From NCBI RefSeq assembly GCF_037975245.1, contig NC_092577.1, forward strand, positions 18,467,898 to 18,531,897: a stretch of DNA of 64,000 bases. Direction: 5' to 3'. This document shows, one piece after another, positions 1-64,000 of the stretch (positions are counted from its first letter, which is position 1; each line of letters starts with the position of its first letter). Under the pieces are notes generated by a model. That model saw only the letters and a list, made by a program, of their open reading frames with translations. It was not told where the DNA came from and searched no databases. The stretch comes from Apostichopus japonicus (Eukaryota > Echinodermata > Holothuroidea > Aspidochirotida > Stichopodidae). A program made the translations under genes and the position numbers.

Positions 1-1
1 T

Positions 2-1531
2 GAGGAATACCTCAACATCGGATTCACCTATATATCGGACAAAGGTGTTATCAAACCTCAGTGTGTTGTTTGCGGAAAGGTTTTATCGGCGGCAAGTATA
101 AAGAAACCAAATCTTCAGCGACACTTTACTACTGAACACCCACAACTTGCTGACAAAGACCGCGCCTATTTCGAGAGGAAAAGGCAAAATTTGCCCTGTA
201 TGAAAGAGGTTGTGCGGATACTTATCGGGCCAGACCAGGCGAAATTATTGATTGCGGAGATCAAAAGTTCGCCATTCTACTCAATAGCATCCGATGAATC
301 TACGGATGTCGCGTCCTTGAGTCAACTGATGGTATGGGTGCGTTATATGGTCGAAGACGGTTTTAAAGACGAACCATTGTTTTGCTCCCCACTTGAGTTG
401 ACTACAACCGGTGCCGATGTGTTTTTGGCGATTCAGACATACATCAACGAGAATGGAATCGGATTTGACAAACTCGTTGGGAGTTGCACCGACGGCGCCC
501 CTGCCATGTTGGGTAGCCGGTCCGGTTTTCAGACGCGCCTGAAAGAAGTGGCACCGCAAGTGAAGACTACTCACTGCATGCTTCACCGCCAGGCATTGGC
601 TTCCAAAACACTCCCGCAACAGATGAAGAATGTATTGGATCAGGCGGTTAAAATTGTGAACGCTGTGAAGAAAAGTCCGCTCAATACTCGCCTGTTCACG
701 AAACTGTGTGAAGAGATGGACGCACAGTTTTCCAACCTGCTTTACCATACTGAGGTGAGGTGGTTATCCCGTGGGAAAGTGCTCATGCGACTTTTTGACC
801 TCAGAAATTAAGTCGCTTAATTTCTACCAAGAGTAGGCAAACGGGACTTGGCGGCACACCTGTCAGATGACGTGTGGTTGGCTAACCTATGCTACTTGGC
901 AGACATATTCGAGCGCTTGAATATCCTCAACTCGTCGCTCCAAAGTAGAAAACCAAACTTTCACGACAAACTGCGCGGATTCATGGATTTGCTGGACATC
1001 CTTATTTCCAGAGTTAGAGCTGATCGATTCACGAGCTTCCCTCGACTGAATGAGTTCCTCGAGCAGACTGAGACAATTGGAAGGATTCCTGGCATTGACG
1101 AACATTTGGAATCACTGAAGTGTGAGTTGCGGCGCTATTTTCCAGAAGTTGATCCAGAGAAATTTGATCTGGTGCGGAATCCATTTCTCGTTAGATCAGC
1201 AACGATGGACGATAACGAGCAGGCCCAAGAAGAACTTGTCCTCTTGAAAAACGATTCGGCAGCAGAACAACTGTTCAACAGCCGGCCACTATCCAATTTC
1301 TGGTGTTTAATGCGCCAGGAGTATCCGGTTTTGTCTGCCATCGCAATGAAAACTCTGTTGCCGTATCCTTCTACATACCTATGCGAAGACTCATTCTCCA
1401 CAATGGCCGCGATGAAAACGAAACAAAGAAACCGCTTGGATATTGGTGCAGATATGCGCGTTGCGCTATCTGAGACTGAGCCGGACATACAAAGACTCGT
1501 TGCCGAAAAGCAGGCCCAGCCATCCCACTGA
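2..1531 (+). pseudogene. hAT-superfamily transposase with BED finger (ZBED5/SCAND3-like), broken
   Basis: The frame is open from the left edge. It begins with a BED-type finger (CVVC about positions 56-70, then HFTTEH), continues into a hAT RNase H-like core (SDESTDV, GSCTDGAPAM, HCMLHRQAL, EVRWLSRG) and ends with the hAT C-terminal dimerisation region (NFWCLMRQEYP, YLCEDSFS, KQRNRLDIG). In-frame TAA codons lie at 809-811 and 818-820, and the next frame reads a family-like EIKS there, so a small indel is likely. The stretch between the BED finger and MKEVV is short for the family, which suggests an internal deletion. These proteins derive from cut-and-paste transposases that bind terminal repeats, and some were domesticated. 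This copy looks inactive. Its 5' end and left terminus lie outside the window. Confidence 0.85.
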
Positions 1532-2148
1532 AATACCCCAGACTTTTCAGTGTCATACCTCAGTTTTCAATATTCGAATACAAGTAGGCCTACTGTTTCA
1601 AGTAATATGCCATCAATGACTTTTAACCGTTACCTATAATTTTGTAAACCAATTTTAGTTGTTTCTCAATTTGCAAGCTTGAGAAGGTAAATGACGCAAA
1701 ATATGTGAGGGACAGCCTGAAGAAAAATAATGAGGCTTATGTATATGCGTGGAAGAAAAGGATATTAGGCAGAGGTTTCCCCTCTAGGGAAATGGAGACA
1801 GAGTTAGTTGAGTGTTAAGTTAACACAGAAAGCTGTATTTGGGGGAAACTCGCTGGTGTGTAGGCTAATTTAAGTGCACCAATCTCAATAAATACAATGA
1901 CGTTCGACGTCCCTGTCACAGCCTGTGAAATTAAATATAGGAACGCATCATTAATGGGGACAGGTGACGTCTCGATAAGACAGCATGCGGTCCGTGTTAC
2001 GTAAAGTACTGGTGATGACTAATGTCGGCATTTATCTGGGCTTTAAGGCGTTTTGGTACCAGTAGTAATAAAAACAAAAATAATTTAGTACTAACATGCC
2101 TTTATACGACTAGCCATTGATCGATCAATCTTCTAATTATCGGTTAAT
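1532..2148. other. No gene seen
   Basis: AT-rich non-coding sequence 3' of the hAT pseudogene. No supported coding frame, RNA gene or clear terminal repeat of the hAT element was seen. Confidence 0.5.
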
Positions 2149-2381
2149 AATAGGTCTAAGATTCGAAGAAAAAGAGTGGATCATATTTGTCTACACTTGT
2201 AAAAATTGCGATAATTCGAAGGAAAGGGCTGTAGTAGAATCCTTCTATTTTCAATACAATTAACCGTTAATTGTATTGGAAATAGAAGGATCCTACTACA
2301 GCCCTTTCCTTCGAATTATCACAATTTTTACAAGTGTAGACAAATATGATCTAGTTTTTTTCTTCGGATCTTTGACCTATT
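2149..2381. repeat. Long near-perfect inverted repeat (foldback/MITE-like hairpin)
   Basis: Two arms of about 116 bases are reverse complements around a single central base at 2265, with a handful of mismatches and no indels. The left arm runs from AATAGGTCTAAG and the right arm ends GACCTATT. The innermost motif is CAATACAATTAACC/GTTAATTGTATTG. Pairing stops abruptly outside 2149 and 2381, and I see no clear target-site duplication. Likely a foldback transposon or an inverted duplication; if transcribed it would form a long hairpin. Confidence 0.85.
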
Positions 2382-3477
2382 CTACCTCGAATATGAGCAA
2401 TAATTGGAATAACTTATACAGCGTGATATATATATACAGTCCGACACTTCTATCAGTTCTCCCGTTCTATTGTCAATACACAAAGTATTATTACGTTCTC
2501 TTTATTTGTTAATTTGTTTTCAATAAATAGAAATTACCTCACCGATTCGAAATATATCTCCTTTAATACTACTGGGCCTCATATGCACACGTGAAACGGT
2601 TTTGCTGCTTTTTTATGGCATTGTTCATCTCCATTTTTTGTATTATTCTGATAGTGATAACGGTCACACATTTCTTATGAAACCAGTGTACCATTGAGGG
2701 TTGCAAAAATCTTTGAGATGTGATCACGGAGGAACATTCATAGCTCTGATTGAGTCTCCGGGTCACTTGTGTCAAGAATACACTAATAAACGCTGTAAAA
2801 TTGATTTTATGAAGTTGATAACTTTGCAGGGTAGGGTATGGGCTCGCGAGGACGGCTCGGAAGACGAATTGGGCTCGTCATGGAAAAAAGGTTGAAAACC
2901 AAGGCTCTAAGAGAACCGTCATACCAAATATGCCAAAGTCAATGATGTGAGAGTACCGTTGACTCTTTGAGTTCTCAGTTTGCTTGTCAACAGACTTTTA
3001 TAGGTCCGCAATTCCCTTCATCTTTTTATCTCTGATTTCCCAAATTATCCTTCTTACAGTTCAAACTTTTCAGTTGAACCTATTTGCTTGTTAATTATAT
3101 ATTGAGAAAGGTATCTCTTTAGGTTCGCATTTTCCTTGCATCAATAATTGAGTCTATATAGGATAATATTTTTCTGATGTGAATAGAATTATTCCACAAA
3201 ATAACTATCAATACTCTTTTGCACCATTTTGCATCTAGAGGCCTTCAAATTCCATTTTTCGCCAAAGGGGAGTGGGACACCCCTCCTCCATGCCAGTCTC
3301 CAGCAAAACACCCCCATGAACAAATCATGGCTACGCGCCTGGTGTGGAGGGTCGTAAACAACAGGCAGACCAGTGCGCGCATTATAGACGCTTAAACAAA
3401 AGAGATGGTGGTCGTTCTTGTAACACCAACATGCTAAGAAGCAGTTTCAGGTCGAAGGTTATCACTATGCGCGAGGA
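2382..3477. other. No gene seen
   Basis: Mostly AT-rich sequence with short spurious frames (for example 2701-2895). Around 3260-3340 a GC-richer patch reads like the end of a degenerate repeat, but no copy elsewhere in the window confirms this. Confidence 0.4.
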
Positions 3478-3888
3478 TCAAAGATTATCGCTATGCTGGA
3501 AGAATTTTATGAGGTTTGCCAAAACTACGAGGGCACACGATATTCCCTCACACTTGTTTATTCCCAACTTTGGAAACTGTGCAACCAATGCATGGAAGAA
3601 ACAAGAACCGTCTCCGGGAACGTCATGCATGATTTGCATGCCAAGAGTGGCTGCATTCTCTTGCAGACGATCTCTGTCACTCTTGGAGCGTTGCTTCTTG
3701 TAGGGCAAACAGTTAAGAATGCTATGAGTTATCACCCTCCTTTTTACGATTCTTCCTTGCGGGCCCCCTGAATGAGTTGTGAGATGATATTGTTTGAATA
3801 ATGAATTATTGCTCAATACGAGAAAAAAAAAAAGATTGCCCTCCTTTTCAATATCGACAAATTGCATACAATAGGTAATAAAAAACAT
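3478..3888 (-). pseudogene. OTU-family cysteine protease fragment
   Basis: On the minus strand the frame contains VPGDGSCFFHALVAQ preceded by RSKSDRDRLQENAA. This matches the N-terminal catalytic motif of OTU deubiquitinases (D-G-x-C-x-F-x-A), with Cys inside GDGSCFF. The motif lies near residues 90-105 of the 136-residue frame. A stop follows after HSDNL, and the C-terminal His box is not recognisable in the next few hundred bases. OTU domains often occur in large animal transposons as well as in host genes. No splice signal was convincing enough to extend it. The domain call is fairly safe; the gene's identity is not. Confidence 0.6.
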
Positions 3889-6042
3889 TTTCCCAGAAAC
3901 ACAGCGTTGGGAATGACAAATGGTATTCTATCGAGTTTGGAAACAAATACGGCATCCAATTCAATCGAAGCGGACATGATAGGATGAATGTAGGTTCGAA
4001 AACTGATAGGAAGAGGGACCGAAACAGCAGGCAAGCAGGTAACGTTGTACTTCTTGCAGCAAGTTTAATTGTTCTCTAGCGCCACCAATAACGTCACTCA
4101 TATATTGGTAGAAATCGGGTGAAGATGAAAAGAAAGTAAAGTTAATTAACTCGGAATCATAGCAAATCCGTGGGATATATTGTTGGACACAGCTTGTAAG
4201 TATTGTTGTATATTTCTCGTAATTTTGGTAAGAAATTAGATAAATGTTAACTCTAATGAGCTGTGGAGTCAAACTATAAAATTAGGGCCTAGCGGGGTTT
4301 TACGATTTTTTTGGAAGAAGCGTGTACATCAGCAGTGCATGTTGTGCTAATGCTGTAGTGATGTATTCGTTGGACGTTCACAATTCCAGTCGTTTTTTGG
4401 CTATTTGTGTTCGAGTACCAGGGGCCTGTGAAGGCATGTGTCCTAGGCATATTAGATGTATGCGATGCATCCGGGGACTTGTTTGATTGTGCGTGCAGTT
4501 AGTTGCACAGTACAGTGTGGGATGATATGATTAGTGAATGTACAGTTACTCTTTGTGTTTGGAAGAAGATTTTACAGTAGTTGTTGATATATGAGTTTAC
4601 GTTGCTGTGTGTTCTCAAGGCATATTTTATTTGTTTTACTGTTATTGATTTCAGTGAACCGTTACGGCAGACGTTATTGTTGACTTTGTTAGAATTTGTT
4701 AGACGTCAAAATAAAGATAAAGCTTCACCAGATTCATGCGTCATATCGTTGTCGTTTGTTTGTGATTGGCGAGTTCAGCTAATTCAACATGTCATTACAC
4801 CCATGAAGCCTGCGACGCTTCAGTACTTCATCGTGCATAGTCCGCAGTTCTTTCTCACGTTAGCAGTTTGGAAGAGAGGAGGTTTGGGCGGCAGTGATCT
4901 GACAGGTTTCCTCACCACACCGTACTGGCTTTCAGCATTGGTGTCATCCTTACAATAGTGCACCTGGTATAAAATAAAAACTGTCATAACGACTCACATC
5001 GCAATGCGTCCTCGCATCATCACTGTGGTCGATGTGTTTCAAAATATTAACCGAGTTTAGGGAAGTTCAGATGATGCAGTATTGCCACTTGCAGAATGCT
5101 GTAGCCGCTCATTTTGTCGTATGCTGGTGCCAAATAACTTTTTATAGCATTTTTAGCACAACTGGTCCATCGAAATGGACAAAATATAGCCTTTTACGAA
5201 AACAAATATATCACCGTAGCTGTACAAATCAACGGGATATTGCGCTATGATGAGTCAACGACCTTGACTTTGAAATAAGCCGATTTTGGGGGAAGCCCCT
5301 GACAATTGTATTGCCGCTTTGAAAGATTTTGACCGTTTATAATTTCAATAAGAATACAATGTAATATTGTTTTTCTTTGAAGGAGTTACGGAGTTTACCG
5401 TCCCCCTCCAAACAAACCCACCCTAAAATGACGGGAAAAGCGGGAAATTCATGCAATATCTATATTCCCTTAGAAGCACAATCCCGACCTATCCCGCACA
5501 AGTCGGGAAGAGCGGATTATTTACTTCCACAAGTTTTATTACTCTGCGGTTTGCCTCTAGGCTGTCCTTCAAAGATTACCACATGTTATTTTGACTACCA
5601 CACATAAACAGACATGGGCCGCACTTCATGAATGAGCCTAGTAGTATATTACCAGTGACATTTCCACTGATTTGTTTATGTCTATCAGTGAAATGAATTA
5701 TTTGGCTATGTAAATGACATTACTTGAAAAAATATCAATTGAAATATTATTGTCCTCGCGATAACATGGATAACAAATAAGCCTTCGCTTATTAAGAAAA
5801 TAATAAATATAACTGGTAGCTAGATGTCTAATTGTAATACCCTTTGTGTTCATGATCACAACGAGACCAGTGTATTTTTAGTATCCTGGACACGCCTTAT
5901 GTATAACAAAGACGTCGTTAGTTAATGAACTGAGTTGATCTTTGATCATTGTCCATGAAGATGATTTGTTTAGCTAAATATAAATTAAAACAAGTATACC
6001 CGCAAGTCGCTCAGAAGGTCCGTCTGTCCGTATAGCTGTTTT
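3889..6042. other. No supported gene
   Basis: AT-rich intergenic or intronic sequence. Frames such as 4581-4958 (125 codons, +) have no recognisable domain, signal peptide organisation or splice context, and I do not call them genes. Confidence 0.4.
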
Positions 6043-6333
6043 TTGAGCCGTAATTTTGGTGAAATTTCATTCGACCACTTCCCTGTCGAGCCGAAAACTA
6101 TCGAAGACCTGAATAACTATCGGACTATGGAGAATCTATCGGAACACATAGAAACCCTGATGGTAGCTGCCTTGGAGAGAGTAGAGCGGACAGGAGCCCG
6201 TATTCAACGAGAGGATTTTTTTCAGAAATGCCGAGTCTTAAATTTCATTATCACATTTTTCCTGCTTGAAATTATACCTATAATAGCGAATTACCTTTAC
6301 TTAATTGTAATAAAACATTTTCAAATAGTATGA
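6043..6333 (+). other. Unassigned open frame
   Basis: A 96-codon frame whose first 60 residues look protein-like (acidic and polar, for example EPKTIEDLNNYRTMENLSEH), while the rest is hydrophobic and AT-driven. It starts at TTG, not ATG. No domain is recognised. It could be an exon or the remnant of a transposon ORF. Confidence 0.15.
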
Positions 6334-7007
6334 TCATAATAATACAGCAAAATAATGACCGTTCTAGATTTGTTGCACAGAGGTATCTACAATTTAAAAT
6401 ATCATTATCAATTGTGCATCATCGTAGATATTTGGAGAAAACAATATCTCATTTAGGTCATCAGTTTAGGGTAACCGTCACTATTAGGCCTACGCGATTA
6501 TTTTTGTACAGGATTTAATTGTTTTATTCATTCATTTATTTTTACTTACGGCAAATCGAAAATCGACGGATAAATCTCTCGAACACCCGTCAACAAGCAC
6601 GATTCTTCGGTTGCTAAACCACCACCACCGATCGACCCAATCGTCGTCATACGACCGGCACCGATCCGTCGTTCACCACCTCCTAGTCTGGCTAAGATTA
6701 CACCCTCTGACTTCCCGACTGAATATCCAAACACACTACAGAACCACCTAACGGAAATTAAAAAAGGTTCCGTTACGTTTGATGTTATGATAATTTTTCT
6801 GTAAAATATGACAATTTTTTTCCCATTATCAAAACTGCCTACACTGTTGAGCATAATAAGCAAACTTTTCTTTTAACAGTCTATCAGGAACCGATATACA
6901 AACTACGCCAAGTACCTGTAGTGTTCAACCGATTGGAGATATTTTGGATTCGTTCAATCATTAAATTATTATAACGTTCGTTTCCTTTCTCTCTTGCACA
7001 GTTGGAG
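6334..7007. other. No gene seen
   Basis: Includes a proline-rich patch on the + strand near 6605-6720 (PPPPIDP, RRSPPPSL). It lies in a short frame with no initiator or recognised domain. Nothing else is supported. Confidence 0.3.
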
Positions 7008-7165
7008 TGTAAAAACAGGTGCGGAAAATATTTTCCAACCTGAGAAAAAATGATGCGCCACGTGAAGGCTGTACATGTCCCGCACGCCCTCACATGTGAA
7101 CGGTGTAAGACAAAATTTAAAACACGGTCAAATTTGAAACGGTACCGTCGCCAACGCCGGGGTTT
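7008..7165 (+). pseudogene. Two degenerate C2H2 zinc fingers
   Basis: The + strand reads CGKYF..., then MMRHVKAVH, then LTCERCKTKFKTRSNLKRY. This is the end of one C2H2 finger and most of a second. The last zinc-ligand His is replaced by Tyr, a TGA lies inside the first finger, and a stop follows shortly. It resembles the fingers at 16896-17213 (FQCPLCEEKFTMKNNLKRH), which belong to a MULE, so it may come from a mobile element. Confidence 0.45.
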
Positions 7166-7299
7166 TTGTAACGCTATGAAGGAGGACTGAAGCGAGTAAA
7201 TCGCCTCGAAAATCTGACGATGCCGACGAAGGTAGGAGAGTATTGCGATATGAGGGCGAAGAGGAGGAGGAGGAGAATGAACATACTGATGCGAACTGG

Positions 7300-7612
7300 G
7301 TCCTCAACATTAAATCTGAAGCTTTCTTTCGATATATCTTCGTTCAGCCCGTATAATTTTGGCCAAACTTTTTCCTGAATGTTAGGATTTACATCTAACG
7401 GAGCAATACCTATACTACGATGAATGCGTCAATTGTAATCTTGGAGGAACTTGTCCAATACATTAACAAAACACGTGTCTCCACCAAAAAATATCTCCAC
7501 ATTTTTTTTTTCACAGTGCGATTGAATCGTTCTACTATCGAAGCTTTGGCCCCGTTCTTGGTTGTAAAAATATATGGACAGCGTTGGGTTGTATAGAGAG
7601 ATGACGGGCTCG
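7300..7612 (-). pseudogene. Integrase C-terminal fragment, Polinton/Maverick-like
   Basis: The minus strand reads an integrase tail: ERGQSFDSRTIQSHCEKKNVEIF, then VLDKFLQDYN, a TGA at 7427-7429, then RIHRSIGIAPLDV (about 7426-7390) and KVWPKLYG. The block is a decayed form of a conserved E-R-F-N-x-T-x-K ... Y-N-x-x-x-H-x-S-I-G-x-x-P region known from Polinton-type transposon integrases (C. elegans F54H12.3 family); the catalytic Glu segment itself is degraded. Frame is lost again in a low-complexity GAG run near 7260. No polymerase, capsid or ATPase gene of a Polinton is present. It is truncated against the Penelope-like fragment. Confidence 0.5.
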
Positions 7613-7659
7613 CGGTGATGCAAAGCCACTCCGGAAGCGAAGCGCACCAGAAAGGAACT

Positions 7660-8700
7660 CATGAAACATTTAAAGTTGCGGACTTAAAATTACGGTGGAA
7701 ACAGATAAAAAATCAGTTAACCTTGTTTCATGTGAAGCTGAACCTAGACACCGGAATGCACCAGCCCTATCGAAAACCCAATGACGAACCACTGTATATA
7801 CAGGTGAAGTCAAAACCACCCACCAGTCATAATCAAGCACATCCCCCCTGCAATAGATAAAAGGATATCATCGCTATCGTCAGATGTATAATGACGCATT
7901 GAAAAGTAGCGGGCTCGACGCAACCATCTCGTACACCCAAGCCCAGGAGGGAGAGGAGGAACAGCTTAAGAGGAAAAGAAGGTACCGGAGCAGGAAGACA
8001 ACATGGTTCAACCCACCTTACAGTAGAAATGTGAAAACTAACGTTGGGGCCCAGTTTCTCAAACTGGTCGACAAGCACTTCCCTCTCGGGGTAAACCTCA
8101 GGAAAATATTCAAAATATTTAACAGGAACACATTAAAAGTAAAATCCCATAATGCCAAAAGTAATGAAAAAATTCAACCAATAAAAACCCACAAGAACCT
8201 GTAACTGCAGAGAGGGCCTCTTGCCCCCTCCCCTACAAGGGGAGTGCCTCGTCAGTGCCTTGGTGTATAAGGCCACAGTTACTTCCGGTGACGACGGCAC
8301 CACCAGGTCATACGTTGGGCTTACCGGGGGGGGGGGTGTTCAAATCTAGATATAATAACCACACTGTCTTTCAGAAATAGTAAATACGAGGAGTCTGAGT
8401 TGTCTAAACACATATGGGGATTGGAGAGACAAAATGTAGGTTACTCGATTAGGTGGAACATAATTAGGCAATCCGACTCTTATCAGCGGAAATCGGGTAA
8501 TTGCAACCTTTGTATAGAAGAAAAACTGGAAATACTACGCATAAGAGGTGACACGATCAATAGGATATCCTAGCTCATTTCGTCGTGTCGCCATGGGAAC
8601 TCCAAGCTATCGAACCGTAAACGGTTGAAAAAGAAGTAGTCTGTTTTGATCATCCACTTGCCTGAAGATCGTCGCTCTATGCGTGGGTGAAACCCAGGGT
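7660..8700 (+). pseudogene. Penelope-like retroelement 3' end with GIY-YIG domain, broken
   Basis: Frame 1 (to 7860) reads HQPYRKPNDEPLYI, the conserved end of the Penelope reverse transcriptase. Frame 2 (7884-8204) reads TTWFNPPYSRNVKTNVG and FLKLVDKHFP, then IFNRNTLKV. Further frames carry a GIY-YIG-type motif (VYKATV ... YVGLTGG, about 8258-8325), ELSKHIW (about 8400-8418), and a conserved SGNCNLCIEEKLEIL block (about 8494-8538). At least three frameshifts or stops occur, one beside a 13-G run at 8325-8337. The RT catalytic core upstream is missing, the usual pattern for 5'-truncated copies. In the family, RT plus endonuclease mediate target-primed insertion; this copy is dead. Confidence 0.8.
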
Positions 8701-8967
8701 AGCAATATGGTGTAATTTGTATATCTTGTGTTATATTATAGTATATTGAACAAGTCTTAAACGATTCGGATATCCAAATATAATATTCTATTAATATAAC
8801 AAAACTGTGGGCCTATACTAATTTACCTCTCGAATTACAAATTTCTTCCCTGTCTCATTGCTGAAAACATTCAAGAATATGATTTCTAAACCTGCTTAAT
8901 GCATACAGGTACCGTACTGGTGGGCGATCAATAGATATCATCATCATCAATCCAATCCAATCATGGG

Positions 8968-9104
8968 CGATCTTTGGTGGCTACATCTCAGTTATCGGGA
9001 ATTTGGGTCCGTTACAAAGTAGGATTGCACGGGTGAGATCATTGATGGCTACATCTCAGTGACAGAAAATCTCAATCGATAACAAATTGGGATTGCACGG
9101 GGGT
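8968..9104 (+). repeat. Two-copy 68-bp tandem repeat
   Basis: GGCTACATCTCAG recurs at 8979 and 9047, and GGATTGCACGGG recurs with the same spacing. The copies are diverged. No function is evident. Confidence 0.6.
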
Positions 9105-9137
9105 GTATGGTAAGCCATTATATTTTTTATTTAGTAT

Positions 9138-9590
9138 TTATTGATATCAAAATTTATGTAATGATAGGAATCTTTAGTTCATTCAAGATATCTGTAATTG
9201 GTGCAAGGATATGATTGATATCAGTATTTTATTTCATGATATCATAATTAAAATTTCTCATATCAAGAATTTAATATGTCATATCTTAAAATAGATGAAC
9301 TATATTATACATATCATTACAATTCAAGATATCATCAATTCAATTTCAGATATCTGTATTTAAATTTATGATATCAAAAAGCATGACGTACATATCACGA
9401 ATTCGGCCATATTTAATGATATCGTCAATTCCAATTAATGATATCATCAAATATGGCGTACATATCACGAATTTGGCCATATTTAATGATATCCTTAATT
9501 CGAATTTTTCATATCATAAATTCCACTTAATGATATCACCAAATATGACGTACATATCACGAATTCGGCCATATTTAATGATATCATGAA
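9138..9590. repeat. GATATC-rich satellite-like block
   Basis: About twelve GATATC palindromes occur in roughly 450 bases. A unit of about 42 bases (CGTACATATCACGAATT, then GGCCATATTTAATGATATC) appears three times starting near 9385, 9455 and 9547. The block ends about 30 bases before the region upstream of the candidate first exon at 9721. The apparent 73-codon frame inside it is a repeat artefact. Confidence 0.7.
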
Positions 9591-9624
9591 TTACGCCCTC
9601 AATTTGAGCGCCTGGGAATTATGT

Positions 9625-9633
9625 GGCGGGAAA
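9625..9633 (+). promoter_or_regulatory. E2F-like site upstream of candidate exon 1
   Basis: GGCGGGAAA lies 88 bases upstream of the ATG at 9721. It fits the E2F core consensus in a sequence otherwise poor in GC. Single-site evidence only. Confidence 0.25.
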
Positions 9634-9720
9634 AATTAGTGTGACTGACAGTACAGTGCGGGTAGTGCATTATATTGATGCATTCATGGTTCAATAAGTT
9701 CGACAAGATTTTTTACAATA

Positions 9721-9883
9721 ATGACGACAGGAAATACGCCCAGAATCAGAAATCTAGTTGACACAGCCAGAAGCGCTATTAACGCAAATAGTCACGACAC
9801 AGAAGATGTCGATCAAGAAGACTTCGCATCCGTCGTGTCAGAAACGTTTCGAGACTTTAGACGAAGACGTCGACCTGACTTGC
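9721..9883 (+). CDS. Candidate first exon of a HECT-type gene
   Basis: Begins at ATG (MTTGNTPRIRNL), runs 54 codons with a charged acidic-then-basic composition (EDVDQEDFASVV, DFRRRRRPDL), and ends at a consensus donor, C|GTAAGT. The phase left (one base, C) joins exactly to the acceptor at 11812 to make Arg, keeping the frame. The frame continues past the donor but soon turns into AT-rich translation. I infer it is exon 1 of the broken HECT gene downstream because strand, order and phase fit; no transcript proves it. Likely an unstructured nuclear or cytoplasmic N-terminus. Confidence 0.5.
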
Positions 9884-10089
9884 GTAAGTTAGATGTGCAG
9901 CCCAACGTCACAGGCGCTCGTAACGTTAGGCCTATTAATATTACTAGTATTACGCCTAGGCGTATACTATACTTTATATGGATTAAGCCAAAACGTCCCG
10001 TACTATATATATAGGCCTAGGCCGACAGAACCAAAACATCCCGGGGTATATATATATGCACAAAATATGTAGAATGATACTTGAAAGTC

Positions 10090-10460
10090 ACATACAAATC
10101 TGGAAAATCGAAAGAGTTTTACTTTTAGTAACGAATGTCGGGGTTAGGCTGGCTGGTTACAAAATAGAATTTCAGTAACGGGTGTATTGTATAAATTTGT
10201 AGTAACATGTCAATCGGGGAAAATAGAAAATATCACGTATCGAATGTTGGCGACATTCGGAGTTATGCTGGCTGGTTAAAGAGATATAATTTCAGTAATG
10301 GATGTATTGCAAAGTTGTAGCAATATATGTGTCAATCGGGGAAAATGAAATGAGTTTTAGTAAGGAATGTCGGCGGACATTCAGGTTTAGGCTGGCTGGT
10401 TAAAGAAATAGAAGTCAAGTAACGGATGTACTATTGTATAAATTTGTTTTCAATTTATAG
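10090..10460 (+). repeat. Three-copy tandem repeat, about 120 bp
   Basis: GGCTGGCTGGTTA recurs near 10146, 10266 and 10390, each preceded by GTCGG or CATTCGG and followed by TCAGTAA(C/T)GGATGTA-type sequence; GTCAATCGGGGAAAAT recurs between. It lies in the first putative intron of the HECT-type gene. Confidence 0.75.
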
Positions 10461-10540
10461 CAATATATACGGTGGCCGAGAAGTTTATGCTGTGGAGAAA
10501 TCTCTCTCGACCTTAACACCATTGGTTTCAACACTCCGCT

Positions 10541-10686
10541 TTGAGAAAGTGTTGAAACCACAGCGGCAGGTGTTGAAACATGAATTGCTGAAACATGAAG
10601 TGTTGAAACCCCAGGTTTTGAAACATGCAGTGTTGAAACATCAGGTGTTGAAACCTCGAGTGTTGAAACATGAAGTGTTGTATTGT
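10541..10686 (+). repeat. 15-bp minisatellite
   Basis: About nine copies of GTGTTGAAAC(A/C)..., 15-base period. Because the period is a multiple of three, both strands stay open (VLKHE on +, HVSTL on -). A short inverted portion (GGTTTCAACACT at 10524) lies just upstream. Confidence 0.85.
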
Positions 10687-11274
10687 TGATTTCTTTCATC
10701 TACTATTCACCCCCCCCCCTCCATTGCGCACGCCACTGTTCACCACCGCTACACACCTCGCTCTAGCTCTATACGAAAAAGGCACTTATAAATATAATAT
10801 CAACGACAACGAAACACACACAATACTGTAACCCCTGCTTTATTGACTTCCATCCGCGAATCTTTCAATTAACGATTCACTCTGGTAGCCATATCGATCC
10901 TTTGCCTCTTCCCTTTAGTCCTTCCGATTCATCAACAATAAATACAAATTCAAGGTAATTCCTGTCTTTATTTGGCTTGATACCTAGCCTGCTAACCACC
11001 ATCGTACCAGGCAATGCAGACAACAATAGGTGAACATAACTGTGACACATCACAGCTGCCCTACTGCACTTACTACTAGTACTATACTAACTTGTACTTA
11101 AATGTCACTGAAATGCATTGTAGTTGCCAATAACTTAGCCCAAGCCTACATGTTTCACAGCCACATTAACCTTTCTTGAATTAAAGGAAACTACGAACAT
11201 TCTAATCATTACTATACTTGCTTGTGAAATATTGCATAGAAACAGTCAAAACTATGCGTTTATATATTGACTTT

Positions 11275-11370
11275 TCAACACGGGGACGTTTTGGTTCTGT
11301 ATATACATAGCACGGGGACGGTTTGGCAAACAGCGGGGACAGTTTGGTACGGGGACGTTCTGATAAAGGG
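11275..11370. repeat. Clustered CGGGGACG-TTTGG motifs
   Basis: Four copies of (C/G)GGGGAC(G/A)(T/G)TT occur in about 95 bases. A related sequence in inverted orientation (CAGAACCAAAACATCCCGGGG) lies at 10026-10046, so the 10.0-11.4 kb interval may be bounded by degenerate inverted repeats of an old element. Confidence 0.35.
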
Positions 11371-11811
11371 AACAAGGGGAGATGTTGACCACTGGGGCTT
11401 TCACCTACAGGAGAGGCACAGTTGTAGTGGACATTAAATGTCACATGAGGGTGACGTCATCATTCAATATTCGTGTTAATGTGCCTTCAGAGGCTTAGTG
11501 TATTTTGCAGGAATCACTGAACCTTTGTTTTTTTTTTCTGTTCCGTTTTTTACCTAGTACCTAAATTTTAACATGGTTCTGCGAAAGATTTTATTTCAGA
11601 CTAGACTCACTTTTTGGGCATGGACAATTTGTAATCATGATAAACGAACATTGAACTTTGCCATTTGCACATAATTTATTCATATGAGTAGCTTAATATT
11701 ATGACCCTGGCCTACCCCTCACTTTCTGTCTGTTCAAGTGATGAAATGAACCCTGTTTCCCTGTGTTGTTTAGATACCATTTAACTACATGATTCTGTTT
11801 TGTGTTTGTAG
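11371..11811. other. Putative intron, nothing else seen
   Basis: AT-rich sequence ending in a polypyrimidine tract and TTTGTAG acceptor. No gene. Confidence 0.4.
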
Positions 11812-11937
11812 GTCAAACAAAGAGAGGAAAGAAGGCAAGTAGTATCTGGAAGGCAAGGGTTTTTCTTTTCAAAAGGTCCAATGTGGAGTTTATGCCTTCA
11901 ATTGCAGAGTGCAAATACCTTGACGACAATGGATATG
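11812..11937 (+). CDS. Candidate second exon of the HECT-type gene
   Basis: Flanked by a strong acceptor (TGTGTTTGTAG) and a consensus donor (G|GTGAGT). The phase-1 frame reads QTKRGKKASSIWKARVFLF, then KRSNVEFMPSIAECKYLDDNGY. The W-x-x-x-V-F-L-x-K pattern followed by ...L...G(Y/L)G resembles the N-terminal region of animal HECT proteins annotated as G2/M-phase-specific E3 ligase-like; that resemblance is from memory of the family. Phase agrees with exon 1 and with the acceptor at 22245. It has no internal stop. Confidence 0.55.
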
Positions 11938-12044
11938 GTGAGTAATGATATATACCAACTATAACAAACATACTGACCAACAAATGTAATAATTTATGTA
12001 ATTTGCTCTTAGTAGCATTTTATTGCATTTTTTGGTTCCTTGCT

Positions 12045-12125
12045 TTAGCAAAAGGAACCTATGTAGTCAACTTGGCGTATGTGTGTCTGTGACACTTGCT
12101 TAGGTAAACGGTAACTCAAAAAGGG
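12045..12125 (+). repeat. 5' fragment of the AGGTCA-type dispersed repeat
   Basis: TTCCTTGCTTTAGCAAAAGGAACCT matches in layout the start of the longer copy at 52540 (TTCCTTGCCAGAGGCAAAAGGAATC), including the GTGTGTCTGTGACAC segment. Only the first 80 or so bases are kept before the LINE fragment begins. Confidence 0.6.
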
Positions 12126-12149
12126 AAAGTTGAACTTAACTCAAACTTG

Positions 12150-12663
12150 AGAGAGCTACCGGGGCGAAGTTGAATCCTGAAAAGACAAAGGGCCTTCGCC
12201 TTGGTAGCTGGAGATACAGAGACTTACCATTCGGTGCATCGTGGTCGGATCAAAATATCAAAATTAATGGTATATGGTTCGGCTGCGATGCACCTTGTGA
12301 TGTAACCTGGAACGAGAGGGCTGAGGTACTTGAGAGCAGGCTCGAAACCTTTGGCACCCGCTGGCTTTCGATCCTAGGGAAAGTCACCGTAATTAATCGT
12401 TTTGCTTCCGCCCATCTTGTGGTACCCGTCTTGTGTATCCAATTCCGCGTCGCGTCCTGGTGCGGTTGGACAGAGCGATATTTTCATTTATTTGGTCGGG
12501 TGGTACAGAGCTTGTCAAAAGGGCGGTAGTGTACCAAAAACTGGATAAGGGTGGGTTAGGGGTGGTTGATCTGGGAAGTAAATTGACCTTTTTGTTATTT
12601 AAGCAGTTGTTTGTAGAGGTAACTGACCCAGGGTTGCCTTGTTCATATTTTTTACGTTTTTAA
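12150..12663 (+). pseudogene. LINE reverse-transcriptase C-terminal fragment (L1/Tx1-like)
   Basis: Frame 12170-12529 reads KINGIWFG, ERAEVLESRL and WLSILGKVTVINRFASAHLV. A second frame (to 12663) continues it with RLDRAIFSFIWSGGTELVKR and DKGGLGVVDL. Together these are the post-catalytic thumb and connection segment of L1/Tx1-like non-LTR RTs. A single frameshift separates them near 12440. The catalytic FADD region and both ends are absent. It probably belongs to the same family as 19081-20058 and 49706-50751. Confidence 0.75.
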
Positions 12664-12702
12664 GTTGTGCACAGGGGGGCGATAGCTCCCACTAGTCGCC
12701 AT

Positions 12703-13313
12703 CAGCGTTACCAGCGGCACATGCCAAAAAAAACGCTACTTTTGCAAAAGTAAAACCCCACAAAACGCTTGACATAGATTTTCATGAACATACGTAATGT
12801 AGCCAGCCAGCTATTACCTTCCATCACAAGTTGCACTTATTCATATGATAGACCGTTTTATGATTATTTACAAAAAAATCAAGTCATATTGGCTCAGAAT
12901 CATAACAAAACAACTGTAGAATCAACAAAATAACAACTAATTCCGACGAAATTTAACTGCAAGAAACGATTCGCGCGTCTCAATCCACGGTAAGGCTGTG
13001 TGCCTAGTGTGCACATAAACTCACACAATGGCCCACAGATCCTCTCCTCACGTTTACTACATGAACAAGTGCGCCTCTCAGCTGTACGTACGTTCTGCAT
13101 TATTCATAATAAATATATCGACCGCGATAACATTGTGTTGCCAAGCGGTAATTTCAACTCGAATTGTTTCGGATACGTGCAATTTTTTTCTGAACCATAA
13201 AGTTTTGGCCAGAAACGCTAGATTTGGCCAATTTAGAAAAAACGTACGCTAGAACACCAGGAAAGATTAAAAACGCTAAATCTAGTGTAAAAACGCTAAC
13301 GCTGGTAACACTG
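12703..13313. mobile_element. Non-autonomous hAT-like MITE (611 bp) with target-site duplication
   Basis: Terminal inverted repeats: left CAGCGTTACCAGC and, read inward from the right end, CAGTGTTACCAGC, followed on both sides by AAAACGCTA-type sequence. It is bounded by GTCGCCAT (12695-12702) and GTCGCAAT (13314-13321), an 8-bp duplication with one mismatch. TIRs starting CAG and 8-bp duplications are typical of hAT elements. No transposase is encoded; the short frames inside have no domain. Confidence 0.75.
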
Positions 13314-13321
13314 GTCGCAAT

Positions 13322-13814
13322 GATGAAAGTGACTTAGTTTTTAGGAAAATACCCGAAGATGGCCGGGGGTTATCGGAATAACAATTTCTAGATATTTACC
13401 CAAGTTAACCGAAGGTGAACCGATGGATGTTAATATTTGGTGTTATACTCGGACACGTGCGTCATGTATGTATTTCATTGTATAACGTTTATTATGTGTT
13501 TATTGACAGTGAGCAATCTTTTCTTCAGCAAATATAGAGTAAACGCAATTCAGTTATTTAGTTTAGGGCCTACGATAATGGGAAACTGCATGCTGAGCAA
13601 ATCAACCTGAGGCAATAAGCTTGGATTAACAAACAGAATGTGCCAAAAATGCCTTTATTTTATCACCCCATGCCGAGCTTTTTGGCGGGCGGGGGGGGGG
13701 GGCACCGTTGATTTCTTTTGGTTTCTTTCTTCAATTCAGGAACATGAATCACTATTTCGTTTTTTTTATACGTTCCGAGTCGACCTCCTCAAGATTCGGT
13801 CCGGACTTCAAAAT
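13322..13814. other. No gene seen; poly-G tract
   Basis: Contains a run of G at about 13688-13702. No coding feature beyond the start of the PHD-like fragment at 13815. Confidence 0.4.
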
Positions 13815-13972
13815 GTGTTTACTATTAGTACGTTTTGCATTCGTAGGATGGCATGGCCTGAGCTTCTTCATATGTCAGGCCAACACAATTGCAGTGGTAT
13901 CATTGTTGGCAGCGTAAACACTGCACCCAGAACTTGCTTTCGTCCACATCCTTGCATACACCACAGGAGTTC
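13815..13972 (-). pseudogene. PHD-finger fragment at the MULE 3' end
   Basis: The minus strand reads NSCGVCKDVDESKFWVQC, LRCQQ, a TGA, then YHCNCVGL, TYEEAQAMPSYEC. Spacing (C-x2-C, W-x-x-C-x2-C, H-x2-C, C-x2-C-like end) is that of a PHD finger, with TGA where the conserved Trp before YH is expected. It follows the Ulp1 domain on the same strand by about 100 bases, so I take it as the C-terminus of the same transposon protein. PHD fingers bind histone H3 tails and could bias insertion toward certain chromatin. Confidence 0.55.
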
Positions 13973-14067
13973 CTTGATTGGACTGACTTTACTTTGCAGT
14001 TGCCCAATACCTTGTTGTATATTTCTTTTCGAAATCGGGTTGTCTCTAGTGGGGTGGTGAGGACCTC

Positions 14068-14950
14068 TTACATGCTAACTGCTGGCCATAATGACAGACA
14101 TACGCCGCAACTGCTCCCGTCTTTCTGCAGAGCCTTTGTGGGTTGTTCCAGGACTGGATTGTGCAACGAAAACTTCGTCATGAAAATGTTGGAGAGCCTC
14201 TGTGCGGCATCTTTTGTTCTCCGGCTTAGAGTTTGGTCGTTTCCGTTCATCAGAGGATCTAGGAAGAGTAGGGTTTTCTTCGCGACGTCCAAGGCAAATA
14301 GAACCCAGTGGTTTCCCGTTGCGTTCCAAGGTATGAAGGCGAAGTCTTTATCGTCAAGGCTTTCAATTGACCAAAGTCTTCTTGTGGATGACCAGTGCAT
14401 TATGGCTGTCATCGTTGTGCTTGGGGCAAATATTAGTCGAGGATTGTCCTCCTGCATCTTCCAAAAAAATGCATTGATGACTTCGTCATAAAGCCAGCCA
14501 GCTCTGAATTCCTTATCCCACACTTTCAGAGCCATTTTTTCTCCGCGGGGCAGGACTGGTTCAAGGGACTTGAGGTTGATAATGTTCAGGGAGTGAGGGC
14601 CATTCCTGACTATGGTTTCTGTGGGATTCATGGAAGGTGGCAAAATAGGCGTGAAGGGCGCATATACGGTTCTTGATGAGAAGTTGGTGGCACCTTTCGC
14701 TGATGGAAACACTGTGTCTGGGACATGTGGAGTGGCTGCAGTCGTTTTTGTTTGCAGTTTCTTTTGTTGTTTTGGCTTGTCCGTCTTCTTGTTCAGAGCC
14801 AGCTTCGACTTCTTTACAGGTGGTGGAGCGACCACTGTGATATCGTTCTTGCTTTCCTCTGGCATGTCTGAGAGAAGGAATTCAAAAGCTCTTTCTTTTG
14901 TGATGCTGTGGGGCCTGTGAAGATTGGCGCTGCAACTTTACGCTTCGGAG
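14068..14950 (-). pseudogene. Ulp1/C48-type SUMO-protease domain of the MULE protein
   Basis: A 265-residue frame. Its N-terminal part is basic and proline-rich (APPPVKKSKLALNKKTDKPK). Its C-terminal part has the Ulp1 triad pattern: NHWVLFALDVAKK (His, then Asp in LLFLDPL) and QKDGSSCGV (Cys). It follows MULE transposase on the same strand and strongly resembles the Ulp1 modules captured by some MULE transposons. Frame changes near 15000 and 14940 separate it from the transposase; an upstream continuation in a shifted frame is readable to 14950. Ulp1 enzymes cleave SUMO from conjugates. The domain itself looks complete, but its linkage is broken. Confidence 0.75.
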
Positions 14951-14985
14951 CTTTCGTCATTGGTCTGAGCTGAAGCTGGAGCTTT

Positions 14986-16890
14986 TCATTCGGCTGTATC
15001 TTTTTGGCGGCGTGCAATAGGTTGGGGCTCTTGTGTCAGTCGGTCATTAGACGATATCACTGCAGTGCATTGGGCAAGCAGACGTTTCAATGTACCATTG
15101 ATTTGGGGTAGTAAAGCCCTGACTACAACCTCGTTCTGTAACATATCCTCTAACTTTGACACATCCAGTTTTGTAGCTTCTAGCAACCGTTCAGGAGGAG
15201 CTGGCTTGGGTTGGTGTTCTTCATTCGGTATGTCTGTTGTTGTAAGAGGAAGCTCATGTGAATACCCTTGAAAATGGTCTGCCGTGTCTGCTTCTTCTAC
15301 CTCAGTCCTGGCGATATGATGCATCCTCACTTGGAAGGCATGGATCTTATGTATATGTTTGCACAACAATGCGTTATCATCACAGTTGCAATGGTACAGA
15401 TGGGAGCAAAGACCAAGACAAGCCAGTTCCTGGCATTTTTCAAAGCAGTGGTCTTGGTAAAATCTTCTCTCCAGGGCTGAAACGGAATGCCAGACGTCAG
15501 TTTGGGACTTGACCCGCCAGGTGTTTGCATCCAACATCTCAGTCTTCATCTTCAGGCCATTCTTGTGCCGCGATTCCTTTGAGGCTGCTGGTCGTGGTGC
15601 TACGGATTTGTACTGAAGGTCGCTCTTTCTACGCCAGTAGTCCTCCTCCTCGATCACCAACAGAAGGTTGATGAGGTCGTCTACTCTCCGATTGGGCTGT
15701 CGCTTCATGAAGTAGGTCTTCAGTCGATTGTGGAACGCCTCAACAAACGTGTTGGTGTCTGTCCTGGCATGAGGGAAATTTCGATGGCACATGGCCCAGG
15801 CTTGTGGTCTGTTCATGTAATTCGAAAATAAATACTTCACGAACGATTCGCATTTTGGAGTATATTTCTCCTTGAAGGGCAGATGTGACTTCGTCGAATC
15901 TGTTGGTACTTTTCTCTTCCAGGATTATAATGAGGCATTGGTAGATTTCTGTTCGGAGGTTGTTATCAGTCGGAATATGGTGCTTAAGCTTCCGTTGCCG
16001 CGCCCTATGAATGTGCCATTTACACAGAATGTGCTTGATGTCCTTACCAAAAACGGCTTTCATGGCATTTGGGCCGCTGTAATCATCATCAGACGTCACC
16101 ACTGCTACGACTAAATTTGGGGCTCGCTTCTTGATCTCTTTAAAGAAGTAGTACAGAGTCTGTTCGTCCGTGTAGTTTGATATCAGGTGGCCAACAGGAT
16201 ATCCCTTGCCAAACTCATCAGGAACAATGAGGTTTGTGAGGCTGTAACCATAATGATTCGTTCCGTGAGTGGCATCAATGCAAAGAATATCTCTTCCATG
16301 CATGACTTCTAGCTGTTGCTTGGTTTGTAGTCCGACTATAAACAGGTCCTTGGCATGGGGTAGATCTCCCATCGCGGGGTCACCAATGAATACACCATCT
16401 CCCTGGGGCTTATAGACTAGTATGGGGTTGTACTTTTCATCTTCAAGCTTGTTTATGAACAGGTACGTGGAAATATTGTCTTGGGGATGCAGTCTCGCGT
16501 TGGTATTGAGCTTCCGGGACATCTCGTGCATTATTCGCTTGCTGATACATTGGTAAGCCCTCAGTTGGCCGACCGCTGTTCCATCACGATTATCCCTGTC
16601 ACCAAGACCGTCGCGTAATTCCCGCCGGATTTGGGTAGTCGGAATGCCTAGCGCAATCTTGCTCTCAATTTCTGTTGTTATCGATTTCGAAATGGGATGA
16701 TGTTGTGTATCCCTGAAAGAGGGTTCATGACTGTGTGTCCGCACGTAAGTTACATCGATCATGCCGCTTTCACTGTTGGTGTGGACTGACATCCTTGCGG
16801 GACAGGTTGTACCAGTCTTTATTTAGCATTTTGTATTTCGTCGATCGGTCTTCCGGGCTGACTGATCCTTAGAACGATGTGGCTGTTCTG
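14986..16890 (-). pseudogene. MULE (Mutator-like) transposase with SWIM finger, frameshifted
   Basis: The N-terminal segment has a DNA-binding FLYWCH/FAR1-like remnant (YYVCQRDG ... GTTCPARM ... VRTHSHEP). The DDE core follows: ILCIDATHGTN (first Asp), VVTSDDDYSG (second Asp), then CKWHIHRA. The lower frame (15840-14986) continues with FVEAFHNRL (candidate third acidic residue), DYWRRKSDLQ, and a SWIM finger CNCDDNALLCKHIHKIHAF. The frame shifts once near 15870, where both frames overlap, and a stop lies between the FLYWCH-like part and position 16792. Together with the C2H2 exon, Ulp1 and PHD parts it forms one multi-domain transposon protein of roughly 1,000 residues. Terminal inverted repeats were not found by eye. 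Confidence 0.85.
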
Positions 16891-16895
16891 ATCCA

Positions 16896-17213
16896 TCACG
16901 CTGGCAAACGTAATACGTATACTTGGTCGATGACCGAGTTTGACATCTCCTCCTTTTCTTTCCAGTCTAGAAACTCCTTCTCAGAATCAAAGTGGTGATG
17001 GCTACTGGTGCTTTGAACCTGATGCTCCTCTTCCATATGTTTGAGCATTTTTGACTTATGGTAAAATAACTTCTCGCAATTTCGGTGAAGGCATTTCGAT
17101 TTCGCAACGTTCGAATCGTCCTCCATCGGCTTCTTATGGATTTTGATATGGTGACGTTTCAAATTATTTTTCATGGTAAATTTCTCTTCACAGAGTGGGC
17201 ATTGAAAGGTTGT
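16896..17213 (-). CDS. C2H2 zinc-finger exon of the MULE protein
   Basis: Begins after a TTTATTTCCTTCACAACAAG acceptor with ACAACC and reads FQCPLCEEKFTMKNNLKRH, then CLHRNCEKLFYHKSKMLKHM and a linker FLDWKEKEEMSN. Two C2H2 fingers precede the transposase. Near 16910 the frame must change to reach YYVCQRDG, so this part too is damaged. Phase 0 at its acceptor matches the donor at 17437. Finger pairs like this probably recognise transposon ends. Confidence 0.6.
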   Translation of the reverse strand, partial: TTFQCPLCEEKFTMKNNLKRHHIKIHKKPMEDDSNVAKSKCLHRNCEKLFYHKSKMLKHMEEEHQVQSTSSHHHFDSEKEFLDWKEKEEMSNSVIDQVYVLRLPA

Positions 17214-17436
17214 CTTGTTGTGAAGGAAATAAAATGTCAACCAACTGAGTTAAAAGAATCCTCTATAGGCCTACGGTGGCGATTTGTTTTCAAACGTATA
17301 AAAATGAGATCTGTCTTAAATGCACCGGTTAGAATGCACGGAGGACAGGATGAACTTAGATTTCACAGTGGCATATCTGTTATAGGCTATAGCCTATGAG
17401 AAGTTAAAATTGTTATACAGAAAAATGTTTACTTAC

Positions 17437-17628
17437 CGTTACTAATGCGGTATCCAGGGCATCTTCTTTGGTATCACCATGATCACTTCCGGACTCTCCT
17501 CCGCCTCTTCCATTTTGAAAGAAATCGAAAAAAAGCGGAAATTTTACTGCTGCGTCGAGACTGAGGACTCCGAAGTGTTCGATCTGCTCAAAGATTCTGC
17601 CGCCGAAACTGGCTGGTGATTGTGTGCA
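17437..17628 (-). CDS. Candidate upstream exon of the MULE gene
   Basis: Open minus-strand stretch reading ASFGGRIFEQIEHFGVL, SLDAAVKFPLFFDFF and a Gly/Asp/Glu-rich tail (GGGESGSDHGDTKEDA), ending at ACG|GTAAGT in phase 0, which fits the next exon. There is no ATG in frame before the upstream TAG, so the start may be non-AUG or in a further exon. A competing short ATG frame (MEEAEES) overlaps it. The function of this domain is unknown to me. Confidence 0.4.
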
Positions 17629-18672
17629 CTACACACGTGGTCTTGATTACTCCCGCGAAAAAGTTAGGCTTCGAATTGGCTATAAGATGTAATTGCCGGG
17701 CGCTCTATCACACGTGGAAGGGGCGCGCGCACCGGCAAGGAATTCGAAGAAATTGTAGCTTGTTCTACTCACACTTTGGTAGTAAATATGACGCAGATCT
17801 TCTGCTAAGTTTTTCTGGTCCGGGAAATGTCCCGCCTTATAACTAAGTTCGACTCGTGAGCATCATGTACGTTTATTTCCGGAAAAACAAAGTCGTCGTT
17901 TTCGGCCTCAGGGTGGGGGGGGGGCATTGCCCTGGAGTACGGTACCCTGGAGGGAAATGGTCCCGGGGGGTATCTGGGGGAATCCTCTAAGGAGATGATG
18001 GGGTGTACTGTGGGGGAATGAGACCGCGGAAGGCGGGAGGCCGCGGATGAGTGTAAGTAGACCCTAAATAGCCTAAGCTATAAAATGATTAAATCAATAC
18101 AAAGTGAGAAGTAAGTATATATACTTGTTTATTTCGTAATCAAACAGAGTTGAATACAGATGAGGTGCAATTTGAGTGGATACTATTTACAAAAAGGCAG
18201 GTGCATAGTGCAGGTACAGGGTGATTACTGTGACATACAGTGATATAGAAATTCCACACTAGACGGTTATCAATTTGTACATAGATATTCAAGTATGGTG
18301 TGTGTCAATTTCTCCTCTCGTTAAAAAGTCACACCCATAGTCCCCTAGCTTGAAGTAACTCTCTTATATGATCCCCCCGTCGAATCAACTTTTCATCATT
18401 CCAATAGTGCACCCCCTAATATCAAATCTCTGAGCGAAGAAAACATCCTTTATCACACAGTACTTGTTGCAGATACAGAAGTCCCGGGACAGAAGTTAAA
18501 CATTATTGCACAAAAGCATCTACAAAGTCATTCAAAAGATACTTAATTGATTTGAAAGTCCGAAATGTCGACAAAAGCACGTGGCAGATTAAATCTATTA
18601 TTAGATCTCACGCTCAATTCACTTCGTGAATGTTCGGTATTATTCGGCCATGTATTACGTCGTTTCCATCAT
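17629..18672. other. No gene seen
   Basis: Contains a G-rich zone (17910-18050) and AT-rich sequence. No coding frame with recognisable content and no clear MULE terminal repeat. Confidence 0.4.
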
Positions 18673-18680
18673 GGCGGCTA

Positions 18681-18938
18681 GCGTATTTTTTTTCCCAGGA
18701 CGAACGTGGGCATCTGCCAATGAAATCCCTGGATTCCAAACATGTGGCGCTTTTTCAAAAAACATGTTTTGAATCTTTTTTCCTAGTTTTCACCCCAGAT
18801 TATGAACGACAATCCTGCAATTTCATAGAAACTGTATCCTTAACCCACTTTCTAAACCCTCACTCTGATTTCAAACGAATTTGTAAATTCCTGAAAAACC
18901 TGAAACCCACGTTCGTCGTGGCGGAAAAAAAAAACGCT
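18681..18938. mobile_element. 258-bp MITE with 8-bp target-site duplication
   Basis: Inverted terminal regions: left GCGTATTTTTTTTCCC then GGACGAACGTGGG; right, read inward, AGCGTTTTTTTTTTCCG then CGACGAACGTGGG. GGCGGCTA occurs directly on both sides (18673-18680 and 18939-18946). No coding capacity. The superfamily is unassigned; an 8-bp duplication is compatible with hAT. Confidence 0.7.
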
Positions 18939-19080
18939 GGCGGCTATTGGGAGCTTTCGCTCCCCTGTGCAAATTTTTCCGTTTTTGGGGCGGTTTGCAC
19001 CTACGTCGGTGGGTCCCGGCGCTGTTTAGCAACAGAGAACCGCATAGCAGTACTCCAAACAGGGTGGTGCGTCTCATTTG

Positions 19081-20058
19081 CTCCGCTCTGATTGAGTTGC
19101 CCCCTGTTGACCTGTCACAGCCGGCCCTCGTTCACAGTTCGTTGCGGGATAGGGCCTTGAATGCAATTTTTGTGCATTTGTATGGCTGAATGGTGGCAGG
19201 CTCCGTGATCTTGCATGGAGAATTGCACACGGTGCCTTGGTGACCAACCTAAAAAGACATCTCGGCCTTTTGGCCGATCATGTGTAGTATCTGTTCCCTT
19301 TCGAGGGGAATGGTGATGCACACCTGACGATGATCACACAGTCACAGTCCCGATGTAAGGGTCAACTGGGGTTAGAAGCGGATCAGTCGTTCGGTAGTTT
19401 GCTTTTCGTGCCCAGGTTCTGTCCTGGGCGACTTTTCCTTAAAAAGTATCATTGGCGATTGGGTGATGGACTGTGCCAAAGGACCGGCTGTGACAGCTTA
19501 GAGAGTACCGCTCATGTTTTTTGGCATTGTTGCTTTGTAGTTAACTTATGGGAGTGGTTCCAGACCTGGACCGACCGTGTTACGGGAGACCGTTCATGGT
19601 CGGTAGGACAGGGCTTTATTTTATATGGGGTAGACCCTCCAGTTTGTTCGGTTGGTGTGTTGCACCGCATTATTTTTGTTTGCTTTATTGTGAAAAAAAC
19701 ATGTTTGGCGGAATAGATGTGATGCGGTTTTTAGGGGTAAATTTGCCAGTTGGCAGGCAGTCCTGGAGGCGGTGAAGTCTGACATTCGCCTTCAGATTGA
19801 AGGCGATTTTCGCCGTTTATCCGGGGCTGCCTTTTTTGGACGGTGGTGTGCTGAGGAGGGGTTTTTCGTTTCGCTCCGTGTTGGTCGTCCTTTTGTGTTT
19901 TTTTAAATGTTTGAGTGGGGGGTTGGGCGTTTTTGTCTCTGCAGGTCGGCGGGCGTATGTTTTATTGGCTCGCTTGACCTGAGTTTCGTTTTTCAGAATG
20001 GGATGGTTCGGTAGTGCCGTTTGGCCGTGACGTTTTATATCCCGCATGGCGGGTCATT
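19081..20058 (+). pseudogene. LINE C-terminal fragment (L1/Tx1-like), interrupted
   Basis: Reads RLRDLAWRIAHGALVTNL, then after a 180-bp insertion KKYHWRLGDGLCQRTGC, CDSLESTAHVFWHCC and LWEWFQTW. This is the zinc-binding C-terminal domain (zf-RVT) of L1/Tx1-like ORF2. The downstream part (from about 19600) is nearly the same as 50788-51240. Frameshifts occur after 19716 and in the tail. The 5' side is truncated near the MITE. Confidence 0.75.
19257..19436 (+). ncRNA. U2 snRNA-derived retro-insertion inside the LINE
   Basis: Positions 19261-19295 contain CTCGGCCTTTTGGCC, GATCATG and TGTAGTATCTGTTC. This corresponds in order to the 5' stem-loop I and the branch-point-recognition GUAGUA region of U2 snRNA, with a short gap and a few changes. 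The remainder does not follow canonical U2 beyond this point; it contains a CCC-TTTCGA-GGGG hairpin and a 3' hairpin GCCCAGG-TTCTGT-CCTGGGC (19409-19429). The block splits the LINE frame and is flanked by CCTAAAAAG (19248-19256) and CCTTAAAAAG (19437-19446), which look like target-site duplications. Likely a U2-headed SINE or a chimeric retrocopy made by LINE machinery, not a functional snRNA gene: stem II, the Sm site and stems III-IV are not recognisable. Confidence 0.65.
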
Positions 20059-20099
20059 GGTACGCCATAGTAAGAGATGTGCCCTATTGTTTTTGGTAA

Positions 20100-21480
20100 C
20101 TGTGAAGGTCACCAAAGGTCAGTTAGGGGCCGAAAACCAAATTAATAAACGAAGCAATACCTCCCATTGACAGGGTCCGACATGGTTGATATTTTGGAAC
20201 TAGTTGTGAATATGGCAAGGATCATCTCCAAACATAACCGTCATGTGATCCAAGGCCAACAAAGGTCAATTAGTGGTGACAAACTAGTATTTTTGCAATA
20301 ACTTGAGAACAAAGTGTCTGTCAATGTTGGGAGTTTTTGTATGCTATTGTAATCCGATAGTCGACCTGCATCTGGGTGACCTCTGACCTCCGGTGACCTG
20401 TACTAGTTCCTTCGGTTATTCACATTTTCGTGGCTATGTTCGGATCTCAAAAGGTACCTTCTGATTAAAATTGTCCATGGTTGACCCCTGTGTGACCTTC
20501 CATATCCCGCTTCGATCGGACACTTGGTTCTCAAGTTATGAGGGGCCAAAGGTTGGTTTTGATACCTTTTTAGCACATAACAATATTAGGATAGAGTGCA
20601 CATCTTGAAGGGAAACATTTTTGATAAGAACTGTCAGGTCATCCAAGTTTATTGAAAGTCACTTATGGGCAACACACTTTCCACTTAAGCTATCTTTTGC
20701 AACAACTCCCATTGATGAAATTTGAAATGGCTGATATATTGGAACAAGTTGTAAATGAAGTAGAGGCAGATCTTCGAAAATATCCAATATCCAAGGTCAA
20801 TTAGGGGACAAAAAGTAGTATATTGGCAATAATTTGTTACAAAACCCACACTGACAGGGTCCGACATGGTTGCTATTTTGGGACTAGGTGTTAATGGGGT
20901 AAGGGATAATTCCAAACATAACGGTCATGTGATCCAAGGTCAATTAGGGGTAAAAAAGTAGTATTTTTGCAATAACTCGAGAACAGAATGTCTGTGAAGG
21001 TTGGGAGTTGCGCTATTGTAATCCAATAGTCGACCCGCATCTGGCTGACTCTTGACCTCGGGTGACCATTACTACTTTCTTGGGTTATTTGAAGTTTTGT
21101 GGCCATATTCAGATCACAATTGATCTTCCGATCAAAATTGGCAATAGGTTCACCCCTGTGTGACCTTTGTGTGCGAAGTTATCAGAGGTCAAAGTTTTAG
21201 TATTTTATTATTAAAGTACTGTTAGGATGGTCATACATACTTTATTATTCAGACTGTCTAACTACATCTGACTAGGAGGTCAAAGTTTAAATCTGAAAAA
21301 TATGCTTATTTTGAGAGTTATAGGCCCCCCCAAAAAAGGTCAATCTTTTGATATATGGTACAGCTTGGTGTGTTCTATAGAGAAAATCAACTCCCGCTTC
21401 AATTGGACACCTGACTTTCAAGTTATGATGGCCAAAAGTTTATTTTGATACCGTTCCAGCAATTAACATTCAGGACAGAG
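20100..21480 (+). repeat. Duplicated dispersed repeat with AGGTCA motifs (about 690-bp unit)
   Basis: CTGACAGGGTCCGACATGGTTG, or a close variant, occurs near 20168 and 20850; each is followed by AGTATTTTTGCAATAACT, a CTATTGTAATCC segment and TCACCCCTGTGTGACC. The two copies are diverged direct repeats. The block is full of GGTCA half-sites and belongs with or near the family at 52540-54290. Confidence 0.65.
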
Positions 21481-22244
21481 TGCATTATCATGTGTACATC
21501 CAAAAAACAATTTTGGGGCAGTTCTGCTCCCTTGTAAATATAGGCTTATAAGCAAGGAACCATAGTGCCCCTTGGGGTCTTGTTAAAATTAAAATGCAGC
21601 CTATTTTTTATTCATTGATGGAGGGGAAAGTGAATCCGGACTGTGCCGGTTAACCAGTTCCACGGTTAACCGACTGAGCGTCGAATAACCGTGTTCACGG
21701 TTCCAAATTGCCGTTTTGTGTAACCGGTACACAAAGCCTGGTATACACAATTCACAATGTAAAAACCTATTAAATTTGCATCTTTCTATTCCTATTCCAA
21801 CCATATTGAACAAACTTAACCATTTCGGTTAACCGAAAAGCGAGCGTTTAGTTACACTGTGTAAACGGTTAGTAAAATGACCGTAAAAGCACAGCCCAGG
21901 AATCTATGCAGTCATGATGACGTATGTGTAACACTGCTTGTTTAACAGACTTACTGTACAGACATTAGTTTTTTCTGCTTCTTCAATTTCATACTTGGTA
22001 TACAAGTTTCTCATAATGAGTTTCAGATACCTATTCATTGTGGTAGAGGTCAAATGTCATATCAGGTCAACAGAGGTCAAATAACATAGATTTTAAACCC
22101 GGCCAGCCTCAAAGAATGATTAGTGCATTTAGTTGTCCGACCTAGTTTTTACTCATCTCGGTACATACACTAGTATTACCGTGTATTCTCATAAAACTAA
22201 TGAATACTGAAATAAAAAATCTTTTTTGCATCGAAAATTTTCAG
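21481..22244. other. Putative intron, nothing else seen
   Basis: AT-rich sequence ending with an AAAATTTTCAG acceptor. Contains GAGGTCAAATGTCATATCAGG, a further trace of the AGGTCA repeat (about 22046-22066). Confidence 0.4.
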
Positions 22245-22473
22245 GGTCACCAAAGAAACAACATGGTACTGCTACCATCCTGATGGTGAATAGAAGCTCT
22301 ATTTGTGTGAACAGTATGCTCAGATGTCTCTTGGTGTTGTTGGTTTTAAATAAGCTAAGTGTGGTAAGGGGAAAAAAATCAAAATCCTTGAAAGATCCTC
22401 ATCTGTAAGAATAATACAAATGGCAGTTGGCAGGGGAAGCTACTTTTGATTCCAGATCAAGACCTTCTAAGTA
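22245..22473 (+). pseudogene. Candidate third exon of the HECT-type gene, frameshifted
   Basis: Follows a TTTTCAG acceptor. In phase with exon 2 it reads SPKKQHGTATILMVNRSS. Other frames then carry AKCGKGKKIKILE, SSSVRIIQMAVGRG and KLLLIPDQDLL, which together resemble the part of HECT family proteins between the W-x-V-F-L region and the linker. Two frame changes are needed, one beside an A7 run (22373-22379), so the exon looks decayed. The donor is weak (A|GTATTA). Assignment is inferred from order, strand and phase. Confidence 0.3.
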
Positions 22474-23731
22474 TTAAAGGCATACTACTGGATATTATTT
22501 ATAAAACTATATAGAGTATTTGTAATAGACATTTATTTTCTTGCAGAGATAAGGAACCAAAATAGTAAATGTTGCCAATTGTATTGAAAACTGGTACAAA
22601 GTCAATGTTTTCATTGAATGGGATGTTCCAATTTACCCAAAGTTGAATACAAAGCCTTGAATGCTCATAACTTTGCAAACATATGGCCAATAGTGATGAT
22701 ATTGGCATGTTTGTCACTATCAGTAATTATGAGTTTGCGATCTTCTGTGTCATTTCGGCGTGTCATTTTAAACACACGATCTTGACAATATTTGGATAAT
22801 GTTGCTTAAATGTTAGTTCATATCAAAAGATGCATTCATTTCATAATACCGTACTGACGCCAGTGCGGCAAGTATAGTCTCACCCCTATTTAAGGTGAAA
22901 TATTGCGAACATTGGGGGTGGGACTTGACATGCGGGCCGGGTCGGACACAAAATTTACGTTAAGTTCTAAATAGACCCTCACATGCCGTGATGAAATAGA
23001 TCATTGAGGAAAAAAAATCGTTGTCTTTTGTCTTGTCTACAACTTTAACTTTTGAACTGATGACACAGTTGATATTTTTATTACAAATCCATTTGACCGA
23101 TTTTGGAGAATCGTGGCAGTTGAGGAACATAAAAAAATACAGTGGGACTTTACTAGGGTGCACGGCTGTTTTCCGAAATTTACCCAAAACCTATGGGGGG
23201 GGGGTTATACTCGAAAGTGGAACTATACTCACGTCAGTACGGTAATAAAATGCCAGAGTTATGACAACCAATGATTTGTTTTGTGATAGCTATAGCCAAA
23301 TTTGCCAATAGAAATGTACTTGGACGTTAAATTTGTAACAATAATATATACTGTAAGAGTGCTTTCAAGCCCAGCAACAGTAGCTGTTTGGCTTCTTCAA
23401 ATGGCTCCTGGTTCCATCGCTGTGCCTATGAACCAGGGGTCACTTTCTGAATAAAAACAGCCCCTTGTGTTTTCAATTTTATTTCCATTCACCTGTGCTG
23501 GCTAACTCAACACGAGAAAATTGTGATGAATTCAAATTGGTTGGTAGGTTGGCTACAAAAGGATATAGGATAGGTAAGGGCTCTATCTCTTTCAAATTGC
23601 CCCAGCTTCCAGCAAGGGATGTGGAATTTGGTTCATGAACCAGTCAACACCTGAAACAAGTGGTCCCATTGACCAAGGTTCTTTCAATTCTAATTTCACC
23701 ATTTGATTGTCTTCTTGGTTTTTTCATTTAG

Positions 23732-23784
23732 CTATTTCAGCCATCAGATTCTGGAACACCCACCATTGCTTTTCGCAGTCAGAG
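23732..23784 (+). other. Possible small exon
   Basis: Bounded by TTTTTTCATTTAG and AGAG|GTATTT. One frame reads LFQPSDSGTPTIAFRSQ, a linker-like sequence. Its phase does not connect neatly to the next candidate exon, so this is weak. Confidence 0.2.
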
Positions 23785-24472
23785 GTATTTTTTATTTCAT
23801 ATTCATTGTTACAGGCGAAAGAATTTATCATATGTTATGCTTAAGTAGGAAAAGTGTACAATTCAAAAACAATTGAGTAGCTGAAAGTCATTTGATGTCT
23901 GGATGAACATATAGGTCAATGGCTAAATTTGTGGTGATATGACAAATTGTGATAAATTCATGTATTTAAGTTTGAATTTTTGGTATAGGATCATTATTTT
24001 GAGGGAGATCAAATATCACATCAGGTCAACAACTGGGTACAAAAGAAAACCAAAAAGGTTTTGTGATTCCTTGTCATGTAAGGTAAGCCATGTCAAACCA
24101 TGATGTAAATATGCTATTACTCTAGTTTACACAACTAACAGCCGAACATAGACACCAATTAAGTATGTGATGCATGGAACGTAGCACATTTGTGGCTTAG
24201 CAATTGACATTTCACCTCAATCAACTCAAACTATGCACTGACCCACCAAGGGCAACCTGGAACCGTGTATGAGTATCATACCAGTTTGCCCTGAATCTGA
24301 TGGGTTGGTCTACAAGATTGTCAGTTTGTGACCGCTGTTGACCTCATAGCATTTGAACTGTAGCATAAACAATTTTAGGTCTCCTATTTTCTGAAGCCAA
24401 CCCATAAACAAAGAATGAACCAAATTCGAGCTATGTGTTGTTCAAGTGTGAACCTTCTCTTTTTAATTTCAG

Positions 24473-24560
24473 CTGCATCAGTATCATCTCCAGCAAATGA
24501 TCACCAGTCTGCCGTTGTTGAAACTCCAATTAATGATTATCCTCTACTTAGTAGATAATA
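24473..24560 (+). other. Possible linker exon of the HECT-type gene
   Basis: After a TTTTTAATTTCAG acceptor the sequence reads ASVSSPANDHQSAVVE, TPINDYPLLSR, then TAA; a GTAGAT donor could lie just before the stop. Composition is typical of a disordered linker. No domain. Confidence 0.3.
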
Positions 24561-25493
24561 CATATGCACCTGTTTGGAATTGAAACCTGGCTGGATTTGC
24601 AATAAAAATATCCTGCCAGAATTTTTGGCGATCCTAAAGTGTTGGAGTGATTACTCCAGTAACTGGGCAGGAATCGCGACTCGAGTAGAGTCAATCAACT
24701 CGCCCATGCTTATAGACAATTCAGCTCAAATACCCGGTGCAAATGCTTGTAAGATTCATGTAAACACCATCACTTAGCAAGGTTGAGAATCACATATTTG
24801 GTATGTAGATTCCTCATAATATCATGGTCATCATTTTTGGTGCAGTTCAAATGTCATCTGATGTCTCGAGAGGTTAGACACTAAAATATGGTAAAAGAAG
24901 CAGTTATAGTACTAGTATTTAGGCCTATTTAAACAATGGAATGCATGTACCAGGAAAAAAAGGTTTTATCCTAAAGTTTCACAGTTCTTATAAGACAGTT
25001 ACTGACCCATATTATCATTTTTTTTTTACATGTAACATATAGTCACGTTTTACTTTAAAAAAATAGGCATCACACATTCATTGTATCTATCTGTCAACAC
25101 TCAACAGATATATGCTGTAAATTGTTGACAGATTATTATTATAATAATAATAATAACAATAACCTTTCAACAATTAAAAATGTTATTCACTCAGTCCGTG
25201 TGTGCGATGTTGGTCAAAGTCAATCAGGTTATGGGGCCTGTTGGGGGATTTTATAGATATTTATATTTAAATAGTAGGTTTTATATTTAATAGGATTTAT
25301 GTTGAAAAAATAGGTGCAAGGTCATTTGAGGTCACCAGTGGTCAAATCCTTGTGTTTGGCATGTAAACATTTGCTTTCCCAGTGCTATCTTTCATTTCCA
25401 TTTTTCATTGAATAATTCACATGGTTAATTCATCATTTAAACATTTATCATTTAATTGAAAACATTAACCATTGTACAATATATGTAACGATA
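24561..25493. other. Intronic/intergenic, AT-rich; TTA microsatellite
   Basis: Contains TAATAATAATAATAA near 25140-25155 and fragments of GAGGTCA/CCAGTGGTCAAA repeat sequence near 25329. No gene. Confidence 0.4.
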
Positions 25494-25887
25494 TTATGGA
25501 TAGGATAGGATAGGAAAGCTGCTTATGTCCTAGGGATAGCTTAAGGGGATTACAAGGCTGGGATTACTTTGTACGTAAAGACTTGCTAATAGGATTAAAG
25601 GATAGAGCCAGAGATGAGGAGAGGGGTTACGGGCAGTTGGACTGTGGCTTTTGTGAGGTGAGGAGCCAAGGTATTAGGAGACGAGAAAAGGAGAGAAGCG
25701 TAAGGGAGTGTGGGAAGATAGCGAGGATAGTGTTGCAAGGAAGCAGAGGTTGTTTAAGGAAAATTGATGTGAAGGAATTGTGAAAGGAAGCAGTGGAGTT
25801 ATGTGGAGCTATGTGGAGTTTGAAAAATAAAGGAAGAAAAGCAACGAATGACACTTTCTTGAACTTATTACCCCACACTACGTAACA
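25494..25887 (+). repeat. 5' LTR of gypsy element 1
   Basis: Begins TGTAACGATATTATGG and ends CACACTACGTAACA, the TG...CA ends expected of an LTR, 394 bp. It carries GGATAGGATAGGATAGG near its start and is followed directly by the primer-binding region. No second copy was found downstream, so the 3' LTR is missing from the window. Confidence 0.65.
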
Positions 25888-25905
25888 TGGTGGCAACGGT
25901 TTAAA
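25888..25905 (+). promoter_or_regulatory. Primer-binding site region, gypsy 1
   Basis: TGGTGGCAACGG directly follows the LTR terminal CA. The TGG start is typical because host tRNAs end in CCA. The priming tRNA was not identified. Confidence 0.5.
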
Positions 25906-26470
25906 AGAAGAAATACCTCGGTGTTTGCCCACTACCATTGTGATACATCCGCTACCAGCAAAAAGTCAATAAGACTCAAAGATATATATATATATATATA
26001 TCGTTTACTAATGTGTTAGTCATGCAGACGATTGTTTATTCAAAAGAAATTATGTAACACAGAAATCTTGGGCGAAATGGATGGATAGTCATCGTCTCAG
26101 GAACATTGAAAGAAGCAAGATCCCGAGGGTATGTAACAACATCATACAACCGCATAGTGGTGGAGCTTATTGTACGGCGGAGATTATTCAACGCCCAAGG
26201 GTGGAAAAAGTCATTTGTTTGGTGGCAGAGAAGGAGAAACCAAAATATATAAAACAGACAGCAACCAACTGTGAGAGCTGAGTCACTTGTATGGATTCAT
26301 TTTCGAGGAGTTCTTCTTGGACACTTTCTGGCTGAAACTGCGGTGGAGAATCTGAAAGAGGTGACACTTACATTAAGGTTGTAAATTGTTATATATTTAT
26401 TTATAATTGCTATTTTCATCTTCTCCATTTAAGGGTGCATCATGTATAATTTAAGATCAGAGAAAATGAA

Positions 26471-27190
26471 GTGAAAATGAACACAACAGATAGAAAGGAA
26501 GACGAAACTTGCCCACCAGGGATACCTGAAGGTCTTCCAAAAGAAATGTGGATTGACTACTTACTAGAGATGCGTAAGGTAGAAGCACAAATTGAAATAG
26601 AAAAGTCCAAACAAGATCATGAACTGAACAAGGCTAAAGTAGAGGCAGATAAAGAAGTAAAACTACAGCAACTTCAGACAGAGAAGGAAACTGCCAAAGT
26701 TCAAGCGAACCCAACTTCAGTGGCAAGTGGTGAAAGTGTAAATTTGATGAAGGTACCTCGTCTGCATGAAAATGAAGATGTCGATGTATATCTTAGAGGT
26801 TTTGAAATGTTAGCAGAAACAAACAAGTGGGATAAATCACAGTGGGCAATATTTTTTATCCCAAATTTATCTGGTAAGGCTAAGGAAGCCTATGTGAACC
26901 TCCCTATAACAGAGTCTCAGAATTATGATACGATAAAAGCTGCCATACTAACAGAGAGCAGAAACTTACAGAGTCAAATTTAGAAACACCACAAAAAAAA
27001 AGAGATCAAACTGTGTCAGGGTGGGTTAATGACTTCAATCACCATTTAAATGGTTGGATAAAATTCTCAGATGTAGAAGAAAAGGATGTTGAAGCTGTAA
27101 AAGAACTATTAGTTGTCGAGCAAGCAATTAGTTGCCTCCCTACTGATTTAGGCATCCACCTGGGGGATAGGCAAATTAAATGGTAAATGG
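26471..27190 (+). pseudogene. Gag of gypsy element 1, broken
   Basis: The first frame (26477 ATG, to 26983) has an N-terminal coiled-coil-like charged stretch (EIEKSKQDHELNKAKVEADK) and a capsid-like region (MKVPRLHENEDVDVYLRGFE, AIFFIPNLSGKAKEAYVNL). After a TAG it continues in the same frame with WVNDFNHHLNGWI and ISCLPTDLGIHLGDRQIKW. The zinc knuckle expected at the end of Gag is missing: the frame joins protease sequence directly, so an internal deletion is likely near 27185. Gag would form the particle that packages element RNA. Confidence 0.75.
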
Positions 27191-27454
27191 ATAACAGTAT
27201 CAGCTGTGGGAGGGACAGTTGAAGTCCCATTGGCCGAAGTGGAACTAAACTGTGAGCTGATAACTGGCAAAGTAAGAGTAGCTGTTACTGAAGGTTTGCA
27301 GAAAGATTTTCTTCTTGGTCATGATTTAGATTCTCATTGTGGGGAAGCCATTAGAAGAGACATCTGTGTATTAACCAGAGCTCAAGCACGGAATGAAGTA
27401 CAAGAGTTTAAACATGGTGAAAGAGAACTAAGAGAGTATGTTGAGCAACGGTGA
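27191..27454 (+). pseudogene. Protease remnant of gypsy element 1
   Basis: Reads NGKWITVSAVGGTVEVPLAE, then VAVTEGLQKDFLLGHDLDSH, the C-terminal half of a retropepsin-like aspartic protease (the LLGxD segment). The active-site DTG triad is absent. After a TGA, the sequence passes into a spacer that joins integrase; the RT and RNase H expected here are missing. Confidence 0.6.
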
Positions 27455-27631
27455 AAAGAACATGGTGACAAGGTAAAAGATAGAATAGAAGAAACAAATG
27501 AGATGGAACAAGGAGGAAAACCGGTTGTGTTAGAACCTGTCAGTGCTGGGATAACCAAAATAGTTTCAATTAATAAGGAAAGGCTAATAGCTATGCAAAA
27601 CTCAGATGCCTCTCTACAAGGGATAAGAGAT

Positions 27632-29015
27632 AGTTCAGTCAGAAGAAGTAGGCACGCATAGAGTTTGCTTCTTTACCAAAGATGGGTTATTACTGAGGAA
27701 GTGGCAAAGAGCCCAGAATAAAGGCCATGAGGGTGACTTAGATAAGGTACAAGTGACAGAACAGATTGTAGTACCAAAGGAATGTAGAACAGATATTCTT
27801 GAAATGGCGCATGATAACGCAGGACACATGGGAGTTACTAAAACGAAGGATAGAGTGTTAATGCATTTCTATTGGCCGGGAATCTTTCAAGACATATCAC
27901 ATTACTGTAGAACATGTACAGTATGTCAGAAATTGGATAAAGGCAAACAAATTCGCAAGTATCCATTACTACCCATGCCAATTATTGATACACCTTTCCA
28001 ACGTATAGGTATAGACATAATTGGCCCAATGATAAGGACTAGGAAAAGGAACATGTACCTGCTCACCATTCTGGATTATGCCACCAGGTATCCTGAGGCT
28101 ATCCCCTTGTCCAACATCAGAGCAGAAACAGTTGTGGATGCCCTGATACAGGTTTTCGCTAGGATAGGTTTACCCAGGGAAATTGTTCATGACCAAGGGA
28201 CAAACTTCATGTCGAGGGTTATGAAATCGATTTGCAGTAGACTCCATATTACCCAAATCGCAACCTCAGCGAGGCACCAACAAACAAATGGTATGACAGA
28301 ACGTTTTCATGGTACTCTCAAAAACATGATGAGGTCCTTGACGGAGGATCAAATGAAACATTGGGATGAGTACAAACCTTCATTTTTATTCGCTTACAGG
28401 GAAGTCCCATGTGCTACCACAGGATATGCTCCCTTTGAATTGCTGTATGGTAGAAAAATTAGAGGTCCACTGAGCACTCTTAAAGATATGTGGGTATCAT
28501 CTGATAGTGATCCCAATGATGTGGTAACACACTTGCTGAGTATGCGCAAACGCATCCCGAAACTATTGCAAGATGCTAATGAGAACACAAGGAAAAGCCA
28601 AAAGAAAATGAAAAAGAATTATGACAAGAATGCCACCCCCAGGGAATTTAAGGCAGGTGAAAGGGTATTGGTATTTCTTCCAGAGGGGCCTTCAAAGTTT
28701 GACAACAAGTGGCAGGGACCGTATGTTGTGAAAAGACGGATAAATCGGGTGAATTATGAAATTGAGTTGCCTGATAAATGTAAGTCTAACAGGATTGTAC
28801 ATGTTAACTTGTGCAAAATTTGGTATAACAGAGAGCAAGAAACCCAAATCTCTAAATGTGTATATGTAACTGGTGTGGTACATGAAATCAGTAGTGAAAA
28901 TTCAGGCATGGTGGACAGTGGAAAAACAGATGAAGGTGAAGAATTTGGGTGGTTAGATGATAACTTGGGTCCGTCATTGGTGCAAACTCAAACATGGCGA
29001 GATGTAGAAATCTAG
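27632..29015 (+). CDS. Integrase of gypsy element 1
   Basis: An intact-looking frame, recognisable from VQSEEVGTHRVCFF (27632) and with an internal Met at 27753. Counting from that Met: zinc-binding H20, H25, C55, C58; catalytic D88 (IGIDIIGP), D147 (HDQGTNF) and E183 (MTERFHGTL); and a GPY/F-type C-terminal module (FDNKWQGPYVVKRR near 335). No chromodomain is visible. The acidic tail ends at DVEI. Integrase would insert element cDNA. It is immediately followed by a LINE, not by a 3' LTR. It is the best-preserved part of the element. Confidence 0.85.
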
Positions 29016-29089
29016 AAAGAGTTGTCACACAAGCAGAGAGGGGAAGTCATGGAAGTAATACATGCTTATAGTTATGGCGCTGGGATAGG

Positions 29090-32000
29090 ATGTGTGGCGC
29101 TGCTCGCGTGGCGACACAGCTTGCAGTTTCCTCTGGAATTCCATGTTTCATCGTTCTATTGTCGCTGTTTTATCCACCGAATGCTGTCAATATGTGCTCT
29201 AAGTGGATGTTTATCGTTTTGTTGGTTGTGTTTGTGACTGTTTGTATCGTTTCCCACGGAAATGGCGAGGTTTTTCATAATGGCCACCGGACAGTCTTCT
29301 ATTACACTCCATCGGAACTTCGCGCAATCGGTACTAGATGTGCAGTCGGTACAGGACTACCAGATATGCGATTACCAAAAGAGATGAGGCGACGAAAGCG
29401 TGGGAAAGCAGGAGGTGTCAAACGAAGGAATAGTCAGTGTAAGAACCGGCCTTATTTACCCTCAATCATAATGGGAAATGTTCAATCTCTCAGCAACAAG
29501 ATGGATGAACTTTGTGCGAGTGTGAGATATTTGTCGGACTTCAGGAATACTTGTATTGTGTCGTTAACAGAGACATGGTTGACAGGTAACCATAGTGACG
29601 ATCATGTTAACATCGACGGATTCCAACTGGTACGTGGTGACAGGGATTTGGAAGCGGCTGGTAAATGCAGTGGGGGAGGTGTGTGTGTTTACGTCAACCA
29701 GAAGTGGTGTCACCCAAATAATGTGTACAGAAAGGACTATGTTTGCACCCCCCACCTGGAAATGTTAACTGTTTCTGTACGGCCATTTTATCTACCGCGG
29801 GAGTTCTCACACGTTTTAGTCTGTACTGTTTACATACCGGACAAGTCCGTTGCCAAGGCGGGTAGTGCTGAGTTGATTAAGGCCATTCAAGATTTGGAAG
29901 CTAAAGCCCCTGATGCCCTTGTTGTGGTAAATGGAGATTTCAACCATGGATCAATGAAACACCCGGGATTACGGTTTTATCAACACGTCAATTGTCCAAC
30001 ACGGGGGGAATCGACTCTGGACCTTTGTTACACCAACGTCAAAGACGCTTATGTATCATCCCAGTTGACTAAGCTTGGTGAAGCCGACCATGACCTCGTT
30101 CTCCTGTTACCAAAGTACAGGCCTGTCGTCCAGCGTGAAAAGCCGCGGGTAATTACAATCAAACAATGGTCGGATGATGCCCTGGATCAACTCCAAGACT
30201 GTTTTGATCGCACGGACTGGGAAATGTTTGTTGACACTGCCGATGATATTCACGAATTAACGGACACCGTCAGCTCCTATATCAAATTTTGTGAGGACGC
30301 CATCATTCCCACGAAGAAAGTCAAATGTTACCCCAATAACAAGCCATGGATTACTAAAAGGGTGAAACAGTTGATCAATAAGAAGAAACTGATATTCAGA
30401 ACGGGTTCTAAAAATGACTTGAAGCTAATTCAGAAGGAGATTAACTCTGTAATCAAACAAGAGAAAGATGCTTATAAACGGAAAATCGAAAATAATTTCA
30501 CAACAAACAACATTAGGGATGTGTGGACCGGCATGCGTTTGATGAGCGGTTATACTAACGGTAGCTCGAAGCATTGCTCATTACCAGAATACTCCCAAAC
30601 CTACGCCAATCAACTGAACTCATTTTATAACCGGTTCGATTGCCACGATTTCACGGATGAAATCGAACGTATTCTCAGAGTAACTTCCGGGGAGTCCGCG
30701 CCTTTCCTAACCATAACAGAGGATGATGTACTTAAAGATTTCTCGCGGCTGAACGCATCAAAATCAGCTGGACCGGACAAACTCTCACCGCGAGTTTTGA
30801 AACTATGTAACCATCAATTGTCATATATCTTCACCCACATTTTCAACTTGTGCTTTAGGACCCAGTGCATCCCTCGCCTATGGAAACAATCCTGTATTAT
30901 TCCGGTGCCCAAAAAGTCAACTATCACCAGCATGAATGATCTTCGTCCGGTGGCGCTCACTTCCGTAGCCATGAAATCATGTGAAAGATTTATATTGCAG
31001 TATATCAAAAGGCTAACTGTAAACCTAATGGATGATCACCAGTTCGCATATAGGAAGGGACGCAACACTGACGATGCACTCCTGTTCACATTGGACACAT
31101 TATACTCCCATCTCGAAGACTCTAAATCTGGTAAAGTCTCCGCTCGCATCATGTTCTTTGATTTTTCATCTGCTTTTAATACGATGCAACCTCATATTTT
31201 AGCTAACGTTTTACTTGGATCTGATGATGTGCCACATGCTTTGGTTCGATGGGTATTGGACTATCTCACTAACCGCTCACAATTTGTACGTATCGGTCGT
31301 GATGTTGTATCTGACATTATGGAATGTAGCACTGGAGCACCACAGGGCACTGTGTTAGCACCATTCCTATTCACTCTGTATACCTCCGGAATACGCTCCA
31401 CTGACCTCAGCTGTCCGCTCATCAAGTTCGCGGATGACACTGCTCTCGTTGGCCGGATTAAAAATGACGATGACCGGATCTACCGTGAACAAATTGCCAA
31501 TTTTGTTGCTGAATGCGACAGCAATTATCTCCATCTTAACGTCAGCAAGACGAAGGAACTCATTATAGACTTCCGGAGAGCGAACAAGATAGTGCCCGAA
31601 CCTGTGGTCATTGACAGTAAGACAGTGGATAGGGTAACTGAGTACAAATATTTGGGTGTAGTTATGGATGATCAGCTAAAGTGAGATGCACATGTTGAGT
31701 ATGTTGCCAAACGTTTGAAACCACGAATGTATTGCTTGAGGAAATTAGTCTCTTTTGACGTGAACCAGAACATTTTATCCATTTTTTTTTTTTTTTTTTA
31801 CAACTCTATTATTAGTAGTGTTTGGTCATACTGCATAACTTCCTGGGTTGGTAACATAAATAAGACATCCAAGAAAGTGTTAGATGATACTGTTATACGG
31901 GCAGGTAGGGCTGTTGGGAAACGCTTGCCAATGGTTGACGAGGTCTTTGATAGTCGGGTTGATGATAAGCTTCATTCAGTTCTCAAGGATATCGATCACC

Positions 32001-32137
32001 CTCTCCACGCTCCTTTAAATAATTGTATTATCCCTCGTAGTGGGAGGATGAGACCTCCGAAGGCTCATACTAATCGTTACCCCTCATCTTTCATGGGACA
32101 AGCTGTTAGAATTTTTAATGCATCTTTTAATCGCTAA
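29090..32137 (+). pseudogene. LINE ORF with APE endonuclease and reverse transcriptase, single nonsense codon
   Basis: One frame of 1,015 codons interrupted only by TGA at 31682-31684 (after VVMDDQLK, where Trp is usual). A hydrophobic N-terminal segment (WMFIVLLVVFVTVCIV, about 38-54) precedes an apurinic-endonuclease domain (NVQSLSNKMDEL, SLTETWL, VNGDFNHG, ADHDLVLL). The RT follows with RPVALTSVAMKSCERF, FFDFSSAFNTM, GAPQGTVLAPFLF and FADD (780-783), then YKYLGVVMDD. It is Rex1/CR1-like in layout. After the stop the frame continues (YVAKRLKPRMYCLRKL) and holds a T18 run at 31782-31799 that adds a run of Phe. Evidently a young copy inserted between gypsy pieces. Confidence 0.85.
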
Positions 32138-32406
32138 TCTCTTGCCTTTGTCTTTCCTTCTTTCATTGGGTTCTTATCATATTTACCGTTTGTGATTTGT
32201 TTATACATTTTATTCCTTGCCATTCTGTGAGCTTCGGCCCATCTGTTCCCGTTCCTTGTTATTAGCATTTCGTATGCTTTTATTGTCCTACTGTTTGTTC
32301 TCTTATTGTTGTATAGTATCGTTTTTATATCTTACTGTTTATCTGCAAGCATGTAATTTCCCTATCGGATGCAATAAAGTTTATCTTATCTTATCTCTTA
32401 TCTTAT
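32138..32406 (+). repeat. LINE 3' UTR and (TTATC)n tail
   Basis: T-rich 3' UTR, then GCAATAAAGTTTATCTTATC (AATAAA signal near 32372) and several TTATC units. Short repeated tails instead of poly(A) are typical of CR1/L2-type LINEs. Gypsy sequence resumes directly after. Confidence 0.75.
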
Positions 32407-32414
32407 GTATTCTG

Positions 32415-33668
32415 TGACCTCCCAGGTAGAACACACTTAGTCAAACATCACATCCAACTTCACACAAAATCACCTATTAGACAACAGGCCTACAGGGTAC
32501 CACATGCTCTTAGAGATCGTGTAAAACAGGAACTGGACAGCATGTTAAAGCTAGGGATAATAGAACCTACCATTAGCTCATATGCCTCACCAATAGTCAT
32601 TGTATCCAAATCCGACGAGAAATTGCGTTTGTGCACAGACTAAAAATTCAGTCTTTGACCCATATTCTATGCCCAGGATTGATTAAATCCTAGATGAAAT
32701 AGCTGGTGCCCACTATATAAGTACTTTTGATCTCACAAAGGGTTTTTACCAGGTCCCAATAGACACAGAGTCGAGGGATAAAACTTCCTTTTGTGACGCC
32801 ATTTGGCCAATATAGGTACACAGTATTGCCATTTGGTCTTCAAAACAGACTTATGGACTGTGTACTTAAGGGTTGTGAGAGTTTCTCCAGGGCGTACATT
32901 GATGACATTTGTATATTTAGCAAGAGTTGGTCAGAACATATCGCACATGTACAGGCAGTTCTCCATAAGTTAGAGGAGGCTGGCCTAAAAGCGAAACCCA
33001 AGAAGTGCAAGTTTGCTTTCCATCAGATAGCCTATTTAGGTCACAAGATTGGTGGTGGAGTTGTTACTCCAATTTGGGATATTGTAGAAGGGGTTGAGAA
33101 TTTTCCCCAGCCCCTGACCAAAAGAAATGTTAGGGCCTTGTTAGGACTTACAGGATACTATAGAAAATTTGTTGAAAATTTTGCTAAGCTGGCAAAACCA
33201 CTAACAGACCTAACTAGAAAGGACTTGCCTAATGCTGTCCACTGGGATCAAGCATGCGAGCAGGCTTTTCAGTCTTTGAAGGACAAACTTACCAGCCAGC
33301 CAATTCTTTATGCCCCAGACTTCAACAAAACATTTGTTGTACAAACCGATGCCTCAAATTTTGGAATTGGGGCTGTTCTCGGTCAGACAGGTAAGGATGG
33401 GAAAGAACATCCCGTTGCTTACATAAGTCGTAAATTGTCAGAAAGAGAACAAAGATTTAGCGTACCCGAAAAAGAAGCCCTGGCAATCATTTGGGCTGTC
33501 GCTAAACTTAAGTATTATCTGATTGGTGTCAGCTTCAAAATTTTCACAGACCACCAAGCTCTGAAATGGCTGGAGAAAACCAAAGGCTCAAATAATAGGC
33601 TGTTGAGATGGTCATTGGCTTTACAGCAATTCAGTTTTGATGTGCAGTACAGGAGGGGGTGCTCAAAT
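32415..33668 (+). pseudogene. Displaced gypsy RT-RNase H block
   Basis: The start reads GRTHLVKHHIQL, then YRVPHALRDRVKQELDSML and SSYASPIVIVSK, followed by TAA and further frame changes to 32793. From there a clean 292-codon frame carries TVLPFGLQN, the catalytic AYIDDICIFSKSW, LGHKIGGGVVTP, the tether GLTGYYRKFVENF and RNase H (QTDASNFGIGAVL, EKEALAIIWAVAK, FTDHQALKWL), ending after QYRRGCSN. By family order it should lie between the protease and integrase of element 1, yet it follows the integrase and the LINE. The FxxxTFQRxM stretch of RT is also shortened (NRLMDCVLKGCE). Confidence 0.8.
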
Positions 33669-33803
33669 TAGTCAGGTGGCTTAGCAAGAATATTTAGGCT
33701 TAACGTTACAGGCCGGACAAAAGTACCAAATTTGGCATGGAGTTTCTTTTCGACCTATCTATCGATTTTATCCGTGGAACCCACTTTATCGGTTCCGATT
33801 TTT

Positions 33804-34175
33804 CAAGATGGCGGGCAAAATCCAAGATGGCCGCCAGAAAAAAACCAAATGTCATATATCTGGCTGTAAAAATCAGAGATGAACAAATGAGGGGTCAATT
33901 CAGGTGTTTCCGGGGTCACTGAAACAGATGATGATCATGGCATGTTGCTTGAGTAACCCACTTCCAAGATGGCGGCCAAAATCCAAGATGGCCGCCAGAA
34001 AAAAACCAAATGTCATATATCTGGCTGTCAAAATCGGAGATGAACAAATGAGGGGTCAATTAAGGTGTTTCCGAGCTCACTGAAACAGATGATGGTCATG
34101 GTAAGTTGCTTTGGCCACCCACTTCCAAGATGGCGGCCAGAATCCAAGATGGCCCCCTGGAAAAAAAAGGAAATT
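33804..34175 (+). repeat. 161-bp tandem repeat with YY1-like motifs
   Basis: CAAGATGGCGG recurs at 33804, 33965 and 34126; each is followed 12-13 bases later by CCAAGATGG. Two full units and a third partial unit, with AAATGTCATATATCTGGCTG well conserved in the first two. AAGATGGCGGC is the YY1 core consensus. Confidence 0.8.
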
Positions 34176-34415
34176 TTATATATATTCAATCCCCAGACCC
34201 CCTGTGCCCTTTTCTGATCGGGACCATCAAACCTTCCGTCCTCAAACGTGTAAATGAAACCGGGCTAGCACCCTGACTATATGTTATGGCTGGTATTCTA
34301 ATTGTGTCACTTTGGTTGAGGAAGCCACTTAGGACTTATTGGGGAACTTTGAGGTGTGGATAGACACTGTCGCAAACCCGAGTTACGAGTGTCATGTAGG
34401 ACTGATTACATTGAG
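34176..34415. other. Nothing seen
   Basis: Short spacer between the tandem repeat and the LINE fragment. Confidence 0.4.
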
Positions 34416-35387
34416 TCAACTATATAATAGGGTAACCAAGGGTACCAAGTCCAAAGTATGACCGGTAGCATGGGTCGATCCACGAACAAGTTCTACAAGA
34501 TTCATACTACAGAGTAAATCATGGAATTTCAAGGCGTCACCATTTGTAGCGTTGTCGACATGGATGTTGAAATCTCCAAGAATAATGAGGCGACCTGGTG
34601 CAATTACTAAAACCTCCAAAAATGATGCAAATTCAACCAGAAAGTCTGCAGTTTTGCAACCATTGGTTCTTGACGGTGGGGGCCGGTAGATAAGTACGAT
34701 GCGTGTGGTGACGTCATTAACTGTGACAGTCAGATCAACATGTTCGAAGGATTTGAACAATCCAGAGTTCATCTTCTTCACCTTATAATCGGAGCGAATA
34801 ATGAGCGCTACTCCACCTCCTTTACGGTTTGCGCGGGGCCGTTGATAAACATTATAACCGCTCAATGACGCTTTAAATTCGCTCACAGCACATTGTCGAT
34901 GTTCCCCAATCCAGGTTTCTGTTACAGCGAAAATGTCTGTATCATTCTCAACAATGCTACTACACACGGCCGCAATTTTGTTGTTGATGGAGCGGGCATT
35001 CCATAGGCTGAAGGAGAGTTTGCGATTGCGGTGAAAAGAAGAAATTCGCTTTACTGTCAATAGATTTTGATTTTCGATACCGCGGTTTTGTTGTTGTTGA
35101 TATGACCTAGTATGGTCACGGTTTCCCACAACAGTTTGGATGGGTTTAGGGGCTTTTGTACAATCAATAGCAATCAGATTGTCAGTGTTTGATCCAGGTC
35201 CACAGGAAAGCTGATAATTATGTAAAGGGGACCTTGGGCGCACTCTGACTTGGTCCAACATGCAATCGACACCGGAACTTCTAGGCCAATTCGACAGGCC
35301 CCGCGTCGCCTCCCGGTATATCGCAAGGAAGAGGCCGAGAAAGAGGTAGAAAAAGTTGTACTGGTCCGGAAGAAGCAGATTTTTCAT
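34416..35387 (-). pseudogene. LINE 5' fragment with APE endonuclease only
   Basis: A 323-residue minus-strand frame. A short hydrophobic N-terminus (FFYLFLGLFLAIY) leads to an endonuclease domain: LWNARSINNKI, FAVTETWIGE, RKGGGVALIIRS, IVLIYRPPPS, IILGDFNIHVDN, TGHTLDL. The last catalytic block (SDH) and all of the RT are missing, cut off after HTLDL. It belongs to a LINE family different from the one at 29090. Retaining the 5' end while lacking the 3' end is the reverse of the usual LINE truncation. Confidence 0.8.
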
Positions 35388-36006
35388 TCCCTAGATGAAC
35401 TCAAATAGTTGATTGTGTAGCTGTACCACGCACCTCTCGGCACTGGAGGAAAACAGCTAAAACTAGATAGACTGTCCCTTTAAGTTACGCACCAGCCAGA
35501 AATATAAACATCCCCGTAAAAGATTGGAAAAAGTCCGCAGCGTTGGAGGTCATCGTTGGGTGTGAAGGCTGTAGATAGAGATGTGAATGTTTACAAATAC
35601 TTTGTTTGTGACGAAAACGAAAGGTTGGCCAGAAAACTTTGCCCTTCATCCGCCCCTTCTTTTAATTGTGTCTGTCAGCAAGTCACCAGACCACCACCGA
35701 AGTACCACGGCTAGCGCTAGCAAAGGCTGAACTAAACCTGGAACAAAGACTTGTTATGTCAAGCCCAGACGGAGTTTTGACTACCGGAACCCCCCTCCTC
35801 GTAAGCTACCTGTCTGGCATAAATCACTGTTTTAGGTACTACCAGTAAGTGAATTGTTTTGTCTGAAGACTCAGCATTTTTCACACTTGTTCATTTGCTT
35901 TCGCAGGAGTAGCTTATTTCAACCCTTAATTTGCAAATCGCCGGAGAGAAGTTAGACTTAATATTATTTATCTTACTGTATGTGCTGTATAGTGCATTGA
36001 AGAATC
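35388..36006. other. No gene seen
   Basis: Probable 5' UTR of the minus-strand LINE at its start, then unassigned sequence. A short + frame 35666-35848 has no recognised content. Confidence 0.3.
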
Positions 36007-36682
36007 TTGCCAATCGAAACTGTTAAGACTATACCAACGCCTGCCATGTCGAAAATGTGCGACCAAGAATTTAAATGCAAAGTCTGTAGGAAACGCTACC
36101 AACAAGTTTATGACTTAGAAAGACATTTTACAGAAAAGAATGCGGCTAATGATAAAAGGCATAAATTTTCTTCTTGCGATTATTCCTCTAACAAAAAGAG
36201 TGATGTTATCAGACACAAGAGTAGTCGCCATGGGGAAAGAAAGACGAGGTCTTTCACCACAACGGAGGAAAAGCGCCCGTTAACAGAACCTGGATCAAGC
36301 GGGTTGAGATCGCCTCCAAAAGTACAGAGACTGCGATCCCCACCGAAAACCAAAAAATAAAGCTGAAGGCTGGCCCACACTTGAACAGATCTTGGGATCG
36401 CCAACAGAGGAGACTGCGCTTCTAGCGACAAACGAGACTGAGGCAAACCTGTCGTTAACGGAGGTGCTTCCCACGCCATGTGTCACCCCGGTACGAGGCC
36501 AGGAAAATGGGGAAAATAACATACACAAATCGGACTTTCGAAAGGTGGTAGCGACACACCTGTGTGAGTGTTGTACCGACAAGCAGTCAAACCCTGGTTT
36601 CCTTCGAGAAAAAATCGTCACCGAAGTCTTTAACGACGGGCGAGTAAACGTGACGGTACATAAGTTTCAAGAAACGGAGTAA
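36007..36682 (+). pseudogene. C2H2-like ORF upstream of an LTR, frameshifted
   Basis: Likely start is the Met of MSKMCDQEFKC (36046). Finger one: FKCKVCRKRYQQVYDLERHF. Finger two lacks its first Cys (KFSSCDYSSNKKSDVIRHK, then SSRH). A Ser/Pro-rich tail (RSPPKVQRLRSPP) ends at TAA 36358, but shifting frame at the A-run near 36350 continues as NKAEGWPTLEQILGSP and on to VTVHKFQETE (36682). Probably an accessory ORF of the LTR element whose LTR begins at 37566, though this linkage is inferred. Confidence 0.5.
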
Positions 36683-37014
36683 CAAGAGCAGCCAGACAGG
36701 GGAGAGGAACAACACTAACCTAAGAGACTACGGAGAACGTCGCACTGGAGACGGTGAGCCGCGAGAGACGCGCCGCGAGACAGTGCGCCGCAAGTCAGAT
36801 TCCGCCAAAGCGACGAAGCTTCGTTCGGACCTTCTTTTTATTTCTGTTGGACGATTTTACATGTACTTGCTGATTTTGTTCTATGTATTATGATTGCCTT
36901 TGGAAACCACACGTTATCTTATATGATTTGCAAGACGGAAGTTGATCTTTATTCCAACGTTAGTGCTTTAGTTAGGTGGTTTGAACTTTAAGTTTGACTA
37001 TAATTTTCACACGT

Positions 37015-37140
37015 TATCTTGGACACTTTGATATTTCCTTGTGTTTGTTATACTGGACACTTTGATTGTGTTTGTTATACTGGACACTTTGATTTTTCCT
37101 TATGTTTGTTATACTGGACACTTTGTTTTTTTCTGGTGTT
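37015..37140 (+). repeat. Short tandem repeat, GGACACTTTGAT unit
   Basis: About four copies of TTATACTGGACACTTTGATT with 26- to 36-base spacing. Between the C2H2 ORF and the LTR. Confidence 0.8.
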
Positions 37141-37565
37141 TCTTCAGTTGAGAGGACATCTGTTATAGGATGGACGCTTCATATTATTCATGCTTACGAC
37201 TCTTTTCCAAGTCGTAAGTACTGCGATCAAACGGTATGTGTGTACTATGTTTCATTATTTTCTTTTAAAAGAGCTAAGCTAAATGTGGGACGGATTTCAT
37301 TCTCGGGTGGGAAAGATGTAACGACACGTCCAAGCTCATTGTTTGTCGTTAGCGTTAACAAGTATTTTCTCCAATCAAATGTTTTAACTTGGGTTGATTC
37401 TTTACATTATTAGTCGCTTTACGGGAATTGTTTGTTAGATAAAATCTTATAAGGGGTTTCACTTGCTTGATTTATGAACAACTGTTAAGGGGGAACTCTC
37501 TCTTGTTGACCGATTTTGGAGGTCACTGAGTAGGACGTCTAGTTTACGTTCCGGGGGGCCAAAAA

Positions 37566-38407
37566 TGTTAGGTCTGGGTAAATCTTAACCAGCACGCATG
37601 TCGTATTTAATTTTTTTATTGGTTGATGGTTGTAGACTGGGCGTGGTTTATGTTTGTAATAGGTTTAAGTGTAGGTTGACACGTTATAGGTATAGGAAGT
37701 ACTTTCTGTTTAAAAGCAACTGCGGGCTCGCACCACGTGTGGATTCCGTGCTCGGACCAGGGGTTGGTTCCCGGCTCGTAATAGGAGGGGTAGAACGGTT
37801 CTGACCATGAGTTAGGAGACGAACGAGTCGTCTATTGGCAAAAACAGTGGTGGACCAGCCCAGGAAGTCGGATCGGACGACGAGTAAAATAACCTAGAAG
37901 ACCAGGTTCAACACTTTGGTTCGACTGCGCCGCAGTTCACCAATCCACCGACTGCGCCGCCGATCACCAATCCGCCGACTGCGCCGCCGTTCACCAATCC
38001 GCCGACTGCGCCGCCGTTCACCAATCCGCCGACTGCGCCGCCGTTCACCAATCCGCCGACTGCGCCGCCGTTCACCAATCCGCAGTTCATCATTCCGCCG
38101 ACTGCGCCGCCGTTCACGAAAGCCCAATCATCAGCGCCGAAGTCTATCGTTCTGCCCTCCGTGTCGAAACCCGCCATTAGTAATGTACTGTGTTGTATTT
38201 AACTTCATCGACTTCTGAGCAGGTGTTAAAACTTGGTTTCGTATTTAATAATTGCCTCTGTAATGCACGACCACTGTGCACCATCTTGACAAGTATATAG
38301 ATCGTAAAGAAACGGGTAAACTTTAATATCTCCTGTCGACAGCCTCATTCCTGTGTTCCCGCATTTCCACTCTTCCTTGCGCTCACCACCGAGGACGGCG
38401 CGTTACA
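37566..38407 (+). repeat. Putative LTR (3' or solo) with purine tract
   Basis: Preceded by GGGGGGCCAAAAA, a polypurine-tract-like sequence; begins TGTTAGGTCTGGG and ends GGCGCGTTACA (842 bp). No matching second LTR was seen. It contains a 27-bp minisatellite (separate entry). Boundaries rest on TG/CA ends alone. Confidence 0.4.
37925..38115 (+). repeat. 27-bp minisatellite
   Basis: About seven copies of CACCAATCCGCCGACTGCG + CCGCCGTT. The period is divisible by three, so frames stay open on both strands (RLRRRSPI on +, GGLVNGGAV on -). GC-rich against an AT-rich background. Not a gene. Confidence 0.85.
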
Positions 38408-38456
38408 GGTGGTATATCGGTCGTATTAACTATTAAATGAACGCCCACGTTTTGTT

Positions 38457-38775
38457 ACAATGTATACAATATACAAGGAATTTGTATGGGTAATGCGCGG
38501 ATACAAGTTTTTTACTATGTTGCATCGGAAAGGGGGTATTGGGGTAGTGGGGTAGGGAGGGCATGGAGAGCCGGCTGCTGAGAGGGGTGGTACGTTGGTC
38601 TTATTCCTCTTAAGAAGAACCCTCAAGATTTTATACAATCTATAAAATATACAAGGGATTTGCATAGGTTATCAAGATATATCAACATATGTGTCTTAGT
38701 ATGTTTTACTTTGGTGGCATGGAGGGGGTTGGATAGGGTGATGGGAGAGGTTAGAGAGTGCAAGGAGTGCCTGAT
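38457..38775 (+). repeat. Two diverged copies of a 180-bp unit
   Basis: ATATACAAGGAATTTGTATGG (near 38468) pairs with ATATACAAGGGATTTGCATAG (near 38648); each is followed by a G-rich GGGGTTGG/GGGGTAGG segment and a GCTGCTGA/GATGCTGA end. Confidence 0.6.
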
Positions 38776-41700
38776 GCTGACAAATAAATGAAGTTGAATA
38801 ACATGGATTTAATTTAGATATCATGTTGTTCGTGTTAATTTAATGTCGTTGTGAAATTCAGTTAGGGCTATACTTATTGCAACCATCCCCTAACATCTTA
38901 AAAAGAACTTCAGTAACTGTATCATTGAAAAGAACTATACAGGAATACGTATAATGACTTATCTAGGTTAAATTATCCATTACGAAATTAATTAACATAT
39001 CCGAATGAGGCTCAATGGTGTTATGTAATCGTTATCCCGACCCCATTCCCCACATCGACCGGATCTGTTCCAGCTTTGGGTAAAACCTAGGTCTTAACAA
39101 CATTGTTTCGGAAGTCAATTTCCATGGCATGATGGGACAGATACTCTTTGGTATAACGGTGTGGATCCTTATAAAGCTCAGTTACAATTATATTGGCAGG
39201 CGCCGTGCCTTCAGTGATGTATCACAAGTCCTGCATCGTTGGTATGTTATTAGTGTGATAATTTCTGTGGTAAATTATAAATATAGCTTCAATATTCTTT
39301 CTTCGTTTTTTTGCAATATAAAATGGTACCAAACAGGCACTGCATATATCACATGTAGTATTGAAAACATTGTCCTTTGCATTTTTGTTAAAGAAAGGCA
39401 CAGCGTAAGCCACACTGGATACTATATAGTATGCTGAATACCTTTGATACATGGCAAGAAAAGGTCAAACTGCCATAGATGTATATTTCAAGTACGTAGC
39501 CTTTTTGGAGGTTCTAGCGACCTGATAGGATGAGACCTTCATGTTTTATGCCTTTTTTAATTTTCAAAACACATTTCCTTTGATATTTGGAGGTTAAGCC
39601 AAAAATTGTTGCGGTCACATGTTGGAACTATGTCATTTACAGAACACTGATAATTTGATTGGTCACTTTCAACGGAGCTTTTGAAAATTTTGCATGATAA
39701 AGCAGTATCATGGGCATATTTTTTATCAGAAATGTGTGAGTTTCACCTAATTTCATCAGTATACATACTAAATAATATAACAGATAATGCCCCCCTTCCC
39801 AGGCACATGAACCCTTATTTCCGACATATCCGATAACCCTTTATCCAACATGTTGAAGAAATTGTGCCAGCCGATGAATAAGCCATGTTCTTTCATTAAT
39901 CGTGAAAGATCAATCAATTGATTTGGCAAAACATATAAAACGCACTTGAATAGTCAAGAAAGACCCTTTTTTATAGTTGTTTCCTTACAATCTAACTGAG
40001 ACACAGAATCATGGATTAATCAAATGTCTGATGTCTGCAGGACATGGGTTCTTCGATTGGCTTATAACATCCGTACTGGAACAGCAAGTGCCTTCGCCTT
40101 TCTTATGTAGAGAACCTTAATGGTTTACAAATGGTATGGAAACCAGGGCTGAGGGTGTATCAGTTTGGCGAAGTTCATTTGGTTTCTGTGTCCATGTTTT
40201 GACTTGTTTTTTTTTCCCCAAAAAGTCTGGTATAACTTCCCCTTATGACCCTGGACTTCTCAGCCTGTGGAAGAAAACATCCAAGATTCTCTCATTTCTA
40301 AAGGGTGCTATACAGATTTTCTACTAATTCTGTCTAACGCCGCCACCCCCACCCCCCACAACCCGACCTCCCCGTCCTTTGTAGCATAGTTTCTTTACTT
40401 AGTAGAAAAACTATGCTACTACCTGTAAAAGCGTGTTACCTATATCTATGTCACTAGGTATTACTTAGCCAGATAAAGGTAGTTATAAATTAAGCTAGAC
40501 TAATGGTTATGAAGAGCAAAGCCGCCAATAGCTATATGAAACTTAAGACTGGAGGAAGTCTAAAGTGGAAATGAGCTGGTGTTTTGATGTTTTAACTTGT
40601 CATAATACTGCTGTTTGTGTATTGGACTGTTAACGTTTACATTGAGACTGACAGAAAACCAAGAGAATTAATGTATAACACACCCCCCCCCCCCTCCCCA
40701 CTCCATCCCAAGTCTCACTATGACATCAAACATTGGCAAAAAGGTAGCTCCATGCCAATTTACTCCCGTACCGTGCAAAGGTGGTGAAGGTCTTAGATAT
40801 GTTCGGGATAAGTTCATCACAAGGATCTCCGTTATATAAGTTCGTATACGATGGTTTGGATTCCTTCTATTTAATCCTAAGGTATTGTTAGGCTGACACT
40901 AAGAATGGCTTAAATTAATTAACCTTGGTCTAAGTATTGTAGTCTTGGCGGTCACAATTACAATTTGAGTAGTTTTTCATAATTTTTATACAAGTTACAT
41001 CCATGGTCATCATGGTCCTGACTTACACCATGGGTTTCCTCATTTACATAACTCTAATTAAATGTACCGACACTGTTGTTACACTGATTCAGTACAGAAA
41101 TAGCGTTACTGTAGTCTATAGCTACTCGCGCAACAGGTATAAGCATCGAATGTATTGCAATCATAACACTAGGCTGCTATTTAGGTTTACTATTGTTGAC
41201 CCACTGGTCAATCCGTTTTCACGATCGTGTAGGAGATACTGCATTAATTAATTAATTAATAGATGAGGTAGATGAGGTGGAAATACTAAAGATATTACCT
41301 TCCCATAGTCCGGGGTGCTTTCAAATGGATGTATGTTGGTTCTAAAATCAGTATGACATGGTTTTATGTTCGACTTGTCCCAAAGGGTAATATTCGTCGT
41401 TATGCAAAAACGCAGAAACTATGACAAATTGTGTTACTGAGTGGTCATAATGACGAATGTAGTATTCGTCAGTATGTGAAAACGAGAATGCGCCTTAGAT
41501 GGACAATCGTCAAAAACCAGTCAGAAATAACTAAGAAACTAGACATTTTTTGACTTCTAACCCGGCTCAATCGATTCTTCACCCTCGAAATAGGTAACAA
41601 CAATATTGAACTCAATTTCGCCAAAAGTGCATATTCGCCACTACGCCAAAACGGGGACGATGTGTGTGGCCGACATGTCCCATTATTTTGACCACCATTC

Positions 41701-42222
41701 CAACACAACAATGGTCGCATAACTGTTACTGAATAAATTTGTAAAAATGTTTATTATACGAGGGGTTATGTTTTTGTTGAAGGAACATAAAACACTTCTT
41801 GTTATTTGCCATTCAAAATCTTTCACAAACGCATTTTGGGCTTTAACTTAATCCAGTTTATTTTGTCAAGTGATTCGTGTCCGTGAAAGTGTGATTCTGC
41901 ATGGATGTACCTCTAAGACAATCACCACTATCCAAATGAACCACTTTTAAAGTGACTGAGAAATTAAGGCAGGGAATTGTTTCTTATGCTATGAAGTTAT
42001 CGATTAAATTCAATGATATTTGTAATATAAACATTAAATAGTGGCTATATTAGAAAACAAAGTAGCTGACATCGATCGAATGCTCTGAACATTGTCATGA
42101 CTGAATTCATTGATATTGGCATTTAAAATGTGCACGTCAGCCATTTTGAAAAGTCTCTGATGCACATGCCGTTGGTACATAAGTTCCAAAATGTTACTAT
42201 TTTTGCCATTCTTTATTTGCAG
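38776..42222. other. No gene; small hairpin and simple repeats
   Basis: AT-rich, intron-like. Contains a 12-bp perfect stem GTAGCATAGTTT/AAACTATGCTAC (40381-40392 and 40408-40419), C-runs near 40345 and 40684, and (ATTA)n at 41240-41262. The frame at 41003-41251 and others have no recognised content. Confidence 0.4.
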
Positions 42223-42408
42223 GGATTGTTGAAGAAGAGCTACCAGAGATTGAATTTGATCATATTCCTGATGTCACAAGAAATGATCAGATGGAATTTT
42301 ATGTTAAAATTTGAGGTGAAAATGTTAATGTACATGATCAGTGTTTTCATTACGGCTTCAAATCCAAGAGTCCCAGGACCCTCAACTTTTATTTCAAGAT
42401 TCCTGAAG
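42223..42408 (+). pseudogene. Candidate exon of the HECT-type gene, one nonsense codon
   Basis: After a CTTTATTTGCAG acceptor, phase 1, it reads IVEEELPEIEFDHIPDVTRN, DQMEFYVKI, TGA (42312-42314), then GENVNVHDQCFHYGFKSKSP and LNFYFKIPE. Composition and continuity across the stop make a real former exon likely. The donor (GAAG|TATTG, or GAA|GTATTG) is degenerate. The domain is unknown to me. It lies 2.4 kb before the HECT exon on the same strand, and its phase can fit that exon's acceptor. Confidence 0.5.
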
Positions 42409-42429
42409 TATTGTGTTCAATAAAGACAT

Positions 42430-43140
42430 TAAATGTCCTTAAAATGTCAATATCTCTGCAACCGTATGCCCGATTTTGATGAAACTTGTGTAGATGGCAT
42501 CGTGATGTGGTTGGGTACATGATTGTTTATCTCATTAATATTCATGTAGGGGCAGGACCAATTGTAATTTTGCTCGCAATTTCGTTTTCTCAGCTGTGTC
42601 AAGGTGGATTTATGTCATAATTGGTATATAGGTTACCCATGGTGAGTAGACGATCCCTATTTATTTTGGTGACAATATCATGAAGTTTATGAGTGGATGT
42701 GGCTTAGAGCGAATTCCTTAAACTGTTGATAATCTCGACAATGATATTTATGCTTGACTTTGATCCAACTTGTTTTTCTAGTATTGGTAGGATGTAAGGT
42801 ATATGGGTGGTAGAAAATTTGATCTTGTTAATATTAATGAGGTGGCATGGCTAATTGAAATTTTGCCTATAACGGCTGTATGTATGTAAGTTGCCAATAG
42901 TGAGTAGGCAAACCATATATCTATTTTGGTGCCAATCTCATGAATATTAATGAGTTGTAGGGCTTGAAGCAAAATGTTTGAAATGTTAATTTTACATCAA
43001 ATTTTAATATTTGTTTGGAAGTTGATGGTTGCATTAATAGTTGTAAAGGGTCAGGACTAATTGTGCATAATGAATAACTAAAAACCTAATTTTTAGATGC
43101 CAAGGAATCTGAAAACCTCTTGGTTTTCTTGTTAGCTCAT
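42430..43140 (+). repeat. Dispersed repeat copy (Cys-poor, non-coding)
   Basis: Sequence of the type ATATCTCTGCAACCGTATG, ...CTCATTAATATTCATG..., ending in AACCTCTTGGTTTTCTTGTT, parallel to the end of the copy at 54260-54290 (GCCATTAGCTTTCTTGTTTAT). Confidence 0.5.
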
Positions 43141-44055
43141 ACCAGCATGTTGGTGTGAGCTTATTGTTACAGTGCGGCATCTATTACTGTAACTGTCAAC
43201 AATCGCTCAATGAAATTGATCCTCTGCATTCATACTTCGATGGTTTTTCCATGAAACTTGGACACAGTGACCATTGGGTGTGAGACCATCAGGAGTGGTC
43301 CGAAATTTTGGGCCATAATGAGCCATTTTGTACAAATACACAAAATGCTTCTACAGGCACAATGTTGAGGGTTTGTCACGATAGTACTGTGGTAGTGCTG
43401 CCGCCAGGGTGTTCAGGAATTTGGGGTCAAAGGTCACGCATGGGCCATATTATGAAATTATGCAAAATGCTTTTCCTACAGATTGTATTTTACAGTCTTA
43501 TGGGTTTCTTAGTGCCTCCTTTGGCTTGTTCAGCATTTTGGGGGCCATATGGGCCATTTGATGAAATCACTCAAAATGAGTCTTTTACTACCAATTTGCC
43601 CTAAAATTGGTTTGGCTCTCAGATTTTTTAGGCCCTGAAATGTTTTCGCCCTTTATTTTTCCGCTGCCCTCATTTTTTGGGGTTTAAAATGTTCTTGGCC
43701 CAAAAATCTGTGCCCTCAAATTTTTTTGGGCTCTGAAAGGTATGAGCTTCTGCACCATTGGTGCTCTAGTTTATTGCCGTCTACCAATCCATCTGTCTGT
43801 CTGTCCACAATTGGTGCGAATTGGTCTATCTCGTACAACGTTTGATGTATTTTTCAGAAACTTGGCCATAGTGCTATCAGGAGAACTGAAAATATTGAGG
43901 TCAGAGGTCATCTAATGGTCAAAGTGATCTGAGGTTAACCAATGTCAAATACTGAAAACCTTGGTATGCTGATAATTAAGCAGTTTCAACTAGGATTAAT
44001 GCTTGGCATGGCTATGGTATAAGCTTCTGCACCATTGGTGCTCTAGTTTAATCCA
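43135..44055 (+). repeat. Second dispersed repeat family (AGCTCATACCAGCATG)
   Basis: Begins AGCTCATACCAGCATG. TTCTGCACCATTGGTGCTCTAG recurs at about 43747 and 44027. An inverted counterpart (CTAGAGCACCAATGGTGCAG) lies near 57247. Contains GAGGTCAGAGGTCATCTAA near 43899. Confidence 0.6.
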
Positions 44056-44856
44056 TTGAATCATTGAGCCAGTGTTAATCAAGTCAAATGTATGCCTTTC
44101 GTGAGCCATGAAACTTGTCAGATTTAACTGCAAACTGCAGATTTTAGGCCTGTGCATCATTATACTGTGTTGGGTAAGTTACAAATCTCCCCGTTTCTAA
44201 ATTTCTATTGGCAATATGGCATTAAAAACAAGTAATAATGATAATTTATTGTGATAAGTTAAATAATTCCTTTGCCTTACAGATACTGCTTAAAAAATAA
44301 TTAGGTGAGGGATCAAACACCTACCTATACACATAACTGAGGCTGTGTACAGTTTAAGCACATGGTCGAAGCAGCCAATTGTAACGTACAGGGGACATAT
44401 TCAGTGTTAAATTTGTGTACTGCTACATTGCTTATGAACTGCTAATATCATAATTGTCAGACACCGTAATAATCAATCAGTAAGGGTAACAAGGCTTGCA
44501 CAGGAACTATGGTTCCTAAAATGCATTAATAGTCATGAGTAAGCAGTTGTTTCTACAAAAAGAATGGTTTCTTAGAAACTTTTGACCTAACTTTTGACTA
44601 ATTGACCTACGTCATTATTGATGCTCCTGTCCAATATTTGACCTCTCTCAAACCTGTGACTTAAATAAGGTTCTCATACTTGGCAAGTTGAACCTACATA
44701 GTATGGGAAATTAATAGGTCACAGATGGTTGTATTGGGGGTATCCAGTAACATTCTCATTGAGCTCTCGTGAACTGAAGGGAATATTTCTTTGCAGAAAT
44801 AATGTGCCCATTTCCTCACACAGATGACTTGTCACTTTTGTTTTTCTTTTTTACAG
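44056..44856. other. Putative intron
   Basis: AT-rich sequence ending in a strong polypyrimidine tract and ACAG acceptor at 44856. No other feature. Confidence 0.5.
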
Positions 44857-45790
44857 CATTCTTCGAATTTAATGCAAGTCTTGAAGGAGAAATGGACATT
44901 AAGATCCCCCGTGACGAAATTGTGGACACTGTAGTAAATATCCACACAGATTAACAAGCATGCAAATCTAAAATGAATGTAACATTTGATAGTGAATCCG
45001 GACAGGACCTGGGAAGCCTCACAAAAGAAGCGATGACCATGTTTTGGAACAATGTCACGAAGGAATATTTTACAGAGGAGCTCTTACAGGAACGTTGCCA
45101 TGTAGACTGGCAATCTCTGGGTTCGCGGTCATGGTGTTCGACAGTGATGTCAATCCTGAACTTGTGATGCAAGATTTTTGGCTTTTCATCACCCCCGCCG
45201 AAAAACCCTTAGTTGTGAAAGCACTTAACAACTTTTCCTCATTGTCCAGCAGTGCTCTAGAGAGACTTAGAACCTTTATGAGCATTAATGGGTTATTGGA
45301 AATTCCAAAGGCAAGTGAAATTAATGATCAGATTCTCGCAATTGCAGAGGAAAAGTTGATCAAAGAACCTAGGCGTTTCTATGCACTGATGAAAGAAGGC
45401 ATTCCGGAGGATCATCTAAATCTCTTTTAGAACAACCTTACTATAGAACACTTGAAATACATTCTTGAATGTCAAAGACCAACACCTGCTAAAGTTGTTG
45501 CTGCACTCAAGACATCAAGTGCTGATCTGAGAGCAGAGGAGGAGTGCATCCTCTACTTTTTGAAAGAGTTTGTGTGCTCTCTTGATATTGAAGATGCAAT
45601 GAATTTTCTTAGGTTTGTCACAGGTTCCATTCATATGCCAGTCGATAGTATAACTGTTAGCTTTGTTGCTACATACTCCGTCGGCCTGTAGCTCATGTAC
45701 ATTGGAGCTTAGTATAGCATACAGTAGCCTTGAGGAGTTCAGACGAGAAATGAAGTTGTACCTTGTTAATTGTAATGTTCTAATAACATT
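44857..45790 (+). pseudogene. HECT-domain E3 ubiquitin ligase, terminal exon, broken
   Basis: Opens after TTTTTCTTTTTTACAG with FFEFNASLEGEMDIKIPRDE, a TAA (44952-44954), then MNVTFDSESGQDLGSLTKEA + MTMFW, the start of a HECT N-lobe (V-x-F-x-x-E-x-G-x-D-x-G-x-L-T-x-E). A frame change between 45044 and 45167 and a shortened N-lobe lead to VMQDFWLFITPAEK, ALERLRTFMSINGLLEIPKA and KEGIPEDHLNLF, TAG (45428-45430), NNLTIEHLKYILECQ and LRFVTGSIHMPVD. One further shift near 45670 gives SACSSCTLELSIAYSSLEEF, the C-lobe with the candidate catalytic Cys. HECT ligases form a ubiquitin thioester on that Cys. Two nonsense codons and two shifts say pseudogene. Resembles G2/M-phase-specific E3-like proteins. 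Confidence 0.75.
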
Positions 45791-46058
45791 TTGTCCAGCT
45801 TAATGTTCTGTCCCTTTAACCCACTGTCTGGTACCATTTCTATTCACCCCTAGTAACCAATGCCTTGGCCCTCTCTCCTCTGCCAATGATAGCACAGGAA
45901 TACTGTTACTCCCTAACCTTCTTGACCCCTGCTACTGGTATGCAGGACTTTGGTAGCTCATATTATTATTAGGACTTTATCATATACAACCAAGCAGTAA
46001 GGATCAATATATAGATTAGTGTACAGGATATACTGTGTTGTGTGTTTTTCTAGGAACA
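45771..46058 (+). repeat. 5' LTR of gypsy element 2
   Basis: Ends TAGGAACA, followed by TTTTACTGGCGATGAGG, a primer-binding context common in this gypsy type. Its last about 75 bases (TACAACCAAGCAGTAAGGAT on) recur at 52144-52218. The start (TGTAATGTTC) is tentative and overlaps the likely HECT 3' end. Confidence 0.55.
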
Positions 46059-46115
46059 TTTTACTGGCGATGAGGTAAAGTCTGTGTTTTGATTTAACTT
46101 TCTCATTCTACCGTA

Positions 46116-46860
46116 ATGGCAGCCCAAGCAGCTTTACCATCATTTCCTCCACTGGATATTTCTGTGGACATCCATGCAATTGGACCACGTTGGAAAAAGT
46201 GGATCACCCGGTTTGAGAATTTTTTATTAGCTTTGGATATTAAAGACGACACACGCAAACGGGCCCTCCTCCTGCACTCTATTGGAGAAGCGGCCTATGA
46301 TGTGTTTCATACATTAACAGACCGTGGTGAAACCAAGGATTATGACAAAGCGGTAACAGCCTTATCAGACTACTTCACACCTCAACAGACCACAGAGTAG
46401 GAAGTGTACCTTTTTAGGTTGGCCAGACAAAAGGATGAGGAAACTGTCGACAATTATTACACGCGACTTAAGCAGTTGGCGTCGACATGCAAACTACGCA
46501 GATCAGCACTACGAGCACCTGTAAAACTGAATGATTTATTAGCAACTGCAAGAGCCATGGAATTATCACAGTTCCAAGCATCAGGAATCGATTCTGGTCA
46601 TTCTGAACCAGTTCGCAAAGTCACCTCACATAACACACAAAAACATAATCTCGGGAAGCCTAAGCAACCATCTTCAAGTACAAACCTAGTGTTAATTCTG
46701 TGGTGGGGTGTACCCACATCCTAATGGAAGGGATGGTTGCCCCGCCAGTGGAAAAACTTGCAACAGCTGTGGAAAGATTGGGCATTTTTCAAAACAGTGC
46801 CGATCTGCGGACGGAGCATTTTTCAAACAAAAGCAGAAACATAAGTAAAAACGCAAATTT
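46116..46860 (+). pseudogene. Gag of gypsy element 2, broken
   Basis: Starts MAAQAALPSFPPLDIS and carries a capsid-like RWKKWITRFENFLLALDI, LLLHSIGEAAYDVFHTL and YFTPQQ, then TAG, then LFRLARQKDEETVDNYYTRL. An internal deletion follows STCKL. In a shifted frame a CCHC knuckle [14 protein letters not shown] (46759-46800) is intact. Gag would bind and package RNA. Confidence 0.75.
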
Positions 46861-46878
46861 GGTTAACCATCACCAGAA

Positions 46879-47064
46879 ATGGTCAACCAAGTAGATGTGC
46901 ATGTTTCTGACTCGAGTGACGAGTACGTGTTCACCCTAAACAACAAGCATACTTCTGTTCACACTCCACATGCTAACATAACAGTGTGCGGAACCTCATT
47001 TTCCATGGTGTTGGACACCGGCGCAACAGTGAACATCCTGGATAAAAATTCGTTGAACAGCTGA
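46879..47064 (+). pseudogene. Aspartic protease of gypsy element 2
   Basis: Short frame with the active-site block FSMVLDTGATVNILDKN (DTG). It stops soon after, with the second half only traceable in shifted frames (PYGSKRSLPVSGPFEVEA near 47110-47160). Confidence 0.7.
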
Positions 47065-47255
47065 AACATCCTCCAAAGCTGAAATAATGCACCATGACCC
47101 TAATCCCTTATGGATCCAAAAGGTCACTTCCAGTATCAGGACCGTTTGAAGTTGAGGCAAGTTCACAATTGCGAAATTCTACGTCGTCGCAGGTAACTCA
47201 GGTGCTTTGTTAAGTTACCGAACAGCCAACGAACCTGGACTCATCCAACTTATCA

Positions 47256-48420
47256 ATGCGACATCATCATCATCATCGGAGACCGTTCCCGCAAATCTGG
47301 TACGTAAGCATTCTATTGTTTTCGGGGATCGATATATTGAAAGATTATAAAGTCAAGTTACACATTGAAAAGACCGTACAGCCAATTGCACAATCGCACA
47401 GGAGGATACCCTTCCACATCCGTAAAACGGTGGAAGCGGAATTGAAAATGCTTGAGGATAATGACATCATAGAGAAGGTTGATGGCCCGTGGGTGTCACC
47501 TGTTGTCGTAGTACCAAAGCCGCATGCACCTAACAAAATTCGTCTATGTGTAGACATGCGTCTTCCAAATCAGGCGATCAAACGGGAACGTCATGTCACC
47601 CTCACAGTAGACGAATTGATCCATGATCTCAGCGGATCAAGCGTCTTCTCAAAGTTACATCTTAATGCGGGATATCACCAGCTAGAGCTTGAACATCACC
47701 ACATTTTCGACCCATGTTTGCCTACGCCGATACAAGTGTCTAAGTTTGGGAATATCATCAGCTATTCCACAATGTTATCAGTCAAACACTCGAAGGCATT
47801 CCTGGTGTTTTGAATATCAGCGATGATATTTTAGTTTTCGGTAAAACCCCACAAGAGCACGATAAATCGCCAGCGCTCGTATTTCAACGCCTAAGTGAAA
47901 AGGTCTCACTTTAAACAAGCAGAAATGTCAGTTTAGTAAGGATTCATTGCAGTTTTTTGGATACGTGTTTACAGCTAATGGTATTTCGCCGGATCATAAA
48001 AAGGTGTCTGCTATTCAAGAAGCCTCACCACCTACAAATGTGAGCGAAGTGCGCAGTTTGCTTGCTACTGTGCGCGGTAGTGCTAACTACTGTGCTAACT
48101 ACAGTGCTAACTACTGTGTGCGGTTCATCTCAAATTACGCAATTACAACTGAGCCATTGCGTGAGTTACTTCATAAGAATGTAGTTTTCAAATGGGAGCA
48201 AAAGCATCAAAGTGCCCTCAAAACCTTGAAATCTAATCTCACAAGTGATACAGTTATGTCATATTTCGATCAAGGAAACCATACAGAATTAATCGTGGAT
48301 GCAAGTTCTGTAAGACTTGGTGCCATTCTAACACAGCGCAAACAGTCGCATGCTCAAGCACGTGTTGTTGCATAAGCCAGTCGAGCGTAATCTCCGGTTG
48401 AACAACGCTACTCTCAAACT
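47256..48420 (+). pseudogene. RT and start of RNase H, gypsy element 2
   Basis: Frame 47256-47813 has VQPIAQSHRRIPFH, IIEKVDGPWVSPVVVVPKP, RLCVDMRLPNQAI and FSKLHLNAGYHQLEL (RT motifs), then decays. The catalytic box survives as ISDDILVFGK (about 47816-47845), with Ser-Asp-Asp in place of the usual Y-x-D-D context. Frame 47947-48375 holds the tether (FFGYVFTANGISPD) and RNase H start (ELIVDASSVRLGAIL). A tandem slip of TGCTAACTAC near 48080-48115 adds ANYCANYSANYC. The LINE at 48425 cuts RNase H after DREAL. Confidence 0.8.
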
Positions 48421-48424
48421 GACC

Positions 48425-49540
48425 GAGAGGCATTAGTTTAGTTTAGTTTAGTAGAAAAAAGGATCAGGAGGGACACTTAAGTCCCCATCAAGGACCCTAT
48501 AAAGAGAGGGAAAAAACTGAAGACACAAACACTCAGACCCGATTACAATGCTTAAAGTGCTTGTCCAAAGCATTCTTAAACCTATTGACACTGCTTGCAA
48601 GTACAACTTTCTCAGGCAAACTATTCCACTCATTCACAACCCTATTAGAAAAAAAGTTATGCCGAATATTAATCCTACTATGCGATTTTTGAAGTTTAAG
48701 ACAATCACCTCTAGTACAACTACTGTTTGCCAACATGAAAAAGTCGGTAAAGGATAAATTGTCGTAACTATACACAATCTTGAAAACCTGGACCAAGTCC
48801 CCACGTAACCTCCTAAGCTCCAGTGTGGTGAGATTCAACAGTTGTAACCGCCTATAATAAGGAACCCTCTTTAAGGAACTAATCATCCTAGTAGCTCTCC
48901 TCTGGACCTTTTCAAGTACTTCCTTATCCTTAGCAAAATAAGGGTTCCAAGCCTGCACAGCATACTCCAGATGAGGCCTAACCAACTGCTTATAAAGCCT
49001 AACTACGATGTCCTCTTTCAGAAAACTGAAGTTCCTCTTGATCATACCTAAAACCCTATTACCTCTTTTAGCAGCTTCAAGACAATGTTTGGAAGGTTGC
49101 AGAGACGAGTCAATGTAGATACCTAGGTCTCTTTGAACAGAGACCTCCTGTAACTCCACACCATTTAGATTGTATGTAAACTTTTGGTTACTACTACCAA
49201 TGTGCATTACCTTACATTTATCAATATTAAAAAGCATTTGCCACCCCTGAGACCAGGAAAAAATCTTATCTTAATCCGCTTGAAATTTATCAGAATCGCT
49301 TTTGGAAGAGACCTCAGAATACAATTTGGTGTCATCAGCAAACTTCTTAGCTGTACACAAAATATCTCCGTCGATGTCATTTATATAGGCAACAAACAAC
49401 AGGGGACCTAATACAAACCCTTGTGGAACCCCACTAGTTGTCTGGGCATGTGAACATTTTCGGCTATACTTACACGGTGAGACATTCAAAGTCTTATCGG
49501 ACCATAAGCCCTTGGAATCCATCATAAAGAAACCGAAATC
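48425..49540 (-). pseudogene. LINE (CR1/L2-like) RT 3' half inserted in gypsy 2
   Basis: Minus-strand frames 49525-49271 ([30 protein letters not shown]) and 49237-48533 (FNIDKCKVMHIGS, DLGIYIDSSLQ, LVRPHLEYAVQAWNPYF, LQLLNLTTLELRRLRGDL) are in the same register with one TAA between. They are RT motifs from the catalytic FADD to the C-terminus. The 5' part is missing; the 3' end carries (TAAAC)n (GTTTAGTTTAGTTTAG on +, from 48435). No target-site duplication is visible, as usual for CR1/L2. Confidence 0.85.
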
Positions 49541-49705
49541 TCACCCACCAGCACTGTTAGAACGGTGGAATTAGCGACTGCAAGATTACAATTTCAAATT
49601 GCCGTACAAACCTGGTTAAGGACAATCCTGCGGAATATATGTCACGTCATCCCATACCAGAAGGGAGCACTGACAATTCAATTCGCATGACCCAAGCTGC
49701 AGAGG
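49541..49705 (+). pseudogene. Gypsy 2 RNase H end/connection
   Basis: Resumes as [28 protein letters not shown] and, after a shift, PAEYMSRHPIPEG, the segment linking RNase H to integrase. About 150 bases of RNase H expected between DREAL and here are gone. Confidence 0.7.
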
Positions 49706-50751
49706 GTTTCTTTTTTCGACACCACTGGCCCGGATCCTTTTCCAATAACCGGCCAAAGGCGACACGCCCTTCTGGGGTCTATACTCAGATTGGTGACTCT
49801 CTTCGTAGAATCAAAGAAGAGGGTGGGCCACATGTTCTGCTGAACGTGGCCCCCTCTGTGTTATACCCAGCATTGTTTCGTTCAATGCTCGCGCATGTGT
49901 GCCCGTCGGCTTGCCGGACCGCCATCTCTCCAGATGTGTGGCGGTCTGTGTGTTGCAAGTCACTAGATAGCCGTCTCAGGGACTTGGCGTGGAGGATTGC
50001 ACATGGGGTCCTCATCACTAACCATTTTCGCCTAGTCAGGTGGCGATTAGGTGATGGGATTTGTCCCCGTGTGGGCTGTAAAGCCATCGAGACTATGCAA
50101 CACCTTTTGCTGGAGTGTCCCGTTGTCCGGTTGGTGTGGGATTGGTTTCACGCCTTCGTTATTGGTGTTATTGGTTGCACACAGTGGGCCATTAGTAGTG
50201 ATTTTGTTTTGTATGGTTTGTTGCCCCCTGTGTGCCCAACCTGGGTTAGGGATCTGCTGTTGTTGTTTGCCGCTGTCATCAGGAGACACATCTGGAACAG
50301 CAGATGCCGCCTAGTTTTCGACGGGGACGTCTGGAGGGCAGAGGATGTTGTCCCCCTCGTGCAGAGTGACATCAGGTTGCGCATGGAGGCGGACCATGCA
50401 CGGCTTCCCGACACTGCCTTTCGTAGACGCTGGCGCAAGCCCGTCGTCTACTATCGGGACGGCGTTCCCCGGATGAAATTTTGAGTTAGTTGGTAGGTGT
50501 GGGGGCTGTGTGGTCGTTACATATTATAGGTTGGTTTAATTTTTTCTTTGTGGTTTGGGGTTGGCTTTTTGGGGCCTGTTTGTAGTGTGTTATTTGTTTT
50601 GCTTCTGTTGGCCTTTGGGTCCGTGCCCTTTTCGCGTCACGTTAAACGCTGCGTTAGTGAGAGATTGATGGGTTTCAGTTGTTGCTTTACAGACTGGGTT
50701 TGTTTTTGGTTTTGTTGACCTTTGGTCCGTTTCTTAGCACGTAAAAAGCCC
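49706..50751 (+). pseudogene. LINE C-terminal copy (L1/Tx1-like) with 10-bp TSD
   Basis: Carries VLYPALFRSMLAHVCPS, RLRDLAWRIAHGVL, RWRLGDGICPRVGC, ETMQHLLLECPVVRLVWDWF (zf-RVT) and a full tail ending KF at 50484. Flanked by GCTGCAGAGG at 49696-49705 and 50752-50761. The 3' terminus reads CACGTAAAAAGC, shared with the next copy. Its frame is open into the gypsy sequence on the left, creating a chimeric frame (49639-50484). Confidence 0.85.
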
Positions 50752-50787
50752 GCTGCAGAGGAACATGTTAACTTCCTACTGGAACAG

Positions 50788-51252
50788 GGCAGGGCTTTAT
50801 TTTATATGGGGTAGACCCTCCAGTTTGTTCGCTTGCTGTGTTGCACCGCATAATTTTTGTTTGCTCTATTGTAAAAAAAAACATGCTTGGCGGAATAGAT
50901 GTAATGTGGTTTTTAGGGGGAAATTTGCCAATTGGCAGGCAGTTCTGGAGGCGGTGAAGTCTGACACTCGCCTTCAGGTTGAAGGCGATTTTCGCCGTTT
51001 ATCTGGGGCTGCCTTTTTTGGACGCTGGTGTGCTGGGGAGGGGTTTTTCGTTTCGATGCGCGCGGGTCGTCCTTTTGTAGTTTTTGGAATGTTTCAGTGG
51101 GGGGTTGAGCGTTTTGTCTCTGCAGGTCGGCGGGCGTATTTTTTTTTTGGGCTCGCTTGACCTGAGTTTCGTTTGTCAGAATGGGATGGTTCGGTAGTGC
51201 CGTTTGGCCGTCACGTTTTGTATCCCGCATGGTGGGTCACGTAAAAAGCACA
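50788..51252 (+). pseudogene. Second LINE tail copy with 14-bp TSD
   Basis: Reads YFIWGRPSSLFACCVAPH, NRCNVVFRGKFANWQAVLEA and RLSGAAFFGRWC, nearly the same as 19600-19990. Flanked by TCCTACTGGAACAG at 50774-50787 and 51253-51266. Ends CACGTAAAAAGCACA. Heavily 5'-truncated. Confidence 0.85.
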
Positions 51253-52146
51253 TCCTACTGGAACAGTCGGTCACGAAAGCGACGACTGTTAAAGGAAATT
51301 CGAGTTGCAAGTTGCGAGTTGCAAGTTTGTGAGTCAGTAGCGCAGTCGTTGATAACACATGGCAGCAAATTCTTCGCGAATGTTCGGATGCTATGATTCG
51401 CATGCTACGATTCGCAAGTTTTATAACATACGTGATGAGCGAAGAAGGACATCTTACTACGCGGATCACGGGTCGTACGTGATACGGAAACCACTCCAAA
51501 TGCATGTCTTGAAACTAGCGCATGAAGGTCATCGGGGACTTGTAAAAACAAAGCAGCCTACTTCGTGAAAAAGTCTGGTTTCCGGATATTGACAAACAGG
51601 CTCAAGAACTAGTCAGTGCTTACCATGTAACGCGACAACCCCTGAGAGGAGTCAGGAGTGTGTAAACATGTCCGAGCTACCCGCAGCTCCATCGGTTTTT
51701 GTGGACCTTTTCCATCCGGAGATTATTTCTTAGTAGTCATTGATGACTACTCGCGATATCCTATTGTGGAAATCCTATTGTGAAAAGTCCACATCGGCCA
51801 ATGCCACTATTCCCATCATTGACAAAGTTTTCTCAACATTCGGTATTCCCCAAGTTGTCAAATCCGACAACGGACCACCTTTTCAAGGAAATGACTTTAG
51901 CAAAGAAAGATATACCCCGTTTGGACACAATCCAGCGCTACTGCGGAACGCTTTATGCGAACAGTAGAAAAGACTATTCGTGCCGCGGTGATCAACAACA
52001 ATCGATCATGGCGTCAGGAACTGCATGTATTTCTACGCAACTACCGTGCAACGCCCCACTCCTTAACCAAAATTTCACCCGCGGAACTTTTATTCGGACG
52101 AAAGTTACGGTTAAACTCCCACAAGAAGAAGCGATTCCATTGCTAT
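51253..52146 (+). pseudogene. Integrase of gypsy element 2, broken
   Basis: H2C2-type start KLAHEGHRGLVKTK (the Cys pair is lost, YHVTRQ), then KVFSTFGIPQVVKSDNGPPF (second catalytic Asp) and, in another frame, ELHVFLRNYRATPHS and SPAELLFGRKLR. The segment with the catalytic Glu is reduced. Several stops and shifts. It runs directly into LTR sequence at 52144. Confidence 0.75.
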
Positions 52147-52218
52147 ACAACCAAGCAGTAAGGATCAATATATAGATAGTGTACAGGATATACTGTGTTG
52201 TCTGTTTTTATAGGAACA
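52144..52218 (+). repeat. 3' LTR fragment of gypsy element 2
   Basis: TACAACCAAGCAGTAAGGAT through TAGGAACA matches 45983-46058 with few differences. The first about 210 bases of the LTR are missing. Confidence 0.8.
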
Positions 52219-52540
52219 TTATACTAATGAATACTCGTATCAATATACGCTACTGTAAATTGATCCACCTCTCGCAAGTGTAGAAACTCACATACCAGAC
52301 ACTGCATAGAACTATGTAATGGTAGTACTGCTGCTGTTAGCAATGCACTAGGGTAGTTACATGTCATGCCTATTAGGCCTATATTGTTCACTAGTGCATC
52401 ACTTAAGTTATTGAGATAAGCTAATCCTTGTCAGGTCACATCACAATTTTTCACCTACATTATAACCATGCATCTAGCATGAGTATTCCTGTAATGTACA
52501 TAAACATTGGATACATTTGAGGTCATGTTACTGTTTTTGA
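52219..52540. other. Nothing seen
   Basis: AT-rich spacer between the LTR fragment and the dispersed repeat. Confidence 0.4.
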
Positions 52541-54290
52541 TTCCTTGCCAGAGGCAAAAGGAATCTATGCAGTGACGCTTGTGTGTATGTGTGTGTGTGT
52601 GTCTTTGACACCGCTTGTAAACACGATATATCAAGAAGTTTAACTTTGATGAAGCTCATACTTGGTATTTAGATCCACTATGGTGAGTTCTCGGTCCCCA
52701 TTGTTTTGGAGTCAGGTCAACAGAGGTCGAAGAGTAAAAATCTTATAAAGACAATAACTTGACAAGGTGAACTAGGAATGAAGTTGATACTTAGTATATA
52801 TGTTTCCCATATAGAGTTGTAGGTCCCTACTGATTTTGGTGGAGGTCAAAGGTCATTTGAAGTCAACAGGGGTCAAACATTCAATGGTAGCTGGTAATCA
52901 TGATATCTGAAAAAGTTCAACTTGGATTAATTTCATCCTTGGTATGTGGGTTGGCCTTGGTGAGTAGTTGCACCATATTGACTATGTTGGAGGTCAAAGG
53001 TTATTTCAGGTCAACAGGGGTCAAAACCTGAAAACCCTGTAACCACAATAACTCAGCAGTGCCAACTTAGATTGATCTCATACATGGTATGTGGGTTAGC
53101 TGTAGTAAATAGATGAACCATATTGATTGTTGTAGAGGTCAACAGGGGTCAAACATTGAAAACTTTCTAACCACCATACCTCGGCAGTGCCAACTCGAAT
53201 TGGTCTCATACTTAGTATGTGGGTTGGCTTCGGTGAGTAGATGAAACATATTGATTATGTTGGAGGTCAAAGGTTATTTCAGGTCAACAGGGGTCATTAC
53301 CTGAAACCTTGTTACCAATATAACTCAGCAGTGCCAACTTAGATTGATCTCATACATGGTATGTGGGTTAGCCTTAGTGAATAGATAACCATATTGATTG
53401 GTGTAGATATTGATTGGTGTAGAGGTCAAAGGTCAGTTGGGTCAACAGGGTAAAACATTGTAACCACAATAAATCAGCAGTGCCAACTTAGATTGATCTC
53501 ACACGTTGTATGTGTGTTAGTCGTAGTGAGTAGATGAACCATATTAATTGTTGTAGAAGTTCAAGGATCATTTGGGGCAACAGGAGTCAAACATGGAAAA
53601 CTTTGTAACCACCAGAACTCCGCAGTGCCAACTTGGATTGATCCCATACTTAGTATGTGGGTTTGCCCGAGGGAGTACATGAAACATATCGATTATGTTG
53701 GAAGTCAAAGGTCATTTGGGGTCAACCGGGGTAAAACATTGTAACCACCATAACTTGGCAGTGCCAACTTCAATTGATCTCATACTTGGACATGTAGAAT
53801 TTGATCTCATTGATATTCATGAGTGGTGGAGCTTAAACAATATTTTGACAATTGAGTTTGTGAACATAATAACTGAAGAAGTTCAACTGTGATGAAGTTC
53901 ATACTTGATATGTAGGTTCATCTCAGAAAGTACACTCTCATTGTTTTCGGTATTGGTGGCATGAATATAAAAGTAGGCAGGGCTTAGAGTGAATTTCCTC
54001 CAACTTCAATAACATCAATATCTCCATAACTGTCAAATTTTTTCCAACTTAAGTGTGGTTGTGGGACACTTAAGCCATTAAATATCTAAAATTGGATCTC
54101 ATTGATTGATAATCATGAGTTGGCGGAGCTTAAATTTAGCTTTTAAACAAGGTCATCTAACCTTTGGATAAATCTGACACTTAAGTTTTCCCATTGTGAG
54201 CGTACAACCATCAATACTACTTTTGTATAAGGTCACATATCATTAAATACAAAGGCAAAGAAACACAAAGCCATTAGCTTTCTTGTTTAT
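52540..54290 (+). repeat. Dispersed repeat with internal 140-bp tandem units and DR1 motifs
   Basis: Starts TTCCTTGCCAGAGGCAAAAG and ends AAAGCCATTAGCTTTCTTG. Six or so internal units (TGGGTTGGCCTTGGTGAGTAG, then ACCATATTGATT and GTTGGAGGTCAAAGGTCA; starts near 52950, 53092, 53221, 53363, 53514, 53660) have about 140-base period. AGGTCAAAGGTCA, two AGGTCA with one spacer base, is exact in units near 52852 and 53421; others differ by one base. No coding frame. Other copies lie at 12045, 42430, 57880 and 60950. Confidence 0.8.
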
Positions 54291-54479
54291 TATATATATT
54301 AAAACCATGATTTTACCTTCAGGCTGCCAGCATTAGTATATCCGGTGATAATATAGATATATTGTAATTTGCTATGTGTGTGCATGCCATCAATGCATTA
54401 GACCTTTAGGGAGATGGCTACTTCGTCCCACCACAACAGTACATGCCTGACCTCCCTCATTTTACCTCCAGCATAATAA

Positions 54480-55560
54480 ACATTATTGTATGATTGTCTT
54501 TCTTTTCATTTTACATTATTCACTAGTGCATAGCTTTGGTTATTGAGATCGGACAATTACTTGTCAGGTCATGTCGATGATTTTCATTGCATATCACCCT
54601 GTTAATAATTTGCTATGTGCGTACGTGCATGCTTTCAATATTGGTTTTATTGTTGTATTGTTTTGCAATTTCTTTTACCTACATATTACATTATTTACTT
54701 GTACATAGCTTTGGTCCTTGAGATCACACCATGTCAGGTCACTGTTTCTTGTTACATATTATATATTGTTATTTAATATCATCCTCATATCTACCTTCAG
54801 CATTCCATACATAAACATTTAATATATTGCAACTTTGCCATGTTTGCCTTCAATGCCTTAAGGTGGACCTTTTTGGGGATGTCACTTTGGGGGTTATAAA
54901 AACGGTCATGTTGCTATTTTCCGTACATATCACATTGTTAATATATGTCCGTCATTTCACCTTGAGACAAAGCCTTTCAGGAAATACTTACTGACCATTA
55001 TTGCCAGATCTTGCCCCCTCCATTTGTCTTACATAATAAATTTCAGACCTTCATGTGTGGTTGTGTAATTATTGTATGATTATGTCTTTCTTTTTCATGT
55101 TACATTATTCACTAGTTCATAGCTTTGGTTATTGAGATCAGACAAATACATGTCATGTCGATGTTTTTTATTGCATATCACCTTTCTTGTAATTTGTAAC
55201 GTGTGTGTGCATGCTGTAATTGATTGCTATTATTATTGTAAGGTTTGGCCATCTCTTTCACTTTCATGTTACATTATTTACTTCTAAATAGCTTTGGTCC
55301 TTGAGATCAGACCATGTCAGGTCACTGTTCCTTGTTACATATTATATATTGTTATTAAATATAATCCTCATATCTACCTTGAGCATTCCATACATAAAGA
55401 TTTAATATAATGCAACTTTGCACTAAGGAGGACCTTTTGGGGATGTGACTTAAGGGGTTGAAAAAAAAAGGTCATGTTGCTATTTTCCGTACATATCACA
55501 TTGTTAATATATGTCCGTCATTTCACTTTCAGACTTAATGTCCATTATTGTCAGGTCTTG
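54480..55560 (+). repeat. 587-bp tandem duplication
   Basis: TTACATTATTCACTAGT(G/T)CATAG at about 54512 and 55102; CCATGTCAGGTCACTGTT at 54727 and 55313; CCGTACATATCACATTG at 54921 and 55487. The copies are diverged by point changes and small indels, so the duplication is old. Confidence 0.8.
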
Positions 55561-55669
55561 CCCCCCATTTGTCTTACATATTAACTCTCGTGTCACCACT
55601 TGTTCCATGAGCTTTTTTAACTGTGAAGTTTCACTTCGCTAAATGATATATTTTATATATTCTTCTTTG

Positions 55670-56195
55670 TAATTGCTTAGCTTAATACATAACCAAGTGG
55701 TTTTTAAGGTACCCTATATAATGAATGGGTATGATTCATTTTAGTAAAAATTTATGAAAATTCAGCTTTCGTAGTTTTTTTATGTAACTAGGCTGATTAA
55801 CGACTGTGTTTAATGGTACTAACAAATCTGGGATAAGATGTTCATTCCACCTTGTGGCTTAACCATGTGATACTCATTGCCCTGTCCTGCCTTGGGATGT
55901 GGTAGTCATGAGTACTTAACATGAGTACTTAATATTGTATTTACTTAGATTGGTACATAACCAAGTGCTTTTTCGGGTACCCTATATATTGATATGAGTA
56001 TGACTCATTTTACTATCAATGTATTAAAAATTAGCTCTCAGAGTTTTTGAAGTAGCTAGGCTAAGTAATGACTATGTGTTAATGGTACTGAAACAAGGAT
56101 CTGGGATGAGAGGTACATCCCACCTTGTGGCTTCAGCATGTGGTACTCATTGCCCTGTCCTGCCTTGGGATGTGGTAGTCATGTGGTAGTCAGTC
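55670..56195 (+). repeat. About 255-bp tandem duplication
   Basis: GTACATAACCAAGTGCTTTTT/ATACATAACCAAGTGGTTTTT start the two copies (55684, 55952) and CCCTGTCCTGCCTTGGGATG (55880, 56152) ends them. Confidence 0.8.
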
Positions 56196-57190
56196 ATTCA
56201 GCAATGTCATGTGGTAATGACAACTTGTTTTAGGTCACTTCTTCAGCTTTCATATGTATTCTCTGTTTTGAGAAATGCAAATATGTTTTAAAAACAAAGA
56301 TGTTTCTGAAAAAATAACATGAAAAACACAAACATAGTATAATCACTTTTGGTTTATTCATGATTCAGTGTGTGACAACCAGATTTCAGTATACCATTGC
56401 ATAAGAATAACAGTGAATGAACTGATAATTAATTCTGTTAGTGAATTCTAGGGTGAGCTACATCTTCTATTTCACTTGCCACCATGACACACACAAACAG
56501 ATGAAATGTATAAATACAAACCAATCAGATATCTTTCCTTTTATGACTGGAAGCTGGATGCTGTGGACATTTTGTTTTCATTAACACGGGTTGCAAGAGG
56601 CACACATACCAGCAAAATATGAAACGGGTGATACATATCTGTTGAAACCTTGCCGGTGTCTTGAGGAATGTACGCAATCAGGCTGGCATGTGGTTTGCTG
56701 GTAGTGAGGTAATGAACCGTAATTTTAGAGGTGAAATTCATAAAACCTTGTAACCAGGCTAACTCAATCTTATTTTGGTAGAGGTCATGAGGTCAAAAAC
56801 TGGTAGCATTTTAACCATGCCAGCTAGCTGGCATGGTTAAAAGATTTGCAGTTTGCTAGTAGCAGTGCAAATTTTGATGAATTTCACACTTAGTTCGTAA
56901 ATCTACTGAATTGTTATGTCAAAGATATTTGAGGTCATCTGAAAACCTCGTTACCATACCAGTTTACACAAGTAATATTGTATGAATCTCATACATGGTA
57001 TGGTTTCTTTACACAGTAAATGAACCCTACTATGTATGTATACAGTAGACATACATACAGGAATACATAGAGCATGCAAAAATGTATTGCATATTTCTGC
57101 AAGCCAATGACTAAACAGTATGGTACGTGTGTACGAGACCCAAAGCAAGCCATTTTTTAGCTCATATAGCGGGTCCTATGGGGTGTTTAT
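56196..57190. other. No gene seen
   Basis: AT-rich. Short minus frames 56541-56741 and 56951-57148 have no recognised content. A GAGGTCATGAGGTCAAAA trace occurs at 56781. CCAGCTAGCTGG is a small palindrome (56820-56831). Confidence 0.4.
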
Positions 57191-57199
57191 GTCAAAGGT

Positions 57200-57275
57200 C
57201 GCACCATCACAATAACTCACACCAGCATGCTGGTATGAGCTAAACTAGAGCACCAATGGTGCAGTAGCTCATACC
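57200..57275 (-). repeat. Inverted fragment of the AGCTCATACCAG family
   Basis: CTCACACCAGCATGCTGGTATGAGC is a near-palindrome, followed by CTAGAGCACCAATGGTGCAG, the reverse complement of sequence at 43747. Confidence 0.65.
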
Positions 57276-57656
57276 AGATTGATCATTTGGACAAGTGCTT
57301 CCTAATAAATGAGCCTGTTGGATTTTTTAACTCAATAGGGATGACTTTTATACCAAGTATCATGTTTGTCGAGTCTAGCATTATCTTGTTTACAAAGTTT
57401 TCATATTTTTTCTGAAATGACCTTTGACCACTACCAAATACAATAAGCTTTTTTGTACTCCATATGGGAACCTGTCATGGATCATGATCACCAACCTTTA
57501 ATAACAGACAATTACTAAGGAGAAGCGTCACCCCTCATGGCCCATAGATGACCTCTGAACTTTAATTATCAAACACCCACTGTCCCGTAGCTAGACGAGA
57601 CTAGTGGTTCAAGAACCGCCTTGTTTTGTTATTACCTAAACTGAGAACAATCATTT

Positions 57657-57682
57657 AATTGACTTGAATATTCAAGTCAATT
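57657..57682. repeat. 26-bp perfect palindrome
   Basis: AATTGACTTGAAT followed by its exact reverse complement ATTCAAGTCAATT. Isolated; no matching copy noticed. Confidence 0.9.
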
Positions 57683-57879
57683 TATAACTACAGTATTTAT
57701 ATCGTAAATAGAGTAGGCCAGATTATATCAATGTAAATGCAATGGATACTAACTTAGTGTAGTATTGAGTTTTATTCTTGCAGGTAATTTAGTAATATTG
57801 GAATCAGATTATAACCGTAATTCAAGGTCCGGTGTAAATTGCTCTTATTCAATGGATGGAGTGATCATACAATCTGTAG

Positions 57880-59080
57880 TACAATATGGAATGTGACATA
57901 ACAGAAGGAACCATAACACATATGTGTTGTGATTCCTTTCCATGTTGGTTTTGGTAGAGCAAGATTTTTCATGTTATTTCATCTCTGCTGACAAGAAAAA
58001 CAGGGCACTATCTATATTGATCAGAGTACATCTAATCTCCACTGATTTGTTAGCCTGGTTGCATGGCTTTCAGGTTTTCACGATTCGGATTCATTTACCT
58101 AAGGTCAAACAATTCACCAAATATGTTTATCCTAGTTTGCACCTGAGTTCACCTGGTTACAGGGTTATTAACATTTCACCCATGTTGGCTGCAAATGAAC
58201 TTGCAAAATCAAGTGTGCATCCACTCACCAAGGGCAACCTACTTACTATATGAGATCAGCTAAACTTTACCACAATACATAAGCCTGGTTATATATTTTT
58301 CAGTATTTGACGTAAGCTGACCTTAAGTGACCTTTGGGTGCCAACAAAATCAATTTGGTTCATTTACTGACTATGAGCAACCTGCATACCAAGTAAAAGA
58401 ATCATTCATATTTGCCCTGCTGAATTAACATGACCTCATGGTTTTCAGTGTTTTACTCATGCTGACTTCAAATGACCTTTGACCTAAAACAAAATACAGT
58501 TTACATACTAAGAGCAACCTGTATACCATTGCGATGTACAGTATAAGAGTAATTCAAATTTGCATGGCTGAATTATCGTGATTAAGCGTTTTTCAGTGTT
58601 TACTTTTCTACATAATGTTGAACCTGTAACAAAATTAATAGGGATCAATCATCATACACTCACAGAGAGCAAACTATACAACTATGAAATTCGTCCAAGT
58701 TTCCACAGCTAAGTTTGGTTTTTAGTGTATGAACACTGTTGACTCCAAGTTACTTTCGACCACTACCAAAAACAGTTATTGTACTCACCAAGAGCAGCAT
58801 GCATCATTGCATATTAACAATCAGTTTCTTATGTGATTGCAGTCTATGAAAGGGTTCACAAGTTTTGAACTCTATCAAATGACCTTTCACCTCTTTAAAC
58901 ACCAACGAAGTTTTCCGTACTCAATTTGCGAAACATACTATCAGGTTTGTCAATGCTAGCATTATTAGGGTACAAAGTTTTCATGTTTCAACCTCAGATC
59001 AACTTGGACCACTACAACAAATAATATACAACAATAATGTTATTGCAAAGGGTCTTTGTAGTTATTTTCAAGCATCTCTT
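57880..59080 (-). repeat. Minus-oriented AGGTCA-type dispersed repeat
   Basis: Repeated ACTGA...GAGCAACCTGCATACC and TGACCTTTGACC-type segments are reverse complements of the 140-bp units in 52540-54290. Heavily diverged. A further minus-oriented part lies at 60940-61140, separated by the integrase and LINE fragments. Confidence 0.6.
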
Positions 59081-59179
59081 TCAAGATTGTAGCACACTTA
59101 TACTACTTTTCTTTACGTCCTTCAGTATTGAAAGTTCCTCTCTCAGATGCAAAATTTGTTCTTCGCTAATCTGAAAGGG

Positions 59180-59790
59180 TGAAGAATTGTTCATTCTACT
59201 ATTACCACTGTTAGGTCCCACACTAAGTGGGTATGCTTTCCTCAATCCTGCTCTCCAGTGAGTGCTGATTATGAAATAGCTCATTTATAGCAGCGTGAGA
59301 GGAGTGAGCCTTTGTCAAAACACCTTCAAACCATAACATGTTGAGGGGTTCTGTGATTTTATGTACGTATTGCATGACAATTCCATCCCTTTCTGAAGGA
59401 ATCTAGGTGTTCATTAATAATGGGTAAATAAACCAACTGTACAGCAAACTTCTCTACTGGGGTACCCACATCAAGCACCAAGTCATCCTGAAGACTGTAC
59501 AACTCTTCATAAAAGAGGGAAGTTACATCCTTGTGTACATCCCTCCAAAGACGTTCAATACGCTCATTATGAACATATTCTCCAGTAAGGTGGCTCCCAC
59601 GGCTTAGTCCACGCAGAGAGGAGTTGATAAGCAGGGCAACATCTATGTTTTCTCCACCATAGTCACTGCGCACTCTTGATGGCACCCCAAAATCCTTGAT
59701 AGCATTTACGAAATGCCCAAGAACAGTGTTGGCATCACAAACTCTCACAAGCTAGATACGGCCCTAATCTTGAAAATCCATGAAGATTGA
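59180..59790 (-). pseudogene. Integrase-core (rve-like) domain fragment of a transposon-derived protein
   Basis: The minus frame 59748-59359 reads GVPSRVRSDYGGENIDVALL (catalytic Asp in RSDYGGEN), GSHLTGEYVHNERIERLWRD (Glu in NERIERLW) and VYLPIINEHLDSFRKGWNCH. In a shifted frame upstream GFSRLGPYLAC (about 59780) gives part of the first strand, and downstream LNMLWFEGVLTKAH extends it. This integrase type is frequent in uncharacterised animal proteins derived from transposons. At least two frameshifts. Confidence 0.65.
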
Positions 59791-59911
59791 AAATCCATCC
59801 ATGTGTAATATAAATGGTAGGTGTACGAGATCAATTTCAGTTGGCATTGCTGAGTTATGGTACTTTCAATGTTTTCAGTGTTCTCTCTCGTGTTGACAGT
59901 TAACCTTAGAC

Positions 59912-60880
59912 CTAAGTAAGTAAAACTTTATTTCATCCCAAAAGGGAAATTACAAGCTCGCATATGTACATATAAGACAAATACAAGATGATAAAGGGTA
60001 AAAAGACATAAGAATGGCAAACATAAGAGTTCACAGAAATAAAGTATCAAAGTTTAAAGGCGTGATGATTAAACAAATTTCCCACCGGTTTAGATGGCAA
60101 GAACGGGAAGAAAGCAGCAGGCAACTATCGATTGAAACGACAATTAAAGAGCTGAATGCACTGATGGATAACGGAAGATTTGTTGACGATTTCTTATTGC
60201 ATTCGGAAGCCTCATCCGCTCACTCCGAGAGATTATTGCACTGATGAAATTCAGAAACAATGGGTGATTCTCGTCGGCAAGGATGGCGTCGAGCTTAGAC
60301 TCAATAACATCATGGTACATACACTCCATTGTGAGCTGGTCCCCACCCAGAATACGATTAGCCTGTCTGATAACAGAATCAATGGGTTTCTTATTATTAG
60401 CAGTCACATTACCACCCCAGCATGTCATACAATATCTCAACACGCTACAAATGACTGAGTTATAAAAGATAGTGAGGATACGACTGTCAATGTAAAATTT
60501 ACTCATTCTACGGAGACAGTACAATGTAGGGTTTACTCTCTTCACCAAATAATCAATATGCTCATGCCACGCCAGTTGATCATCAATAACAACACCAAGA
60601 TATTTGTAGGATGAGACTTGTTCTACGGGATTTTCTTTGATCACAACCTCTCTCGGTTGACACTTCTGAAATCAATATTCATTTCCTTTGTTTTGTTAAC
60701 ATTAAGCTCCAGGAAGTTCTTGTCACAATATCCGACGAAAATGATTAATTTTATCCACATATTCACTCTCATCATCCTTTTTAATCAAACCGACTAAGGC
60801 TGTGTCATCTGCAAATTTAATTAAATGGCAACTATCAGACGAGGATCTCACCATCCGACCTTTTACATAATAAAGTTACC
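59912..60880 (-). pseudogene. LINE RT 3' fragment (related to the 29090 LINE)
   Basis: Upper end reads IKFADDTALVGLIKKDDESEYV (near 60830-60770), then in frame 60644-60144 VSSYKYLGVVIDDQLAWHEH, TLYCLRRMSKFYID, LTIFYNSVICSVLRYC and ISRSERMRLPNA. Motif order and wording match the LINE at 29090, but the sequence is distinct. The 3' end has AATAAAGTTTTACTTACTTA. 5'-truncated, with a few stops. Confidence 0.8.
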
Positions 60881-61239
60881 AATCCATTAAGGCCAACCCC
60901 CTAGCAAGTCTGAGATCAATCAAAGTGAGCACTGACTGCTATGTTATATCGATTACAAGATTGCAGTATTTGATCACTGTTGACCTTTCACACAATGAAT
61001 AGGGTTCATCTACTCAATGTGGCCAACCCACATACCAAGTATGAAACCACTCTAAGTTGGCACTGCTGAGTTATCATGGTTACAACCTGAGTGTCACATG
61101 CCAGCACGATCACTTAGATTCCTTTTGTTGGTGACAAGGAATACAAAATTCAAAATTCCTTACAAAATTCCTTGCAAAAAACAAGCTACACAATACATTT
61201 TATCAGTTAAATCAAAATTAGCCATAATAACCCAGATAA

Positions 61240-61625
61240 CATCATGCCGGCGGAACGCCACAGATTTGGCCGGCTTTTATCCGGCGTACCGCCAGTTTTC
61301 CACCAGTAGACCGCCGAAGAAACGCCAGCGTACCGCCGGTGTTCCACCAGCAGACCGCCGGAGCAACACCAGCTTACCACTGGTTTCCGCCAGTGTTCCA
61401 GCAATATTCCGCTGAATTTCTGTCAGAGAGCTGCTGGCTATCCGCTAGCTAATATCCGGTGTTCTTCCAGTTCACCGCTGGCATACCGCCAGTCCAACAT
61501 CTAGTGTCCTGGCGACCTGCTAGCCCAAATCTCGTATTCCGCCAGCAACCCGCTAGGCAAAACCTAGTCTTCGCCAGCCAGCCGCCAGCGACGACCCGCT
61601 TGCCAAACATTCGCTTTTCGCCAAG
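61240..61625. repeat. GC-rich degenerate CCGCCAG tandem repeat
   Basis: Many copies of (A/T)(C/A)CGCCAG(C/T), ACCAGCAGACCGCCGG and CTGGCGACCTGCTAGC-like units at irregular 16-20-base spacing. Strikingly GC-rich beside AT-rich flanks. Both strands remain open in parts because of the repeat; no domain. Confidence 0.65.
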
Positions 61626-61876
61626 GGAACGATGGCGTACTGCAGAGATCATCACATGAATTGCTAACCAAATATCTGTGTTCCGGCAGAAAACTGTCCG
61701 TCAAATATCTGGTTTTGTCCCACCACATTGTCAAGGGAATGCCAGCAAGAGTGCCAGCTTGTTTGGGGTGTACTACTAGAACAGAGCTGTTGGTCTACCT
61801 GCAGATTTTACTGATATACACATGCGGTTACATATTAAGAAATAATGACTAACACAGTGATATTAGTTGCTATCAT

Positions 61877-61882
61877 TTTATT
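61877..61882 (-). terminator. Poly(A) signal of the DUF4806 gene
   Basis: AATAAA on the minus strand, about 75 bases 3' of the stop codon at 61957-61959. Confidence 0.5.
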
Positions 61883-61956
61883 ATGTCTATAAATTACAAA
61901 GAGAGAAAATGAGTTTCAGCGTTAAATATTTCAACAGCACTAAAGAAATTCACTCG

Positions 61957-62081
61957 TCAACTGTATGTGGTGTAGTCCGAGATTTCCTCACGATCAGATG
62001 CACCCTTCAGAAATCTCACCACCGCCGCCTGAATATCAGATGTAGTCGATTGTGCAGTTGCTTGATTCCTCTTTACAGCTT
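61957..62081 (-). CDS. DUF4806-domain gene, last exon
   Basis: Preceded by a GTATTAACAG acceptor. With one base from the previous exon it gives Lys, then AVKRNQATAQSTTSDIQAAV, VRFLKGASDREEISDYTTYS and TGA. This is the characteristic end of DUF4806 (A-V-x-R-N, ...x-L-x-G-A-x-D-R-E). DUF4806 proteins are common in invertebrates and have no established function. Followed by a poly(A) signal. Confidence 0.7.
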
Positions 62082-62577
62082 CTGTTAATACGAAACATAT
62101 TATAAAAGATTGCATCTACACAAGCAGTAAACTGAAGACAATGAGTCTCACATTTTTAACATAATTGGTTAAACTAAAACTATATTACTCAGATTTTGTT
62201 CAGTAATATATTCAATATTTACTTTGCCTTTGACAGTCACCTTCTTTCATTTTATACTGAACACATCATTACTATTGCAAATCTCGGTCCATCAATTGGG
62301 GAAATTGGTTTATAGAAAGTGACAATGGACTGGTCAATGGTGAAAAAACCTTAAAATCAATGCTGAATGCTGCTTTACCGCTGCATCTGAAACAAGACAT
62401 CTTATGTCAACATATATTTGTAATAACTTTTTAAATGAGCAGAATTCAAGAATCCTCGTTAATGGGGTGTTGCATTGAAAACTTGGCTGTTCCACGAGTC
62501 AAATGCACAACCCCCTCCACACAACTCAAGGTTCTTTTCACTGCTGCTGAAAACCAAAAAAACACATATAAACTCAC

Positions 62578-62698
62578 TCTCAATTATGTGCCTCATATGT
62601 AGCTTCGCAAAGGCTGTTTTCCCAGTCGTACCTGTACAGTTCAGTTTGGTAGCAACTGCATTTGACAATACATCAGCAAGAATTGATAGTCTTTTTAA
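62578..62698 (-). CDS. DUF4806-domain gene, internal exon
   Basis: Acceptor TTCTTTTTAG, donor GAGA|GTGAGT. Reads LKRLSILADVLSNAVATKL, NCTGTTGKTAFAKLHMRHII, typical of the DUF4806 core (L-A...x-G-x-x-G-K-x-A-F). Phase 1 at its donor fits the last exon exactly. A GG-containing stretch that usually precedes this part is not found; it may be on an unseen short exon or lost. Confidence 0.7.
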
Positions 62699-63159
62699 CT
62701 AAAAAGAACAAAAAGAAAGCAAAGTCAATCATAAATCATTACAGTAATTATTATACAAACAGAAATATTTCAGTTGTGCTATTTCATCCCACACCTTGGC
62801 TTCTTTTGCTGTTTTCTTATCAATATTTTAAGAGGAACTAGCATCGCAGTGCTGCAATGTTCCTTTTTGAGTCCAGTCAAAACAAGATTGATTAAACAGC
62901 CAACTTTTGTAGGATGCACCGCAAGGCAAAATAATTTGTAGCCAAACTCTAGTTACCTAGGTGCTTTTATGTCTGTAACTACCTTAGAGTTTTAATTGTC
63001 TCCCAGGAAAAGGAAATTAGCGCCTCGGGAAATATTTCTATTTTTAATAGACAACTGACACATTAAAGCCTGACTTGTTTCAATTTTACTATGGTAAACT
63101 AACATTACACTGTGGAAAATGTTTTCTGATTACTTTCCTTACACTTAAAACTGACTTAC
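62699..63159. other. Intron of the DUF4806 gene
   Basis: AT-rich, bounded by GTAAGT (minus, at 63159) and TTTTTAG (at 62699). No other feature. Confidence 0.5.
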
Positions 63160-63391
63160 CAAATATCTTTCCAAAACCTTGTTTGCTTCGATAGAGTCAT
63201 CCAGGTTAATTAATTCCTCCAAAGATCCCACGGGAATATATTCCTTCGGGTAGAGCAAAGTCTTCATCTTCCTCTGGTCTTGCTGCAGTCATGTCTTTCA
63301 GCAGCAATATTGTTCACCCTGGCTTGCTGCTTTAGTTCTTTAACGTCCGATTTCAGTTCAGTTAACAGCCTCAATATGGTACGGTTTGTTG
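63160..63391 (-). CDS. DUF4806-domain gene, upstream exon with two frame changes
   Basis: Acceptor ACGTTTCGTTACAG, donor TTG|GTAAGT. It reads TNRTILRLLTELKSDVKELK (coiled-coil-like), then in a second frame ARPEEDEDFALPEGIY, then in a third IPVGSLEELINLDDSIEANK, VLERYL. The last two belong together in DUF4806 proteins (LPEG...P-x-x-S-L-E-E-L), so a 2-base loss in the TATAT run near 63240 is likely; the other change is near 63285. The gene may be decayed, or the sequence has errors. Confidence 0.6.
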
Positions 63392-63939
63392 CTGTAACGA
63401 AACGTCAATTTATCTTTACTATGAGTACATGAACCATTAAAAATATGAGTGGAGTATATATGCTATAGAACATAAAGTGTGTTTGATTCTTTTGAGGGAT
63501 CATAGAACATACACTTTATATTACAGTACCTCTAATGAAGACACTTTGCAGAAGGTCAGAAACATAAGGTAGTATATTACTTCATCACTTGTGGAATAAA
63601 TGATGTTCGTCACAACACCACTACAGCTATAGGGTCGTCATCAGAAAAACGTTAAATAAACAGTGAAAAGTACAGTGCAAACAATCAGATCATACCCCCT
63701 CTAAATCACTTCAGCTGTGGAAACAATACAAATCAGCTGAAACTCACAATATATATTACATGATATCTTTAGAGCATTGATTGGGTTAACCGTATTAGAC
63801 TCTTTCTACACATCAATAGCATATATTTCATTATGCATGAAATGACATCCGTGTGACTGCCATGCAAACATGTTCCGCAGACTGCTTGTTATAGAACGTC
63901 TTTTGTTTTAGTTATTTATTATAAAAACAATGTACATAC

Positions 63940-63987
63940 CATTGATGGCAAGGTTACTTTCTGTACAATATCCTGATGAAGTTGTTG
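63940..63987 (-). CDS. DUF4806-domain gene, small exon
   Basis: Acceptor CTGGTTTTGCAG, donor AATG|GTATGT. In the phase matching the next exon it reads TTSSGYCTESNLAIN. 48 bases, phase-symmetric. The gene continues beyond the right edge. Confidence 0.45.
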
Positions 63988-64000
63988 CTGCAAAACCAGA

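Follow-up and report, generated by a model that had tools for sequence, protein, structure and literature searches.

A degraded U2 snRNA-headed SINE copy inside a LINE of the sea cucumber Apostichopus japonicus and the dispersed family to which it very likely belongs

The window analysed here is a 64,000-nucleotide stretch of the Apostichopus japonicus genome (NC_092577.1, positions 18,467,898 to 18,531,897). At approximately 18980..20056 on the plus strand it holds a fragment of a long interspersed element (LINE), comprising a C-terminal zf-RVT-type coding region and a 3′ part, which was delimited by its similarity to a second LINE in the window and, judged by eye, to the predicted proteins P0009 and P0012. 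This fragment is split by a short insert, also on the plus strand, at 19259..19446 (the start may be 19260), with limits drawn from genome matches, most of which span 19259..19446, and from alignment to a family consensus. Within the insert we distinguish a head derived from U2 snRNA, with U2 stem–loop I and the branch-site-recognition region (19259..19296; placed by the RF00004 alignment, a 21-mer and the consensus), a body (19297..19409), a 3′ hairpin with the arms GCCCAGG and CCTGGGC that forms in folds of both the insert and the consensus (19410..19429), and a 3′ tail that ends in CTTAAAAAG (19430..19446), all on the plus strand. The window contains this single copy of the element, which has a stop codon in each forward frame; when its forward frames were searched against proteins, 18 candidates came up and none was scored as a relative, and exact-pattern scans of viral contigs gave no match. 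The body matched neither U2 nor any other Rfam family convincingly in E-value runs of 19000-19700 and of eight other loci.

The first-pass annotation had claimed that the insert begins with the 5′ sequence of U2, and the homology searches bear this out. In an Infernal search of 701 bases (19000-19700), the Rfam U2 model (RF00004) aligned to 19259-19328 with 28.2 bits and an E-value of 0.0011, so that the covariance check proposed with that claim did return U2, though at a score under the Rfam gathering score of 46. Because the window copy falls below that score, the gathering-threshold Rfam scan of the whole window listed no family. A 21-base U2 word with one mismatch lies at 19276-19296, and no such word occurred in 100 shuffles of the window. 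Among eight other loci tested, from the 40 fetched in the genome search described below, six exceed the gathering score and the remaining two reach 44.2 and 37.2 bits. The head of the window copy is worn, and Infernal aligns it to U2 with three gaps, of 3, 2 and 2 nt; the first two gaps could as likely be a 6-nt 5′ truncation, since the BLAST alignment of the window copy to the consensus (94.2% identity over 189 columns) covers consensus positions 7-193 and so begins at position 7.

The ends of the insert differ from those first proposed (19257-19436): the start is placed at 19259 by Infernal or at 19260 by BLAST against the consensus, and the end at 19446. The target-site duplications claimed to bracket it do not hold up either. 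The supposed right-hand repeat, CTTAAAAAG, belongs to the element itself, because most genome matches extend to the last or nearly the last query base; other copies of the element have the right-hand CCTTAAAAAG as their conserved 3′ end, and CTTAAAAAG is read in antisense as YFLR in the protein model P0013, discussed further below. The supposed left-hand repeat, CCTAAAAAG (19248..19256, plus strand), is coding sequence of the host LINE at the insertion point, within a region that reads TNLKRYHW, with LKR at this point, in the four uninterrupted proteins of other LINE copies. Between it and the head stand the junction bases AC (19257..19258, plus strand), of which the A fits the LINE reading AGA TAT CAT (Arg-Tyr-His) and the base at 19258 is C. 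Scored for duplication, the flanks of the window copy reach 2, against a median of 3 for mismatched flanks. The insertion of the window copy seems to have been blunt, or its duplication has since been lost.

That the insert interrupts a zf-RVT-type LINE frame, as had also been claimed, is confirmed at the protein level. Joining the two LINE halves while keeping the base A at 19257 yields TNLKRYHW. Twelve protein hits were found among LINE relatives, of which 11 were read and P0003 was left out; ALVTNLKRYHWRLGDGLC is continuous in four of the 11, namely P0009 and P0012 of A. japonicus as well as P0008 and P0011, and P0010, which comes from a related LINE, is likewise unbroken at the insertion point. 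Since other LINE copies run through the site unbroken, the insert is not a normal LINE component, a reading that the four uninterrupted proteins rule out. Uninterrupted host LINE DNA is predicted to read ...AACCTAAAAAGATATCATTGG... at this point, and CCTTAAAAAGTATC at an empty LINE site would fit the earlier duplication reading. The second LINE in the window offers a further comparison: its frame at 49561-50481 shares 42% identity over 105 residues with the host fragment, has a zf-RVT match of its own of 24.5 bits, below the Pfam cut-off of 27.5, and is 96–99% identical to the A. japonicus predicted proteins P0001-P0003 over 42–65% of the frame's length, and the DNA at 19605-20056 matches 50786-51239 at 91.6% identity over 455 columns.

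Several other features were observed in the window. A 5′-truncated copy of the LINE also present at 19605-20056 occupies 50774-51266 and has TCCTACTGGAACAG on each side (50774-50787 and 51253-51266), likely a 14-bp target-site duplication. Just upstream of the host LINE fragment, at 18671-18947, inverted repeats of ∼42 bp (83%) enclose ∼195 bp in what looks like a small inverted-repeat transposon. At 14071-16822 on the minus strand, a MULE transposase frame adjoins a Ulp1-type protease frame, and the two possibly form one protease-encoding MULE element.

The element recurs widely in the genome. We searched the window's own assembly (671,581,487 bases in 35 contigs) with a match threshold of E ≤ 0.001 and, with 40 of 2,652 first-look candidates scored, obtained at least 49 matches, the window copy included, on at least 19 contigs. 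The other 48 of the matches listed are 85–95% identical to the window copy, and 47 of the 49 listed span the junction between the U2 head and the body. From 40 fetched loci, the window's own among them, 47 copies were aligned, leaving out two partial copies that carry no head. These 47 align across the junction and their flanks are unrelated, which is the pattern that the first-pass annotation had named as support for a SINE family; many of the copies also have target-site duplications. A consensus of 193 bp was built from them and consists of ∼45 nt of the U2 5′ end, the unmatched body, the 3′ hairpin and the terminal CTTAAAAAG. One locus, L009, is identical to this consensus (193/193), and an identity to it of at least 95% is reached by 41 of the 49 aligned stretches; because the 40 loci are those that match the window copy best, the divergence among copies is not an unbiased age profile. 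The family has apparently been active recently. By extrapolation from 49 matches in 40 of the 2,652 candidates, we would guess at a total of hundreds to a few thousand copies; a systematic 200-kb sample (20 × 10 kb) contained none. An additional copy lies ∼0.8 kb from the one that brought in L003, and at L033 a copy agrees with the consensus at all of 170 bases (100%), but its head is rearranged and, it seems, inverted in part. The element is thus short (a 193-bp consensus), dispersed and multi-copy (at least 49 matches on at least 19 contigs) and non-coding (stops in all forward frames), as SINEs are, and the junction common to the aligned copies, set in differing flanks, marks a multi-copy family from one U2-headed ancestor, as in the SINEU elements of crocodilians. 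We therefore regard the window insert as very likely an old and degraded member of a sea cucumber SINE family with a U2 head.

Across the family the origin of the head is clearer than in the window copy. Over its first 46 positions the consensus differs from that of Rfam U2 at 3, 30 and 46 and agrees at the other 43, position 30 being A in U2 and T in the SINE. The convincing match stops near nt 45, beyond which the alignment is weak and largely gapped. Many copies lack a few bases at the start, so the first four bases of the consensus were set by majority: among the 33 copies kept for the duplication analysis, the full ATCG of the U2 5′ end is present in eight and at least the G in 19. The head is accordingly that of a small cellular RNA, as in SINEs generally, and more narrowly that of U2, one of the two snRNAs that head SINEU.

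The flanks of the copies were analysed for signs of retroposition. Before this analysis 14 of the 47 copies were dropped, these being array members (one was kept for each of two arrays) and loci with near-identical flanks. A flanking duplication score of at least 7 was reached by 16 of the 33 kept copies, where mismatched flanks lead one to expect 0.21; the duplications are 7 to 17 bp long, with 11 of the 16 at 12–17 bp, and two of the 16 copies that bear them (at L011 and L019) are outer array members. Over all 47 copies, 17 score 8 or more, compared with 0.95% of mismatched pairs. By the same score a clear duplication is absent from 17 of the 33, and the 3′ flank opens with TA in 26 of the 33. 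Target-site duplications, as expected of a SINE, are therefore found in the family but not at the window copy, with its score of 2. Head-to-tail arrays occur at five of the 40 loci (L011, L019, L021, L044 and L047), and the other 35 hold a single copy within the stretch fetched. The array at L011 has three copies, separated by a 10-bp spacer; this spacer has the sequence of the flanking duplication, which is what later amplification of an inserted copy would produce.

These features bear on other explanations of the insert. With a single copy in the window, it might have been a one-off chimeric retrocopy, made when a LINE reverse transcriptase switched template to U2 once, and LINE-1 chimeras with U1–U6 snRNAs are indeed reported in mammals (PMC13174262). 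The same U2–body junction, however, recurs in 47 of the 49 genome matches listed and in an independent gene model, and this recurrence refutes a one-off chimera, to which we give almost no credence; of the two possibilities raised by the first-pass annotation, a new U2-derived SINE family and a one-off retrocopy, the former stands. Nor is it at all probable that we are dealing with a satellite or array that derives from U2 genes, spreads through DNA recombination and is dispersed only now and then. Head-to-tail copies at five of the 40 loci, such as those at L011, would suit it, and satellites derived from U2 genes are mentioned for sea squirts (PMC4640811), but 35 of the 40 loci are single-copy in the stretch fetched, many with target-site duplications, and the match between the L011 spacer and its flanking duplication fits amplification after insertion.

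Somewhat less remote, though still unlikely, is a non-autonomous derivative of a U2-targeting LINE of the Utopia or Keno type, whose head would be the captured target. As described for these elements (PMC4640811), in Phytophthora the U2 sequence downstream of Utopia begins at nt 39, a site shared by Keno, and sea urchins and a starfish also carry Utopia; the end of the SINE head at about nt 45 lies near this site. Yet the U2 match does not stop at nt 38 but continues to about nt 45, the duplications differ between copies, and in 26 of 33 copies the flank begins with TA rather than with U2 sequence. The last alternative, a family of functional genes for a variant U2 or another snRNA, we can scarcely credit at all. 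The length is near that of U2 (192 positions in the Rfam model) and the U2 5′ domain is good, but the consensus scan finds no Sm site, the alignment to U2 after nt 45 is weak and largely gapped where a functional U2 gene would have its 3′ stem–loops, and the copies are dispersed with target-site duplications.

For the SINE family, then, insertion by way of RNA is favoured by the duplications and by the U2 5′ ends; the LINE and the promoter are inferred. The transcript would be a chimeric RNA that starts at the U2 5′ end and carries the SINE body, and a LINE protein would reverse-transcribe such RNA in trans at nicked target sites, by target-primed reverse transcription. A simple scan of the consensus found neither an A or B box nor an Sm site, though diverged boxes may exist, and TTTT occurs at consensus positions 15, 150, 180 and 181; an internal polymerase III promoter was thus not recognized by this A/B box scan. 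Because the scan found no A or B box and the element has internal TTTT runs, its source transcripts more probably come from read-through or from an external, U2-type RNA polymerase II promoter than from polymerase III acting on an internal one. On this reading, the LINE that received the window copy was decaying, and the insertion apparently left no duplication. We compared the tail with the 3′ end of the host LINE: for one copy of that LINE the score is 36, at the limit of chance beside a mean of 19.5 and a maximum of 37 in 500 shuffles, and for the other it is only 26, the 95% point of the shuffles; among 8,457 window tiles these alignments rank 6th–7th and 110th or lower.

The family also affects gene models and repeat annotation. 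The last 55 residues of P0013, an A. japonicus gastrin/cholecystokinin receptor-like model, match the antisense of 19281-19448 at 50 of 55 positions when two frame shifts are allowed, in a stretch that includes the element's 3′ end. Since these residues align to antisense SINE, the C-terminus of P0013 is retroelement-derived or the model is wrong. The 2023 assembly paper (PMC10344927) gives SINEs as 0.02% of the genome and counts 996 splicing snRNA hits, some of which could be copies of this SINE. For annotators, U2-like matches in the A. japonicus genome may be SINE copies, and at least one receptor model ends in antisense SINE. SINE heads are usually internal polymerase III promoters (PMC7245038). 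U2-headed SINEs seem to have no such promoter, and therefore the question they raise is how they are transcribed and how they succeed. The A. japonicus family, one copy of which equals its consensus and whose host animal is accessible, adds what is apparently another independent instance for testing where the promoter comes from, which loci are the source and which LINE is the partner.

To our knowledge, jumping elements with a front end copied from U2 are rare. Target-site duplications are a property of SINEs headed by tRNA, 5S or 7SL, as they are of the A. japonicus SINE. Those SINEs likewise consist of a small-RNA head, a body and a tail, but their head is an internal polymerase III promoter (PMC7245038), of which the A/B box scan found none here. 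The snRNA/LINE-1 chimeras of mammals also place an snRNA at the 5′ end of a target-primed reverse transcription insertion; they are described as independent events (PMC13174262), whereas in A. japonicus one chimera gave rise to a multi-copy family. Utopia and Keno LINEs similarly tie U2 5′ sequence to a retroelement, with the difference that U2 is their target (PMC4640811) and in the A. japonicus SINE is the mobile part, carried to unrelated sites. SINEs derived from snRNA are mentioned for avian and crocodilian genomes (PMC8010984). Our literature search, which covered the titles and abstract openings of open-licence papers, found no echinoderm U2-headed SINE. We tentatively propose, at a little short of an even chance, that a U2-headed SINE arose independently in echinoderms, was recently active and, lacking an internal polymerase III promoter, multiplied from a few source loci under the control of a U2-type polymerase II promoter. 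If an independent echinoderm origin is true, snRNA heads would be a repeatable route to the birth of SINEs outside reptiles. The closest known kind is SINEU of crocodilians, reportedly a group of SINEs headed by U1 or U2 snRNA (Kojima 2015). As in the A. japonicus SINE, the head of SINEU is the 5′ part of U2 snRNA and not tRNA, 5S or 7SL; the hosts differ, being crocodilians there and an echinoderm here, and the two are likened by the description of the head, not by the sequence of body, hairpin or CTTAAAAAG. Judging from its host, the sea cucumber family probably had an origin separate from that of SINEU, and it is a U2-headed SINE of the SINEU kind.
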